Below, piece after piece: positions 1-64,000 of a stretch of DNA of 64,000 nucleotides (positions are counted from its first letter, which is position 1; every line of letters starts with the position of its first letter). Origin of the DNA: Paracoccaceae bacterium (GTDB lineage: Bacteria > Pseudomonadota > Alphaproteobacteria > Rhodobacterales > Rhodobacteraceae); assembly GCA_016778765.1 (NCBI GenBank), contig JADHOV010000004.1:1-64000 (forward strand), in the 5' to 3' direction. The position numbers were made by a program, and so were the translations under genes. The notes below the pieces were generated by a model that saw only the letters and a list, made by a program, of their open reading frames with translations, was not told the DNA's origin and made no database searches.

Positions 1-54
1 TGCATAACCTGCAGTCAACGCAATCGCTGTAGTCGCGAGAAGAATGTTTTTCAT
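1..54 (-). CDS. Start of a secreted protein, probably a porin (partial)
   Basis: Only the first 18 codons lie in the window; the gene continues beyond its left edge. They read as a classical Sec signal peptide: MKN, a hydrophobic Ile-Leu-Leu-Ala core and an Ala/Gly-rich end. Upstream on the same strand is a purine-rich stretch that can serve as a ribosome binding site. Very similar leaders occur on Rhodobacteraceae outer-membrane porins, so that is the likeliest identity, but the mature protein is not visible and any other secreted protein is possible. It is divergent from leuS. Confidence 0.5.
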   Translation of the reverse strand, partial: MKNILLATTAIALTAGYA

Positions 55-391
55 CTTTTTTTCCTCGAAGTTAAAACTTACATAGCCACGCCAATAGCCG
101 GCGAAGCATATACATTCCTCATGTCGTGTTTCGGGGGTGTTTTGCAAGCTTTGCCATGCGCAGCGGGCAAGAGCGGCTTCAATATGATGCAGGAATGCCA
201 CAGTTTGCCAAACCGGCCCAGCGCTGCATGTCGCGATTCTGCGTGCCTTTGCAAGGAACCACGGCCTGAGGCGCAAAGCCAGTAGATACCCGATCAAGCC
301 CTTGCAAGAAAGCCCAGCGCAGCTCTGGACGCTGCGCGCCGAAACCACTATCACCATAACAACCGAAATGCTTGCAAGGAATTCCAAAAAA

Positions 392-2938
392 ATGCGCTAT
401 GAGGCGGTTGAAATAGAAGCGAAATGGCAACAAAGCTGGGAAGAGGCCGGCGTCTTTACCGCCACGCGCGATCAAAGCAAACCGAAATATTACGTACTTG
501 AAATGTTTCCCTATCCTTCGGGGCGGATCCATATGGGACATGTGCGCAATTACACGATGGGCGATGTGATTGCCCGCCATAAAATCAGCACTGGGCATAA
601 TGTCTTGCACCCGATGGGCTGGGATGCGTTTGGTATGCCGGCTGAAAACGCGGCGATGGCAATAGGCGGCCATCCTAAAGATTGGACTTATAGCAACATT
701 GCCGATATGCGCGCGCAAATGAAACCGCTTGGCCTGTCGATCGACTGGTCGCGCGAATTTGCCACCTGCGATCCGGAATATTATGGGCAACAACAAGCGC
801 TGTTTCTCGATTTTCTAAAGGAAGATCTTGTTTATCGGAAAAACGCCGTGGTCAATTGGGATCCGGTGGATATGACCGTTTTGGCCAATGAACAGGTGGA
901 AAACGGCCGCGGGTGGCGCTCGGGCGCGTTGGTCGAGCGGCGCGAGCTCACGCAGTGGTTTTTCAAAATATCCGAGCATGCCGAAGATCTTTTGCAAGCG
1001 ATCGATGGGCTGGATGATTGGCCGGCCAAGGTCAAGCTGATGCAATCCAATTGGATCGGGCAATCGCGGGGGTTGGAATTTGCCTTTGATGTGATTGACG
1101 GGCCGACCGATCATGCGCAAATTGCCGTTTACACCACGCGCCCGGATACATTGCTTGGCGCATCTTTTGTCGGGATTTCGGCCGATCACCCGCTGGCCCG
1201 GCAGCTCGAGGCCTCAAATCCCGAGATTGCGGCCTTCAACAAGGAATGCCGGCAGATGAGCACTTCCGAAGCCGATATGGAAAAAGCCGATAAAAACGGC
1301 CTTGATACGGGGCTGCGCGTGCGTCACCCTCTCAACCCTGACTGGACATTGCCCGTTTGGATCGCGAATTTCATCTTGATGGATTACGGCACCGGAGCGA
1401 TTTTTGCCTGCCCCGCGCATGATCAACGCGATTTGGATTTCGCCCGCAAATATGACCTGCCCGTAATCGATACATTCTTTGCGCTGGATGACGATAGGCC
1501 GGTTACAGATCAGGCCTTTGTGCCCCCCAAATCTGAAAAAGTGAAATGGGCAAATCATTTTGCTGGGCTGGATATAGCCACCGGGCAAGAGGCTGTGGAT
1601 GCCACGATTGCCTTTGCCGAAGCGCAAGGCTGGGGCAAGGGCGTTACCAATTACCGCCTGCGCGATTGGGGCTTGTCTCGCCAGCGGTATTGGGGCTGCC
1701 CGATCCCCGTTGTGCATTGCGATGCCTGCGGCGTGGTGCCCGAGAAGAAAGAAAACCTGCCGGTGATCCTGCCGGATGATGTCAGCTTTGACAAACCCGG
1801 AAATCCGCTGGATCGCCACCCAACATGGCGCAATTGTGCCTGCCCCGCCTGCGGAAAACCGGCTTTGCGTGAAACCGACACGATGGATACATTCGTTGAC
1901 TCGTCTTGGTATTTTGCCCGCTTTACCGCGCCGCATGCCGCGCAGCCCACCACGGCCGAAGATATCGCCTATTGGATGAATGTGGATCAATATATTGGTG
2001 GCATTGAACACGCGATTTTGCATTTGCTCTATTCCCGTTTCTTTTCACGGGCAATGCAGCTTACCGGGCATTTGCCAAGCCGCGCAAATGTTGAGCCGTT
2101 TAATGCGTTGTTCACGCAAGGCATGGTCACGCATGAAATCTATCAGACCCGTGATGGCAAGGGCCGCCCCGTCTATCATCTGCCCGACGATGTGCGCGAT
2201 GGAAAATTGGCAGATGGAACCGCTGTGGAAATTATTCCTTCAGCAAAAATGTCAAAGTCAAAGAAAAACGTGGTGGACCCGGTGCATATTATTTCAGCTT
2301 ATGGCGCGGATACCGCCCGCTGGTTCGTGCTCTCTGACAGCCCGCCGGAACGCGATGTGGAATGGACCGCCAGCGGCGCAGAGGCCGCGCATCGCCATCT
2401 TAGCCGCGTTTGGTCGCTGAGTGAAAAGATCGCGCAAATGGATATGGCAGAGGCCGGAAAGGGCGATGAGGACCTGCTACGCGAGATGCATAAAGCCATC
2501 CGCGATGTCACGCTGGGTGTGGAATCATTTGGCTTTAACGCGGCGATTGCAAAGCTATACGGCTTTACCAACACGCTGGCCAAATCACAGGCTGGCGGGC
2601 GCGCGCAACGCGAGGCGATGCGGATATTGGCGCAGCTCATGGCGCCCATGACCCCGCATCTGGCAGAGGATATCTGGGCCCGGCAAGGCGGCGACGGCTT
2701 GGTTGTAAACGCCGCATGGCCGCAGGCGGATGAGGCCATGCTGGTTGAAACCACGCTCACGCTGCCGATACAGATAAACGGCAAGCGGCGGGCCGAAATA
2801 GCCGTTGCGAAGGATCTCGCAAAAGACAAGATCGAGGCCCTGGCTTTGGCCGAAGAAGCGGTTCAGCGCGCCTTAAACGGGGCTGCTCCAAAGAAAATTA
2901 TTGTGGTGCCGGGGCGTATTGTGAATGTGGTGGTTTAG
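392..2938 (+). CDS. leuS: Leucyl-tRNA synthetase
   Basis: Cytoplasmic class I aminoacyl-tRNA synthetase that charges tRNA-Leu. With the start chosen here it has 848 residues, the usual length. The HIGH signature is HMGH at about residues 47-50 and the KMSKS loop is at about 619-623, with the CP1 editing domain between them (for example [12 protein letters not shown] near 249). The C-terminal anticodon-binding part is complete. The frame stays open upstream to a TTG at 302 and an ATG at 368. The ATG at 392 is preferred because AAGGA lies 11 nt upstream and the protein then begins [12 protein letters not shown], like its relatives. The 3' end overlaps lptE, so leuS-lptE-holA is one transcription unit. 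Confidence 0.97.
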
Positions 2939-3431
2939 CCGCAATATCCTTTACAGCGCAAGCCTTTTGATAGGGCTGGCGCTTGCTGGATGTACGCTTG
3001 AGCCGCTTTATAAATCAGGATCAGAGACCGCAGGTTTTCTACAAAATATCAAGCTTGATGCGCCCAAAGATCGTGACAGCTACGTGCTCTATAACCGCCT
3101 TGCAGAGCGGCTAAATGGCGGGCATGGAACCCGATATCTACTGAGCATTACGCCGCGCAAAAGCGAAGCCAGAGCGGGCATCGCTGCAGATGGGCGCGCG
3201 CAACGCAAGATTGTAACCGGCTTTGCTGATTATAGCATTGTTCAAATAGCCGATGGAAAAGAAGTGCAATCGGGCAGCGTAAAAGCGTTTACCGGCTATG
3301 CACAAAGCGCCTCTAATGTGGCCATTCTCGCCGCGAGCAATGATGCCTATGACCGGCTGATGATCCAGCTGGCCGATAAAATATTGGATGCCCTGATCTT
3401 GATCCAGGCCCAGGTAAAGGCCCAGCCATGA
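2925..3431 (+). CDS. lptE: LPS-assembly lipoprotein LptE
   Basis: Outer-membrane lipoprotein that plugs the LptD translocon and helps insert lipopolysaccharide. The 168-residue protein has a signal peptide ending in a lipobox (LAGC) with the lipidated Cys at residue 23, followed by the family-typical CTLEPLYK. The rest is a small alpha/beta domain as expected for LptE. The ATG lies inside the last codons of leuS (14-nt overlap) and the stop overlaps the start of holA, so translation is probably coupled. The position between leuS and holA is the conserved place of this gene in alphaproteobacteria. Sequence conservation in the family is low; the lipobox, size and context carry the call. Confidence 0.88.
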
Positions 3432-4453
3432 AATTGCCCGCGCGCGATATTGCCACATATTGCGCCAAACCCGACCCCAATCGGGCAGGGGTTTTGATCT
3501 ATGGCGCCGATGCGATGCGCGTAGCGATGCGCCGGCAAAGCATGATCTTGGCGCTGTTAGGCCCCCACGGCAGCGCGGAAATGCGCCTCACACGCCTCTC
3601 TGGCGCAGACTTGCGCAAAGACCCGGCCGCCCTGATTGACGCGGTGAAAGCGCAGGGGTTTTTCCCGGGTCAACGGGGGGTGTTTTTGGAAGACGCGGCC
3701 GATGGGTTGACCAAAACCATCGCAGCCGCTTTGCAGGATTGGCAGCAAGGCGACGCCCAAATTATCGTGACCGCAGGGCAATTGCGGGCCTCTTCAAACT
3801 TAAGAAAAACCTTTGAAACGCATCCCAATACCTATGCGATTGCAATTTATGATGATCCGCCCAGCCAAGCTGAAATAGCCGCTGAATTGCAAAAGGCCGG
3901 GTTGCAAAATCTTGGCGATATCGGCCTGAAAGCGCTTAGCGCTTTGGCGCGCGAATTAGAGCCGGGCGATTTTCGGCAAACGCTTGAAAAGCTAGCGCTT
4001 TACAAACTGCATGATGCAACGCCTCTGGGGCTGGAAGATATCCAAAACTGTGCGCCAAATTCCCAAGAAGCTGCGCTAGATGATATTCTATGGGTGGTCA
4101 GCGAAGGGCGTGCAGAGGCGATCGGGCCCTTAATGCAGCGGTTAAAATCGCAGGGAATGCAGCCCGTAACCTTATGCATAAGCGCGGTGCGGCATTTCAA
4201 AATTCTATTCAGCATCGCCAGCGACCCAGCGGGTGCCAGCGCGGGCATTTCAAAGCTTCGACCACCGGTCTTCGGCCCACGGCGTGACCGCTTTCAACGC
4301 AACGCGGCGCGCTGGACCCTGTCTAAATCCAAAATGGCGCTTCAAACGTTAACCGATCTCGATCTGCAATTGCGCTCGGCCAATCAACACGCGCCCGCTT
4401 TAGAGCTTGTTGAGCGCAGCCTCATCCGGCTGGCCATGGCAGCCCAAAAATAA
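3428..4453 (+). CDS. holA: DNA polymerase III subunit delta
   Basis: Delta subunit of the clamp loader, which opens the beta sliding clamp and binds gamma/tau (dnaX, also in this window at 53.2 kb). It has 341 residues, normal for the family. The N-terminal half is the degenerate AAA+ domain and the C-terminal part the collar domain. The start ATG overlaps the lptE stop as ATGA. The order leuS-lptE-holA supports the call. The gene ends just before a hairpin shared with the convergent atpC. Confidence 0.93.
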   Translation: MKLPARDIATYCAKPDPNRAGVLIYGADAMRVAMRRQSMILALLGPHGSAEMRLTRLSGADLRKDPAALIDAVKAQGFFPGQRGVFLEDAADGLTKTIAAALQDWQQGDAQIIVTAGQLRASSNLRKTFETHPNTYAIAIYDDPPSQAEIAAELQKAGLQNLGDIGLKALSALARELEPGDFRQTLEKLALYKLHDATPLGLEDIQNCAPNSQEAALDDILWVVSEGRAEAIGPLMQRLKSQGMQPVTLCISAVRHFKILFSIASDPAGASAGISKLRPPVFGPRRDRFQRNAARWTLSKSKMALQTLTDLDLQLRSANQHAPALELVERSLIRLAMAAQK

Positions 4454-4454
4454 A

Positions 4455-4478
4455 AAGGCCCGCCAAAAGCGAGCCCTT
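4455..4478. terminator. Bidirectional terminator between holA and atpC
   Basis: An imperfect hairpin (AAGG-C-CCGC paired with GCG-G-CCCTT around a CAAAA loop) with A residues on its left and TTAAAA on its right. It lies only a few bases after the holA stop, in the 48-nt gap to the convergent atpC stop. Read from the minus strand it is followed by a run of T, so it best suits termination of the atp operon. Confidence 0.55.
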
Positions 4479-4501
4479 AAAACTTATACGATATCGAAAG
4501 C

Positions 4502-4927
4502 CTAGCGGGTGCCTGATAATCCCATTTGATCACCAACAGCCACCATATCCGACAGCATTTTAGCGGCATCATCAACAGGGCCGGGCTCGTTTACAAACGC
4601 TTCCTGCGCCTTCCCATAGGCAGCTTTGGCCTCTTCAACCAAGGCCTCCAAGCCCTCTTGGGTCAGCTCAGCACTAAGCACCGCTTTTTCGGCCAGAACC
4701 GACACGCTTTCGCCGATTTCAGCAAAGCCGCCCGTGACAACATATTCCTCGCTACCGGCTGCGGTTTGAACCCGCAAAATACCGGGGCGCAAAGACGTGA
4801 TCACAGGCGCATGACCCGGCATCGCCATCATATCCCCATCCGAGCCTGGAATCAAAACCGCTTCCACTTGCTGAGACGATAATAGCTTTTCTGGACTTAC
4901 CAGATCAAATTGCATCGTATTCGCCAT
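4502..4927 (-). CDS. atpC: ATP synthase F1 subunit epsilon
   Basis: Epsilon subunit of the F1 rotor stalk, which couples gamma rotation to the c-ring and can inhibit ATP hydrolysis. The 141-residue protein begins with the N-terminal beta-sandwich ([26 protein letters not shown]) and ends in a helical region. AAAGGAG lies 6 nt before the start. It is the last gene of atpHAGDC, 11 nt after atpD, with a terminator-like hairpin beyond it. Confidence 0.95.
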
Positions 4928-4938
4928 AAGAGGCTCCT

Positions 4939-7253
<2,315 letters not shown>

Positions 7254-7265
7254 CTAGCAGATCTC

Positions 7266-8804
7266 CTACGCGAAATCGGCGGCGAACTCGTCAAGAGCAG
7301 CTTTGATTCTATCTTGGGCTTCGCCTTTGATCTTTGGATCCTCATCGGTGATGAAGGCCAATAGATCTGCATGCTTGCCGCGCAAGTGCGCCAAAAGCCC
7401 TTTTTCAAAGCGACCAACATCGCCCACGCTGATCCCATCTAAATAGCCATTAGTTCCCGCGAAAATCACGCAGACAATCTCGGCATTGGTCAAAGGGGCA
7501 TATTGGGGCTGCTTCATCAGCTCTGTCAGGCGCGCGCCACGGTTTAGCAATTGCTGCGTGGCCACATCAAGATCTGAGCCAAACTGGGCAAAGGCTGCCA
7601 TTTCGCGATATTGCGCCAATTCCAGCTTCACAGGGCCGGCGACTGTTTTCATCGCTGAGGTTTGCGCCGAAGATCCAACGCGTGACACCGACAGACCGGT
7701 GTTCACCGCGGGGCGGATGCCCTGATAAAACAGTTCGGTTTCCAAAAAGATTTGGCCGTCCGTGATCGAAATCACGTTGGTTGGAATAAAGGCTGACACG
7801 TCGCCGCCTTGCGTTTCAATTACCGGCAGCGCCGTCAAAGATCCCGCACCATTGTCTTCGTTCAGCTTTGCAGAGCGCTCTAGCAGACGTGAATGCAAAT
7901 AGAAAACATCGCCCGGATAGGCTTCACGTCCGGGTGGACGGCGCAGCAGCAATGACATTTGACGATAGGCCACAGCCTGTTTGGACAAATCATCATAAAT
8001 GATCAGCGCATGGCGGCCATTATCGCGAAAATGCTCGGCCATAGCTGTGGCTGAATAAGGCGCCAAAAATTGCAAAGGTGCCGGGTCCGACGCGGTCGCC
8101 GCAACCACGATTGAATAAGCCATCGCACCGGCTTCTTCCAGTTTCTTCACCAATTGGGCAACCGTTGAACGCTTTTGACCCACGGCCACATAGACGCAAT
8201 ACAATTTCTTGCTTTCGTCGTCGCCAGCCGCCTCATTATAGGATTTCTGGTTCAAGATCGTGTCCAGCGCAATCGCCGTTTTACCGGTTTGGCGATCGCC
8301 AATGATCAACTCACGCTGGCCGCGGCCAATCGGGATCATCGCGTCAACAGATTTCAGACCCGTGGCCATCGGCTCATGCACCGATTTACGCGGGATAATG
8401 CCCGGCGCCTTCACATCCGCAACGCCCCGCGTTTTGGTTGCAATCGGCCCTTTGCCATCCAACGGGTTGCCAAGACCGTCAACCACGCGGCCCAAAAGCG
8501 CATCACCAACGGGAACATCCACGATTGATTTGGTGCGCTTGACTGTATCGCCTTCAACGATATCGCGGTCAGATCCGAAAATAACCACACCCACATTATC
8601 GGCTTCTAAGTTTAATGCCATGCCTTGGATGCCGCCGGGAAATTCAACCATTTCGCCCGCTTGCACATTATCAAGACCATGAACCCGTGCGATGCCATCT
8701 CCAACAGAGAGCACGCGCCCCACTTCTGCCACTTCGGCCTCTTGACCAAAGTTTTTAATCTGCTCTTTGAGAATTGCAGATATCTCGGCTGCTTGGATAC
8801 CCAT
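7266..8804 (-). CDS. atpA: ATP synthase F1 subunit alpha
   Basis: Non-catalytic nucleotide-binding alpha subunit of F1, 512 residues. The N-terminal part has [21 protein letters not shown], the P-loop is [11 protein letters not shown] near residue 170, and the [11 protein letters not shown] segment near residue 370 holds the arginine finger region. The start ATG follows the atpH stop TAA directly, with AGAGGT seven bases upstream of the start, so translation is likely coupled. Confidence 0.99.
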
Positions 8805-9365
8805 TTATCCGACCTCTTTCATTACGTTCTGAAGGGCGTTAAGTTTGGACCTGATCGACGTATCGATCATCTTAGATCCCACCTTAACAATTAAACCACC
8901 GATAAGATCTTTATCGACAGCAGCATTAATTTTCACATCCTTGCCAATCTGCGCTTTTATCGCGGCAGTCAACTTGTCGGTTTGCGTTTTGGTAAGCGCT
9001 TTGGCGGATGTCACATCCGCCGTTTCTTCGCCCTTTTGCTCAGCAATCAGCGCGCGCAACTGGCCAATCAAGGCCGGCACAACAAACAAACGCCGCTTGC
9101 TAGCCATCAAAGCCAAGGTGTTTGATAGATCCTCCGACAGCCCCAATTTCGCGGCCACAGCCCCTATCGCCTGGCCCTGCGTCCCACGGCTCAACAAGGG
9201 CGATTTGAGCATCGCGTTCAAATCCGCGCTCACATCAAGCGCCTCGGATAAAACATCAATGTTTTTTTCAAGCTCAGCGACTTGATCCGCCTCTTGAGCG
9301 ATTTCGAAAACTGCCAACGCATAACGGGCAGCGATGCTGGACGTAAAAGAAGCTGGTTCGGACAC
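8805..9365 (-). CDS. atpH: ATP synthase F1 subunit delta (stator)
   Basis: Delta subunit that joins the top of F1 to the b-subunit stalk. The frame is open further upstream to 9446, but the GTG at 9365 is preferred: GGAAGG lies just upstream and the protein then begins SEPASF...IAARYALAVFEIA, the family N-terminus. That gives 186 residues, the normal size. The C-terminal signature GGLIVKVGSKMIDTSIRSKL is clear. It is the first gene of atpHAGDC; the F0 genes are not in this window, as usual in this group. Confidence 0.95.
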   Translation of the reverse strand: MSEPASFTSSIAARYALAVFEIAQEADQVAELEKNIDVLSEALDVSADLNAMLKSPLLSRGTQGQAIGAVAAKLGLSEDLSNTLALMASKRRLFVVPALIGQLRALIAEQKGEETADVTSAKALTKTQTDKLTAAIKAQIGKDVKINAAVDKDLIGGLIVKVGSKMIDTSIRSKLNALQNVMKEVG

Positions 9366-9541
9366 TGTTATCCTTCCACTGTCAGGCCAGATCAGACCTC
9401 GCATCACGCGATCATCACTAAGCGTTAGAAGATCTGCGCAAAGCAAATCAATAAAATCGGGGCACGTTTAGCAGAGCCTTCAACGCCTAGCAACCTCCCT
9501 TATTACATTTCCCAAGGTCAAAAAAATTCTATAAAAACAAA

Positions 9542-9558
9542 GTGTTTTTTAAAAACAC
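9542..9558. repeat. A/T-rich perfect palindrome upstream of the atp operon
   Basis: GTGTTTTT-T-AAAAACAC lies in the 263-nt gap between atpH and the methyltransferase gene, which points the same way. The surrounding 100 bases are unusually A/T rich compared with the coding sequence. It may be part of the atp promoter region or a terminator for the methyltransferase transcript; the sequence does not decide. Confidence 0.35.
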
Positions 9559-9628
9559 AAGCTATTGCCTATTTTTAAGCCAAAAAAATCACACCGTGAT
9601 ATCGAAAAACACGATTCCTCAGCCAAAC

Positions 9629-10396
9629 TCAGCAGCGTTCTTTCGCCCGTTCTAAGGCCGGTTTCGGATCAGCGGCACGCAACCCTTCTAGAACGCGCAA
9701 GGGTCGGGCGCGCAAGGCGGGGGTTTTCAGCCCCGGCAGTGGCGGCGTGCGCGTTGAAACTTCCAGCATCAATACGCCGCCGGCAAGCCGCGGCAGGCGA
9801 TTGCCAATACGTTCAAGAAACGGTCCCATTTTTTGCCAACTGCGCCGATTGGAGGGGATCTGAAACAAAGCAGCCGAGGCTTTTTGCGGCAAAAACCCGT
9901 GAAGCCGCAACTGTGTTTCCAGCTGGCTGGTGCTGTAAGGCCTGCCAAACCCCATTGGCGTTTTGTCACTGCGCGACCACAATCCGGCCCGGTTGGGCAC
10001 GATAAAAAGCGCCCGCCCACCCGGCCCCAAAACACGGTAAGCTTCTTGTAACACGGTATTGGCATCCTCGCTGGTTTCTAATCCGTGTAAAACGATCAAC
10101 CGATCCACATGCCCCGTTTCAAGCGGCCAAAACCGCTCGTCGGTCAGAACCGATACGTTCTGTGACGGGTTGGGCCAAGCCAGCACCCCCTGAGGGCCTG
10201 GCATTAAGGCAATCACGCGGCGCGCCTGGGGCAAAAAGGGCCGTAATAAAGGGGTTGCGAACCCAAAGCCGGCAATGGTTTGGCCGCTCAGATCTGGCCA
10301 AAACTGCAAAACTTTATTGCGCAATGCGCGCTGCGCGGCGCGGCCAAGCGGCTCACGATAATAAAAGTTTCGAAGATCTTGTACATCAAGATGCAT
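9629..10396 (-). CDS. SAM-dependent class I methyltransferase of unknown substrate
   Basis: A 255-residue cytoplasmic protein with a Rossmann methyltransferase domain. Motif I is degenerate ([12 protein letters not shown], residues near 40), and the later part reads [14 protein letters not shown] and [21 protein letters not shown], typical of Methyltransf_11-type proteins. It is divergent from gloB, with 62 nt between starts; this neighbour pair recurs in Rhodobacteraceae, but the substrate is not known. An AGAGGT ribosome binding site precedes the start. Confidence 0.75.
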
Positions 10397-10458
10397 TGCA
10401 CCGACCTCTCGGATACGCCAAACTTAGATCAGTGTAGCAAGTGAAAGAAGGATTGCCT

Positions 10459-11226
10459 ATGCCATATGAGCTGATAACCATCCCCTGCCGATCGGATAAT
10501 TACGCGTTCCTTCTGCGCGATCACGCCAGTTGTGAAACGCTTCTGGTTGATGTGCCCGCCGCGGCCCCAATCCTTGCAACCTTGACAGAAAAAGCGTGGT
10601 CTCTCACGCATATTCTATTAACGCACCATCACGATGATCATGTTGCGGGCTTGGCAGATGTTTTGGCCGTGCATCCCGCGCAAGTGATCGGAGCCGCCGC
10701 GGATCAACATAGATTGCCCAGCTTGAACCGAGCGGTTGTCGCGGGGGATACGCTTGCTATCGGATCGCAAAGGGGGCGCGTGATGGATGTGCCCGGGCAC
10801 ACGGTGGGGCATATTGCGGTTTATTTCGAAGCGGCCAAGTTACTCTTTTCTGCTGACAGTCTGATGGCGCTGGGTTGCGGCCGCTTATTTGAAGGGACGG
10901 CAGAGCAAATGTGGCAAAGCTTGGATGCGATGCGCAACCTGCCGGCAGACACGCTGGTATGCTCGGGGCATGAATACACGCTGGCCAACGCGAATTTTGC
11001 AATAACAATAGAACCGCAAAATACGGATTTGATCAAACGCCAGGCGGATACGATCGCGGCCAATCAACAGGGCAAGCCAACGGTTCCTTCGCGTCTATCA
11101 CTAGAGCGCGCCACCAATCCATTCTTAAGGCCTGAAAGCCCCGAGATCCGAGAGCGGTTGCAAATGCCCCGCGCCAGCAATGCGAAGGTTTTTGCCGAGA
11201 TTCGGCGTCTAAAAGATAAGTTTTAG
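10459..11226 (+). CDS. gloB: Hydroxyacylglutathione hydrolase (glyoxalase II)
   Basis: Hydrolyses S-D-lactoylglutathione to D-lactate and glutathione, the second step of methylglyoxal detoxification. A metallo-beta-lactamase fold with the binuclear metal motif THHHDDH at residues 55-61, a further metal His in DVPGHTVGHI and CSGHEYT in the C-terminal part. With the ATG at 10459 it has 255 residues; AGAAGGA lies 6 nt upstream. A GTG 18 nt earlier is less likely. It is close to a D-lactate-type oxidase only in the wider sense (36 kb), so no operon link is claimed. Confidence 0.95.
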   Translation: MPYELITIPCRSDNYAFLLRDHASCETLLVDVPAAAPILATLTEKAWSLTHILLTHHHDDHVAGLADVLAVHPAQVIGAAADQHRLPSLNRAVVAGDTLAIGSQRGRVMDVPGHTVGHIAVYFEAAKLLFSADSLMALGCGRLFEGTAEQMWQSLDAMRNLPADTLVCSGHEYTLANANFAITIEPQNTDLIKRQADTIAANQQGKPTVPSRLSLERATNPFLRPESPEIRERLQMPRASNAKVFAEIRRLKDKF

Positions 11227-11255
11227 TTATTAAATTCGCTATGAAAAGGGGAAAA

Positions 11256-11321
11256 ATGAACAAACTGGCACAGTTTTCGCAAAAAAGACTTGAAGCCGCA
11301 AAAATAACGACCACACTTTAA
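11256..11321 (+). other. Possible 21-residue leader ORF upstream of clpA
   Basis: A short frame, MNKLAQFSQK and eleven more residues, starts at an ATG preceded by AAGGGG. It lies in the 151-nt gap between gloB and clpA, ending 56 nt before clpA. It might be a small leader peptide or chance; nothing else supports translation. Confidence 0.2.
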
Positions 11322-11377
11322 TGTGTAGAAATCATGTTGGGGGCGATCCCTGACGCAACTTAACAGGAGCACCCAAC

Positions 11378-13708
11378 GTGCCTTCATTTTCAACCACGCT
11401 CGAACAGGCAATCCACGCAGCTCTTGGCTTAGCAAATAAGCGATCGCATGAATTTGCAACGCTTGAGCATTTGCTCTTGGCGTTGATGGATGAGCAAGAC
11501 GCAGCGCGCGTATTGCGCGCCTGCGACGTGGATACAGAAGAGTTGCGTGAAACCTTGGTTGAATTCATCGAGACCGATCTGGCATCTTTGGTGACCGAAG
11601 TGGAAGGATCAGAGGCGGTGCCCACTGCTGCGTTCCAGCGGGTGATCCAACGCGCCGCGATCCATGTCCAATCGTCGGGCCGCACCGAAGTGACCGGCGC
11701 AAACGTTCTGGTTGCGATCTTTGCTGAACGCGAATCCAACGCGGCTTATTTTCTGCAAGATCAGGAAATGACGCGCTATGATGCGGTTAATTTCATCGCG
11801 CATGGCGTGGCCAAAGACCCCAATTTTGGCGAAGCACGGCCAGTCTCGGGCTCACCCGAATTCGAAGAGGAAACCAATGCGCCTGAAAACGTAAAAGAAG
11901 AAGAAAAGAAAGAATCGGCGCTGGCCAAATATTGCGTTGATTTGAACGCCAAAGCAGGAGAGGGCGATATTGACCCGCTGATTGGCCGCAGCCATGAGGT
12001 TGAGCGCTGCGTGCAGGTTCTGTGCCGTCGGCGCAAGAACAACCCGCTTTTGGTCGGCGATCCCGGCGTGGGCAAAACGGCCATCGCTGAAGGCCTAGCC
12101 CGCAAAGTGGTTTCCGGGGAAACCCCGCAAGTTTTGGCCAACACCACGATCTTTTCGCTTGATATGGGCGCCTTACTGGCCGGGACCCGCTATCGTGGCG
12201 ATTTTGAAGAACGCCTCAAAGCGGTGATGAATGAATTGGAAAGCCATCCGGATGCGGTCTTGTTCATTGATGAAATCCACACCGTGATTGGCGCAGGTGC
12301 CACCTCGGGTGGCGCTATGGATGCCTCAAACCTGTTGAAGCCCGCGCTGCAAGGTGGAAAATTGCGCACAATGGGTTCGACCACTTATAAAGAATACCGC
12401 CAACATTTTGAAAAGGATCGTGCGCTCAGCCGCCGCTTCCAAAAAATTGATGTAAATGAACCCAGTGTCGATGATGCGGTAAAAATTTTGCAAGGTATCA
12501 AAGGCTATTTTGAAGAGCATCACAGCATCAAATATACCGGTGATGCGATCAAATCAGCTGTTGAGCTGTCAGCGCGCTATATCAATGATCGCAAGCTACC
12601 AGACAAAGCCATTGACGTGATTGATGAAGCTGGCGCCGCGCAGCATTTGGTTGCAGAAAGCAAGCGGCGCAAAACCATAGGGATCAAAGAAATCGAAGCG
12701 GTGGTGGCGAAAATTGCGCGTATTCCACCCAAAAATGTCAGCAAAGACGATGCTCTGGTGCTGAAAGATCTTGAAACCAGCTTGAAACGGGTGGTCTTCG
12801 GGCAGGATCCGGCGATTGACGCGCTGGCCTCAGCAATAAAACTTGCGCGGGCCGGATTGAGAGAGCCGGAAAAACCCATAGGCAGCTATTTATTCGCCGG
12901 GCCTACCGGTGTTGGGAAAACAGAAGTTGCCAAACAACTGGCCGATAGCCTTGGCGTCGAGATGCTGCGCTTTGACATGTCCGAATATATGGAAAAACAC
13001 GCGGTCAGCCGGTTGATCGGCGCGCCTCCGGGTTATGTTGGGTTTGATCAGGGCGGGCAATTGACGGACGGGATTGACCAGCATCCACATTGCGTTTTGC
13101 TGTTGGATGAGATCGAAAAAGCCCATCCGGACGTATATAATGTGCTGTTGCAAGTGATGGATCACGGCACTCTCACAGACCATAATGGCCGCTCGGTTGA
13201 TTTTCGCAACGTGATTTTGATTATGACCTCGAATGCCGGTGCGGCTGAACAGGCGAAATCGGCGATCGGATTTAACCGCGACCGCCGCGAAGGCGAAGAC
13301 ACTGCCGCGATTGAACGGCAGTTTACGCCCGAATTTCGCAACCGGTTGGATGCTGTGATAAGCTTTGCACCATTGCCGAAACCCGTCACCATGCAGATTG
13401 TTGAAAAGTTTGTTCTGCAACTTGAAGCGCAATTGATGGACCGGCATGTCTCAATCGAAATCACTGAAGCCGCCGCCGAATGGCTGGCAGATAAAGGCTA
13501 TGATGAAAAGATGGGTGCCCGCCCATTGGGCCGGGTGATCCAAGAGCATATCAAAAAGCCTCTGGCCGAAGAATTGCTGTTTGGAAAGCTGGCCAAGGGC
13601 GGCTTGGTGAAGGTTGGCGTGCGCAAAGGCGAATTGCATCTTAAATTGGAAGGGCCGCAAAATCCGCGCCTGACAAATAATAAGCCGCCTTTGCTGACCG
13701 CAGATTAA
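11378..13708 (+). CDS. clpA: ATP-dependent Clp protease ATP-binding subunit ClpA
   Basis: AAA+ unfoldase that feeds substrates into ClpP and, with the adaptor ClpS, degrades N-degron proteins. It has 776 residues: the double Clp-N domain, D1 with Walker A GDPGVGKT near residue 227, and D2 with GPTGVGKT near 507. The FIDEIHTVIGAGATSGGAMD stretch is D1 Walker B and LLDEIEKAHPDV is D2 Walker B. There is no long middle domain as in ClpB. The start is GTG with AGGAG 8 nt upstream. clpS is not adjacent but lies at 40.4 kb on the other strand. Confidence 0.97.
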   Translation: MPSFSTTLEQAIHAALGLANKRSHEFATLEHLLLALMDEQDAARVLRACDVDTEELRETLVEFIETDLASLVTEVEGSEAVPTAAFQRVIQRAAIHVQSSGRTEVTGANVLVAIFAERESNAAYFLQDQEMTRYDAVNFIAHGVAKDPNFGEARPVSGSPEFEEETNAPENVKEEEKKESALAKYCVDLNAKAGEGDIDPLIGRSHEVERCVQVLCRRRKNNPLLVGDPGVGKTAIAEGLARKVVSGETPQVLANTTIFSLDMGALLAGTRYRGDFEERLKAVMNELESHPDAVLFIDEIHTVIGAGATSGGAMDASNLLKPALQGGKLRTMGSTTYKEYRQHFEKDRALSRRFQKIDVNEPSVDDAVKILQGIKGYFEEHHSIKYTGDAIKSAVELSARYINDRKLPDKAIDVIDEAGAAQHLVAESKRRKTIGIKEIEAVVAKIARIPPKNVSKDDALVLKDLETSLKRVVFGQDPAIDALASAIKLARAGLREPEKPIGSYLFAGPTGVGKTEVAKQLADSLGVEMLRFDMSEYMEKHAVSRLIGAPPGYVGFDQGGQLTDGIDQHPHCVLLLDEIEKAHPDVYNVLLQVMDHGTLTDHNGRSVDFRNVILIMTSNAGAAEQAKSAIGFNRDRREGEDTAAIERQFTPEFRNRLDAVISFAPLPKPVTMQIVEKFVLQLEAQLMDRHVSIEITEAAAEWLADKGYDEKMGARPLGRVIQEHIKKPLAEELLFGKLAKGGLVKVGVRKGELHLKLEGPQNPRLTNNKPPLLTAD

Positions 13709-13761
13709 AACAGCGCGCATCTGACCGGCGGGTTCAAAAGCGGCCGGTTATGCTGCCAAAG

Positions 13762-13777
13762 GCCCAAGGGCTTGGGC
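13762..13777. terminator. Hairpin between convergent clpA and the OmpA-like gene
   Basis: GCCCAAG-GG-CTTGGGC is a strong inverted repeat in the 96-nt convergent gap. It has no run of T on either side, so it may be a simple stem that protects mRNA ends or a weak terminator. Confidence 0.35.
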
Positions 13778-13804
13778 TAGCAAACTAGGCCGCGTTCTGT
13801 CTCT

Positions 13805-16153
13805 TTAGCGTTCGGTTAATTTCAGCTCAATGCGCCGGTTTTGGCTGCGGGCCTGCGCGGTGTTTGCCGTATTGACGGGTTGGAATTCAGCAAAGCCATT
13901 CGCCGCCAAACGGTCAGCCGGTATATTAAGCTGCGAAATCATGAATTTGACAACGGATAAAGCGCGCGCCTGGCTCAGCTCCCAATTGTCTTTGAATTCT
14001 CCCGTGCCGCTCAGCGGTTGGTCATCCGTATGCCCATCAACGCGGATAATCCAATCTATATTCTGCGGAATTTCCGACATAATCTTATTCAATATGCTGC
14101 CCACTTTTACGATTTCGCTCTGGCCAAGCTGCGAAAGCTCGGCCGCGCCGGGGGCAAATAACACCTCTGAAGAAAACACAAACCGATCGCCGACAATGCG
14201 TACCCCAACTTGATCCGCGAGCAATATGCGCAAGCTTCCAAAAAATTCTGATTTATATTTGGCCAGATCTTCGGCTTGGCTGGCCAAAAGATCGCGCTCG
14301 GCCTCTAGTTTAAGCTTTTCCGCCTCGAGCCTTTGGCTCTCGGCCTCTTCCAGTTTTAAACGGCGCCGCTGCTCGGAAGCGGCCCGCGCCAAAGCCGCAT
14401 TGAGCCGGTTACCAAGGTTTTGCAGCTGCGCCTGACTTTCGATATCTTTCTCTTCGGAAATCTCCAATAAATCACTCACTTTCGCCAATTGCTGCCGCAA
14501 TGCGGTAACCTGCTGGTTCAACGCGGCAGCTTGGCGCTCTGCCTTCAAAAGCTGCGCGTCGCTTTGTTGCAACTCTTGCGACGTGTCCAGCAAGGTCTGC
14601 TGGGCTTGCTGTAGCAAAATTTTCTGCTGTTCGCGCGCATCAAGCTGCGCGGCAAGATCCTGATCGGCTGCGAGTTTCGCCGCCAAGGCAGCCTTTAATT
14701 GCGCGGCCACTTTGTTCATATCGGTTTCGGCGGCCAATTTCGCGGCAAGCGCCGCCGCTAGGTTTTCTTCCAAGCTGGCTTTTGCCGTTTCAGCCTGCGC
14801 GATTTGAGCGGCCTGCGCGGCGGCTTGATTTGCCGCCTGGCTCGTCGTCGCGTCAAGCTGTTTTGTCGTCTCATCGACCTTCGCTTGCAGAAGCGCGCGC
14901 GCATCTTCTGCCTGCGCAACGGCAGCCAAAGCTGCGCTGAGCTGCGCCTGTAAGGCTTTTGCGAGCTCAAGCGCGCTGGATTGATTATCTTGGCTTTCCG
15001 TTCGACTTTTTTCGCTGTTGGACAGCGCAGTTTGCAAACGTTTGATCGCATCCGCTTGCTGGGCCTGGGTTTGCGATAAAGTGCGTTCTTGTATTTCCAA
15101 CTGCGCCCTTTGGCGCTGCAAGGCGGCGATTTGATCTTCCAACAATACTTGCCGCGCAAGCGCTGCGGCCAAAGCCACTTCGGTTTGATCCAGCTCTGCA
15201 GCGCTATCGGTAACCTTCGATTGCAGGCGCTGAATATCTTGATCGCGATCGGCCAATTGCAGCTGCGCTGCATTTAACGCCAACACGCTGTCTTGCAGAC
15301 GCGCCGCAACGAGTTCCTGCGCGGCTTCGGCCGCCGCCAACATGGTAAGCGTTTCTTCCGCTGCGCGGCGCTGTTCTTCCAATGCCAAGCTCATCGCTGT
15401 TAATTCCGCATCGGCATTTTCAAGCTTTTTGCGCAGCGCCTGCGCCGCCGCAGCTTCCAAAAGACGGGCTTCCTCCTCGGCGCTTAAGCGCTGCTGGAGC
15501 GACTGCAGATCCGCAGATTGCTGGTTTAAGAAACTTTTTTGATCGCTATTTTCGGTTTTCAGCGAAGCAATCAAGGCTTCAAGCGCATCGCGCTCTGCCG
15601 CTTTGCGGCGCGCTTCTTCTACCGATTTGTCAATTTCTGAGCGCGCCGTTGCAAGGGCCAAATTCAACGCCTCTTGCTGAGACATCAAAAGAGATTTTTC
15701 GCCTTCCAAATCGACAATCTGCGCGGTTTTCTCGCTTTGGCTTTTTAAAAGGCCGGCAACCTGCGCCTCAAAAGAGGTAATTTTCGCCTGCGCACTGACC
15801 AATTGTTGCTGCGTTGAATCGCGCTGAAAAGTAAGTTGATCGATCAAGTTGGCCTGCGCCATCAATTCGGTTTGGGTATCGCTTAACGTAGAGGTCAAGG
15901 CGCCCACTTCGCCTTTTAAAGCGCTCACTTTTTCTTGCTCGAGGCCAAGCGCTTCTGCAATCGCAGCGATCTCCGCACTTAGCAGGTTAAGTTCATTTTC
16001 TTGCCCTGTGATGGTTTCGCGTAAGACGAATTGAACAACCATAAAAATGGTTAAAACAAACATTAACACCAAAAGAAGGCCGGTCATCGCATCCACAAAA
16101 CCCGGCCAGATTGAGGCTTGAAATCGATGACCAGTTCGGCGGGAAAGTGCCAT
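13805..16153 (-). CDS. MotB/OmpA-like inner-membrane protein with a very long coiled coil
   Basis: A 782-residue protein. A short cytoplasmic N-terminus is followed by one membrane segment (about residues 19-43) containing FVDAMTGLLLVLM, with Asp21 at the place of the proton-channel Asp of MotB/ExbD-type stators. Residues from about 45 to 630 are nearly all Ala/Gln/Glu/Leu-rich heptads. The C-terminal ~130 residues are an OmpA-like peptidoglycan-binding domain (RVDGHTDDQPL, NWELSQARALSVV, SQNRRIELKL). The start is 2 nt from the stop of the ExbB/MotA-like gene, so the two form a stator-like pair. It is not a flagellar MotB: no flagellar genes are nearby and the coil is far too long. Its role is unknown; cell-envelope work is inferred. 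Confidence 0.8.
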   Translation of the reverse strand: MALSRRTGHRFQASIWPGFVDAMTGLLLVLMFVLTIFMVVQFVLRETITGQENELNLLSAEIAAIAEALGLEQEKVSALKGEVGALTSTLSDTQTELMAQANLIDQLTFQRDSTQQQLVSAQAKITSFEAQVAGLLKSQSEKTAQIVDLEGEKSLLMSQQEALNLALATARSEIDKSVEEARRKAAERDALEALIASLKTENSDQKSFLNQQSADLQSLQQRLSAEEEARLLEAAAAQALRKKLENADAELTAMSLALEEQRRAAEETLTMLAAAEAAQELVAARLQDSVLALNAAQLQLADRDQDIQRLQSKVTDSAAELDQTEVALAAALARQVLLEDQIAALQRQRAQLEIQERTLSQTQAQQADAIKRLQTALSNSEKSRTESQDNQSSALELAKALQAQLSAALAAVAQAEDARALLQAKVDETTKQLDATTSQAANQAAAQAAQIAQAETAKASLEENLAAALAAKLAAETDMNKVAAQLKAALAAKLAADQDLAAQLDAREQQKILLQQAQQTLLDTSQELQQSDAQLLKAERQAAALNQQVTALRQQLAKVSDLLEISEEKDIESQAQLQNLGNRLNAALARAASEQRRRLKLEEAESQRLEAEKLKLEAERDLLASQAEDLAKYKSEFFGSLRILLADQVGVRIVGDRFVFSSEVLFAPGAAELSQLGQSEIVKVGSILNKIMSEIPQNIDWIIRVDGHTDDQPLSGTGEFKDNWELSQARALSVVKFMISQLNIPADRLAANGFAEFQPVNTANTAQARSQNRRIELKLTER

Positions 16154-16155
16154 GA

Positions 16156-17364
16156 TCAGCCCTTATCATCAGAGCTGGTTGATCCGCCGTCACCCGATGG
16201 CCGGCTGGCGCTGGCATGCAAAATTGCAGCGCTCAAAGCGTTTATTTCTGCGCGCAACGCCACGGTGCTTTCCTGGCGGCCCGCGGCCATTTCTTCGGTC
16301 AGATGCAAAAGCTGAACATCAATCGAGCGCAAACGCATGCGGCTTTCAGCATCCGCCGCCTCGCTATTTTCAATATTGCGTAAGACTTCAAGCAGCTTTT
16401 CTTGGCCGCCCGCCACCCGCAATAACGCCTCATTGCTGGGTGCGTTGGCCTCGATCCGAGCGGTCAACTGGTTCAGGCTTTCCGACAAGCCCCGCAACCC
16501 ATCATCCACCATGGCCCGCCCCGCATCCGCTTGCGTAAACATCATTTGCATGGCTTCCATATTCTCGTTCATTTGATCCAGCACGGTGCCCAGAATATTT
16601 TGTTCATGGCTGGCTTCGCCATCCCCGTCACCGGACGAAAATCCCAAACGCGTGATCGAGGAAAGCCATTCCTCCAATTCCCGGTAAAAGCGGTTTTGGC
16701 CGTGGCTGGCAAACAGCTCTAAAAGTCCCACCACCAAAGAACCTGCCAATCCCAGCAACGAGGATGCAAAAGCAATTCCCATACCGCCAAGCTGGCTTTC
16801 CAGCCCGTTCATCAACCGGCTAAAAACGGCAAAACCCGACTCGCCCGCTTTAGGGGCCAAAGAGCGGATGGTATCAACCAAGGCAGGCACCGTGGTTGCC
16901 AACCCGTAAAACGTGCCCAAAAGCCCCAAAAAGATCAGCAGATTAACGATATAGCGGGTGATCTCCCGTGCTTCTTCGATCCGCGTTCCAACCGAGTCTA
17001 GGATCGAGCGTGTTGAAGAGGCAGCAATTTGCATCCGCGCGCCGCGATCACGCAACAAAGTTGCCAGCGGTGCCAGCAGCTGCGGGGCCTTTGACCCGGA
17101 AATACCTTGATTGCGCACAAAGCTTTCGATCCAGCGCACCGATGAGGCCAACTGAAACACCTGCACAAAGCAACTGATCACCCCGATACAAAACACCAAA
17201 CAGATAAAGCCGTTCAACCAAAGGTTGGATTGCACCACCGGCATGATGCGCGGCGCGGCAATGACAGCGCCAAAACCGGTTAAGCCAACCACAAGCAACA
17301 TCATCATACCTTGGCGTATGGGTCGCGAGAACTGAAGTTTAAGCTCTAGATCAGCTTTATGCAT
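16156..17364 (-). CDS. MotA/TolQ/ExbB-type proton-channel protein
   Basis: A 402-residue inner-membrane protein with about four membrane segments (roughly 18-38, 50-72, 135-160 and 197-222). The last two carry the family core NLLIFLGLLGTFYGLATTVP and GMGIAFASSLLGLAGSLVVG. After the membrane part comes a cytoplasmic tail of about 180 residues predicted to be mainly helical. It lies between chaC and the OmpA-like gene on the same strand (gaps 29 and 2 nt). It would supply the ion channel of a stator whose B subunit is the neighbour. The partner driven by this motor is not visible. Confidence 0.82.
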   Translation of the reverse strand: MHKADLELKLQFSRPIRQGMMMLLVVGLTGFGAVIAAPRIMPVVQSNLWLNGFICLVFCIGVISCFVQVFQLASSVRWIESFVRNQGISGSKAPQLLAPLATLLRDRGARMQIAASSTRSILDSVGTRIEEAREITRYIVNLLIFLGLLGTFYGLATTVPALVDTIRSLAPKAGESGFAVFSRLMNGLESQLGGMGIAFASSLLGLAGSLVVGLLELFASHGQNRFYRELEEWLSSITRLGFSSGDGDGEASHEQNILGTVLDQMNENMEAMQMMFTQADAGRAMVDDGLRGLSESLNQLTARIEANAPSNEALLRVAGGQEKLLEVLRNIENSEAADAESRMRLRSIDVQLLHLTEEMAAGRQESTVALRAEINALSAAILHASASRPSGDGGSTSSDDKG

Positions 17365-17393
17365 GATGTTTTACCTTGATTGGGAAACAGAGC

Positions 17394-17963
17394 CTATCCA
17401 TGGCTGACACCGGGGGAGGCCCCCCGACCCTTTTCGGCAAGCCTTGCACGGACATTTTGTGCAAGCCATTGAAGATCAGCATCCTGGATCGACAACTTCT
17501 CCATTTGTTCAACCGTTTTAAACAGATATTCACTATTATCGCCACGCCCACCGCGCGCCGTTGCAATAATGCGAGCTTGCTCCTCCAATGACAAGCCTTG
17601 GCAGTATTGATCATTGGTTTGATCGATCACATAGGCCAAAGCCTCAAGCTGCCCGCCCTCTGGCAAATCTAAACGCACGGTTTTTTCGTAATACGCGGAT
17701 GAGACCAGCTCGCGGTCTCTCAAATAGGCAAGAACTTGTGTTTCATCTTCGGGCGCGATACGAAAGGCCAAACCATCACAAATCGCCGCGTTGGCAGCGT
17801 CTAATGCCAACACCAAACCGGGCATAGCAGGCGTGCCGCGATGATGGATCGACCGCATGCAAAAATTACGGCGATAGCCACTCAACCGCGCCAACCGCTT
17901 TTCCACATAGTCAAAGCCCGGGTTCCACAATAACGACCCATAGCCAAAAACCCACATTTGCAT
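17394..17963 (-). CDS. chaC: ChaC-type gamma-glutamylcyclotransferase
   Basis: Breaks glutathione to 5-oxoproline and Cys-Gly. The 189-residue protein begins with the family signature VFGYGSLLWNPGF, followed by RRNFCMRSIHHRGTP, and has the later ETQVLAYLRDRE and GGRGDNSEYLF segments. The Glu of the AYLRDRE segment is at the expected place for the catalytic acid. GGAAGGG precedes the start by 10 nt. It may be the first gene of a transcript with the ExbB/OmpA-like pair, though no functional link is evident. Confidence 0.88.
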   Translation of the reverse strand: MQMWVFGYGSLLWNPGFDYVEKRLARLSGYRRNFCMRSIHHRGTPAMPGLVLALDAANAAICDGLAFRIAPEDETQVLAYLRDRELVSSAYYEKTVRLDLPEGGQLEALAYVIDQTNDQYCQGLSLEEQARIIATARGGRGDNSEYLFKTVEQMEKLSIQDADLQWLAQNVRARLAEKGRGASPGVSHG

Positions 17964-18028
17964 TTGTCTGGCCCTTCCACGTTAGTGCCTGTAAATACTA
18001 ATTTGCCGCGATCGGAAAGGGGCCAAGA

Positions 18029-18847
18029 ATGCAACGTTTGATTATTCTCGTATTGGGTATCGCGATCCTTTGGTCCGGGTTTTGGTTCTGGGGGGCGGAA
18101 CGCAACAAGGCCGGTATTGCGGCCCTGGTCGCGGGAGCTGAAAAGAGCGGATGGCAAGTTCAGTTTGACCAGATCAGCCAAATGGGAATTCCAAATCGCT
18201 ATGATGTCACCTTGCGTAACCCGCAAATCGGCAATGCTGCGGGTACATTCGATTGGCAAGCGGCGTTTTTGCAAATCATGCGCCTGACCTACACCCCGAC
18301 CCATTGGCTTGTTATTTGGCCCGACACGCATGATTTAACGCTTGCAGGTCAGCCCGTGCGCCTCACCAGTCAAACTTTGCGCGCCTCGGTAACCCAGAGC
18401 GAGGGCTCGCAATGGCGCGCAACGGCAACCGCTGAAAATTTAACCTTTACCGCCAATCCAGGTTTAAGCTTACCCGTTGAAAACGTACAAATTTCGATCG
18501 AACAACGCTTGGAGAAAACACGCTTTTACGCTAAGGGAACCACCGCGCAACCGCTCAGCCCCAACGCAGAGATGACGCTAGAGCTTTTCGCCGACCTGCG
18601 GGATATGCGCGACGTTAAGGCAACGCTATCGGCCCAGAATATAATTATAAAAATGAATGGAAAAACGCTTATTTCTGATGGTATGGTGGATTTTTATGAG
18701 GACGTGCCCCCCAAAGGCTGGCTTGGCATTAAAGTGGCAAACCTAAACAGCGGCTGGGCCGTGTTAACCGCGCTGCTGCTGCCCCTAAAAGCCCTTTTGG
18801 GCGATCAAGTGGCCGATATTTCTTTAAAATTTGATTTGGGCAGCTGA
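18029..18847 (+). CDS. DUF2125 family membrane-anchored protein
   Basis: A 272-residue protein with an N-terminal membrane anchor or signal (LIILVLGIAILWSGFWFWGA) and a periplasmic beta-rich region with RYDVTLRNPQI and TYTPTHWLVIWPD, matching the alphaproteobacterial DUF2125 family. These proteins resemble AsmA-like or lipid-transfer beta-sheet proteins in pattern, but the function is unknown. AAGGGG lies before the start. It is divergent from chaC with 65 nt between them. Confidence 0.8.
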   Translation: MQRLIILVLGIAILWSGFWFWGAERNKAGIAALVAGAEKSGWQVQFDQISQMGIPNRYDVTLRNPQIGNAAGTFDWQAAFLQIMRLTYTPTHWLVIWPDTHDLTLAGQPVRLTSQTLRASVTQSEGSQWRATATAENLTFTANPGLSLPVENVQISIEQRLEKTRFYAKGTTAQPLSPNAEMTLELFADLRDMRDVKATLSAQNIIIKMNGKTLISDGMVDFYEDVPPKGWLGIKVANLNSGWAVLTALLLPLKALLGDQVADISLKFDLGS

Positions 18848-18851
18848 AACT

Positions 18852-18863
18852 TTTGGCGCCAAA
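18852..18863. promoter_or_regulatory. Perfect palindrome TTTGGCGCCAAA ahead of the ABC operon
   Basis: A 12-bp perfect inverted repeat just after the DUF2125 stop and about 115 nt before the solute-binding-protein gene. It could be an operator for the transporter operon. The half-site GGCGCC recurs at 20481, after the binding-protein gene. There is no T run close enough to make it a typical terminator. Confidence 0.35.
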
Positions 18864-18976
18864 CAGATTTATTTTCTAGCCTTAGATAGAATTTTATTCC
18901 TATAGTTTAGCATAAGCTGCGCCGGCCAAGCCGCAGCATCTCAGGCCCATAGGGCCGATTTAATAGGGAGAGTAAC

Positions 18977-20464
18977 ATGCCAATCAAGACTGGAAAACTT
19001 CTAAGAATGAGCGCCGCAGCTTTGGCTTTGACGAGCGGCGCCGCTGCCGCCGCGCAAAGCGATCTCACCGTTGCCCTGCAACTCGAGCCCCCGCATTTAG
19101 ACCCCACCAGCGCTGCCGCTGGCGCGATTGACAGCGTGCTTTATTCAAATGTGTTTGAGGGGCTTACCCGCTTTGCCTCTGATGGATCTATCATTCCCGG
19201 CCTCGCAAAATCATGGGAGATTTCCGAAGATGGCACCAGCTATACATTTCATTTAAACGCCGGCGTCACCTTTCATGATGGCACCAGCATGGATGCCGAA
19301 GACGTCAAATTCTCATTAGATCGGGCGCGCGGGGAAGACAGTGCCAATGCCCAAAAGGCGCTGTTTGCTGGCATTACGGATGTAAGCGTTGTTGATCCGC
19401 TGACCGTCAAAGTCAGTTTGGAGGCCGCCAATGGCAGCTTCTTATTCAACATGGCTTGGGGCGATGCGGTGATTGTTGCCCCCGAAACGATCGAAAATAT
19501 CAAAACAAACCCAGTGGGAACCGGAGCGTTTCAATTCAGCAATTGGGTGCAGGGTGATCGTATTGAGCTGACCCGCAACGCCGATTACTGGGGAACCCCT
19601 GCGGCCCTAGAAAGCGCAACGTTTAAATTCATCTCCGATCCCACAGCGGGATTTGCAGCGATGATGGCCGAAGATGTGGATGCGTTCGTGAATTTTCCAG
19701 CCCCTGAAAACCTACCGCAATTTGAGGCGGATCCGCGCTTTCAAGTGATTGTCGGCTCCACAGAAGGCGAAACTATTCTTTCTACCAATAACAAAATGCC
19801 GCCTTTAGATAATGTAAAAGTGCGCAAAGCCATCGCGCATGCGATTGATCGCCAAGCGATCATTGACGGGGCAATGTTTGGCGTTGGCACTCCGATTGGC
19901 ACGCATTTCGCGCCGCACCATCCAGACTATCTCGATCTGACGGCAAATTCGGCTTATGATCCTGATTTGGCCAAACAGCTTTTGGCAGAAGCCGGGTTTG
20001 AGAATGGCTTTGAAACCACATTGAAACTGCCGCCGCCCTCTTATGCACGCCGCGGCGGCGAAATCATTGCAGCGCAGTTGCGCGCGGTGGGGATTCAAAC
20101 CGAAATCAGTAATTTGGAATGGGCGCAATGGCTCGAGCAAGTGTTCCGCGGCAAGGATTATGGGTTAACAATCGTCAGCCATACCGAACCGATGGATATC
20201 GGAATTTATGCGCGTCCGGATTATTACTTCCAATATGACAATCCGGCCTTTCAAACTTTGATGACCGATCTCAGATCACAAAGCGATCCGGCGACCCGCA
20301 GCGCAATGTTGCAAAAAGCCCAAACGATCATTTCCGAAGATTATGTGAATGGATTTTTGTTCGAACTGGCCGTACCAACCGTTGCCAATGCCAAAATCCG
20401 CGGTCTATGGGAAAATGCCCCTACGCAAGCCACAGATCTGACAGGGGTCAGCTGGTCGAATTAA
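18977..20464 (+). CDS. ABC transporter periplasmic peptide-type binding protein
   Basis: SBP_bac_5 (OppA/DppA-like) protein of 495 residues with a cleaved signal peptide of about 26 residues ending SGAAAAAQ. The family signature region is LVPGLAKSW-like (IIPGLAKSWEISEDGTSYTF), followed by LNAGVTFHDGT. The C-terminal part is complete. The protein delivers a peptide or other organic solute to the two permeases that follow. It begins an operon of seven genes. A strong hairpin follows it, which would make binding protein more abundant than the membrane subunits. The actual ligand cannot be read from the sequence. Confidence 0.93.
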   Translation: MPIKTGKLLRMSAAALALTSGAAAAAQSDLTVALQLEPPHLDPTSAAAGAIDSVLYSNVFEGLTRFASDGSIIPGLAKSWEISEDGTSYTFHLNAGVTFHDGTSMDAEDVKFSLDRARGEDSANAQKALFAGITDVSVVDPLTVKVSLEAANGSFLFNMAWGDAVIVAPETIENIKTNPVGTGAFQFSNWVQGDRIELTRNADYWGTPAALESATFKFISDPTAGFAAMMAEDVDAFVNFPAPENLPQFEADPRFQVIVGSTEGETILSTNNKMPPLDNVKVRKAIAHAIDRQAIIDGAMFGVGTPIGTHFAPHHPDYLDLTANSAYDPDLAKQLLAEAGFENGFETTLKLPPPSYARRGGEIIAAQLRAVGIQTEISNLEWAQWLEQVFRGKDYGLTIVSHTEPMDIGIYARPDYYFQYDNPAFQTLMTDLRSQSDPATRSAMLQKAQTIISEDYVNGFLFELAVPTVANAKIRGLWENAPTQATDLTGVSWSN

Positions 20465-20486
20465 ACCGGCGCGAAAACAAGGCGCC

Positions 20487-20511
20487 AAAGGGGGCTTTAC
20501 GGCCCCCTTTT
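20487..20511 (+). terminator. Hairpin with T run between binding protein and permease
   Basis: AAAGGGGGC, a 6-base loop and GCCCCCTTTT form a strong stem ending in T residues, 23 nt after the binding-protein stop and 43 nt before the first permease. As the next gene belongs to the same system, this is best read as a partial terminator or an mRNA-stabilising stem for the binding-protein message. Confidence 0.75.
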
Positions 20512-20553
20512 ATTTCGCTGGACCCGCGCATCGCCTGTGCCTAATCTGAGCCA

Positions 20554-21501
20554 ATGATACCCTATATTTTCAAGCGGTTATTATCCTTACTGATCAGCCT
20601 ATGCCTGGCCTCTATCGTGATTTTTACGGTGGTCGAAGTGGCGCCCGGAGACACGGCCGCCTTCATGCTTGGAATCAACGCCCAAGACGATACCATTTTG
20701 GCGCTGCGCAAAGAGCTGGGATTGGATCAGGGTAAATTTGCGCGTTATCTTGCTTGGGTCAGCGGGATGCTGAGCGGTGATTTTGGCCTCTCTTATACCT
20801 ATCGCAGCCCAATCGCCGATATGGTGGGGGAACGTCTCTGGGTGTCGTTGCCATTGGCGCTTTATGCGCTTGGATTAAGCATTCTCATCGCTTTTCCAAC
20901 TGGGCTTTATGCAGCAGCGCAGCGCGGCAAACGCGGCGACGCTATGGTCATGGGCGCCACGCAATTGGGGATTGCGATCCCGAATTTTTGGTTTGCGATG
21001 ATCCTTGTGGTGATTTTTGCAATTAAGCTGCGCTGGTTTTCAGCCGGTGGCTTCGCCGGATGGGATGATGGTCTGTTCAGCGGGTTAAAATCGCTGACCT
21101 TGCCGGCGATCGCATTGGCCCTGCCGCAAGCGGCTATCCTGTCGCGCGTGATGCGCAGCGCGTTGATCGAAACCTTAGGCGAAGATTATATTCGAACCGC
21201 ACGCGCCAAGGGCTTGAGCAAACGCGCCACGCTGTGGCACCACGCCCTGCGCAACGCCTTAATCCCGGTTTTAACGATTATTGGATTGCAATTTTCCTTT
21301 CTGATGGCTGGAGCCATTATTATCGAGCAAGTGTTCTTTCTGCCCGGGTTGGGCCGTTTGGTGTTTCAGGCGATCACCCAGCGCGATCTGATCGTGGTCG
21401 AAAGCGTGGTTATGCTCCTGGTCTTTGCAGTGATCATGGTCAACTTTCTGGTCGATCTGGCCTATGCGGCGGTTGATCCGCGCTTGCGGAGCCAAGCATG
21501 A
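20554..21501 (+). CDS. ABC transporter permease, DppB/OppB type
   Basis: Inner-membrane permease of 315 residues with six membrane segments. The N-terminus (YIFKRLLSLLISLCLASIVIF) and the EAA loop region ([28 protein letters not shown]) are typical of the BPD_transp_1 peptide class. Its stop overlaps the start of the second permease by four bases. Confidence 0.95.
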   Translation: MIPYIFKRLLSLLISLCLASIVIFTVVEVAPGDTAAFMLGINAQDDTILALRKELGLDQGKFARYLAWVSGMLSGDFGLSYTYRSPIADMVGERLWVSLPLALYALGLSILIAFPTGLYAAAQRGKRGDAMVMGATQLGIAIPNFWFAMILVVIFAIKLRWFSAGGFAGWDDGLFSGLKSLTLPAIALALPQAAILSRVMRSALIETLGEDYIRTARAKGLSKRATLWHHALRNALIPVLTIIGLQFSFLMAGAIIIEQVFFLPGLGRLVFQAITQRDLIVVESVVMLLVFAVIMVNFLVDLAYAAVDPRLRSQA

Positions 21502-22319
21502 AACTGGGGGGCTCATTTCTCATCGGCCTACTGCTCAGCGCAGCTATTGCCAGCACCGCGCTGCTTTCTTTTATTTGGGTGCCTTATGATGTGACCGTGC
21601 TCTCCATCGGCGAAAAACTGCAGGGCGCCTCTCGGGCACATTGGTTCGGCACCGATCATTTCGGGCGCGATTTGCTGTCAATGATCATGGTCGGGGCCCG
21701 CACCTCACTGGCGGTGGCATTGGTGGCCGTGGGCATTGGCATTGGGCTTGGCGTGCCCCTCGGGCTGGCAGCCAGCGCAAGGCAAGGTGGCTGGCTGGAC
21801 GAGGTCATCATGCGGAGCAATGATTTGATCTTTGCCTTTCCTTCTTTGGTGATTGCGATATTGATCACCGCGCTTTTTGGCGCAAGCGCGGTGAATGCAA
21901 TCATCGCGATCGGGATCTTCAACATCCCGGTCTTCGCCCGCGTGACGCGCGGCGGCGCGCTCAGCCTTTGGCAGCGCGAGTTCATTCTGGCCGCACGGGT
22001 CTGCGGAAAATCGACCGGTCGCATCGCGATCGAGCATATTCTGCCCAATTTGAACAATTTGCTGATCGTGCAGGGCACGATCCAATTCAGCCTCGGCATT
22101 TTGGCAGAAGCCGGCTTGAGCTATGTGGGTTTGGGCGCCCAACCGCCCACGCCCAGTTGGGGGCGGATGCTGGCAGATGCGCAAACCATGGTCAGCTTCG
22201 CCCCGCATCTGGCGCTGGTGCCCGGAAGCGCGATCATCCTCAGCGTGATAGGGCTTAATCTGATGGGTGACGGTTTGCGCGACTTGCTGGATCCAAAACT
22301 GCGCGAGGCCTCCCGATGA
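21498..22319 (+). CDS. ABC transporter permease, DppC/OppC type
   Basis: Second permease, 273 residues. It has one N-terminal membrane segment, the HWFGTDHFGRDLLSMIMVGAR signature of the DppC class (residues near 50) and the EAA loop around AARVCGKSTGRIAIEHILPN. It shares ATGA overlaps with the genes on both sides, so its synthesis is coupled to the rest of the importer. Confidence 0.95.
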   Translation: MKLGGSFLIGLLLSAAIASTALLSFIWVPYDVTVLSIGEKLQGASRAHWFGTDHFGRDLLSMIMVGARTSLAVALVAVGIGIGLGVPLGLAASARQGGWLDEVIMRSNDLIFAFPSLVIAILITALFGASAVNAIIAIGIFNIPVFARVTRGGALSLWQREFILAARVCGKSTGRIAIEHILPNLNNLLIVQGTIQFSLGILAEAGLSYVGLGAQPPTPSWGRMLADAQTMVSFAPHLALVPGSAIILSVIGLNLMGDGLRDLLDPKLREASR

Positions 22320-23905
22320 GCCTTCTCAACGTACAGGATTTGACCCTAACGCTTTACGGGGCCCCAATTTTAAAACAGCTTAATTTCACCTTAGAGCCCG
22401 GCGAAATTCTGGCGCTTACAGGTGAAAGCGGCTCGGGAAAATCGATGACTGCGCTTAGCCTGTTGCAATTACTGCCCGATGCCGCAGGGTTGAGCGGAAA
22501 CATTACCTTGGATGGTACAAACCTGTTGCGCCTCACCGAGCCACAGCTTTGTGCCCAACGCGGCGGTAGAATGGGGATGGTGTTTCAAGAGCCGATGAGC
22601 GCGTTAAACCCCGTACAAACCATTGGCGCGCAAGTCGCTGAGGCGCTTCGACTGGATCCAAAGACAAGTGCGGCAGCGGCCCAAAACCGCGCTGGCGCGA
22701 TCCTGGGCCGGGTTGGGCTGGTGCCCGAACACGTGCCCCCAAGCCGCTATCCGCATGAATTATCAGGTGGTCAAAGGCAGCGCGTGGTGATCGCCCTGGC
22801 GATTGCTCGACAGCCAAAATTACTGATCGCGGATGAGCCGACAACCGCGCTTGATGTCACCACGCAAGCGCAGATTCTGGCGCTACTCAAACGCTTGGTG
22901 CGCGAGGATGATATGGGGCTGATCATGATCACCCATGATTTGGCTGTGGTGGCCGATATGGCGGATCGCATCGCGGTGATGCATCGGGGTGAAATTGTGG
23001 AACAGGCAGCTACAAGCAAAATTCTAATGGCAAGCACGCATCCTTACACGCAAAAGCTGCTGCAAGCAGCCAGCCATATGGCGCGGCAACCGGGCGCCGA
23101 ACACAGCCGTAAGCCGTTGCTAGAGGTGGCAAATGTCCAGCGCAGTTATCCGGCCAAGCGGCCATGGCCCTGGATAAAACCACCCCGCAATATTGCCGTC
23201 AAGAATGTGAGCTTTTCGCTTCAGACAGGCGATCGGATGGGGTTGGTGGGGGAATCAGGCTGCGGAAAATCTTCGTTAACGCGGGCAATATTGGGATTGG
23301 ACCCGGTCGAGAAGGGCACAATCACCCTGAATGGAAAGCCAGTTTGGGGCGCTTCATCCGCCATCAGGCGGAATCTGCAAGTGGTCTTTCAAGACCCCTA
23401 TGGCTCTTTCAATCCGCGCCATAAAGTGGCCAAGCTTATTCAAGAGGCTTTTCATCTCTACGAGCGTCCACCGCTGCGTGAAGATCAAGAGCAACGCACC
23501 TGCGATGTCATGCGTGCGGTTGGCCTAAACCCGGATGATCGTGGCCGCTATATCCACGAATTTTCAGGTGGCCAACGCCAGCGCATCGCAATCGCCCGTG
23601 CCTTGATAACACGCCCGAAACTGGTGATTTTTGATGAGGCGGTTTCGGCGCTTGACGTCTCGGTGCGGGCGCAAATTCTTGATCTGATCGCAGATTTGGC
23701 CGAGCAATACGGCCTCAGCTATTTGTTTATCAGCCATGATCTTTCGGTTGTGCGCAGCATCACCGATACCTGTATGGTTATGAAGGAGGGGGAGATTGTT
23801 GAACAGGGGCCAACCGCCTTTATCCTGAACACCCCCACCCATCCTTACACCCAGCAGCTGCTCAGCGCAGCGCCAAAACTGCCCAAAATCTCGATAGGAG
23901 CTTAA
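22316..23905 (+). CDS. ABC transporter ATP-binding protein with two ATPase domains
   Basis: A 529-residue fusion of the DppD- and DppF-type ATPases that power the importer. Domain 1 has Walker A GESGSGKS near residue 36 and the signature LSGGQRQRV near 150; domain 2 has GESGCGKS near 309 and [15 protein letters not shown] near 420. Each domain ends in a peptide-type oligopeptide tail ([16 protein letters not shown]). The fusion form, as in YejF/GsiA, is common in Rhodobacteraceae. ALDH starts 3 nt after the stop. Confidence 0.96.
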   Translation: MSLLNVQDLTLTLYGAPILKQLNFTLEPGEILALTGESGSGKSMTALSLLQLLPDAAGLSGNITLDGTNLLRLTEPQLCAQRGGRMGMVFQEPMSALNPVQTIGAQVAEALRLDPKTSAAAAQNRAGAILGRVGLVPEHVPPSRYPHELSGGQRQRVVIALAIARQPKLLIADEPTTALDVTTQAQILALLKRLVREDDMGLIMITHDLAVVADMADRIAVMHRGEIVEQAATSKILMASTHPYTQKLLQAASHMARQPGAEHSRKPLLEVANVQRSYPAKRPWPWIKPPRNIAVKNVSFSLQTGDRMGLVGESGCGKSSLTRAILGLDPVEKGTITLNGKPVWGASSAIRRNLQVVFQDPYGSFNPRHKVAKLIQEAFHLYERPPLREDQEQRTCDVMRAVGLNPDDRGRYIHEFSGGQRQRIAIARALITRPKLVIFDEAVSALDVSVRAQILDLIADLAEQYGLSYLFISHDLSVVRSITDTCMVMKEGEIVEQGPTAFILNTPTHPYTQQLLSAAPKLPKISIGA

Positions 23906-23908
23906 GCC

Positions 23909-25363
23909 ATGCCGCTTCCAAACTTGCCCTTTAACCCTGCTTTTTGCTTTATTGATGGCCAGTGGCAACCAAGCAGCACCGCTCAAACGCTCGCATTGAT
24001 CAACCCTTCAAACGGGCAGGCCTTATCTGCGATTGCCGATGGCAGAGCTGAAGATATCGATTTGGCTGTGGTAGCGGCGCAGCGGGCGGCGCGGGGCGAA
24101 TGGGGGCGCAGCAGCGCGCTGGAGCGCGGCCGGCTGCTCTTGCGGCTTGGCGCTTTGATCTTAGAACATGCCGAGCTGTTAGCGCAGATTGAAGCATTGG
24201 ATGTGGGCAAACCGCTTAAGCAAGCGCGCGCGGATGCTGTTGCCATGGCGCGTTATATGGAGTTTTACGGCGGCGCCGCCGATAAGATCCACGGCGAAAC
24301 CCTACCATATCTTGAGGGGTATACGGTTTATACATTGCGCGAGGCGCATGGCGTGACCGGGCATATCGTGCCTTGGAATTATCCCATGCAAATCATTGGG
24401 CGTTCGGTGGGGGCCGCCTTGGCGATGGGCAATTGTTGCGTTCTCAAACCGGCAGAAGAAGCCTGTCTTAGCGCGCTGATGTTCGCCGAATTAGCGCGGC
24501 AGGCCGGCCTACCCAGCGGGGTTCTGAACGTGGTGCCGGGGCTGGGCGCGCAAGCTGGCGCCGCGCTTGCGGCGCATGGCGGCATCAATCATCTTAGTTT
24601 CACCGGCTCGGTGGCCACCGGGCGGCTGGTACAGGCAGCAGCGGCGCAAAATGTTGTACCGGTGACCTTGGAGCTGGGGGGGAAATCTCCGCAAATCCTG
24701 TTTGAAGATGCAGATATCGCTGCAGCGCTGCCCTTTTTGATCAATGCGGGCATTCAAAATGCCGGGCAAACCTGCTCGGCCAGCAGCCGGATTCTTGTAC
24801 AACGCGGCCTTTATGACGCGATTGTTGAGGCAATGGCCGCCCGCTATCAGGCGCTGGTTGCAAAGCCGGCGATAGAAGATGGCGATTTGGGGCCGCTGAT
24901 TTCGCAGCGGCAAAAAGCGATTGTCGAAAACTTCCTAAGTCAGGGCCATGACCTAACTTTGGCGGCGACAGGTCAAATTTCAGACTCAGCCCCTGCCGCG
25001 GGGGCCTATGTCAAACCGCACCTCTTTTGCGATGTCGCCCCGAGCCATACGCTTGCCCAACAAGAGATTTTCGGACCGGTACAGGTTATCATTCCGTTTG
25101 ACAGTGACGAGGACGCGCTAGAGATCGCCAATGGCACTGATTATGGATTGGTCGCCAGCCTTTGGACACAAAACGGGGCGCGCCAAATGCGCTTGGCCAA
25201 AACGCTTAAATCAGGGCAGGTCTTTATCAATAATTACGGAGCTGGCGGCGGTGTCGAATTGCCCTTTGGAGGCCGCGGCCTGTCCGGCCATGGGCGCGAA
25301 AAAGGCTTTGAAGCGCTTTATGGGTTTTCATCTTTAAAAACTGTGGCAAGCTATCACGGATAG
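23909..25363 (+). CDS. NAD(P)-dependent aldehyde dehydrogenase
   Basis: Oxidises an aldehyde to its acid. It has 484 residues with the full ALDH fold: VPWNYPMQ near residue 154, the Rossmann FTGSVATGR, catalytic Glu255 in LELGGKSP and nucleophile Cys289 in NAGQTCSASSR, plus the C-terminal PFGGRGLSGHGREKG. It is translationally close to the ABC ATPase (3 nt) and followed by an SDR. Its substrate is therefore probably derived from the imported compound. The sequence resembles the betaine/gamma-aminobutyraldehyde type but does not fix it. Confidence 0.92.
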   Translation: MPLPNLPFNPAFCFIDGQWQPSSTAQTLALINPSNGQALSAIADGRAEDIDLAVVAAQRAARGEWGRSSALERGRLLLRLGALILEHAELLAQIEALDVGKPLKQARADAVAMARYMEFYGGAADKIHGETLPYLEGYTVYTLREAHGVTGHIVPWNYPMQIIGRSVGAALAMGNCCVLKPAEEACLSALMFAELARQAGLPSGVLNVVPGLGAQAGAALAAHGGINHLSFTGSVATGRLVQAAAAQNVVPVTLELGGKSPQILFEDADIAAALPFLINAGIQNAGQTCSASSRILVQRGLYDAIVEAMAARYQALVAKPAIEDGDLGPLISQRQKAIVENFLSQGHDLTLAATGQISDSAPAAGAYVKPHLFCDVAPSHTLAQQEIFGPVQVIIPFDSDEDALEIANGTDYGLVASLWTQNGARQMRLAKTLKSGQVFINNYGAGGGVELPFGGRGLSGHGREKGFEALYGFSSLKTVASYHG

Positions 25364-25387
25364 TTGAAGAAAAAGGGAGCGGCCAAT

Positions 25388-26134
25388 ATGCGACTTGCAG
25401 GAAAAACAGCCATCGTAACGGGCGCAGCCTCGGGCTTTGGCTTGGGCATTGCCGAAAAGTTCTTGGCCGAGGGCGCCAAGGTCCTAATGGCCGATATCAA
25501 TGGCGAAGCCGTGGCCGACCAGGCCTCGCGCTTGGGAAAATTGGCGATTCCAATACACGCAGATGTGGCAAGTTCCGCGTCAATTGCACAGATGCATGAC
25601 GCGGCGCAGACAGCGCTTGGCGCGGTTGATATCATCGTCAACAATGCGGGCGTTACGCATCTACCCGCGCCGTTGGAAGACATCAGCGAAAAAGATTTTG
25701 ACCGCGTCTTTGCGGTGAATTGCAAATCTATCTATCTGATTTCGCGCGCGTTCGTTCCAGCACTGAAGACCCGCCGCAGCGGCGTGATTTTGAACATCGC
25801 CTCAACCGCCGGTGTCTCTCCGCGGCCAAATTTGAATTGGTATAATAGCTCAAAAGGCTGGGTAAATACCGCCACCCGCACGATGGCGGTTGAGCTGGCG
25901 CCCTTTGGAGTGCGGGTGAATGCGCTGAACCCAGTGGCGGGGGAAACCCCGCTTCTTACCTCATTCATGGGCGAAGACACGCCCGAGATGCGCGCAAAGT
26001 TCCTTTCTACCATTCCACTTGGGCGGTTTTCGACCGCAGAGGATATGGGCAATGCCGCCTGTTATTTATGCTCGGAGGAAGCCAGCATGGTAACAGGGGT
26101 CTGCATGCAGGTAGATGGCGGGCGCTGTATTTAA
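25388..26134 (+). CDS. Short-chain dehydrogenase/reductase
   Basis: Classical SDR of 248 residues. The cofactor motif is TGAASGFGLGIAEK near residue 10, acidic Asp in VLMADINGEA suggests NAD preference, NNAG is near residue 84, and the catalytic Tyr152-x3-Lys156 lies in WYNSSKGW. GGGAG precedes the ATG by 7 nt; an in-frame TTG 24 nt earlier is unlikely. It belongs to the transporter-ALDH operon, where it could form the aldehyde from an alcohol. Substrate unknown. Confidence 0.92.
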   Translation: MRLAGKTAIVTGAASGFGLGIAEKFLAEGAKVLMADINGEAVADQASRLGKLAIPIHADVASSASIAQMHDAAQTALGAVDIIVNNAGVTHLPAPLEDISEKDFDRVFAVNCKSIYLISRAFVPALKTRRSGVILNIASTAGVSPRPNLNWYNSSKGWVNTATRTMAVELAPFGVRVNALNPVAGETPLLTSFMGEDTPEMRAKFLSTIPLGRFSTAEDMGNAACYLCSEEASMVTGVCMQVDGGRCI

Positions 26135-26136
26135 CC

Positions 26137-27138
26137 ATGACACCGGGACCCAAAAACCTGATCACAGATATCACGGGCATAATGGTGGGCAATGCCGAAG
26201 ACCAGCGGCTGAAATCCGGCGTCACGGTGCTGCGCGCCGCGCAGCGCTTTACCGCCGCTTATGCGGTGATGGGCGGTGCGCCGGGCACGCGCGAGACGGA
26301 TCTGCTGGAACCGGATAAATCTTTGCAACAGATTGATGCTTTGGTGCTGTCGGGTGGCTCTGTCTATGGTCTGGATGCGGCCAGCGGTGTGGTCGAGCGT
26401 TTGCGCGCCCAGCAGGCGGGGTTTGCGGCTGCTGGCACGCAGGTTCCAATTGTTCCAGCAGCGATTCTGTTTGATCTCAACAATGGCGGCGAAAAAGAAT
26501 GGGCGCTATCGCCCTATCCCGCGTTAGGGCGTCAGGCTTTTGACGATTTAAGCGCAGAATTCCAACTGGGCAGCGTAGGCGTGGGATGCGGTGCCACCAC
26601 AGGGCGCTTAAAAGGCGGCCTTGGCTCAGCCTCGTTCATTCTGTCAAATGGAATTCATGTGGGCGCAATCATGGCGGTCAACGCCGTCGGCAATGCAACA
26701 GGCGACGATTTGCGGCATTTCTGGGCGGGGCCTTTCGAGGCAAATGGCGAATTTGGCGGGTTGGGCGGGCCACAAGCCGAGCCACAGCCGCATAATTTTA
26801 AGCTGAAGAACCTTGGCCCCTTGGTTGAGGGGGAAAACACCACAATCGGAATAGTCGCCACGGATGCTAGCCTCAGCAAAGCAGCAGCCAAACGCCTTGC
26901 CATCAGCGCCCATGATGGTGTGGCGCGCGCGCTCATTCCTTCGCATATGCCCCAAGATGGCGATTTGATCTTTACAGCGGCAACGGGATCAGCGCAGAGG
27001 CAATTGAGTCCAACCGACATGGCCGAGCTGTGTCATGGCGCCAGTCTTTGCGTTGCGCGCGCCATCGCGCGGGCCATATATCATGCTGAAAAAGCGCCCA
27101 ATGACCGTTTGCCAACATGGCAAGACTGCAATCGTTAG
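26137..27138 (+). CDS. P1-family (DmpA-like) aminopeptidase
   Basis: An N-terminal-nucleophile hydrolase of peptidase family P1 that self-cleaves into two chains. The 333-residue protein shows the family marks: ITDITGIMVGNAED near the start, VLSGGSVYGLDAASG, and KGGLGSASFILSNG with the likely nucleophile Ser at the GlySer junction. The start at 26137 is 3 nt after the SDR stop; the open frame further upstream is inside the SDR gene. Relatives cleave N-terminal L- or D-residues or beta-peptides, or amides. As the last gene of the importer operon it probably opens an amide bond in the imported compound or its oxidised product. Confidence 0.9.
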   Translation: MTPGPKNLITDITGIMVGNAEDQRLKSGVTVLRAAQRFTAAYAVMGGAPGTRETDLLEPDKSLQQIDALVLSGGSVYGLDAASGVVERLRAQQAGFAAAGTQVPIVPAAILFDLNNGGEKEWALSPYPALGRQAFDDLSAEFQLGSVGVGCGATTGRLKGGLGSASFILSNGIHVGAIMAVNAVGNATGDDLRHFWAGPFEANGEFGGLGGPQAEPQPHNFKLKNLGPLVEGENTTIGIVATDASLSKAAAKRLAISAHDGVARALIPSHMPQDGDLIFTAATGSAQRQLSPTDMAELCHGASLCVARAIARAIYHAEKAPNDRLPTWQDCNR

Positions 27139-28986
27139 TCAGCCTTTTTCGTGGAAAAAATCATAGATCTTCTGCGCTAAAGAGGCCGATACACCCTCAA
27201 CCGCTTTCAGATCGGCCAAATTGGCACGCCCCACGGCTTTTGCCGATCCAAAATGCGCCAAAAGCGCCCGCTTGCGTGCGCCACCGACACCGGCAATTTC
27301 ATCCAAAGGCGAGGCCCCAATGGCTTTGCTGCGTTTGGCGCGATGGCTGCCAATGGCAAAGCGATGAGCCTCATCGCGCATGCGTTGAATGAAGTATAAA
27401 ACCGGATCATTGCGCGGCAAACCAAAGACCGGCTTGCCAATCTGGTAAAACTCTTCCTTACCCAAATTGCGATCAACGCCTTTTGCAACGCCGACCATCG
27501 GAATATCTTGCACGCCAAACTCGGCCATAATCTGCGCCACGGCCGAGACTTGCCCCGCGCCACCATCAATCACCAGTAAATCAGGCCAATCCCCGCTTTG
27601 CCGCGCCTGGTCTTCTTTGACCAAGCGCTTAAACCGCCGCGTCAGCACTTCTTTCATCATCCCCAAATCATCCCCCGGCGTCAGATCATCGCCACGTATA
27701 TTGAATTTGCGATAATTGTTTTTGGAAAACCCATCCGGGCCTGCAACAATCATCGCCCCAACCGCAAAACTGCCTTGAATATGCGAGTTATCATACACTT
27801 CGATCCGTTTTGGCGGGGACTCAAGCTCAAACAGTTCTGCAACACCACGCAACAATTTGGTTTGCGTCGCTGTCTCGGCGAGTTTGCGCGCCAAACTTTC
27901 TTTTGCATTGCGCAAGGCGCCAGAAATCAGCTCTTGCTTTTCACCGCGCTGGGGTACCAAAATTTCCACCCGCCGGCCGCGTTTATCGCTGAGCAGTTCG
28001 GTCATCAGATCCATATCCTCAAACCCATGCGAAAGCAGAATCTGCCGCGGCGGCTCTTTACTGTCATAAAATTGGCCCAAAAACGCCTCTAGAACTTCAT
28101 CATGGCCCATATCGGCGCTGATGCGCGGGTAAAAATCACGGTTTCCCCAATTTTGATTGGCACGAATGAAAAACACCTGCACGCAGGCCTGCCCCCCCTC
28201 AAGATGCAAGGCGATTATATCGGCTTCGCTGACACTGCGCGGGTTGATGCCCTGCGTGGTCTGCACCTGCGTTAAGGCGCGAATGCGGTCGCGCAGCGCG
28301 GCCGCTCGTTCAAACTCCATTGCCTCAGAGGCCTGCGCCATGCTGGTGGCGAGCGTTTCCTGAATTTGCGTTGATTTGCCCGATAAGAATTTTTGGGCAT
28401 CCTGCACGGCGGCACCATATTCTTGCTTGGACACGCGCTCCACGCAGGGGCCGCTGCAGCGTTTGATTTGATATTGCAGACAGGGGCGGGTGCGGCTTTC
28501 AAACATCGCATCTGAACAGTTTCTCAACAAGAACACCCGTTGTAACTGAGCGAGTGTACGATTGACCGCCCCTGCCCCGGCAAAAGGGCCATAATACGCC
28601 CCCTTTTCGCTTTTTGCGCCGCGGTGCTTTTTAATTTGGGGAAAATCATGCTCTGTGGTCACAAGGATGTTGGGAAAAGATTTATCATCGCGCAGCAAAA
28701 CATTATAACGCGGTTTTAACTGCTTGATTAAATTTTGCTCAAGCAGCAATGCTTCGGTCTCGGTCTGCGTGGTTAAAAACATCATCTGCGTTGTTTCAGA
28801 GATCATACGCGCAATGCGCGCCGAATGTCCGGTTGGGCGCGCATAACTGGACACGCGTGCCCTGAGGTTGCGTGCTTTGCCCACATAAAGCACGCGCGAT
28901 TGATCATCGAGCATCCGATAGACGCCCGGCGAGGTTTCCAGCGATTTTATATACTTTTGTATCAGCGCGTAGCCTGTATATGCCAT
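27139..28986 (-). CDS. uvrC: Excinuclease ABC subunit C
   Basis: Endonuclease of nucleotide excision repair, making both incisions around a lesion. It has 615 residues: the GIY-YIG domain at the N-terminus (PGVYRMLDD, VLYVGKARNLRARV), the UvrB-binding UVR segment near residue 205, the RNase H-like C-terminal nuclease (EVYDNSHIQGSFAVGAM, DLLVIDGGAGQ) and the tandem HhH domain at the end. Its stop is directly next to the stop of the convergent peptidase gene. Its relation to the gap upstream is described separately. Confidence 0.98.
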   Translation of the reverse strand: MAYTGYALIQKYIKSLETSPGVYRMLDDQSRVLYVGKARNLRARVSSYARPTGHSARIARMISETTQMMFLTTQTETEALLLEQNLIKQLKPRYNVLLRDDKSFPNILVTTEHDFPQIKKHRGAKSEKGAYYGPFAGAGAVNRTLAQLQRVFLLRNCSDAMFESRTRPCLQYQIKRCSGPCVERVSKQEYGAAVQDAQKFLSGKSTQIQETLATSMAQASEAMEFERAAALRDRIRALTQVQTTQGINPRSVSEADIIALHLEGGQACVQVFFIRANQNWGNRDFYPRISADMGHDEVLEAFLGQFYDSKEPPRQILLSHGFEDMDLMTELLSDKRGRRVEILVPQRGEKQELISGALRNAKESLARKLAETATQTKLLRGVAELFELESPPKRIEVYDNSHIQGSFAVGAMIVAGPDGFSKNNYRKFNIRGDDLTPGDDLGMMKEVLTRRFKRLVKEDQARQSGDWPDLLVIDGGAGQVSAVAQIMAEFGVQDIPMVGVAKGVDRNLGKEEFYQIGKPVFGLPRNDPVLYFIQRMRDEAHRFAIGSHRAKRSKAIGASPLDEIAGVGGARKRALLAHFGSAKAVGRANLADLKAVEGVSASLAQKIYDFFHEKG

Positions 28987-29300
28987 TTTTATCGCCTTCG
29001 TCTGGTCTGGCTACCGATCTGGCCATGATTCTGTTTGTCCTGCAATGATCTGGCGTCGGTTTCAAGGAAAAAGCTGTCCACTGATCCTGTGGATAACATT
29101 GGGGTTAACTCTGGATTATTGGAAATTTTCCTTTGCTTTTTGGTAACTTCCCCTATTTGCCTAAAAAATAGGCATTTTTCTAAAGCATTGTTATCATTTA
29201 ATATTTTAATTAAATTATATGCAAATGACTGAAAATAAACCATTTTTGTTAAAACGCTGTCACATTTATGAACCCACGTGTACAACTTTGGCCCCGTGGC
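28987..29300. other. AT-rich intergenic region with a perfect DnaA box (origin-like)
   Basis: 314 bases without a credible gene, between uvrC and a SDR gene. It holds TGTGGATAA (29088-29096, a perfect DnaA box), a nearby TCTGGATTA (29110-29118, two mismatches), the hairpin GCCTA-AAAAA-TAGGC followed by ATTTTT, and a stretch of nearly pure A/T (29189-29220). These are the parts of a bacterial origin, but only one perfect box is seen, and the flanking genes do not diverge from it. Not shown to be an origin. Confidence 0.3.
29088..29096 (-). promoter_or_regulatory. Perfect DnaA box
   Basis: TGTGGATAA, the reverse complement of TTATCCACA. It is the strongest signal in the 314-nt uvrC-SDR gap. 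Confidence 0.5.
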
Positions 29301-30080
29301 TTACTCAACCCCAAGCACATCTGGCGTTTTCCAAGCCAAATGTTGGCCCCCATCTGCGCAAATCAACTGCCCCGTAACCGCGGAAGCATCCAAAAAATAC
29401 CCCAAAGCGGCGGTGATATCAGACGCATTTGCACCGCGCCCCAGAACCGTGTGTTTCCGCTGTTCTTGAAAATGATCCGCCGATTGGCGCGCGCCCTGCA
29501 AAGTCGGCCCGGGCCCAATCGCATTCACCCGAATATCAGGGGCCAAACCCTGCGCGGCCGTTTGAGTTAACGCCCAAAGACCCATTTTAGCGATGGAATA
29601 GCTGGAAAATTCAGGCGTCAATTTACGCACGCGTTGGTCCAACATATTGATCACTAAAGCTTGCGCCAAAGGCTCTCCTTGGTCATCCTGAACGGCGCGG
29701 GGGGCCTGCCGCGCAAAACATTGCGTTAATACAAATGGTGCCCGTAAATTGCTTTCAATATGGCGATCCCAACTGCGCCGCGTGGCGCTTGCCAGCGTGT
29801 CATATTCAAAAATAGAGGCATTATTGATCAGGCAGGTTAAATTGCCCCCAAGGCCGTCTACAGCCCAATCAATCAGAGTTTCAACTTGATCTTCTTGTAG
29901 CAAATCGGCCTGTAACGCGATGGATTGCCGGCCTTTGGCGATAATCTCATGCACAAGGCTCTTTGCGGCTGTTTCAGAGCTGGCAAAATGCACGGCAACG
30001 TCATAGCCACGATCTGCAAGATATAGCGCCATTGCGCGCCCAAGCCGTTTTCCTGCACCCGTTACCAAAGCCCGCATCAT
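29301..30080 (-). CDS. Pteridine-reductase-like SDR (FolM/PTR1 type)
   Basis: An SDR of 259 residues. The cofactor motif TGAGKRLGRAMA has the Arg typical of NADPH-using PTR1/FolM proteins, and the usual catalytic Ser is replaced by Asp (VINMLDQRVRKL), followed by YSIAKMGLW with the Tyr and Lys. Both are hallmarks of pteridine/dihydromonapterin reductases. It probably reduces a pterin. It lies 15 nt after the Ca/Na antiporter gene on the same strand. A second ATG 3 nt later could be the start. Confidence 0.78.
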   Translation of the reverse strand: MMRALVTGAGKRLGRAMALYLADRGYDVAVHFASSETAAKSLVHEIIAKGRQSIALQADLLQEDQVETLIDWAVDGLGGNLTCLINNASIFEYDTLASATRRSWDRHIESNLRAPFVLTQCFARQAPRAVQDDQGEPLAQALVINMLDQRVRKLTPEFSSYSIAKMGLWALTQTAAQGLAPDIRVNAIGPGPTLQGARQSADHFQEQRKHTVLGRGANASDITAALGYFLDASAVTGQLICADGGQHLAWKTPDVLGVE

Positions 30081-30095
30081 TCAAATCCCTTTGCG

Positions 30096-31046
30096 TTACA
30101 TAACCACCAACCAAACATAGACCAGATATGCGGCAGTCAAGAGCGCGCCCACCAAGCGGTTGATCCGCAATCGGTAAACCACAAAGGGGGCAAGGCTCAA
30201 AGAGGCAGCCAGCATCACCCAAAGATCAACCGATAAAAGCTGCGGGGAAACCGGAATCGGGCCCACAAAAGCGGTAACTCCCATAATTGCCAACAGGTTA
30301 AAAACGTTGGATCCGATCACATTGCCAAGCGCCACATCCGCTTGCCTGCGTATCGCGCTGGCCAAAGTAGTTGCCAATTCAGGCAGCGACGTTCCCAAGG
30401 CAACCAAGGTCAACCCGATGGTGGTTTCGCTGATTTGATAGCTGCGGGCAATTTCAGTGGCATTATTCACCAAAAGATTTGCTCCATAGGGCAACCCAAG
30501 CAACCCGATGCCGATCAACCCTGTTATTTTCCAAGCCGGCAGCACTGCATCTTGCGCGCCGCCGCCCTCAAGGCCGATTTCAGCCGCCTCTGCACGCATT
30601 GGCTCCTGCAGCGAATCGCGTAAAGCTAACCCCAGCACGACTGCCAGCGCCGTCAGCAAAATCATCCCGCTGCCATAGGAAAACACCCCAAGCGACGCCA
30701 AATAAATAAACAAGAGGCTGCCACCGATCATGAACGCATAGTTTTTTCTTAAATCTGTCTGTGCCGCATCAAGCCCAAACATCAATGCGGGCAACCCCAA
30801 AACCATCAGAATATTTGCTGTATTTGATCCCACCACATTCCCGATGGCAATTCCTGGCACCCCAGACAGCACCGCTTGAATAGAAATCAAAAGCTCGGGC
30901 GCTGATGTTCCAAAAGCCACAATGGTCAATCCAACGATAAATGCCGGAATCCCAAGCCGATCGCTGAGCGCAACGGCGCCTTTAACCAGAAAATCTCCAG
31001 ACATCACCAAGATGATCAGCGCCAATGCAGAGAGCAGCCAGGTCAT
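30096..31046 (-). CDS. Calcium/sodium antiporter (CaCA family)
   Basis: Inner-membrane exchanger of 316 residues with two repeated halves of about five membrane segments each. Each half carries an alpha-repeat: GLTIVAFGTSAPELLIS with GNVVGSNTANIL, and GLTLVALGTSLPELATT with GNVIGSNVFNLL. The Glu residues in these repeats bind the cation. It resembles E. coli YrbG. It follows the zinc-ribbon gene by 9 nt. Confidence 0.95.
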   Translation of the reverse strand: MTWLLSALALIILVMSGDFLVKGAVALSDRLGIPAFIVGLTIVAFGTSAPELLISIQAVLSGVPGIAIGNVVGSNTANILMVLGLPALMFGLDAAQTDLRKNYAFMIGGSLLFIYLASLGVFSYGSGMILLTALAVVLGLALRDSLQEPMRAEAAEIGLEGGGAQDAVLPAWKITGLIGIGLLGLPYGANLLVNNATEIARSYQISETTIGLTLVALGTSLPELATTLASAIRRQADVALGNVIGSNVFNLLAIMGVTAFVGPIPVSPQLLSVDLWVMLAASLSLAPFVVYRLRINRLVGALLTAAYLVYVWLVVM

Positions 31047-31055
31047 CAGGCCTGC

Positions 31056-31217
31056 CTATTTGGATCCGCAAGAGCAGCCGGATGCGCCCAATCGAAAGCG
31101 GCCACACGCATTGCATCTCATCGCTTCTAATTTGCTCTGTCCGGGCAATTTGATCCGTCCAAACATCGCCAAAACGGCAATCCCAATCAAAAATAGGAAA
31201 ACGATTTTTACGATCAT
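31056..31217 (-). CDS. Tiny membrane protein with a C-terminal zinc-ribbon-like motif
   Basis: A 53-residue protein: an N-terminal membrane segment (MIVKIVFLFLIGIAVLAMFG) followed by a cytoplasmic or periplasmic basic linker and MRCNACGRFRLGASGCSCGSK-like ending, in which two CxxC/CxC pairs could bind zinc. The start ATG at 31217 begins one base after the sppA stop, so translation is coupled; the longer frame reaching 31256 would overlap sppA. I do not recognise the family. Placement between sppA and the antiporter suggests it works with the protease, perhaps as an anchor. Confidence 0.65.
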   Translation of the reverse strand: MIVKIVFLFLIGIAVLAMFGRIKLPGQSKLEAMRCNACGRFRLGASGCSCGSK

Positions 31218-31218
31218 A

Positions 31219-32016
31219 TCACAAACCAAAGCGGCCAAACGCCGCCCTTTCTTCAAAATACAGATCCGCAGAGTCTACAAGCGAGGATGAAAATCTTTGC
31301 AAGACGCCTTTTTTCTGCCCGTATGTTCGAAATTTCACGTTCTCGCCAAAACGCTGTTTCATCACCGGCACCAGATGGCCAAGCCCATCCGCTAGGCCGA
31401 CGGACACCGCTTCTTCACCCACCCAAATTTCACCCGTAAACAAATCTTTATCATCGCTCAATTTAGCGCCACGCTGCTTGGTGACATGCGCGATAAAAAC
31501 ACTGTGTATCTGCTCAAGTAGTTTTTTCAACCGATCAACATCTTCGGGTTTTTCCGGCTTAAAAGGATCCAATGTCGATTTTGAAGCGCCTGCGGTATAA
31601 ACGCGCCGTTCAATCCCATAGCGCTGCAAGAGATCATGCGCTCCAAAGCCAGCCGAAATAACGCCGATTGAGCCCAAAATTGAACTGTCATCTACGTAGA
31701 TTTCATCGGCGGTGACGGCCAACCAATAGCCACCTGAGGCGGCTACATCTTCCACGAAAGCAAACACTGGAAGGCTATTTTCAGCCGCCAACCGGCGGAT
31801 CCGCGCACCGATTAAAGACGATTGTACCGGCGAACCGCCGGGCGAGTTGATCACCAGCGCCACCGCATCCGGTTTGCCTTTGCTGAACGCTTTTTCCAAA
31901 ACAGGCGCCAGCGCCTTATCGTTCAACTGGCCGCGTGATCCACCCGAAATCACCCCAGAGAGATGCACCACAGCAACGGATTTTTTGGCTTTCACAAAAG
32001 GTAGTTTAAACTTCAT
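31219..32016 (-). CDS. sppA: S49-family serine peptidase (SppA-like)
   Basis: A signal-peptide-peptidase-type protease of 265 residues. The catalytic Ser94 lies in VEDVAASGGYWLA and Lys146 in TAGASKSTLDPFK; the 52-residue spacing equals that of the Bacillus enzyme. GVISAGFG and VINSPGGSPVQSS are also typical. No membrane segment is visible at the N-terminus (MKFKLPFVKAKKS), unlike most SppA/SohB proteins. The start is uncertain: the frame is open to 32076, and the chosen ATG has only a close GAGGGA before it. It is followed by the tiny zinc-ribbon gene. Confidence 0.9.
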   Translation of the reverse strand: MKFKLPFVKAKKSVAVVHLSGVISGGSRGQLNDKALAPVLEKAFSKGKPDAVALVINSPGGSPVQSSLIGARIRRLAAENSLPVFAFVEDVAASGGYWLAVTADEIYVDDSSILGSIGVISAGFGAHDLLQRYGIERRVYTAGASKSTLDPFKPEKPEDVDRLKKLLEQIHSVFIAHVTKQRGAKLSDDKDLFTGEIWVGEEAVSVGLADGLGHLVPVMKQRFGENVKFRTYGQKKGVLQRFSSSLVDSADLYFEERAAFGRFGL

Positions 32017-32097
32017 TCCCTCTATGTAGGGCCCTTGCCGCACGGGCACAAGACGCGCCGCGCAGGAAGGTTGCAAAATCCCTGCAAAGATGGCTTT

Positions 32098-32859
32098 TTA
32101 GCTGCGCAACCGCCAACCCGTTCTAAAAATCCACATAATCGCGGCAAAACACAATAAAATGAAGCCAAAAACTGCTAGCAAGCTGACCATGATGGGCACG
32201 TCCGCGGTTCCAAAAAAGCACCACCTAAACGCAGATACCAAATAGACCACGGGATTAAACAAGGAGATCGTCTGCCAAAACGGGGGCAGCATGGAAATCG
32301 AATAAAACGTTCCGCCCAAAAACACCAAAGGGGTGATGATCAGCATCGGTACCATTTGCAATTGTTCAAAATTACCCGCCCAGATGCCGACAATAAAGCC
32401 CAATAAAGCGAAGGCGATGCTGGTCATCACAAGGAAAAACAGCATGGCCAAAGGATGTATGATCGTCAGGTCAACAAATAATAATGAGGTCAACAGAATA
32501 ACCAGACCGGTAAAGATCGCCTTGGTGGCCGCAGCGCCAACATATCCCACTACGATTTCCGCAGCGCTGATCGGCGCTGACAGCACCTCATAGATACTGC
32601 CAATGAATTTTGGAAAATATATTCCAAAAGCACCATTTGAAATGGCCTGTGTAATCACCGTTAACATGATCAAACCCGGCACAATAAAACTGCCATAGGC
32701 AATACCCTCAACCTGCGAAATCCGGCTGCCCATGGCGGCGCCAAACACGATAAAGTAGAGCGAAGCGGATAAAACCGGCGAGACAAAGCTCTGCAGAATT
32801 GTACGAAAAAACCGCTGCATTTCAAATTTATAAATGGCTTTTACCGAGTGAAAATTCAT
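32098..32859 (-). CDS. ABC-2 type export permease
   Basis: Membrane subunit of 253 residues with six membrane segments, of the ABC-2/NodJ class (FVSPVLSASLYFIVFGAAMG, QMVPMLIITPLVFLGGTFYS). The start overlaps the stop of the ATPase gene by four bases, so both form one exporter. Substrate unknown; relatives export polysaccharides, drugs or act in other envelope tasks. Confidence 0.92.
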   Translation of the reverse strand: MNFHSVKAIYKFEMQRFFRTILQSFVSPVLSASLYFIVFGAAMGSRISQVEGIAYGSFIVPGLIMLTVITQAISNGAFGIYFPKFIGSIYEVLSAPISAAEIVVGYVGAAATKAIFTGLVILLTSLLFVDLTIIHPLAMLFFLVMTSIAFALLGFIVGIWAGNFEQLQMVPMLIITPLVFLGGTFYSISMLPPFWQTISLFNPVVYLVSAFRWCFFGTADVPIMVSLLAVFGFILLCFAAIMWIFRTGWRLRS

Positions 32860-33782
32860 GCCGCCTCGCTGACCAGCTGTAGGAAGATTTCTTCCAAAGA
32901 TGATTCGCCTGTTTGAAGATCTTTGACTTTGAGCCCCAAGGCCAAAATTTCCGAAAACAGCTTTTCGATCTCCGGTCCAGCCCCCGTCAAATCATATTGG
33001 TAAATCAACGACAGACCATCCGCAGCCAAGGTCACACCCAAAGCCAAAAGCGGCGGCGGCAGTATTGGTAACGGGCTCAACAAATCGATCTGCAACTGTT
33101 TTTTACCCAGCCGCTGCATCAACGAGTCTTTTGCCTCGACCAATTGCAACGCACCTTGATCGATAATCCCTATCCTATCTGCGATGGCTTCGGCCTCTTC
33201 GATATAGTGCGTGGTAAGAATGATCGTTACGCCGCTGGCGCGCAGCCGCTCAACCAGCGCCCACATATCTTTGCGCAATTCAACATCCACACCGGCTGTC
33301 GGTTCATCTAAAAACAACAGGCGCGGTTGGTGGCTCAAGGCCTTGGCAATGCTCAACCGGCGTTTCATCCCCCCCGATAAGGTTCGGATTTGGGCCGTTT
33401 TTTTATCAGATAATGACAACGCCTCTAGCAATGAAGACAGATACCCCTCATCTGGTGCTTTACCGAATAAACCACGCGAAAAGCGCAGCGTATTTTCCAC
33501 CGTTTCAAAAGGCTCCAAGGCCAGTTCTTGCGGCACCAAACCGATCAAACTGCGCGCAGCGCGATATTGCTGCACGATATCATAACCGGCCATTTTTACC
33601 GAACCCGCGCTGAACCGCGAGATGCCACAAATTGTTGAGATTAAAGTGGTTTTACCCGCCCCATTCGGCCCAAGAAGCGCCAAAATCTCTGCCTCGTGCA
33701 CGTTCAAATTTATATTTTTGAGTGCGTGAAACCCGTTCGCGTAAAATTTCGACAGGCCGCTGATTTGCAAAATATCCGACAT
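32856..33782 (-). CDS. ABC exporter ATP-binding protein
   Basis: ATPase of 308 residues of the CcmA/NodI-like multidrug class. Walker A is GPNGAGKTT near residue 38, the signature LSGGMKRRLSIAKAL near 138, and Walker B LLFLDEPTAGVDVELR near 160; a C-terminal extension ends in LEEIFLQLVSE. It is followed by the ABC-2 permease. Confidence 0.93.
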   Translation of the reverse strand: MSDILQISGLSKFYANGFHALKNINLNVHEAEILALLGPNGAGKTTLISTICGISRFSAGSVKMAGYDIVQQYRAARSLIGLVPQELALEPFETVENTLRFSRGLFGKAPDEGYLSSLLEALSLSDKKTAQIRTLSGGMKRRLSIAKALSHQPRLLFLDEPTAGVDVELRKDMWALVERLRASGVTIILTTHYIEEAEAIADRIGIIDQGALQLVEAKDSLMQRLGKKQLQIDLLSPLPILPPPLLALGVTLAADGLSLIYQYDLTGAGPEIEKLFSEILALGLKVKDLQTGESSLEEIFLQLVSEAA

Positions 33783-33920
33783 TCATCTCTTTTCATGTCA
33801 TCAAGCTACGGCCCGATGCCGGCTTTAGAGTCAGACCTAGTCCAGAACGCAGAAATTGCAAACACGGCTTTGCAAAATAACGGCCCTGACCTCAACCATT
33901 TTGCCCCTGCCGGAACAGGC

Positions 33921-34964
33921 TTAACCAGACGCCCCTTCGCGCACGGTCTCGATCATCAACTTCACATTTTCTGGATCTGCGTCCGGTGTGATCCCATGCC
34001 CTAAATTGAAAATATGAGGCCCCTTGCCCAGCGCTTTTACGATTCGCCTCGTGTCATCAATAAGCTCTTGCCCCCCCGTCACCATATGCGAGGATTTCAA
34101 ATTGCCCTGCACACAGCCATCAACTTGCACATGGCTGGCAGCCCATTCCGGTGTAACCGAATTGTCAATCGCCACGCAATCCGCGCCGGTTGCCTTTGCA
34201 AAACCGATATAATTATCACCAGCCTCGCGGGGAAAGGCGATCACCGGCACCTGCGGATGACGTTGCTTTAGAGCTTGCGTTATGCGGCGCGCTGGCGCCA
34301 AAGCATAATGTTTAAAATCATCTCCGCGCAAGGATCCCGCCCAACTGTCAAAAAGCTTCACAACTTCGGCCCCTGCGTCGATCTGGGCGCTTAAATACTC
34401 GATCGTCGCATTGGTGAGCAGGTCAATTAAGCGTTCAAACAATTCTCGGTCTTGGCGCTTCAGCGCATGTGCAGGCGCCTGATCTGGGGTGCCCCGCCCC
34501 GCAATCATATAGGTCGCAACGGTCCAAGGCGCCCCAGCAAATCCAATCAGCGTTGTTTCAGCAGGAAGCTCTTTTGACAGAATTCTCACCGTCTCATAAA
34601 CCGGATCCAAGGTTTTATGAATTGCCGAAACCGGCTTCAGCGCATCAAATTCAGCGCTTTTGGTTAAGGTGGACAAGCGTGGTCCTTCTCCGGTGACAAA
34701 CCACAGATCAGCCCCCAAAGCTTGCGGCAGCAATAAAATATCAGCAAAGAGAATCGCCGCATCAAACCCATAACGGCGAATAGGTTGCAACGTCACCTCG
34801 GCTGCCAACTCACTGTTATAACAAAGTGAGAGGAAATCGCCCGCCTCAGCCCGCGTAGCTCTATACTCAGGAAGATACCGGCCCGCTTGCCGCATCATCC
34901 AAATCGGTGGTGTTTCCAACACTTCACCAGCCAATGCACGCAGTATTTTTTTATTCTCAGCCAT
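33921..34964 (-). CDS. hemE: Uroporphyrinogen decarboxylase
   Basis: Removes four carboxyl groups from uroporphyrinogen III to give coproporphyrinogen III in heme and bacteriochlorophyll synthesis. It has 347 residues; the active-site start [18 protein letters not shown] and [13 protein letters not shown] are clear. AAGGA lies 7 nt before the start. It is divergent from hemC with about 96 nt between them; hemF is 2.5 kb on. Confidence 0.98.
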
Positions 34965-35031
34965 AAATTATCCTTCTTTCGTGCCTAGCTCACCACTTCC
35001 AACATTAATGTCAAGCATCGGTTCTTGTCAT

Positions 35032-35044
35032 GTGTAGTTTACAC
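35032..35044. promoter_or_regulatory. Inverted repeat GTGTA-GTT-TACAC in the hemE-hemC promoter region
   Basis: A perfect 5-bp inverted repeat with a 3-base spacer, directly after a TTGTCA that could be a -35 element of hemC. Its place, 17-29 bases upstream of the hemC ATG, fits an operator that blocks or helps RNA polymerase. The regulator is unknown. A related palindrome lies ahead of the DD-carboxypeptidase gene. Confidence 0.4.
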
Positions 35045-35060
35045 TATTAAAACGATAATT

Positions 35061-36011
35061 ATGACTCAGCAATACCCCACCCCCGCTTCACCGCTGCGCA
35101 TAGGCACGAGAGGATCCCCTCTGGCGCTTGCCCAAGCCTACGAAACCAGAACACGCCTCTCTCAAGCGTTTGACATTGCAGAAGAGGCGTTTGAGATCGT
35201 TGTGATCAAAACCACGGGTGATAAAGTGCTCGACCGACCGCTCAAAGAAATCGGCGGCAAGGGCTTGTTCACGCGTGAAATCGAAGATGACATGCTGTCA
35301 GGAAAAATTGACATAGCAGTGCATTCGATGAAGGATATGCCGGTTTTGCAGCCCGCTGGTTTGGTTTTGGAAACCTATTTGCCGCGGGAAGACGTGCGCG
35401 ATGCCTTTGTATCGCTGCATCATGACGATCTGGCCAGCCTGCCCGCGGGCGCTTTGGTCGGCAGTTCATCATTGCGCCGCAAAGCCCAGCTCACCCATCG
35501 GCGGCCCGATCTTAAAGTGGTAGAATTTCGCGGCAATGTTCAAACCCGTTTGAAAAAACTTGAGGCCGGGGTGGCAAGCTGTACGTTTTTGGCAATGGCA
35601 GGTTTAAACCGCTTGAACCTATCACATCTGGCAAAATCAGCGCTTGACGTCTCTGACATGCTGCCGGCGGTTGCACAGGGGGCGATTGGTATAGAACGGC
35701 GCGCGGATGATATGCGGGCCGCTGAGATGTTAGAGGCCATTCATCACGGGCCAACAGGGCAACGTTTGGCCGCCGAGCGTGCATTTCTCGCGGGTTTGGA
35801 CGGATCTTGCGAAACCCCGATCGCGGGTCTGGCCGAGCTAAAGGATGGACAAGTGCATCTACGCGGCGAAGTCTTGCGCCCAGACGGGTCAGAAACCTTG
35901 GATGAGGCGATGAGTGCGCCCATCGAAGATGGTGCTTTGCTTGGGACAGAAATGGCCAATAGGTTGCTAGAGCGGGCCGGCCCCGGTTTTTTTGACTGGC
36001 GCCACGCATAA
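35061..36011 (+). CDS. hemC: Hydroxymethylbilane synthase (porphobilinogen deaminase)
   Basis: Joins four porphobilinogens into hydroxymethylbilane. The 316-residue protein has LRIGTRGSPLALAQ near the N-terminus and the dipyrromethane-cofactor Cys250 in LDGSCETPIAG. The frame is open to 35025, but the ATG at 35061 gives the family N-terminus. No ribosome binding site precedes it and a putative -10 lies within about 15 bases, so the mRNA may be leaderless. The 3' end is only 6 nt from the convergent oxidase gene. Confidence 0.97.
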   Translation: MTQQYPTPASPLRIGTRGSPLALAQAYETRTRLSQAFDIAEEAFEIVVIKTTGDKVLDRPLKEIGGKGLFTREIEDDMLSGKIDIAVHSMKDMPVLQPAGLVLETYLPREDVRDAFVSLHHDDLASLPAGALVGSSSLRRKAQLTHRRPDLKVVEFRGNVQTRLKKLEAGVASCTFLAMAGLNRLNLSHLAKSALDVSDMLPAVAQGAIGIERRADDMRAAEMLEAIHHGPTGQRLAAERAFLAGLDGSCETPIAGLAELKDGQVHLRGEVLRPDGSETLDEAMSAPIEDGALLGTEMANRLLERAGPGFFDWRHA

Positions 36012-36017
36012 TCGGAT

Positions 36018-37436
36018 TTAATTCGCCGCGGGCACCACTTTGCCTGGGTTCATGATATTATTTGGATCAAGGCTGTGTTTAATCGCCCGCATTGCCTGCA
36101 AAGCCGCTTTATTTTTACGGCGCCGCATCGACGGTAATTTTGTTAAGCCAATGCCATGTTCGGCCGAAAAGCTGCCCCCCATGCTGAGCGTGACATCTTC
36201 AACCGCTTCGATGATATCATCGTGCACGGCTTTGTCGTGGCTTGCGGGCCAAACCGCATAATGCACATTACCATCGCCCAAATGCGAGACCACCAAAGCT
36301 TCAGCCTGCGGATCTATCGCTGCCAGACGTGTTTTCATCAGGTCTAAAAACGCCGCAACAGACTCGAGCGGAAGCGCTATATCATTATTGACCAATCTTG
36401 GATGGCTGGCCGTTACTTCTGCCGCCTGCTCGCGGCGCTCCCAAAATGCAACGCGCTGGGCTTGATTCTGCGCCACCACCGCATCAAGAATCGCACCCGC
36501 TTCAAGATGCGCTGCCAGCAGCGCCTCAAATTGTTGCATCAATTTGGACTGGCCCGCCGCATCCTGCGCTGCCAAATCCGCGCTGGTGCTGGCAAGCTCA
36601 ATCAAAATATTGGTATCATGAACCTGTGCAAAAGGCTGGCGGGCATTTGGAAACAGCTTTTGGTGCTGCTCCATATAAAACCCTGGCATATATTCAAACG
36701 CCTCAACCGCGCCGCCCGTCGCGTGCTGCAGATCATTTAACAGTGTCAGCGCGGATCCAAGCGATGTAGTAGCGATCATTGCGGTTGCATATACTTTGGG
36801 CTTTGCCTGCAATTTCATCACCGCCGCGGTGATAATCCCAAGCGTGCCTTCAGCACCGATCATCAAATGTTTCAAATTATAGCCAGAATTGTCTTTATGC
36901 AGCTCTGACATCAGGTTCATAATTTCACCATTGGGCAGCACAACCTCTAGGCCAAGGCACAGATCGCGCGTGTTGCCATAGCGCAAAACGTTTGATCCAC
37001 CCGCGTTGGTGCTAAGAACCCCTCCAAGCGTTGCTGACCCGCGCGCCCCGAAAGTCAGCGGAAATAAAAGGTCTTCGGCATCTGCTGCGGCGTGAAGATT
37101 CGATAAAATCACACCCGCCTCAACGATTGCCACTTTGGATTTGGGCCGAATTTCACGAATAGCGGCCATCCGCTCTAGCGATAGAACAAGCGCCGCCTCG
37201 CCGCAGGTGCCCCCGGCAAGGCCCGTATTCCCCCCCATCGGGACAAGTGGAATCTTCATCCGATTGGCCAATTTCACCACCTCTGACACCTGCTCTGCGG
37301 TTGCTGGGCGAATGATCGCCCGGGGTTGCCATTTATATTGATGAAGCCAATCGCTGCTATAGCGCGCCATATCTGTGCCGGTCAAAACATGGCTTGGCCC
37401 AACGATCTGCCCCAAATCAGAAACCAGTTGATCCAT
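36018..37436 (-). CDS. FAD-linked oxidase, D-lactate/D-2-hydroxyglutarate dehydrogenase type
   Basis: Flavoenzyme of 472 residues that oxidises a D-2-hydroxy acid. The FAD_binding_4 (PCMH) domain has PMGGNTGLAGGTCGEAALVLS near residue 75 and the C-terminal FAD-oxidase domain has SHLGDGNVHYAVWP and GGSFSAEHGIGLTKL. GAGG precedes the chosen ATG by 8 nt; an upstream TTG/ATG is less likely. It stands between hemC and hemF but has no evident heme role. Confidence 0.9.
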   Translation of the reverse strand: MDQLVSDLGQIVGPSHVLTGTDMARYSSDWLHQYKWQPRAIIRPATAEQVSEVVKLANRMKIPLVPMGGNTGLAGGTCGEAALVLSLERMAAIREIRPKSKVAIVEAGVILSNLHAAADAEDLLFPLTFGARGSATLGGVLSTNAGGSNVLRYGNTRDLCLGLEVVLPNGEIMNLMSELHKDNSGYNLKHLMIGAEGTLGIITAAVMKLQAKPKVYATAMIATTSLGSALTLLNDLQHATGGAVEAFEYMPGFYMEQHQKLFPNARQPFAQVHDTNILIELASTSADLAAQDAAGQSKLMQQFEALLAAHLEAGAILDAVVAQNQAQRVAFWERREQAAEVTASHPRLVNNDIALPLESVAAFLDLMKTRLAAIDPQAEALVVSHLGDGNVHYAVWPASHDKAVHDDIIEAVEDVTLSMGGSFSAEHGIGLTKLPSMRRRKNKAALQAMRAIKHSLDPNNIMNPGKVVPAAN

Positions 37437-37509
37437 CGTCACTGCCTCGCACAGAAAGAAAAGCAATCAAGCCCTTGCCAGGCGCATCTATCGTGTAGCT
37501 CCATAAGGC

Positions 37510-38403
37510 CTAATACCATTTGGCCACCGGCGGCAGACTCATCAAAACCGCATCCGCATCATGGCCGGTTGTCAGGCCAAATTTTGTTCCGCGATCATAC
37601 ACCAAATTATATTCTGCATAAAGCCCGCGATGGCGCAGTTGAGCCTCTTTGTCCTGCGCATCGAAGGCTTGCTGAAGATGTCTTTCAACCAGCGGTATAT
37701 AGGCGGGCAAAAAGGCCCGACCGATATCTTGGGTCAAAGCGAAATCTGCAGCCCAATCCCCGCTATTGCGATCATCCATAAAGATACCTCCCACGCCGCG
37801 CGCCCGTTTGCGATGCGGGATATAAAAATACTCATCCGCCCAAAGCTTCAATTTCGCATAAAGCTCGGGGTCGTGAGGATCCAGATGCGCTTTTTGTGTG
37901 GCATGAAAATGCGCAGTGTCTTCGGCATATTCGATACAAGGGTTCAAATCAGATCCACCGCCAAACCACCAGGCATGCGGGGTCCAGAACATCCGTGTGT
38001 TCATATGCACCGCCGGGCAATGCGGGTTTTGCAAATGCGCCACCAGCGAAATCCCTGCCGCCCAAAACCGCGGATCCTCTTGCATGCCAGGAATGCCCAT
38101 GCGCGCCGCCATGGCTTTTTGCGCTTCCGCCCCCAGCTGCCCATATACGGTTGATACATTGACCCCCACTTTTTCAAAAACGCGGCCATTGCGCATCACG
38201 CTCATCAACCCCCCGCCTGCATCCGAGCCATCTTCCGAGCTGCGTTTGGTTTCTGTCACGTCAAATTGGCCAATCGGTGCCTCCGCAAAAGGCCCCGCCG
38301 CATGCGCAGATTCAAGCGTTTCAAAGGCCGAGACGATTTGATCACGCAAGCTGCGAAACCAAGCGCTCGCCTGTTGTTTTTCAATCTCTGTAATATCGCC
38401 CAT
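37510..38403 (-). CDS. hemF: Oxygen-dependent coproporphyrinogen III oxidase
   Basis: Converts coproporphyrinogen III to protoporphyrinogen IX with molecular oxygen, so it points to aerobic heme synthesis. It has 297 residues with GVNVSTVYG, HMNTRMF, WWFGGGSDLNP and the C-terminal EYNLVYDRGTKFGL. Length and motifs are complete. It is third of the local heme genes. Confidence 0.98.
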   Translation of the reverse strand: MGDITEIEKQQASAWFRSLRDQIVSAFETLESAHAAGPFAEAPIGQFDVTETKRSSEDGSDAGGGLMSVMRNGRVFEKVGVNVSTVYGQLGAEAQKAMAARMGIPGMQEDPRFWAAGISLVAHLQNPHCPAVHMNTRMFWTPHAWWFGGGSDLNPCIEYAEDTAHFHATQKAHLDPHDPELYAKLKLWADEYFYIPHRKRARGVGGIFMDDRNSGDWAADFALTQDIGRAFLPAYIPLVERHLQQAFDAQDKEAQLRHRGLYAEYNLVYDRGTKFGLTTGHDADAVLMSLPPVAKWY

Positions 38404-38502
38404 GATTTCTTATCCGCTGCTCTTGATGATTTGGTGCACACCATTGCCTGTGAGGCAGGCACCGTCAAGCAAAACACAAGGCATTTTGATCAGCTGCAGA
38501 GG

Positions 38503-39303
38503 TTAATGCGCGGGCACCTCAACGGGATCAATTAAGGTTCTTCCACCATCTACGGTAAGAATTTGGCCCGTCACAAAGCCAGAACTTTCGGAGGCTAAAT
38601 ATTGTACGGTTTCGGCCACATCTGAGGCGGGCGCAATCCGCCCCATCGGTGTGTGGTTTTCAATATCTTTGCGGAAGGATGGTTGTTCTTTTAGAGCCAT
38701 TTGCAAGCTTGAGGACATCACCGAGCCAAAGGCAACCGCATTCACGCGGATCCGATGCGGCGCCAAGCCAACCGCCATCGATCGCGTCATCTGATCCAGC
38801 GCCGCGGTCGACATGGAATAAGCCAGCAAATCAGGATGTGCACGGCGCGCCGCGACGGAAGATAAGTTCACAATTGATCCCGCCTGACCCAACTCTTGAC
38901 CCGCGCTTTGCTTAATCATGCGCTTGGCCACCAATTGTGATAGGCGCAGGCTGGTCATAACATTTTGTTCCAGCATTGTTTCAACGGATCTATCATCTTG
39001 GCTCAGAACATCAGATGGCATCACCTGGCGCGATGCATTGACCAAAATATCCACTTGGTCAAAACTGTCTAAAGTAGCCGAGAGCAAATTTGCGATGGTC
39101 AATTTTTCGCGCAGATCCCCCGCGAAATATTCAACCTGAGCCCCATCTGGCACGGCGGCAACCTCTTTGGACAACCCCGCCTCGTCCATATCAGCGCACA
39201 TCACATTTGCCCCAAGCGCCGAAAAATGCCGCGCAATAGCGAGGCCGATGCCATGTGCAGCCCCCGTCACAATGGCGGTTTTTCCATCAATTGAAAAAGA
39301 CAT
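38503..39303 (-). CDS. Short-chain dehydrogenase/reductase
   Basis: Classical SDR of 266 residues with TGAAHGIGLAIARHF near residue 12, Asp in VMCADMDEAG suggesting NAD, and the YSMSTAAL stretch in place of the usual YxxxK: Tyr is followed by Ser-Met-Ser-Thr, so the catalytic Lys is not present at +4. GGAGG lies 5 nt before the ATG. The missing Lys suggests an altered activity. Substrate not known. Confidence 0.85.
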   Translation of the reverse strand: MSFSIDGKTAIVTGAAHGIGLAIARHFSALGANVMCADMDEAGLSKEVAAVPDGAQVEYFAGDLREKLTIANLLSATLDSFDQVDILVNASRQVMPSDVLSQDDRSVETMLEQNVMTSLRLSQLVAKRMIKQSAGQELGQAGSIVNLSSVAARRAHPDLLAYSMSTAALDQMTRSMAVGLAPHRIRVNAVAFGSVMSSSLQMALKEQPSFRKDIENHTPMGRIAPASDVAETVQYLASESSGFVTGQILTVDGGRTLIDPVEVPAH

Positions 39304-39337
39304 GAGCGCCTCCGATTCTCTGCGCATAGTACCGGAT

Positions 39338-40330
39338 TTATCCCTGACGAGCGAGGACCCGTTCTGCGGTAAGGACTTTAAACCCATTTGCCTGCGCCAG
39401 CGTCTGCCACTGCTTAAAACAGGTCGATAAAGTGATTTCGTAAGGCAATGACCGGTTCGCCACCAAGAACAAACGCCCCCGAGGGGTTAAATTGGCCGCA
39501 GCAGCGCGAATAAAATCTTGGCCCAGTCTTGGCTCAGCAGCGCGGCCAATATGAAAAGGCGGATTCATGATCACAGCATCCAGTTTTCGTGGTGCCCGCC
39601 ACTGCGCCACATCCTGCCATTCTGCCTGCACCCGCGGATCGGGGCAGTTTTTGTTCAGGCAGTCCAAAGCGGCACGATCTGCCTCAACGCAATACAGCGT
39701 TTTGAGCGCCGGCGATTGCAATAAATGCCGGCTTAAATACCCCCAGCCTGCCCCAAAATCTGCCACATGTCCTGAAATATCATTAGGCAACGTCTCGGCC
39801 AAAAACCGCGAGGCCCGATCAATCGCATCGGCAGAAAATACGCCCGGGCGGGTGACAAACCCCCCTTCGATGGGCTCAAACGCATCCGCCTGCCATTGGG
39901 GCAGACCGGTTTCTGGGCGAAACCATACCAGTTTACCATGGGCTTTAGAAACTGAACCCAAAAGGGTTTCATGCCCTTTCAGCGCTTTGATCAGGCTTTC
40001 GATGCCTTGGCTCTTGGACCCGTCAACCAGAACCACGCCATCTGGAGCGGCGCGGCTGGCCGCAAACACCAAATGCCGCGCCAAACGCTTTGAACGCGGC
40101 ACATATACCACGGCCAGATCAACTGGCACTTCAGGCCGCTCGCGCCATGTATAGCCTGCGGCTTCAAGGGCAGTGATGTGCGGTTTAAATCGGTGCAGGA
40201 ATTGAAGATCCAACTGCTTCAAAGGAGCCAAATCCAGCGCCTGTTGCGGGTGCAAAGCTAGGCAACGGGCGCGCGCGGGTAAGCACAGGCCACCCTGCCC
40301 CAGCGCATGATCTAAACGGGAGTGGAACAT
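39338..40330 (-). CDS. RsmC/RlmG-like class I methyltransferase
   Basis: A 330-residue SAM-dependent methyltransferase. The C-terminal half is catalytic with GHVADFGAGWGYLSRHLL near 207 (SAM-binding loop) and VIMNPPFHIGR near 266 (the NPPF motif of N-methyltransferases acting on nucleic acids). The N-terminal half is a degenerate second domain, as in RsmC (16S rRNA G1207). A 16S or 23S rRNA role is inferred. Confidence 0.82.
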   Translation of the reverse strand: MFHSRLDHALGQGGLCLPARARCLALHPQQALDLAPLKQLDLQFLHRFKPHITALEAAGYTWRERPEVPVDLAVVYVPRSKRLARHLVFAASRAAPDGVVLVDGSKSQGIESLIKALKGHETLLGSVSKAHGKLVWFRPETGLPQWQADAFEPIEGGFVTRPGVFSADAIDRASRFLAETLPNDISGHVADFGAGWGYLSRHLLQSPALKTLYCVEADRAALDCLNKNCPDPRVQAEWQDVAQWRAPRKLDAVIMNPPFHIGRAAEPRLGQDFIRAAAANLTPRGRLFLVANRSLPYEITLSTCFKQWQTLAQANGFKVLTAERVLARQG

Positions 40331-40367
40331 AAAAAAAGCACCCTGTATTGGAATGTTTAGGCGCCGC

Positions 40368-40706
40368 CTACTCTTTTTCCATTGTGCATTGCAAGGGATG
40401 TTGGTTTTGGCGCGCCGAATCCATCACTTGGGCAACTTTGGTTTCGGCCACCTCATGGCTGAACACCCCCACAACCGCCAAGCCTTTTTTGTGAACTGTC
40501 AACATTATAGCGAATGCTTGCGCGTGATTCATCCCAAAGAAGCGCTCAAGCACCAACACCACGAATTCCATCGGCGTATAATCATCGTTTAACAGCAAAA
40601 CTTTATAAAGCGGAGGCCGTTTGGTCTTGCTGCGCGTATCAACCAAAACATTCTGATCTGTGTCATTCTCAGATGAAGCGATTACATCAAGATCAAACCC
40701 TATCAT
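40368..40706 (-). CDS. clpS: ATP-dependent Clp protease adaptor ClpS
   Basis: Adaptor that recognises N-degron substrates and hands them to ClpA. It has 112 residues with an unstructured N-terminus followed by the core [20 protein letters not shown] and [20 protein letters not shown]. The [10 protein letters not shown] stretch forms the N-end pocket. It lies 27 kb from clpA and on the other strand, with its own promoter region. Confidence 0.97.
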
Positions 40707-40734
40707 ATCATCCTCGGACTAAAGCTGCACTGCG

Positions 40735-40743
40735 TGTGGATAA
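40735..40743 (-). promoter_or_regulatory. Perfect DnaA box upstream of clpS
   Basis: TGTGGATAA lies about 30 nt before the clpS start. Isolated DnaA boxes occur by chance or may act in transcription. Confidence 0.4.
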
Positions 40744-41103
40744 TATAACGTGTCTTGCTTAAGAGAAAAGGGGTGAGGCTTCTATAAAAAAACAAACCGA
40801 GCCCTCCCGTATATGCGCTCTGCTTCAATTTTATCGTACGGATAATTACAAATGAACCGTTTCTCGAACGTCACGCACATTATTTTGAAACCTACCCAAC
40901 CAGATCCTACGCGCAAAATCCAAATTTTTAAAACAAAGACGGCGCCAACGACCCTAACGGCCTGCACTGCGTTTTTGAAGCATCCTGATTTTAGCACAAC
41001 AGGGTAGCGCAAAAGGATAGCCGCGCGGCTCCAGACCCTGCGCAGCCATTCTCTTAAATTTCTATTTTAACCATAGAATTGAAAGCTTTATTCGTAGAGT
41101 CTG

Positions 41104-41116
41104 ATGTGTTACACAT
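41104..41116. promoter_or_regulatory. Palindrome ATGTGT-T-ACACAT ahead of the DD-carboxypeptidase gene
   Basis: A perfect 6-bp inverted repeat with one central base, about 60 nt before the gene start and next to an A-rich stretch. It resembles the GTGTA/TACAC element at hemC. It may be an operator. Confidence 0.35.
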
Positions 41117-41176
41117 AAAAAAATATAAAAAGTCAGCCAAAAAATTGGCGGCATGAGGCAGATAAGGACGATCAGA

Positions 41177-42556
41177 ATGGTAAGACGGCATAAAAAGCCG
41201 GCTCGTATCGGGCTATGTATTGCAGCAGCGATTTGGATGATGATCATCGTACCGCTCAGCGCCAGCGCCGCCCCTTACGCCGCGATGGTGATCGATGCCC
41301 GCACGGGCAAAACCCTACATTCAGAAAATGCCGATACGCGCTTACACCCTGCCTCCCTCACTAAGATGATGACGCTTTATGTGGTTTTTGAGGCCGTTGA
41401 GGCTGGCGAGATCTCGCTTGACAAGAAGGTGCGCATTTCGCGCGCAGCTGCCTCCGAGCCGCCCTCAAAACTGGGGCTTCGCGAAGGCCAGCGCGTGGCG
41501 TTGCGCCATTTGATACGCGCCGCGGCGATTAAATCTGCCAATGATGCCGCAACCGCGCTTGGTGAAGCGATCGAGGGCTCGGAAGCGGCCTTTGCGCGGC
41601 GAATGAACCGAACCGCAAAAGCCTTGGGCATGACCCGCACAACCTTCAAAAACGCCCATGGCCTGACCGAGAAAGGGCATTTGTCAACCGCTAGGGATAT
41701 GACCATTTTGGGGCGACACTTATTTTACGACTATCCCGACTATTATCATTTATTTTCACGGATCACGCATAAAGCAGCAAATAAAAATGTGCGCAATACT
41801 AACCGTAAATTCTTGCGAAATTATAAAGGCGCCGACGGTATTAAAACAGGCTATACGCGCGCTGCCGGTTTTAATCTTGTGGCCTCAGCACAACAAAATC
41901 AAGAACGGGTCATCGTAACCGTTTTTGGTGGAAAATCCACCAATACGCGCAACGCGCAAGTGGCAAAGCTGATGGATTTGGGCTTTCGCGAAGCGCCAAG
42001 TAAAGCGCGGGTTTCAAAGCCCACCAAACCAACCTATGCGCAAGCGGGCATTATCACGCGCCAGCACATGGCTCCAAAAACCAGCCTGCGTCCCAAAGCG
42101 CGGCCCATACAGGGCAACGCAGGCGACAACCTTGCCAATCAAAACCTGCAAAAATACGTGCAAAAAGCCTTAGAAGAAGCGCAAAATCAGAGTGCTAAAA
42201 ACCCAGATGTTAAGCTAGCAGTCTTAGAGCCCAAACCGCGCCCAGGCGATACCAGTCAAAGCACACAGGGCGCGGCCGAAATCCGCGAAATTGTCACGCG
42301 CATTTCAGCCCAGAGCGGCCAGCCGGATTGGGCGATTAATATTGGCCGGTTCGCAAGCCGGTTCGCCGCTGAAAAGATGCTGCTGCGAACCGCGCTCTCG
42401 GAAATGGCCACATTGCAGGGCACACAGCGCAAGATAATGATCCAAAGATCCGGTTATGATGCAAATTTTGTGGGTCTAACGCGCGAAGGCGCCGATCTGG
42501 CCTGCCGCAAGCTGCAGGCGCGCAACATCAATTGTTTGATGATTGGCCCGAGCTAA
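41177..42556 (+). CDS. D-alanyl-D-alanine carboxypeptidase with SPOR domain
   Basis: Penicillin-binding protein of the PBP5/6 (peptidase S11) class, 459 residues, that trims the terminal D-Ala of peptidoglycan side chains. A signal peptide ends at SASA-AP near residue 32. Active-site motifs: SLTK with Ser60 and Lys63, SAN near 118 and KTGYT near 223. The C-terminal ~80 residues are a SPOR domain (DWAINIGRFASRFAAEKML) that binds denuded glycan at the division site. AAGGA lies 8 nt before the ATG at 41177. The stop overlaps that of the convergent importer ATPase. Confidence 0.94.
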   Translation: MVRRHKKPARIGLCIAAAIWMMIIVPLSASAAPYAAMVIDARTGKTLHSENADTRLHPASLTKMMTLYVVFEAVEAGEISLDKKVRISRAAASEPPSKLGLREGQRVALRHLIRAAAIKSANDAATALGEAIEGSEAAFARRMNRTAKALGMTRTTFKNAHGLTEKGHLSTARDMTILGRHLFYDYPDYYHLFSRITHKAANKNVRNTNRKFLRNYKGADGIKTGYTRAAGFNLVASAQQNQERVIVTVFGGKSTNTRNAQVAKLMDLGFREAPSKARVSKPTKPTYAQAGIITRQHMAPKTSLRPKARPIQGNAGDNLANQNLQKYVQKALEEAQNQSAKNPDVKLAVLEPKPRPGDTSQSTQGAAEIREIVTRISAQSGQPDWAINIGRFASRFAAEKMLLRTALSEMATLQGTQRKIMIQRSGYDANFVGLTREGADLACRKLQARNINCLMIGPS

Positions 42557-44184
42557 AGCGACCCGGTATCCAAGGGCATTTGGGCAGAAGATCCAAAGGC
42601 TGCTGCCATCAAACCGCGGGTATACTGCGTTTTGGGTGCCTCAAACACGTCAGAAACCGGGCCATGTTCGACCACGTCGCCCTCTTTCATCACGATCACA
42701 GAATGCGACATAGCGCGTACAACGCGCAAATCGTGGCTGATGAATAAATATGCCAGCCCATGGGCTTTTTGCAGATTACGCAACAGATCAACAATTTGCA
42801 CTTGCACCGTCATATCCAGCGCCGATGTGGGTTCATCCAAAACAACCAGCTTTGGCCGCATCACCATCGCGCGGGCAATCGCAATGCGCTGCCGCTGGCC
42901 CCCCGAAAACTCATGCGGGTAGCGATGCTGCATCTCAGGGTCTAGCCCAACCTCCTGCAAAATCTCGTCCACCAGATCCTCTTGCGAGCTGCCGCGTGGC
43001 GTGCCATGCACCCCCAACCCTTCTGCAATGATCTGCGCGCAGGTCATTCGCGGCGACAGGGACCCGTATGGATCTTGAAACACGATCTGCATATCCTTGC
43101 GCAGCGCGCGCAAATCGCGGGTTTTCAGCGCGCCAATATCGCGCCCGTCAAACACGATCTTTCCCTTGAAAGAAATCAACCGCATGATGGCCATCGCCAA
43201 AGTTGATTTCCCCGAGCCACTTTCCCCCACGATGCCAATGGTTTCACCCGCCCGCAGCGTTAAGCTGACATCATTCACCGCCTTCACATGTCCAACGGTG
43301 CGCTTCAACAAGCCACGCTGGATGGGAAACCAAATCTTAGCGTTCGTGGCTTGCGCAATCACAGAGGCAGATGGGTCAAACGGTTGCGGCGCCCCGACCG
43401 AATGCGCATTTAACAGTTTTTGTGTATAAGGGTGCTGGGGGGCCTTGAATATATCTTTGGTGGGCCCAGTTTCTACGATTTTCCCATCCTGCATCACGCA
43501 CACGCGATCCGCAATCTGACGCACAATTCCAAGATCATGGGTAATAAACAGCATCCCCATCCCATCCTGTTGCTTCAACAGCATCAATAAATCGAGAATC
43601 TGTGCTTGAATAGTAACGTCCAGCGCGGTGGTCGGTTCATCCGCGATTAAAAGCTCAGGTCCATTCGCCAAGGCCATCGCAATCATCACGCGCTGGCGTT
43701 GCCCGCCCGACAATTGATGCGGATAAGCGCCCAAGCGGGACGCGGGATCGGGCAGGCCAACGCGCTCAAGCAAAGCTATAATCCGCGCCTCTATCTCTGC
43801 GCCTGTCAGGCTTTGACGCGGATCCTGATGCAGCTCGATTGACTCGCGCAATTGCTTTTCAATCGTGTGCAATGGATTCAAGGACGTCATCGGCTCTTGA
43901 AAAATAAAGCTGATTTCATTGCCGCGCACTTGCTGCAGCAAATCCCGGCTTGCCCCAACCATTTGCTGACCATTATAACGGATAGAACCCGTGACTTTTG
44001 CATTCGCCCCCAGCAACGCCACGCTGCTCATCGCGGTCACAGATTTGCCAGATCCGCTTTCGCCAACCAAAGCCACCACTTCACCGCGGGCCACCTCAAA
44101 ACTGACCCCGCGTACCGCGTCAACCTGCCGCCCATCCTGCGAAAACGCCACGTTGAGATCTTGGATTTGCAGCACCGCACTCAT
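42553..44184 (-). CDS. yejF: Oligopeptide ABC transporter ATP-binding protein (YejF type)
   Basis: A two-domain ATPase of 543 residues. Walker A sites are GESGSGKS near 37 and near 325, with signatures [15 protein letters not shown] and [15 protein letters not shown]. The C-terminal tails ([16 protein letters not shown]) are of the peptide type. It forms, with the three genes upstream (overlaps of 4 nt), a YejABEF importer. The stop overlaps that of the convergent DD-carboxypeptidase gene by 4 nt. Confidence 0.95.
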
Positions 44185-45296
44185 TGAAACGTCTTTCTGG
44201 GGTCAAACGCATCGCGCACCCCTTCGAAAATAAACACCAGAAGGGCGAGCATAATGGCAAAAGTGAAAAAGGCGGTGAACCCAAGCCAAGGCGCTTGCAG
44301 GTTTTGCTTGGCTTGCAACGTCAATTCGCCCAAAGACGGGCTGGAAGAGGGCAGGCCAAAGCCTAAAAAATCTAAGCTGGCCAAGGCACCGATGGTACCG
44401 GTCACGATAAAGGGCAGAAGAGTTAAAGTGGCCACCATCGCATTTGGCAACATATGGCGAAACATGATCGTCCAATTGCTGACGCCCAGCGCCCGCGCCG
44501 CGCGCACATATTCCAAATTGCGCGCCCGCAAAAATTCAGCGCGCACCACGCCCACCAACCCCATCCAACCAAACAATACGGTCAACACCACAAGCAAGGT
44601 GAAGCTTCGCCCTAATATGGCAAACATGATGATGATGATGAATAACGAGGGTACGCCGCTCCAAATTTCGATAAAGCGCTGAAACAAAAGATCGGTCAAA
44701 CCGCCAAAAAACCCCTGCACAGCCCCCGCTAAAATACCAAGCAGGCTGGACAGGGTGGTGACGATAATCGTGAACACGATCGACAAGCGAAACCCATAGA
44801 TCACCCGTGCCAGCACATCGCGCTTGGTGTCATCCGTGCCCAGCCAATTTTGCGCATTCGGGGGCAAAGGCGCCGCACCCGGCCGCTCGACAGACGTATC
44901 ATAAGAATAAGGGATCAGCGGCCATAAGGCCCAACCCTTTTCAAAACCTGGGGTTTCGGGATCAAACGCGCCGCTTGCAATTTGCGCGATCACCTCTTCT
45001 GGCGTGTCAAAGCAAATCTCCAGCCCGCCGCTGCGGATTAAGCATTGCACCACAGGATCACTATAGACCGCTTCGGTTTTGAAATCGCCACCAAAGGCGG
45101 TTTCGGGATAAAAATTTGTAATAGGCGTGAAATATTCCCCGCGATATTGCACCAAAATCGGTTTGTCATTGGCGATCACTTCCGCAAATAGCGACAGCCC
45201 AAAGATCACGCTAAAGATCCAAAGCGACCAATAAGCGCGCCGGTTGCTTTTGAAATTGCGCCAGCGACGTTGGTTGAGCGGCGATAAACGGCTCAT
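44181..45296 (-). CDS. yejE: ABC transporter permease (YejE type)
   Basis: Permease of 371 residues with one N-terminal segment, a large periplasmic loop (about residues 40-150 with [22 protein letters not shown]) and five further membrane segments. The loop is typical of YejE rather than DppC. It has ATGA overlaps with both neighbours. Confidence 0.95.
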
Positions 45297-46372
45297 CCTT
45301 CGCGCCTTTCGAAATCAATCCGCGGGTCTACAAAAACATACATCAGATCGGATAAAATACCCACGACCAACCCCATCAAGCCAAACACAAATAATGTGCC
45401 AAAAATGACCGGGTAATCCCGCGCAACCGCCGCTTCAAACCCCATGCGTCCAAGCCCATCGAGTGAGAATATGGTTTCAATGATCAAAGACCCGCCGAAA
45501 AATACCCCAATGAACACCGCCGGAAAGCCCGCAATCACGATCAGCATCGCGTTTCGAAACACATGCCCCCACAGCACCCGGCGATCGCTTAACCCTTTGG
45601 CCCTTGCTGTAATCACATATTGCTTTTGGATTTCATCCATAAAACTGTTTTTGGTGAGCAAAGTCAGCGTGGCAAAGGCCGAAATGGTTGACGCAATAAT
45701 TGGCAAAGTGATGTGCCAGAAATAATCCACGATTTTTTCGCCCAGCGAAAGCTGCTCAAAATAATCCGACGTGAGCCCCCGCAGCGGAAATATTTGCAAA
45801 AAAGAGCCCCCAGCAAAGAGCACAAGCAGCAAGATTGCGAATAAAAACCCAGGGATTGCATAGGCGATAATAATCACCCAGCTGGTCCAAGTATCAAAAC
45901 GCGAGCCATCCAGAACCGCCTTCCTGATCCCCAATGGAATCGAGATCAGATAGGCCAGTAGCGTTGACCACAGCCCCAGCGAAATCGAAACAGGCATTTT
46001 TTCCAAGACCAAATCCACCACGCTGATCGATCGAAAATAACTTTCGCCAAAATCAAACCGCAGGTAATTCCACAACATGGTTAAAAACCGCTCTAGGGGC
46101 GGCTTATCAAAGCCAAATTCCTTTTCAAGCTCGGCGATAAATTCTGGGGGCAGCCCGCGTGCGCCAACGTAATCGCTGGTTTCACTGGCTTCTGCCACTT
46201 CGCTGCTGGTGCCTGAAAAGCTTTCAAACACATCCCCTTGGCCTTCCATATTGGCCAAAACCTGTTCAATCGGCCCACCGGGCACAAATTGCGTCAGCGC
46301 AAAATTGATCACCAGGATGCCCAACAAAGTCGGAAGCACCAATAACAGTCGCCGCGCGATATAAGCGCCCAT
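45293..46372 (-). CDS. yejB: ABC transporter permease (YejB type)
   Basis: Permease of 359 residues. It opens [26 protein letters not shown], has a long first periplasmic loop with [19 protein letters not shown] and the EAA loop [22 protein letters not shown]. The order binding protein, YejB, YejE, YejF is the conserved one. Confidence 0.95.
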
Positions 46373-46380
46373 GGATTACG

Positions 46381-48285
46381 TTACCTCAATACACCGGCCG
46401 ATTTTAACGCGGCGGCTTTCTCTTCATTATACCACCAATAATCCAAGTACCCCAACGAATATGGCGCGATGGTGTCGGGATGCTCATACATATCCCAATA
46501 GGCAACCCGATGCGTGGCGTTATACCATTGAGGGATCCAGAACCGGTAGGCCCGAAGCGCGCGGTCAAGCGCTTTGACTGCTGTGCGCAATTCAGCTTTG
46601 CTGCTGGCGGCGGTGACATGATCGATCAACGCATCAATGCCAGTCGATGAAATCCCAGCCGAGTTAAACACGGAGACATCCGCCGTTTCAGACCCAAAAT
46701 ACTGCTTTAAGCCTGCCCCGGGCTCTAAACTCATTGAGAATTGATCCGTGATAATATCAAAGTCAAAATTGCGCGTACGATCGGTATATTGTGCCGGATC
46801 AATGCGGTTATAAATTGCATCCACGCCGGCGGCGCGCAGGTTTTCAACAAAAGGCAAAACCACGCGATCAAAGGCCGGGCTGCGTTCGATAAATTCGATC
46901 TGTAACGTCTCGCCTGCCGCGTTGCGCCGCAAGCCATCTTCGCCAACGATCCAACCTGCAGCCTCCAGTAAAGCTGAGGCTTTGCGCAGGTTTTTACGAT
47001 CTGTTGCCCGCGGTCCCGACTTGGGCGCCATTACCGCTTCATCGGTTAAAATACCTTCCGGTAGTTGGTCGGCAAGCGGGGTTAGCAAGGCCAATTCATC
47101 GGCACCGGGAGGCCCCGAGGCAGCCATATCAGAATTTTCCCAAAAGGAATTAATCCGCGCATATTGCCCATAAAACAGCGATTCATTCGACCATTCGAAA
47201 TTGAACAATAGGCTCAGTGCTTCACGCACTTGTGGGTCGGAAAATTTATCTTTGCGCAGGTTCATCGCAAAACTTTGACCCGTGGCCATACCCCCGTCAG
47301 GCAAGGTTTTTTTGATCATATAACCGTCATCTAGAGCAGAAAAATCATAACCGGTCGCCCATGTTTTCGAGGAATTTTCGATACGCACCGTGTAAGCGCC
47401 CGCTTTGAAAGCCTCAAAAGCTGCATTGCCATCTGCAAAATACTCAACGCGGATTTGGTCAAAATTGCTGCGGCCGCGATTGATTGGAAGATCTTTGCCC
47501 CAATAATCGGGATTGCGCGTATAAATCACGTTGCGGTTAATCTCATAGCTATCGAGCAGATACGGCCCAGAGCCGATCGCGGGCTCCATGCGGCTTTCAT
47601 CCAACCTTGCACCCGTGCGCTCAAACCACGCCTGCGACATGACCGGCAACCCCCCCACGGTGGGGATCCGATCGCGCAGCGGCGAGTCGGGCAAGAACGT
47701 GTATTGCACCGTCTTGCTGTCGAGCGCTTCGACGGTTTGAACAAATTCACCCAGCACGGCGCGAAAGCTCACCAGCCCCTGCTCCAGAAACAAATCATAG
47801 GTGAATTTCACATCCTGTGCGGTTACCGCGCTGCCATCGGAAAACCGCGCTTCGGGGCGAATATGAAAACGCACCCAGCTGACATCTTCGGGATATTCAA
47901 GGCTTTCAGCCAGCAACCCATAATTCGCCCCAACCTCATCTGCCGTGCCCTCAAGCAAGCTTTCAAACGGCGCAGACGCCAAGGCCGCAGCGCGCCCTTT
48001 ACGCGAATAAGGATTCATTGAATCAAAGGTACCGAAGCCCCAAATCGAAATTTCACCGCCTTTTGGCGCATCTGGGTTGACATAGGCGAGATGCTCAAAA
48101 TCTGCTGGGTAGTTCAATTCGCCAAAAAAGGAATAGCCATGGGTTTTTGTGCTATGGCTCCCTGCCCAGAGGCTGCTGGCCAAAAAGAGCGTTGCCCATC
48201 CAAGGCATAACCCAATCCAAACTCGGCTTTTTTGAACGTTCTGTGATTTAGCTTTTACCACCGTTTTACTTGAATGCCGTACCAC
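46381..48285 (-). CDS. yejA: ABC transporter substrate-binding protein (YejA type)
   Basis: SBP_bac_5 protein of 634 residues with the chosen start, longer than OppA, as usual for YejA. It begins with a long basic stretch, then a signal peptide (IGLCLGWATLFLASSLWAGS), then HGYSFFGELNYPADFEHLAYVNPDAPKGG, the YejA hallmark. The GTG at 48285 is preferred because GGAGG lies 8 nt upstream; an ATG at 48300 and a frame to 48360 are alternatives. YejA-type importers take up peptides, including microcin-like compounds; the natural ligand here is unknown. Confidence 0.92.
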   Translation of the reverse strand: MVRHSSKTVVKAKSQNVQKSRVWIGLCLGWATLFLASSLWAGSHSTKTHGYSFFGELNYPADFEHLAYVNPDAPKGGEISIWGFGTFDSMNPYSRKGRAAALASAPFESLLEGTADEVGANYGLLAESLEYPEDVSWVRFHIRPEARFSDGSAVTAQDVKFTYDLFLEQGLVSFRAVLGEFVQTVEALDSKTVQYTFLPDSPLRDRIPTVGGLPVMSQAWFERTGARLDESRMEPAIGSGPYLLDSYEINRNVIYTRNPDYWGKDLPINRGRSNFDQIRVEYFADGNAAFEAFKAGAYTVRIENSSKTWATGYDFSALDDGYMIKKTLPDGGMATGQSFAMNLRKDKFSDPQVREALSLLFNFEWSNESLFYGQYARINSFWENSDMAASGPPGADELALLTPLADQLPEGILTDEAVMAPKSGPRATDRKNLRKASALLEAAGWIVGEDGLRRNAAGETLQIEFIERSPAFDRVVLPFVENLRAAGVDAIYNRIDPAQYTDRTRNFDFDIITDQFSMSLEPGAGLKQYFGSETADVSVFNSAGISSTGIDALIDHVTAASSKAELRTAVKALDRALRAYRFWIPQWYNATHRVAYWDMYEHPDTIAPYSLGYLDYWWYNEEKAAALKSAGVLR

Positions 48286-48448
48286 GGGCCGCACCTCCAT
48301 CCTACGCTTTGCATAAACATAGGCTACAACACAAAATATCCAAGGCACAAAACAACACAAAGTTTTGATGGATAGATTTCATTGCGAACTGATACTTTCA
48401 GCCATTCTACAATCCTCTCTACAGGCTTTTTAAATATAAAAACGCTTG

Positions 48449-48904
48449 TCAAACTGACTCATTATTTTGATCATCGTCTTCCGATAAGAAAAATGTAAGC
48501 TCATAATAAGGCTTGAAAAAACTTTTGTTTTCTTTGAAAAAACCTACCTCATTTCTGAAACGATTGATTAAGCTTCCACCTTTATTACTCTCATTATATG
48601 AAAAGCGACTATCTGTTTTTATACTTGCAATAAATTCTGTCTGGTCAATTTCCGCAATGTATCTATCAACAATTTCAGTAATGTCCCAGCTCCAATGACT
48701 TTTTCTTACCTCACTTAAATGGCTGGTATTCATTGGGTCACTAACCACTACACTGTCGTTTAGATAGTTCAGAAACTCTTCGCTAACCACATTTTTCTCC
48801 TCCGCTTTGGATGAAATGGGCAAACAAAAAAGAAAACCTAATAAGCCAACAAACGATATAGTGATTACAATTGATTTTATTGTCTTATTTAATAAGACTG
48901 CCAT
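48449..48904 (-). CDS. Orphan secreted protein of the AT-rich island
   Basis: A 151-residue protein I do not recognise. It starts with a signal peptide (IVITISFVGLLGFLFCLPISSKAE) that may be cut near residue 34, and is rich in Asn, Lys, Ser and acidic residues with a very acidic end (EDDDQNN). A strong AGGAGGG lies 5 nt before the ATG, so translation is likely. The gene overlaps the end of the broken acetyltransferase frame by 20 nt. Its base composition is far more A/T rich than that of its neighbours, a sign of recent transfer. Confidence 0.55.
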   Translation of the reverse strand: MAVLLNKTIKSIVITISFVGLLGFLFCLPISSKAEEKNVVSEEFLNYLNDSVVVSDPMNTSHLSEVRKSHWSWDITEIVDRYIAEIDQTEFIASIKTDSRFSYNESNKGGSLINRFRNEVGFFKENKSFFKPYYELTFFLSEDDDQNNESV

Positions 48905-49298
48905 AATTCCCTCCTAAAATTGTCATCCCAATTTTTCGAAAAAACCTGTCGATGTTGGCAACATTTTTTCCAGATGTAACATGATACAGTATCACATTCG
49001 CTCTCTGTTTTCGCGCCCAAACCTCAATACCACGCACAAGGGGAAGCGCAACTTTACCGCCAAGCATATTTGAACGGGCGGATTGATCCACATTGATTGT
49101 GTTTACAGTAACCCCTCTCGCACCCTCACCAATGAATTATCCACCAATATAGGCATAAGAAAATCCTAAAATTTTATCGCCAAAAAATACCTTGAGACCA
49201 AGATACGTATCAGGTTCATCAATCGTATTTTGAAAATATTTGTAAAATTTGCTCTTGGAAAAAAGGGATCTCAGAAAAAAATCCCCTCCTCGTAAACA
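48885..49298 (-). pseudogene. GNAT acetyltransferase remnant with an internal stop
   Basis: One reading frame runs for 137 codons and contains a single TAA at 49137-49139. Upstream of the stop it reads KYFQNTIDEPDTYLGLKVFF then GDKILGFSYAYIGG; downstream FIGEGARGVTVNTINVDQSA then GGKVALPLVRGIEVWARKQR and a C-terminal HVTSGKNVANIDRFFRKIGM. This is the pattern of GNAT N-acetyltransferases of about 140-150 residues, like those carried by phages. The N-terminus has no clear start codon. An open 83-codon C-terminal part remains with a GTG, so a short product cannot be excluded. Confidence 0.5.
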
Positions 49299-49440
49299 TT
49301 ACGTGCCAGTGCCCATATCTCTTCCCCAAACGCGCTGCTAAAACGGGATTTCTGCGCAATATGCGCGCCGTGAAGCCTAAACCCTCACGCCGTTCACAGG
49401 CATAGAAGCGTTTGCGCTGCGGCCTCCCGCAACGCATCAA
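49219..49440 (-). other. Unexplained open frame at the island edge
   Basis: A 73-codon frame in a second phase overlaps the acetyltransferase remnant and extends toward the cytochrome gene. It is rich in Arg, and its 5' part is GC-rich while its end is AT-rich, as if the island boundary runs through it near 49310. No family is recognised and it may not be translated. Confidence 0.2.
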
Positions 49441-49470
49441 TGGCTCGTACAGGAATTGATACTTAAACGT

Positions 49471-49989
49471 TTACTGGGCAGCTTCGGCTAAATAGGCGAT
49501 CACATTGGCACGGTCTTGAACTTTCTTAAGACCCGCAAAGCCCATTTTGGTGCCGGGCGCATATGATTTTGGATTTTCCAGAAACCCGTTGAGGTTTTCG
49601 ATCGTCCAAACATCCACCACTTCGATCAAGGCGCCTGAATAACCATATCCATCTGCGGCGGCTACGTCGCGATCCACCACTTGATACAAATGCGGCCCAG
49701 TGCCATTGGCACCATCTTCCAGCTTGTGGCAGGCTTTACATTTGCCAAAGACCTTCGCGCCTTTGCCGGTATCGGCCATCGCCACCAATTCGGCAAAATC
49801 AACCTCTTCTTCCTCTTCGGATTCCTCTTCAGCGGTTTCCACTTCGATGTAATAGCCAGCCGCGTGTTCTTCGCCGTGCCCACCCCCCATATGATAGACT
49901 TCCTCGGCAACCCAATTGCCAAGCAAAAACACCAACAATGCGCCGCAAAGGCTGCCCACAACTTTGGTAAGTGTCATCGTGTCTAGCAT
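49471..49989 (-). CDS. Membrane-anchored cytochrome c (CycM / cytochrome c552 type)
   Basis: A 172-residue protein with an uncleaved N-terminal membrane anchor (about residues 10-30), a very acidic linker (residues 52-64, mainly Glu) and a class I cytochrome c domain: heme-binding CKACH at 84-88 and the Met ligand in PGTKMGF. It carries electrons from the bc1 complex to an oxidase. GGAG lies 9 nt before the ATG at 49989; the open frame to 50160 is not needed. It is divergent from pheA. Confidence 0.93.
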   Translation of the reverse strand: MLDTMTLTKVVGSLCGALLVFLLGNWVAEEVYHMGGGHGEEHAAGYYIEVETAEEESEEEEEVDFAELVAMADTGKGAKVFGKCKACHKLEDGANGTGPHLYQVVDRDVAAADGYGYSGALIEVVDVWTIENLNGFLENPKSYAPGTKMGFAGLKKVQDRANVIAYLAEAAQ

Positions 49990-50100
49990 TGCGTGAACTC
50001 CATCTGAATATGCCTGGGCGCTTTCTAATCGCTTCCACTCGCGGTATGCAAGGTGTAGAAACCGCGACGAAACGACCAATTTGAAGAAAAGCAGAGAAAA

Positions 50101-50931
50101 ATGACCGGAAAAATCGCATTTCAGGGCGAGTTGGGAGCGTATTCCCATGAAGCCTGCCAAGAGGCGCGCCCCGATATGACACCTTTACCCTGCCGTAGCT
50201 TTGAAGATGTGATCGAAGCGGTGCGCAGCCATCAAGCGGATTTGGCTATGTTGCCGGTGGAAAACTCAACCTATGGGCGGGTGGCAGATATCCACCGCCT
50301 CTTGCCCGATTCGGGGCTGCATATCATCGGCGAAACGCTTACAAGGGTGCGGATCAGTTTGATGGCCTTACCCGGTGTGCCCTTATCCGCAATCACACAG
50401 GCGCTGGCGCATCCGGTCTTACTGCCACAAGCGCGGCGTTTTTTAAGCGACCATGCGATTACGCCGGTCAGCGCGGTTGACAGCGCGGGCGCTGCGGCTG
50501 ATCTGACGAAGAGCCAAAACCGTGAACGCGGCGTTTTGGCCAGCGCTTTAGCTGCCGAGATCTACGGTTTGAATATTTTAGCAAAAAATATCGAAGATCA
50601 CGGCCATAACACGACCCGGTTTTTGCATATGGCCCGCACCCCAGATTTCACCCATCGTGGCTCTGGCAAGATGATGACCACGTTTGTCTTTCAAGTGCGC
50701 AATATTCCAGCCGCCCTGTATAAAGCGATGGGCGGGTTTGCCACTAATGGCGTGAACATGACCAAATTGGAAAGCTATATGGTGGGGGGCAGTTTTCAAG
50801 CTACCCAATTTTACGCCGATATTCAGGGACATCCCGAGGATGAGAGCGTGCAATTGGCCTTAGAAGAATTGGCGTATTTTACCTCAGAACTCAAAATATT
50901 GGGGACTTATCCGGCCGATACCGCGCGCTGA
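50101..50931 (+). CDS. pheA: Prephenate dehydratase
   Basis: Converts prephenate to phenylpyruvate for phenylalanine. The 276-residue monofunctional form lacks a chorismate-mutase domain. It has FQGELGAYSHEA at the start, LPVENSTYGRV, the catalytic TTRFLHMAR and a C-terminal ACT domain (TTFVFQVRNIPAALYKAMGG, LESYMVGGSFQATQFYADI) for Phe feedback inhibition. Confidence 0.96.
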   Translation: MTGKIAFQGELGAYSHEACQEARPDMTPLPCRSFEDVIEAVRSHQADLAMLPVENSTYGRVADIHRLLPDSGLHIIGETLTRVRISLMALPGVPLSAITQALAHPVLLPQARRFLSDHAITPVSAVDSAGAAADLTKSQNRERGVLASALAAEIYGLNILAKNIEDHGHNTTRFLHMARTPDFTHRGSGKMMTTFVFQVRNIPAALYKAMGGFATNGVNMTKLESYMVGGSFQATQFYADIQGHPEDESVQLALEELAYFTSELKILGTYPADTAR

Positions 50932-50976
50932 GCCTTTTAGCTTCTACTTTTGGAAGCGGGCCATGAGCCTGCTGCT

Positions 50977-51429
50977 TTAGGGCAGCGCTAAGGCCAAATT
51001 GATATAATGCTCACACCCGGCTTGAAAGCGCTTTTGGGTTTTATGCGCTGCCAGTTGGATCGCTTGCAAGCGCATAAACATGCCCAGGTTTAGCAGGCGA
51101 AGCGTACAGGAAATGCGCAAAAAGCTATGCGTTTCATCACCCGCCTCAAGCGCCATATCACACCGAATGAATAATGCGGCCTCCTGCAGCTCAAAGCTCC
51201 AATCTTGCGGCGTATCAAAGCGCGGCACGCTGAGCTCAGGATATCGCATTTTACCGCGAAACCAAAATTCCAAAGCCCAGTTGCAAGTTACAGGTTTCTG
51301 CAAATCGCCCCGCCGATTCTGCAAAATGCCCTTCGCCTCAGCAAGCGTTTCAAAGCGTTGGAAATCTGTCAGCCTTTGGCTAACGAACTTCAACGAATGG
51401 TTCAATCTATGTCGCGCCGTTAAATGCAT
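50977..51429 (-). CDS. SRPBCC-family protein (putative)
   Basis: A 150-residue protein. The pattern VSQRLTDFQRFETLAEAKG, a central EFWFRGKMRYPELSVPRFD and the last third (RISCTLRLLNLGMFMRLQAI, QKRFQAGCEHYINLAL) follow the SRPBCC/polyketide-cyclase fold: an N-terminal strand and helices, a beta sheet and a long C-terminal helix. The ligand is unknown. The gene lies 24 nt before nudC on the same strand, so it is probably the downstream gene of a nudC transcript. Confidence 0.6.
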   Translation of the reverse strand: MHLTARHRLNHSLKFVSQRLTDFQRFETLAEAKGILQNRRGDLQKPVTCNWALEFWFRGKMRYPELSVPRFDTPQDWSFELQEAALFIRCDMALEAGDETHSFLRISCTLRLLNLGMFMRLQAIQLAAHKTQKRFQAGCEHYINLALALP

Positions 51430-51453
51430 CGGCCTATGATGATTAAAATCAAG

Positions 51454-52404
51454 TTAGTCTAAACGATCTGCAAGCCAATGCTGTAAAAGAAAATGCGCGA
51501 TAGATCCAGCCCGGGCGGGCAGAATATCGGTGCGGATCCCCGCTACGATATCATTCAGCTCGGCCTTGCTGATCCAAAGCGCATCCTGCAATTCATTGGG
51601 ATCTATGGTGACATCTGTGTTCAGCGCCTCGCCATGGCAGCCAAACATGAGCGAATTTGGGAAGGCCCAAGGCTGTGATGCCAAATAGCTTACCGACCCC
51701 ACTCGGATGCCCGATTCTTCCAAAACTTCCCGCCGCACCGCCGCTTCGATGGTTTCGCCAGGTTCCACAAACCCCGCCAAAAGCGAATACATCCCCTCGG
51801 GCCAATGCGGAGAGCGCCCCAAAAGGACGTTTTGTCCTGAGGTAATCAGCATGATCACAACAGGATCCGTGCGTGGAAAATGGCTCGCCGAACAGCGCGG
51901 GCACACCCGCTGCCAGCCCGATTGTGCGCTGTCGCTGGCCGCCCCGCAACGGGCACAAAACCTATGCGATGCGTGCCAATGAAACATCGCCTTTGCAGTT
52001 GCGGATAATTCTGCATCGCGCGGCGATAACGAGGTCATATATGAGCGCAGCTCGCAAAATCGAAGCCCTTCTGCCAATTCTGGATGATATTGCTCTGACG
52101 GATCGTTAAAGGCGCCCTCTGGCGGAAGGTCCTGATCGTTTGGCGTCCAGCTTGAAATATCAAACGCAAAGATACGCTGCCCTGCCTCTTGACCCAAAAA
52201 AATCCAAGGCGCGCCCACCGTTAAAGGCTGTGGCAGGCGCAATCGCACCAGGGGGTTTTCTGAGGCCTTATCAACCAGAATTTTACCCCGCCATAAAAGA
52301 ATGACCTGATCGCCAGCTTGCGGCTGGCCTTGTGCGCTGCCCCGCAATTCTGCTGCACGATCAAGGGCCGACCCTCCAAATGTCACGGTTTCTGCCAGTT
52401 TCAT
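51454..52404 (-). CDS. nudC: NAD+ diphosphatase / NADH pyrophosphatase, NudC type
   Basis: Nudix hydrolase of 316 residues that splits NAD(H) and can remove NAD caps from RNA. It has an N-terminal domain, a zinc ribbon (CARCG and CPRC near residues 151-170), a complete Nudix box GX5EX7REUXEEXGU starting GFVEPGET near 216, and SQPWAFPNSLM, where NudC usually has SQPWPFP; Pro is replaced by Ala. Confidence 0.93.
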   Translation of the reverse strand: MKLAETVTFGGSALDRAAELRGSAQGQPQAGDQVILLWRGKILVDKASENPLVRLRLPQPLTVGAPWIFLGQEAGQRIFAFDISSWTPNDQDLPPEGAFNDPSEQYHPELAEGLRFCELRSYMTSLSPRDAELSATAKAMFHWHASHRFCARCGAASDSAQSGWQRVCPRCSASHFPRTDPVVIMLITSGQNVLLGRSPHWPEGMYSLLAGFVEPGETIEAAVRREVLEESGIRVGSVSYLASQPWAFPNSLMFGCHGEALNTDVTIDPNELQDALWISKAELNDIVAGIRTDILPARAGSIAHFLLQHWLADRLD

Positions 52405-52510
52405 TCTTTGCCCTCTCTTTGCCTAACCGCCCTGATGACATGATGATCAAGGCAGAGCAATCACCCGCGCGGGGAGGTTGCAGTTTTTTTTAAAATCCCC
52501 TAAAGGTGCG

Positions 52511-52613
52511 CCTGAGAGGTTGGCGCGGGCAGGCGCCTCGCCAACCCGGTCAGATCCGGAAGGAAGCAGCCGTAACGAGCCCCGCTTGGGTCGTTGTCCA
52601 GCCTCTCACTTTT
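52511..52613 (+). ncRNA. ffs: Signal recognition particle RNA (4.5S type)
   Basis: The short bacterial SRP RNA. GAGAGGTTGG at 52515 pairs with CCAGCCTCTC at 52599, closing the long hairpin. The conserved apical part with the asymmetric and symmetric loops (CCGGTCAGATCCGGAAGGAA and GCAGCCGTAACGAGCC) binds Ffh. A run of T follows the stem (52610-52615) as terminator. It lies between nudC and the phosphatase gene, both on the minus strand. Confidence 0.95.
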
Positions 52614-52616
52614 TTA

Positions 52617-53102
52617 TCACTCTTCAAAGGCGGCGCGCGCCCAACGCTCTTGCTCGGGCGTTTCGATGGCACAGGGCCGGATAGCGCGCAGATGAGACAA
52701 CGCCACATCAGCGGATAGACCCGTCCGGCGCATAAGCCGCAAAGCGACCATCCCCGAGCGACCGCAGCCACCGAAGCAATGCACCAAAACCCGCCCCCCT
52801 TGGCCAAGTATACGACCTGCCTTTGCCTCAACCGATTGCCATCGCTTGGCATTTTCCGGCTTTGGCGTTTGATAATCTAAAATTGGAAAATGGCAGCACT
52901 GGATGCCTTGGGCCTTTAAATCTGCCGGAAAATCTGCGGCGCCCAAGGGTTTCATTTCACAGCGCTCCGTCAGGCTCAGCACCAAATCTGGGCGCCAAGC
53001 CAGAATCGCCGTAAAATCCTGCGCATAGGGCGAAAACCGCCCCGGAAGCGGGCATAAGGCCAGCGCTGCATCGCCAATCGCAAGGTCAAAAATTGAAAAC
53101 AT
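52617..53102 (-). CDS. Cysteine-based (dual-specificity) phosphatase
   Basis: A 161-residue protein with the PTP signature HCFGGCGRSG, the nucleophile Cys109 and phosphate-binding Arg115, and Asp76 in ILDYQTP as the likely general acid. This matches the small DSP class. Substrate unknown. The gene ends 4 nt from the end of the SRP RNA gene, on the other strand, so its 3' end and the SRP terminator overlap. Confidence 0.85.
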   Translation of the reverse strand: MFSIFDLAIGDAALALCPLPGRFSPYAQDFTAILAWRPDLVLSLTERCEMKPLGAADFPADLKAQGIQCCHFPILDYQTPKPENAKRWQSVEAKAGRILGQGGRVLVHCFGGCGRSGMVALRLMRRTGLSADVALSHLRAIRPCAIETPEQERWARAAFEE

Positions 53103-53201
53103 GCGCAGGCTTCCCTTTTTCGATCAGCCGACTCTGCAGCCCCTAGACCTTCGCGTCACAACAGCTTAGCGTAGTGGATAAGAGTATAACCGAGACCCAG
53201 C

Positions 53202-55019
53202 ATGAGCGAAACCCCGACCCAAGGCTATCAAGTTCTAGCGCGCAAATACCGGCCAGAAACCTTTACCGATCTTGTTGGCCAAGAGGCGATGGTGCGCACG
53301 TTGCGCAACGCCTTTGAGGCAGATCGGATCGCGCAAGCCTTCGTGATGACAGGGATTCGCGGCACCGGCAAAACAACCACCGCGCGGATCATTGCTAAGG
53401 GTATGAATTGCATTGGCGCCGATGGCCGCGGCGGGCCCACCACCGAGCCCTGCGGCACATGCGAGCATTGTGTGGCGATTATGGAAGGCCGCCATGTAGA
53501 TGTGCTGGAAATGGATGCGGCCAGCCGGACCGGCGTTGATGATATTCGAGAAATCATCGAAAGCGTGCAGTATCGCGCCGCCAGCGCACGCTATAAGATC
53601 TATATCATCGATGAAGTTCATATGCTGTCGACCAATGCGTTCAACGCGCTGTTGAAAACGCTGGAAGAACCCCCCGAGCATGTGAAATTTATCTTTGCCA
53701 CAACCGAAATTCGCAAAGTACCGGTCACGGTGTTGTCGCGCTGCCAGCGGTTTGACCTTCGGCGGATCGAGCCGGATGTGATGATCGCGCTCTTGAAAAA
53801 AATTGCCGCAGCCGAGCAGGCAGAAATTGCTGCCGATGCCCTCGCCCTTATCACGCGCGCCGCTGAAGGCTCAGCCCGGGATGCCACATCGCTTTTGGAT
53901 CAAGCGATCAGCCATGGCGCTGGCGAAACCTCGGCAGAGCAAGTGCGCGCTATGTTGGGGCTGGCAGATCGCGGGCGGGTGATGGATCTTTTCGAAATGA
54001 TTATGCGCGGTGATGCCGCCTCTGCGCTGAGCGAACTGGGCGGACAATATGCCGATGGTGCCAATCCTCTGGCCGTAATGCGCGATTTGGCTGAGGTTAC
54101 GCATTGGATTTCGGTTGTGAAAATAACCCCAGATGACGGAGAGGATCCAACCGTTTCTCCAGAGGAACAGATGCGCGGTTTGAGCTTGGCCAAGGCCTTG
54201 CCAATGCGCGCCCTGACCCGCATGTGGCAAATGTTGCTGACCAGTATCGAAGAAGTGTCACAAGCCCCGAACGCCATGATGGCGGCCGAAATGGCGGTGA
54301 TCCGGCTGACCCATGTGGCAGATCTTCCCAGCCCCGAAGAGTTGGTGCGAAAATTACAAGACATGTCACCCCCTCCTGCAGGGGGCGGTTTAGCCAGCAG
54401 TTCGGGCGCTGGCGCCGGCGCGGGGCTGAGCGCAGAAACCGCTTTAACTGGCAGTACGGGCGCGATTACCACCACCTCTGCGGCGCAGTCCGGGCAAAGC
54501 CCCAGCGACAATCAAAATATCTCGCCCCCAAGCGCTGTTCTTGGCGGGGCTGAACAGGCTTTGGCCCTCAATACGCAGCAGATGCTGGCCGCCTATCCCA
54601 GTTTCGATCATATTATAGATCTGATACGCGCGCAGCGCGATGTTCGGCTTTTGGTCGAAGTGGAAAATTGCGTACAGCTGGCGCGGTATCAACCGGGGCG
54701 GATTGAATTCGTGCCCACCGTTGATGCGCCTGCCGATCTTGCCCAACGGCTGGGTAGCCGGCTTCAATTATGGACGGGCCAGCGCTGGGCGGTGAGCTTG
54801 GTGAATGATGGCGGTGCCCAGACCATTGCGCGCATGCGCCGCAGCGCAGAAGAGGCCCTGAAGACAAAAGCCTTGGCGCATCCGCTTGTAAAAGCCGTGT
54901 TTGACAGCTTTCCAAAGGCGCAAATCATCGAAATCCGCACCCCTGAAGATTTAGCTGCTGAGGCGGAGACCGACGCGCTGCAGCCCGTCGAAGACGAATG
55001 GGATCCATTCGAAGAATAA
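53202..55019 (+). CDS. dnaX: DNA polymerase III subunit gamma/tau
   Basis: Clamp-loader ATPase of 605 residues. The AAA+ domain has Walker A GIRGTGKTTTA near residue 50, a Cys4 zinc site (CGTCEHC region near 85-95), Walker B IIDEVHML near 130 and sensor LSRCQRFDLRR near 180. A Gly/Ala/Ser-rich linker follows near 395-420, then the C-terminal tau part. holA of the same complex is at 3.4 kb. ybaB-recR, its usual neighbours, lie 1.8 kb on, split from it by an acyl-CoA ligase gene on the other strand. Confidence 0.97.
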   Translation: MSETPTQGYQVLARKYRPETFTDLVGQEAMVRTLRNAFEADRIAQAFVMTGIRGTGKTTTARIIAKGMNCIGADGRGGPTTEPCGTCEHCVAIMEGRHVDVLEMDAASRTGVDDIREIIESVQYRAASARYKIYIIDEVHMLSTNAFNALLKTLEEPPEHVKFIFATTEIRKVPVTVLSRCQRFDLRRIEPDVMIALLKKIAAAEQAEIAADALALITRAAEGSARDATSLLDQAISHGAGETSAEQVRAMLGLADRGRVMDLFEMIMRGDAASALSELGGQYADGANPLAVMRDLAEVTHWISVVKITPDDGEDPTVSPEEQMRGLSLAKALPMRALTRMWQMLLTSIEEVSQAPNAMMAAEMAVIRLTHVADLPSPEELVRKLQDMSPPPAGGGLASSSGAGAGAGLSAETALTGSTGAITTTSAAQSGQSPSDNQNISPPSAVLGGAEQALALNTQQMLAAYPSFDHIIDLIRAQRDVRLLVEVENCVQLARYQPGRIEFVPTVDAPADLAQRLGSRLQLWTGQRWAVSLVNDGGAQTIARMRRSAEEALKTKALAHPLVKAVFDSFPKAQIIEIRTPEDLAAEAETDALQPVEDEWDPFEE

Positions 55020-55085
55020 GGCGAGTTGTCGTCTATTACAAAGTTTTAGATCCGTCCTGATAGGCTGAAAAAGGCGTTTGAGACG

Positions 55086-56633
55086 TCACCCAAGACGCTG
55101 CTCTAACACATGGCGCATGATCTTGCCGGTGGTGCTGCGGGGAAACTCGGATTCGGCGATAAAATGAAAGGCTTTCGGCAGCTTGTAGCGCGCAAGCCCT
55201 GTACATAGATGCCCCAGAATATCTGCCTCGCTCAAACTAGCATCTTTGCGGGCAATAAAAGCAATGGGAACTTCCCCCCAATGGCGGTGTTTCTGACGCA
55301 CAACCGCGGCCTCTAAAACCCGCGGATCTGCCAGAATAAGCCGCTCGATTTCGGCCGGGTAAATATTTTCTCCGCCCGATTTGATCAGATATTTGCGACG
55401 ATCGACAAAGCGCAATCCCCCCTCTGGGCTGCGCTTGAACATATCCCCCATATGAAACCAACCATTTCGGAAATCCTCTGCATTGGCTTTGGGGTTATTC
55501 CAATAGCCGCTGAACAATGCCGGGCTGCGGATCGCCAATTCTCCGGCCTCTCCTTCGGGCACCTCTTGATCTTGCGAATCAACCAATTTGATTTGGCAGA
55601 GCGCGCTTTGTTTTTTGTCCAAGCAGGTCGCAATGTCACCGATCCCAATATGGCCTGCAGATGCGGGGGCAAAGCCGGTTTCGGTGGCGCCGAATGTGTT
55701 TAAATAAGGCGCCTGAAAAAGCATTGTGACTTCGGCAATTTGATCCAGCGGCACCAAATCCGCCATAACGCCAACCCATTTCACAGATTTCACCCGCGAC
55801 TCTTTGGCCCGCATCGCCGCAAGAAGCGGCGCAATCATTCCGGGCATCAAAGTCAATCGCCCCAAGTTTTCAGTGGCGATCAAATCTGCAAGATGATCCG
55901 GTTGAAACCCATCCACCACAATAACGGTTCCCCCGAGTATTAAGGTTTTAAACACCGTATCCGTTGAGACCATGTGGAACAAAGGCGCCCAAGCAATAAA
56001 CGCATCCTCGGGATCTGCTGGCATATCCAGCATTTGCGTCGCGGCCCGCGCGATTTCCGCCCGATGGCTGATCAAAGCGCCTTTTGGCAGGCCGGTGGTG
56101 CCGCTTGTATAAAGAATGACGATGCCGTCTTCGGGCGTGGCACATTCCGGCACAGCGCTGCTCGAATAGCCCATCAAGGCTTTAAACCAAACATCATCGA
56201 TCATTTGAACCGGCGCGATATCGGCCAAGCTTTCTGCCTGCGCCTGATTGCGCGGCGAGGCCAGCAAAAGTCGTGGTTCAACCAAGCTCAGGCAATGGCG
56301 CAGCTCGCCAAGCGTCAAACGCCAATTCTGACAGGCCACGATGGCGCCAATTTTAGCAGCGGCCAGAAACACTTCGATATATTCAATCCGGTTTTCTGAT
56401 AAAATCGCGATACGGTCTCCGCGTGCGATGCCGCGCGCTGTGAAATAATGCGCCATGCGATTGCTGCGTTGATCAAGCTGGCGATAGCTATAGCCCGTGA
56501 CGGCATCCTTCACAGCCAGATGATCCGGACGCAAGCGGGTTTGCACCTCAATCAAGGCGCTCAATGTCAGACCTGCCGCCTGAGCGGCCAGATTGGGATC
56601 AATCCCCGTCAATATTACCTCTTGGCCCTGCAT
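55086..56633 (-). CDS. AMP-dependent acyl-CoA synthetase
   Basis: ANL-superfamily enzyme of 515 residues that activates a carboxylic acid as acyl-AMP and then acyl-CoA. Motif A3 is ILYTSGTTGLPKGA near residue 174, A5 near 316 is NTFGATETG, A8 reads GEPAGELAIRS-like (EGEAGELAIRSPALFSGYW) and A10 KYLIKSGGENIYPAEIE near 422. The chain is complete. It sits between dnaX and ybaB-recR and faces them, so it seems to be an insertion into that usual gene pair. Acid unknown. Confidence 0.92.
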   Translation of the reverse strand: MQGQEVILTGIDPNLAAQAAGLTLSALIEVQTRLRPDHLAVKDAVTGYSYRQLDQRSNRMAHYFTARGIARGDRIAILSENRIEYIEVFLAAAKIGAIVACQNWRLTLGELRHCLSLVEPRLLLASPRNQAQAESLADIAPVQMIDDVWFKALMGYSSSAVPECATPEDGIVILYTSGTTGLPKGALISHRAEIARAATQMLDMPADPEDAFIAWAPLFHMVSTDTVFKTLILGGTVIVVDGFQPDHLADLIATENLGRLTLMPGMIAPLLAAMRAKESRVKSVKWVGVMADLVPLDQIAEVTMLFQAPYLNTFGATETGFAPASAGHIGIGDIATCLDKKQSALCQIKLVDSQDQEVPEGEAGELAIRSPALFSGYWNNPKANAEDFRNGWFHMGDMFKRSPEGGLRFVDRRKYLIKSGGENIYPAEIERLILADPRVLEAAVVRQKHRHWGEVPIAFIARKDASLSEADILGHLCTGLARYKLPKAFHFIAESEFPRSTTGKIMRHVLEQRLG

Positions 56634-56730
56634 ATCCCTCTTCTTCCTGGGCGGTTGCGCTCACCCATAGGCTAACGTTAAATCCTGCAAGAGTGGTTTG
56701 TAAATCACCTGCAACGCAGATTGGCGATGA

Positions 56731-56749
56731 ACGGGGCTAGCGGCCCCGT
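56731..56749. repeat. Hairpin upstream of ybaB-recR
   Basis: ACGGGGC, a 5-base loop and GCCCCGT form a strong stem 66 nt before the ybaB start. It has no T run and may be part of the leader RNA or promoter region of ybaB-recR. Confidence 0.35.
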
Positions 56750-56814
56750 CAAAACGCTTGTTTTTGGGCGTGACACTGCGTAGGAAAGAGCATCGAAGTC
56801 AAAGGGGAAAGAAC

Positions 56815-57159
56815 ATGTTCAAAGGCTTAGGCGGCATGGGCGATATGGCCAAAATGATGAAGGCTGCAACCGAAATGCAAGGCAAAATGGCCCAAATGCA
56901 AGAGGATATGCACAACATTATCGTTACCGGTGAAGCCGGCGCGGGCTTGGTAAAAGCCAGATGCACGGCAAAGGGCGATTTGACCGGTTTGGATATCGAT
57001 AAATCTATATTTTCGGGTGATGATAAAGAAGTTGTTGAAGATCTGATTCTGGCGGCGATCAAAGATGCCCAGCAAAAAGCGGCTCAGCGCGCCAAAGATG
57101 AAATGGGCAAAATGACAGAAGGCCTTGGCTTGCCCCCTGGGATGAACCTGCCGTTTTAA
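56815..57159 (+). CDS. YbaB/EbfC nucleoid-associated protein
   Basis: A small DNA-binding protein of 114 residues. The N-terminus (MFKGLGGMGDMAKMMKAATE, then MQGKMAQMQEDM) and the middle (KARCTAKGDLTGLDI) are typical. AAGGGG precedes the ATG; the open frame from 56758 has no support. It is followed by recR after 51 nt, as in most bacteria. Confidence 0.95.
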   Translation: MFKGLGGMGDMAKMMKAATEMQGKMAQMQEDMHNIIVTGEAGAGLVKARCTAKGDLTGLDIDKSIFSGDDKEVVEDLILAAIKDAQQKAAQRAKDEMGKMTEGLGLPPGMNLPF

Positions 57160-57210
57160 AAGGGCGCCATAGATTTTCAGACCATATCAAAAAACGGGTA
57201 AACGCTTGCG

Positions 57211-57804
57211 ATGAGCAAAACCAAAGATATTGATGCTTTGATAGAGCTCATGGCGAAACTGCCTGGCCTGGGCCCGCGCTCTGCCCGCCGCGCGGTTTTG
57301 CATTTGATCCGCAAGCGCGCCTTATTGCTAACCCCGCTTGCCGATTTGATGCAAACGGTTGCGGTAACCGCGCAGGAATGTCTGAATTGTGGCAATATTG
57401 GGACCGAAGATATTTGCGATATTTGTCGCAACGAGCGGCGCGCCACGGGGGATCTTTGCGTGGTGGAGGATGTCGCCGATCTCTGGGCGATGGAGCGGGC
57501 GCAGGTTTTCAAAGGCCGCTACCACGTTTTGGGCGGATGCCTCTCGGCGCTGGATGCGATCGGGCCCGATGAATTGCGTATCCCTAAACTGATTGACCGC
57601 GTTAGCAGTGAAAATATCACTGAAGTGATCTTGGCGCTGAACGCCACCATCGAAGGGCAAACCACCGCGCATTATCTGGCAGATCAATTGGAAAACCGCA
57701 CCAAAGTCACCACGTTGGCGCAAGGGGTGCCCATAGGCGGTGAGTTAGATTATTTGGATGACGGCACCATCACGGCCGCCTTAAAGGCGCGCAAAGCAGT
57801 CTGA
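57211..57804 (+). CDS. recR: Recombination protein RecR
   Basis: Recombination mediator acting with RecF and RecO to load RecA on gapped DNA. It has 197 residues: HhH segment [16 protein letters not shown], a Cys4 zinc finger ([12 protein letters not shown]) and the Toprim domain ([34 protein letters not shown]). Complete and typical. Confidence 0.98.
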
Positions 57805-57863
57805 TTCAAAAGCGTCGCAGCGGCATCCGGCGGCTTGGGCCGAATGCGCGCAGAAAAAAGCAA

Positions 57864-58610
57864 TCAATCGTCCAGTTCAGGCTGATCGCCCTCGGGCAGA
57901 TTGAAAAAGCTATCCGCATCCAAAAAGTCATCTTCTGGCGTGTCAACAGGCTCATCTTCGCGCAGCGAAAAGGATTCTAACCCTCCAATCGCAGCCGGGA
58001 TTTTCGGTTCTGCCGGCATTGACAAAGATTGCTCAGTGCTCACCAATTTGCGACGCTCATCATCGTCCATAACAGGACCATCGGCGGCTTTTTTCGCAGC
58101 GGCTTTTTGAACAATCGCATCGAGTTCAGATTGTTTGCACAGGCCCAGCGCAACCGGATCAATCGGCTGGATGTTCGAGATATTCCAATGCGTACGTTCG
58201 CGGATGGCTTGAATCGTAGGTTTGGTTGTGCCCACCAGCTTGCCAATTTGCCCATCGGTCAATTCGGGGTGAAATTTCACCAGCCACAGAATTGACGCCG
58301 GTCTGTCCTGGCGTTTGGAGAGCGGCGTATAGCGTGGGCCGCGGCGTTTTTCTTCCCCCTGCGCGGCGGCGTTGAATTTCAGCTTCAACTTGTGCAACGG
58401 ATCAGCCTCGGCCGCCGTAATCTCGGATTGCTCAAGCTGATTATTTGCAACCGGATCAAATCCTTTCACACCCGTGGCCACGTCACCATCTGCGATTCCT
58501 TGCACTTCAAGTTCGTGCATTTGAACAAAATCTGCGATCTGCTTGAACGTCAGCGTGGTATTATCGATCAGCCAAACCGCGGTCGCGCGGGCCATAATTG
58601 GTTTTGACAT
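57864..58610 (-). CDS. trcR: TrcR-type cell-cycle regulator (DUF1013)
   Basis: A 248-residue protein of the alphaproteobacterial DUF1013 family, known from Caulobacter as TrcR. It begins MSKPIMARATAVWLIDNTTL and has two helix-turn-helix-like parts (TFKQIADFVQMHELEVQGIA and LTDGQIGKLVGTTKPTIQAI). The C-terminal 60 residues are acidic. AAGGAG lies 8 nt before the ATG. Two tandem hairpins lie upstream in its leader region. Confidence 0.92.
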   Translation of the reverse strand: MSKPIMARATAVWLIDNTTLTFKQIADFVQMHELEVQGIADGDVATGVKGFDPVANNQLEQSEITAAEADPLHKLKLKFNAAAQGEEKRRGPRYTPLSKRQDRPASILWLVKFHPELTDGQIGKLVGTTKPTIQAIRERTHWNISNIQPIDPVALGLCKQSELDAIVQKAAAKKAADGPVMDDDERRKLVSTEQSLSMPAEPKIPAAIGGLESFSLREDEPVDTPEDDFLDADSFFNLPEGDQPELDD

Positions 58611-58655
58611 AGGGTTACTCCTTGCTACATCTGGCGTTACGTAAACCTTTCCCGG

Positions 58656-58686
58656 AGCCTGAAGGTCAGGCTGCCTTGCGTAAGGC
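58656..58686 (-). promoter_or_regulatory. Two tandem hairpins in the trcR leader region
   Basis: AGCCTGA-AGG-TCAGGCT (58656-58672) is directly followed by GCCTT-GCGT-AAGGC (58673-58686), 46 nt or more before the trcR start. No T run is attached in the trcR direction. The stems could be part of a structured 5' leader or the promoter region shared with the divergent RNase T2 gene. Confidence 0.4.
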
Positions 58687-58750
58687 GGGCTTCCGGTGTC
58701 GGGGAACTTAGAGCACCTATATATAAGGCATATCGAAAAGAAAAGAGGCC

Positions 58751-59383
58751 ATGCAGAAGTTTATACAGATCCTATGTGTTGGGCTTTGGGTCTTTGCGGG
58801 CCATAGCGCAAAAGCGCAGACGTTTGATTATTACGTTTTATCGCTCAGCTGGTCGCCTAGTTGGTGCCAGTTAACCGGGCTCAAACGCGGTGCTGAACAA
58901 TGCGATGCCACGCGTGACCTTAGGTGGATTTTGCACGGGCTTTGGCCACAATATGAGAATGGCTGGCCAAAATTCTGTAAAACGGCACAGCCTGCGCCAA
59001 CGCCGAAAGAGCTTAAAACCATGCGCCCTATCATGGGCAGCCAGGGCTTGGCGTTGCATGCTTGGCGCAAGCATGGCACCTGCGCGGGCCTTTCTGTGGA
59101 TGATTATTTTCTGGCCTCGCGCGCCGCGTTTGAAGCAATTCGAAAACCAGACCCGCTGGCCCTGCCGCTTTCCGAGCAGCGCTTTGCACCGGCCAGTCTG
59201 AAAGACAGCGTTTTGCGCGATAATCCCCAATTGCAACCCAAAAACTTGCTGGTGACCTGTCGAAAAGGGTTATTGCATGAGCTGCGGATCTGTTTGGATA
59301 AAACACTATCCCCGCGTCACTGTGGACGGGATGTTTTGAACGGCTGCTCAGAGTCTTTTATCAGCGCGCCAACACCGCCCTAG
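58751..59383 (+). CDS. Secreted ribonuclease, RNase T2 family
   Basis: A 210-residue enzyme with a signal peptide cut after AKA (residue 22). Both catalytic sequences are present: CAS I as HGLWPQ and CAS II as WRKHGTCAG, giving the two active-site His. It has eight or more Cys that could form the disulfide core of the mature protein. It cleaves RNA in the periplasm or outside, probably scavenging phosphate and nucleosides. The end overlaps the convergent exporter gene by 4 nt. Confidence 0.92.
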   Translation: MQKFIQILCVGLWVFAGHSAKAQTFDYYVLSLSWSPSWCQLTGLKRGAEQCDATRDLRWILHGLWPQYENGWPKFCKTAQPAPTPKELKTMRPIMGSQGLALHAWRKHGTCAGLSVDDYFLASRAAFEAIRKPDPLALPLSEQRFAPASLKDSVLRDNPQLQPKNLLVTCRKGLLHELRICLDKTLSPRHCGRDVLNGCSESFISAPTPP

Positions 59384-60150
59384 CCAAACGCGGCTCGGCG
59401 CAGCAAAACCAAGCCCATCACAAGCAAAACCAGCAGAGTAACCCGCCGAAACAGAGTTTGATCGATGCGCGTTTGAATCTGCACCCCAAGCCACATCCCA
59501 AGCGCCGCGGGCAGGACAAGAAGCGCCGAAAACTGCGCCGTTGCGAGGGTCAATATACCCGATCCTATATGCGCCACCACCAAGGCCACCGCGCCCAATC
59601 CGTAAATCACGCCTTGCACCCGCATTTGTTCGATTTTATTAGTATTCAAAGCGGTCAAATACGCCACAGTTGGCGGTCCCCAAATGCCCGAAACGCCCCC
59701 CAAAAGCCCCGCGATACTGCCAAAGATAATGCTGGCCTTAGGCCCCGCGCGCATCACGGGCAAGCCAAGGCCGCATAGTTGCAAAAGTGAGAAACATACG
59801 ATCAGCCCACCCAAACTGCCCAAAAACAACATGTCTGGAAGCACCGAGGCCAGCTGAGCGCTGATCAAAACGCACACCAAGCCGGTGATCAAAAAAAGCC
59901 GAAAGCGTGTAACGGATTGCCAGGCTGCGGTGCGGCCCTGTGCAAAAGCCTGCCAGATATTGGTGATTAAGGTTGGCAGGATAAGCCCTGCCAAAGCCAA
60001 TTCTGGTCGAACGATTAAGCTGAGCCCAGCGATGAACACCATCGGCATGGCAAATCCAACCACGCCCTTGATGAACCCCGCGCAGCATCCCACACCGATC
60101 GCAACGAACCAATGCCACTGCGACATATTGCTGACAATCACATCCATCAT
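59380..60150 (-). CDS. TauE/SafE-type membrane exporter
   Basis: Inner-membrane protein of 256 residues with about eight membrane segments, in two homologous halves of the TauE/SafE (DUF81) family. It begins with GCCAGFIKGVVGFAMPMVFIAG and has GSIAGLLGGVSGIWGPPTVAYL in the second half. Relatives export sulfite, sulfoacetate or other organic anions; the substrate here is not evident. Confidence 0.9.
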   Translation of the reverse strand: MMDVIVSNMSQWHWFVAIGVGCCAGFIKGVVGFAMPMVFIAGLSLIVRPELALAGLILPTLITNIWQAFAQGRTAAWQSVTRFRLFLITGLVCVLISAQLASVLPDMLFLGSLGGLIVCFSLLQLCGLGLPVMRAGPKASIIFGSIAGLLGGVSGIWGPPTVAYLTALNTNKIEQMRVQGVIYGLGAVALVVAHIGSGILTLATAQFSALLVLPAALGMWLGVQIQTRIDQTLFRRVTLLVLLVMGLVLLRRAAFG

Positions 60151-60299
60151 GGGGCTTTATCACAGGTAATTCAGCGCAGTTAGGGCGAATAGTCAAGTTT
60201 ACTGCGAAATTTTTGAACAAATTTCAACATTATTTTGAATTTATATTGCGCTGCAATTGCAAAAGGCTTATCAGAGGCGCAAGCAAAAGGAGCCGTGTC

Positions 60300-61991
60300 A
60301 TGCCAGATGGATCGAAGCGCAATTTTTCAGATGAAAATGTAATATTGAAAGATTTGCTCACGCTGACAAAAGCCGCAACGCAACGCGTAGAGCAATTGCT
60401 GCAACGGGCCAAGGTACATTGCCAAAGCGTGATCTGTGATGACGGGCGCGTTGATCCAGTTCGGCTTGAAACCCATCAGCTCCAAGCGCATGGCTTGGCT
60501 TGGCTGGCCACCTATACCGAATCGCTGCGTCAAATGCACAATTGGGCCGCCTCTCTGGCGGCTGAAGACCAGTTTTCATTGCCAAACCAGTTGATTTTAC
60601 AAATTGGATTTGCCGAATATCTGCAGCAAATCATCGGCGGTATCCCGATGAGTCAAAACGAGTTCTTGCGGCCGCAAGATATCGGGTTAACCCCAGAAGA
60701 CGTAGGGGATTTTCAGAAAAGCGCTGTTGTGCAGTTGATGCAAAGTGGCAATAGCCAAGCCGCAAAAACTCTTTTGGTGACGCTGATGCAAGAGGATCAA
60801 GGCAATTTGATTTTCGGCAACAGCGGGCTTGATGAAGAGCTGGAAATGATCCGCGAACAATTTCGCCGGTATACTTTGGAACGCATCGAACCGCACGCGC
60901 ATGCCTGGCATTTGCAGGATGAGCTTATTCCGATGGATGTTATTGGCGATTTGGCAGAACTGGGTGTGTTTGGCCTGACAATTCCGGAAAACCTTGGCGG
61001 GTTTGGCCTCTCCAAAGCGTCGATGGCGGTTGTTTCAGAAGAGCTATCGCGCGGCTATATAGGGGTTGGGTCTTTGGCCACCCGCTCTGAAATCGCAGCT
61101 GAGCTGATTCTATGCGGCGGCACAGAAGACCAAAAAGCAAAATGGTTGCCCAAAATCGCCAGCGGCGAAACGCTTCCCACTGCGGTTTTCACAGAGCCAA
61201 ATACCGGCTCTGATTTGGGCGCCTTGCGTACGCGCGCGGTAAAATCTGACGATGGCTATCGCATCACCGGCAATAAAACGTGGATCACCCATGCCTCGCG
61301 CACGCATGTGATGACCCTTTTGGCGCGCACCGATCCGCACAGCAGCGACCATCGCGGCCTGTCGATGTTTCTGGCCGAAAAAACCCCCGGCGACGATGCA
61401 GACCCATTTCCTACCCCCAATATGACGGGCGGCGAGATTGAAGTTTTGGGCTATCGCGGGATGAAAGAATACGAACTCGCGTTTGACGGGTTCAAGGTGA
61501 CATCAGAGAACCTGCTAGGTGGCGAAGAGGGTAAGGGCTTTAAGCAATTGATGCACACTTTCGAGAGCGCGCGCATTCAAACAGCGGCCCGCGCTGTGGG
61601 TGTGGCGCAATCGGCCTTGGATATATCGCTGCAATACGCGCAGGATCGCAAACAATTTGGCAAACCCATCATCGCCTTCCCGCGGGTTGCCAATAAATTG
61701 GCGATGATGGCGGTTGAAATTATGATCGCCCGCCAGCTGACCTATTTTAGCGCCTTTGAAAAAGACAATGACCGCCGCTGCGATGTAGAAGCGGGCATGG
61801 CCAAACTGATTGGTGCCCGCGTGGCCTGGTCAGCGGCGGATAATGGATTGCAGATCCATGGCGGCAACGGCTTCGCGCTGGAATATAAAATCAGCCGCAT
61901 TCTTTGCGATGCTCGAATTCTGAATATCTTTGAAGGCGCTGCAGAAATTCAGGCGCAAGTGATCGCACGGCGGGTATTGGAAGCCGCCTAA
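60300..61991 (+). CDS. mcd: (2S)-Methylsuccinyl-CoA dehydrogenase
   Basis: Acyl-CoA-dehydrogenase-family enzyme of 563 residues that oxidises methylsuccinyl-CoA to mesaconyl-CoA in the ethylmalonyl-CoA pathway of acetyl-CoA assimilation. It has the N-terminal extension of about 170 residues typical of Mcd (LQAHGLAWLATYTESLRQMH, EYLQQIIGGIPMSQNE), then the ACAD fold with IREQFRRYTLERIEPHA, FTEPNTGSDLGALRTRA, GNKTWITHASRTHVMTLLAR and C-terminal IHGGNGFALEYKISRILCDA. AAGGAG lies 7 nt before the ATG at 60300; the frame upstream is not coding. Confidence 0.93.
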   Translation: MPDGSKRNFSDENVILKDLLTLTKAATQRVEQLLQRAKVHCQSVICDDGRVDPVRLETHQLQAHGLAWLATYTESLRQMHNWAASLAAEDQFSLPNQLILQIGFAEYLQQIIGGIPMSQNEFLRPQDIGLTPEDVGDFQKSAVVQLMQSGNSQAAKTLLVTLMQEDQGNLIFGNSGLDEELEMIREQFRRYTLERIEPHAHAWHLQDELIPMDVIGDLAELGVFGLTIPENLGGFGLSKASMAVVSEELSRGYIGVGSLATRSEIAAELILCGGTEDQKAKWLPKIASGETLPTAVFTEPNTGSDLGALRTRAVKSDDGYRITGNKTWITHASRTHVMTLLARTDPHSSDHRGLSMFLAEKTPGDDADPFPTPNMTGGEIEVLGYRGMKEYELAFDGFKVTSENLLGGEEGKGFKQLMHTFESARIQTAARAVGVAQSALDISLQYAQDRKQFGKPIIAFPRVANKLAMMAVEIMIARQLTYFSAFEKDNDRRCDVEAGMAKLIGARVAWSAADNGLQIHGGNGFALEYKISRILCDARILNIFEGAAEIQAQVIARRVLEAA

Positions 61992-62017
61992 AGCGCGGGC
62001 GCACCCAACTGCCATGT

Positions 62018-62506
62018 CTATAGGGTCGGCGGGATATCAATGCCGCCGCGCCAGGGCTTAATATCCAAAACCGGGGTGCCGTCAAACCCGTCGGTGGCAT
62101 CGATTTCAAACCTGCCAGATGCATGATCAATGGCTAGGATTTGAACCGCCTCCATTGCGATTGGATTGGGGCGCACCGGGCTGCGCAGCGCAAAGGCACC
62201 GCGCAACCCATCGGCATGCGCCGGTGCTTGAAGAATAATATCACGGCGCGCGCGATCAAACCAAAGCAGCAGCCAAATCAGATCACCCACCGCCAACCCG
62301 GTTAGACCCGGGCAGAATTCTGGCTGTATTTCCACCACCGCCCGCCCCGCATCACGTAGGCGGGCTTGGGTTAGGTTTTTTGGACAATTTTCCCGCTGCC
62401 AGGGCGAACGGATCACCCCAATAAAAGCCAGAGTTGCATCCGCACGCTCGGCCGGATCGGGCATCAGCACCACTTCTTGTGGACGCAGCGTTGGGTTTGG
62501 CGGCAT
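62018..62506 (-). CDS. trmO: tRNA threonylcarbamoyladenosine methyltransferase TrmO
   Basis: Methylates t6A37 to m6t6A in certain tRNAs, using S-adenosylmethionine. A 162-residue UPF0066/YaeB beta-barrel protein with FIGVIRSPW near the start and the signature ALRSPVRPNPIAME, then DGTPVLDIKPW near the end. AGAGGTT precedes the ATG. The gene is single. Confidence 0.9.
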   Translation of the reverse strand: MPPNPTLRPQEVVLMPDPAERADATLAFIGVIRSPWQRENCPKNLTQARLRDAGRAVVEIQPEFCPGLTGLAVGDLIWLLLWFDRARRDIILQAPAHADGLRGAFALRSPVRPNPIAMEAVQILAIDHASGRFEIDATDGFDGTPVLDIKPWRGGIDIPPTL

Positions 62507-62623
62507 GCGAACCTCTTGGATGAATGCGCTCTCATATCAGTGTCAATAAATCTGAGCAAAAGTCAAAACATGCCGCAGCCGGTTTTTCGGCCAGAACGCA
62601 CCCAAAATGTAACATTCCGCCCC

Positions 62624-63652
62624 TTAAAACGACGCCTCTGGCCGAAAGGCCTCTGGAATATGATCTTGTTCCAATAGCATCAAATCCGCCATAACCTGCG
62701 CAATTTTGGGCGCCATGCCAAACCCGATCTTGAATCCACCATTGGCAATGAAGGCCTCCGGAAGCAAAGGATGCCGGCCCAAAACCGGAGCTCGACTACG
62801 GCTTCTGGGGCGCACCCCAGCCCAGCGCGCAATGACAGGCGCACCCGCGAGAGCGGGGAAAATCGCATAGGCTTTATTTAGCAAGGCCTCAAGCTGCGCA
62901 TCCGTGCTGGTGGCGGCGCTGAATTCGCGCTCTGAAGTTGATCCGATCGCGAGCGTTCCATCTTCATGCGGAACAAAATGCAAAGCCTCTGCGAAAACCT
63001 GCGGATGCTCTGCACGATCGACCTGTAGCAACGCGGCTTGGCCTTTCACAGCGCCTCCGAATGAGCGGTTGTGCGCCGCGCTGATCCGCGCCAAATCATG
63101 CACGCCGCTGGCCCAGAGCACGCGGCCTTGATCAACCCCCTGCGTTGAAATGCTGGCCCCTAAGCGGCGCAACGCCTCGGCCAAAGCCAAACAAGCCGCA
63201 TGCGGATTGATGCGGGCCGATAAATCATCAAAGATCCAATATCCAGACGCCGAGTCTGGCGCCCAACTGGGGCGCTCGTTAAGCACATGCCAGCCCGCTT
63301 GCCCCTGCCAGAGCTGACGCGCATTTTCGCCCCTCGCCAGGGCCAGATCAAGCGCCGCATCCGCGGGCAAGGGTTGCACGCGGCCCAAACGCGCATACCC
63401 GGCTGATAGGCCAGAGGCAGCCTGCACAGAGGTCCAAAAGCTAGCAGCCATCATCAGACTTTCAAATTGAAAGGCTTTTTTGGAATTCCAGTTTTCGGGC
63501 ACATGCGGCGCCAATGCCCCAACAATGCCGCCGCTGGCCCCCGAGGCCACTCCATAAGGATCGATCACCTGCACAGAGGCGCCGCGCTGCAAGCATTCCC
63601 ACGCGATGGACAGGCCCAAAATACCCGCCCCTCTGATCGTTACATCGAGCAT
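62624..63652 (-). CDS. FAD-dependent oxidoreductase (DAO family), MnmC-oxidase-like
   Basis: Flavoprotein of 342 residues with the N-terminal FAD-binding RGAGILGLSIAWECLQRGAS and, near residue 40, GVASGASGGIVGALAPHVP, like glycine oxidase/DadA and the C-terminal domain of MnmC. It is 67 nt from and divergent to a mnmD-type gene, so it may supply the oxidase step of tRNA mnm5(s2)U synthesis. The ATG at 63652 has GAGGG 6 nt upstream and is better than the TTG at 63658. Confidence 0.85.
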   Translation of the reverse strand: MLDVTIRGAGILGLSIAWECLQRGASVQVIDPYGVASGASGGIVGALAPHVPENWNSKKAFQFESLMMAASFWTSVQAASGLSAGYARLGRVQPLPADAALDLALARGENARQLWQGQAGWHVLNERPSWAPDSASGYWIFDDLSARINPHAACLALAEALRRLGASISTQGVDQGRVLWASGVHDLARISAAHNRSFGGAVKGQAALLQVDRAEHPQVFAEALHFVPHEDGTLAIGSTSEREFSAATSTDAQLEALLNKAYAIFPALAGAPVIARWAGVRPRSRSRAPVLGRHPLLPEAFIANGGFKIGFGMAPKIAQVMADLMLLEQDHIPEAFRPEASF

Positions 63653-63719
63653 TGCCAACCCTCATGCTTCTGGTGCATTGTCCCTATCGGCGCAGCGCGT
63701 CATTCACAAGGCCTCTGAA

Positions 63720-64000
63720 ATGACACCCCAAGATCCCAAACTTGAATGGCGCGCGCAAAATGTGCCCGTCTCGTTGCAATTTGATGACCCCTATTATTCA
63801 TTGGAAAGCGGGTTTGAAGAAAGCAAGCATGTGTTTTTAAACGCCAATAGCTTGCCAGAGCGTTTGCATGACGGGTTCTCGATCGCCGAATTGGGGTTTG
63901 GCACAGGGCTTAATTTTCTAACCCTGTTAGACAGCTGGCGGCGCATAGATCGCCCGGGCCGTTTGCTGTTCACCAGTTTTGAAGCCTTTCCGTTAAGCGC
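63720..64000 (+). CDS. mnmD: tRNA mnm5s2U methyltransferase MnmD (partial)
   Basis: The first 93 codons of a methyltransferase that runs off the right edge. It reads WRAQNVPVSLQFDDPYYSLE, SGFEESKHVFL and IAELGFGTGLNFLTLL, the N-terminal part of MnmC/MnmD with the SAM-binding loop. The enzyme methylates nm5s2U at wobble position 34 to mnm5s2U. It is divergent from the FAD oxidoreductase, which resembles the other half of the two-domain MnmC. Confidence 0.9.
   Translation, partial: MTPQDPKLEWRAQNVPVSLQFDDPYYSLESGFEESKHVFLNANSLPERLHDGFSIAELGFGTGLNFLTLLDSWRRIDRPGRLLFTSFEAFPLS

Follow-up and report, generated by a model that had tools for sequence, protein, structure and literature searches.

A conserved alphaproteobacterial gene pair encoding a candidate wall-anchored motor with a long proline-free coil in its B subunit

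The window analysed here is a stretch of 64,000 nucleotides from a Paracoccaceae bacterium genome (assembly GCA_016778765.1, contig JADHOV010000004.1) that is 97.5% complete. On its minus strand lie two genes, called A and B below, with B downstream of A. The interval 13805-17963, in which they had been noticed, also takes in a separate gene for a ChaC-type gamma-glutamylcyclotransferase, which is a conserved neighbour and stands outside the A-B pair. The features are the following.

13805..16153, minus strand: gene B, 782 aa, with a transmembrane (TM) helix, a coiled coil and an OmpA domain, member of NCBIfam NF006542 (ORF, profile score)
13835..14161, minus strand: B residues 665-773, peptidoglycan-binding domain of OmpA type, containing the GHTD motif
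14288..16003, minus strand: B residues 51-622, coil of 572 residues without Pro or Cys, heptad period 3.50
16019..16105, minus strand: B residues 17-45, transmembrane helix, the Asp21 codon being at 16091-16093
16156..17364, minus strand: gene A, 402 aa, channel subunit of MotA/ExbB/ZorA fold with four TM helices and a cytosolic tail (ORF, alignment, AF2 model, fold matches)
16159..16647, minus strand: A residues ~240-402, helical tail in the cytosol, which varies among relatives or is missing from them (alignment, AF2 model)
16699..16953, minus strand: A residues 138-222, core of the channel formed by TM3 and TM4, in which Thr151 and Ser202 are invariant (alignment)
17394..17963, minus strand: ChaC-type gene

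The original prediction had described a MotA/ExbB-type channel with a tail of 180 residues, encoded 2 nt away from a MotB-like partner. The ORF coordinates gave the same 2 nt spacing between A and B, and the A protein was found to fit this description, with a tail of ~180 residues starting at about residue 222. Its score against the Pfam MotA_ExbB model was 17.9 bits, below the cut-off of 22.9, and that of the S. meliloti orthologue was 23.9 bits, above it. Modelled by AF2 (pLDDT 74.5), A showed four TM helices, and matched TolQ, ExbB and ZorA with VIA-align Z scores of 10-12, and MotA with scores of 8.4-9.8. Since unrelated helical proteins reach Z 8-10 in the same list, this fold match is supportive, and neither decisive nor a proof. 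Strict conservation was seen around TM3-TM4, where Thr151 (TM3) and Ser202 (TM4) are invariant in an alignment of 18 diverse A proteins. These two residues align with Thr148 and Thr181 of ExbB, polar TM residues of known role.

The sole TM helix of B carries Asp21 (IWPGFVDAM...), a residue that is invariant in 16 full-length relatives. Taken together, A and B display the sequence features of MotA/ExbB/ZorA motors: a two-gene unit, a TM acidic residue in B, and polar Thr and Ser residues in TM3 and TM4 of A. The C-terminal domain of B, proposed from the outset to be of the peptidoglycan-binding OmpA type, scored 54.1 bits, where the cut-off is 27.2. Its GHTD motif and the diaminopimelate-site Arg (LSxxRA) are intact, and invariant in 12 of 12 aligned relatives (D87 and R107 in the numbering of the alignment segment), and the domain is predicted to bind diaminopimelate and peptidoglycan. 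By fold search, this end of B matched MotB and OmpA domains, including the complex of OmpA with a peptidoglycan peptide (3td5). The AF2 model of full-length B (pLDDT 71) consists of helices 17-220, 230-386, 391-526 and 534-646, followed by the OmpA/MotB-type domain; being a model of a single chain, it cannot tell a parallel dimer from a fold-back coil. Weak matches of B to Smc/MukB hairpins were set aside as evidence.

Between the two ends of B runs the coil, which had been estimated at ~580 periplasmic residues and assigned to the B rather than the A subunit. Both sequences agree with this placement, and the length found was 572 residues. No proline occurs in B between residues 18 and 667, and no tandem repeats were detected by TRF in the window coil. 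Among 56 distinct B proteins, the length of the coil spanned 96 to 2,153 residues, and not a single Pro or Cys was counted over 25,227 coil residues. The hydrophobic period was between 3.48 and 3.54 in all of the 47 proteins tested first, and 3.54 in the longest one. An indel of 10 residues in the coil separates even near-identical strains, and the median B open frame is 652 aa in Rhodobacterales versus 449 elsewhere, a comparison between related genomes for which the p-value is descriptive only. The lack of Pro and Cys over so many residues points to a continuous helix under selection: judged from sequence, selection holds the coil as an unbroken helix, and its length is not fixed. No earlier description of this constraint was found in the literature.

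The giant orthologue at 7906-14997 (+) of locus L072 encodes 2,363 aa, and its coil of 2,153 residues is likewise devoid of Pro and Cys. The gene contains about six near-identical 339-bp repeats together with diverged copies, and may be an assembly artefact.

Taking a rise of 0.1485 nm per residue, the straight coil would measure ~85 nm in the window protein and ~320 nm in the giant one. The periplasm is a few tens of nm wide. The 572-residue coil thus exceeds any periplasm several times and does not simply span the distance from inner membrane to cell wall, so that a fold-back, or a path along the envelope, has to be considered. For the same reason, the suggestion that the pair works over a long distance in the envelope is doubtful as originally worded.

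B was found in 244 of the 245 genomes of the order Rhodobacterales, covering 102 of 102 genera, and nearly always in single copy. In a survey of 144 genomes of Alphaproteobacteria, A was present in 99, B in 97 and both in 96; the two genes were adjacent at 89 of 101 A loci. Outside the class the pair is rare. When 120 genomes across the phylum were searched, 2 of ~89 non-alphaproteobacterial genomes matched, one hit being ZorA3 (genome G425) and the other an adjacent A-B pair (genome G470). Orthology over hundreds of genomes excludes chance, and the near-universal, single-copy pattern indicates vertical inheritance. On the strength of these sequence surveys, A-B is a single-copy core locus of Alphaproteobacteria.

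Three unusual cases were recorded. Genome G372 has, beside the standard pair, a second A-B pair of 260 and 433 aa (L158, 3481-5596, +). In genome G030, A is in its usual efp-suhB setting (L063, 3676-4818, +) and B was not found, adjacent or elsewhere. In another alphaproteobacterial genome, a 1,499-aa protein (L164, 2625-7124, +) joins a channel core like that of A and ZorA to a helical tail of great length, and here too B was not found.

The gene order in Rhodobacterales is gloB-clpA-[B-A-chaC]-DUF2125. Both the ChaC-type gene and the divergent DUF2125 gene (18029-18847, + in the window) are conserved neighbours throughout the order. Of 38 Rhodobacterales loci, 21 have a gene for an M23 peptidase (for instance L033, 9389-10366, -) that separates clpA from B; it is absent from the window. 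In other orders, the common arrangement is thiE-sel1-efp-suhB-X-A-B. A search for a conserved third gene, which the original prediction had called for, was thereby answered in most of these orders: gene X is found directly upstream of A at 67 of 101 A loci, with a median gap of 64 bp. Examples are as follows.

L066, 6124-7011, plus strand: gene X
L067, 5426-6535, plus strand: gene X
L167, 2502-5879, plus strand: gene X

The X proteins are secreted and 292 to 1,125 aa long, mostly proline-rich, with a middle region containing 8-30% proline. Their C-terminal OmpA-like domain scores above the Pfam cut-off, and the Asp of GHTD is not conserved there. X was also matched in 12 surveyed genomes that lack A, and was not found in the 3 Rhodobacterales genomes of the class survey. 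Outside Rhodobacterales, no significant link was detected between absence of X and length of B (p = 0.24).

Two sets of published observations favour a role of the pair in envelope growth. In S. meliloti Ak57 (CP090106), the same strand carries sel1, suhB, A and B one after the other. Gene tags were counted back from RgsC (SMc04010, M15 domain, equated with LZK74_31090, Peptidase_M15_2), with one IS element skipped. The Sel1-repeat protein reached in this way, LZK74_31010, corresponds by count to SMc03995, that is RgsF. By gene-order counting, the S. meliloti pair is therefore two genes from the polar-growth gene rgsF. RgsF is an essential periplasmic protein with six Sel1-like repeats, found at growth zones and linked to Tol-Pal (PMC7327166). 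SMc03994 is labelled ribosomal protein S21 in one paper, where our count expects suhB. By the same count, SMc03993 may be gene A; the envelope-stress regulator ChvI binds a fragment of DNA that lies within SMc03993 (PMC3687685). Rhodobacterales loci have neither an rgsF-like neighbour nor X.

The second set concerns Komagataeibacter hansenii, which has no flagella and nevertheless carries a 'motA' and a 'motB' gene side by side, coding for 348 and 321 aa (PMC6570709). The products are located at the cell poles, and overexpression elongates the cells (PMC6570709). Going by protein size, by 4-TM and 1-TM-OmpA topology, and by a match at 98% coverage to a Rhizobium 'OmpA/MotB domain protein' (PMC6570709), this pair likely belongs to the same family. 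It is probably orthologous to A-B, as judged by description rather than by sequence. The K. hansenii genes were studied by overexpression and GFP fusion only, and were described as motility genes (PMC6570709).

Known examples of ion-driven 5:2 motors serve flagella, Tol, Ton, gliding and Zorya. For A-B, the analysis established the sequence and domain make-up, the residues that are conserved, the order of the genes, where the pair occurs and how the coil is constrained; how many subunits assemble, whether ions flow and parts rotate, where the pair acts and what it does are inferred. Five A subunits would probably surround the TM helices of two B subunits (A5B2). Ions would pass Asp21 of B and the polar sites Thr151 and Ser202 of A, and their passage would make A turn or rock against B. 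The axle would be the dimer of B, its two-stranded coiled coil running through the periplasm and its OmpA ends holding the peptidoglycan; a simple radial axle cannot be right, since a rod of 572 residues greatly exceeds the width of the periplasm. Such a housekeeping device would most likely exert force on the cell wall at zones of envelope growth or division, and in most orders the secreted, OmpA-like X may act jointly with it. To the whole of this reading, in which a wall-anchored motor driven by ions serves envelope growth or division, we give a probability of about 0.58. Its parts are not equally firm: the motor architecture is likely, and the role in envelope growth or division somewhat better than an even bet. 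Against the reading stand the MotA_ExbB score of A in the window, which is below the cut-off, the S21 label of SMc03994, and the lack of X and of an rgsF-like neighbour in Rhodobacterales. More speculative, and in our opinion unlikely, is the idea that the B dimer coil, up to 2,153 residues or ~320 nm if straight, lies flat within the envelope or is wound up like a rope. A rotary motor in the inner membrane could then reach wall sites tens to hundreds of nm away, with species tuning this reach by coil length and X serving as the partner at the far end.

Other explanations must be weighed against this motor. B could be a passive tether, its coil a spacer from peptidoglycan to inner membrane and A an anchor or a gated leak, no mechanical work being done. 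A coil whose length varies freely is what a spacer would show, A belongs only remotely to the motor superfamily by its MotA_ExbB score, and motion of A-B is an inference. Yet a pure tether would not need Thr151, Ser202 and Asp21, which are invariant over the class, nor does it fit the strict conservation of A around TM3-TM4, and we regard it as improbable. A motor for surface spreading, or for export of polysaccharide or protein, like those of gliding and type 9 systems, appears a little less probable again. Many motor relatives do power surface machines, and K. hansenii overexpression strains spread more and have altered cellulose (PMC6570709). The cellulose effect, however, tracks cell length (PMC6570709), no conserved outer-membrane or export gene was found beside A-B in the compared loci, and the pair is universal in an order whose members have very different surfaces.

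A Zorya-type anti-phage defence motor deserves mention because the best profile matches of A are ZorA models, ahead of MotA_ExbB (34 bits with PADLOC, and 45.6 bits for the S. meliloti orthologue). With an A-family profile, E-values were 1.6e-11 for a bona fide ZorA3, 1.5e-4 for ExbB, 9e-4 for TolQ and 0.014 for MotA, a comparison which favours ZorA3, as the ZorA3 used had itself been found with the A profile. By profile, ZorA and ZorB are the nearest relatives of A and B. In a maximum-likelihood tree of A with TolQ, ExbB and MotA of E. coli and one ZorA3, the outgroups sat on very long branches and were not placed, so that "closest to Zorya" is a statement about profile scores. Membership itself failed: A scored 19.3 bits of the 500 required by the ZorA model NF033917, and PADLOC found no ZorC, ZorD or ZorE effector among ten neighbours. 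A-B is moreover core, single-copy and vertically inherited, and a defence role is very improbable. No ZorA1 was detected at a strict E-value across the class survey, in which the positive controls were silent too, so that this negative carries no weight.

A copy of a flagellar stator or of Tol-Pal, with which A-B has the superfamily and the OmpA domain in common, is hardly credible. MotA_N is absent from A and from the whole genome, in a search where positive controls matched, and a separate TolQ gene is present on another contig, which together refute both identities. Flagellar B subunits have a Gly/Pro-containing plug-linker after the TM helix (PMC12505986); B of the window lacks it and continues as an uninterrupted heptad coil. 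It carries an OmpA instead of a TolR domain, and no TolA, TolB or Pal gene adjoins the pair, the neighbours being clpA, chaC and DUF2125 genes. The claim that no flagellar, Tol or Zorya effector gene lies nearby was thus confirmed at the locus. Comparison with known families by HMM upheld the exclusion of flagellar and Tol membership, and brought out ZorA and ZorB as nearest profiles without making the pair a Zorya system.

The ion-driven, wall-anchored motor remains our preferred reading. If it is true, Alphaproteobacteria, rhizobia and marine roseobacters included, would in their majority possess a further ion-driven 5:2 motor as a core component, and A-B would be the housekeeping counterpart of Zorya. 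A proline-free coil of freely varying length amounts to a natural experiment on force transfer through the periplasm. The B family is annotated already, as PRK09039 (NCBIfam NF006542 to NF006546, 'peptidoglycan -binding protein'), and B is a full member, with an NF006542 score of 691.2 bits for a curated cut-off of 388. It is uncharacterised: literature searched under the PRK09039 name contained nothing on a function, a partner in a motor, a constraint on the coil or an association with X. What is new here is the range of coil lengths free of Pro and Cys, and the third gene X.

Compared to known systems, A-B resembles flagellar MotA-MotB and PomA-PomB in having four TM helices in A, one TM helix and an OmpA domain in B, and an Asp in the B helix. 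It differs from them by the lack of MotA_N and of a plug-linker, by a B coil of 96-2,153 residues, and by its presence in a genome without flagellar MotA. Non-flagellar B subunits have recently been stated to have no OmpA-homologous domain (PMC12505986), and B of this pair is an exception. Like Tol-Pal, A-B is an envelope system whose A subunit has a TolQ-like fold, and in S. meliloti it has a gene close by that is connected with the Rgs/Tol growth factors. With Zorya it shares adjacent motor genes, an OmpA-type domain on B and a long helical extension past the channel (PMC11890865). In Zorya, the long tail is cytosolic and carried by ZorA (PMC11890865), whereas the coil of A-B is periplasmic and carried by B; and where Zorya is found in defence islands with effectors, A-B has no effector and is a vertically inherited core locus.
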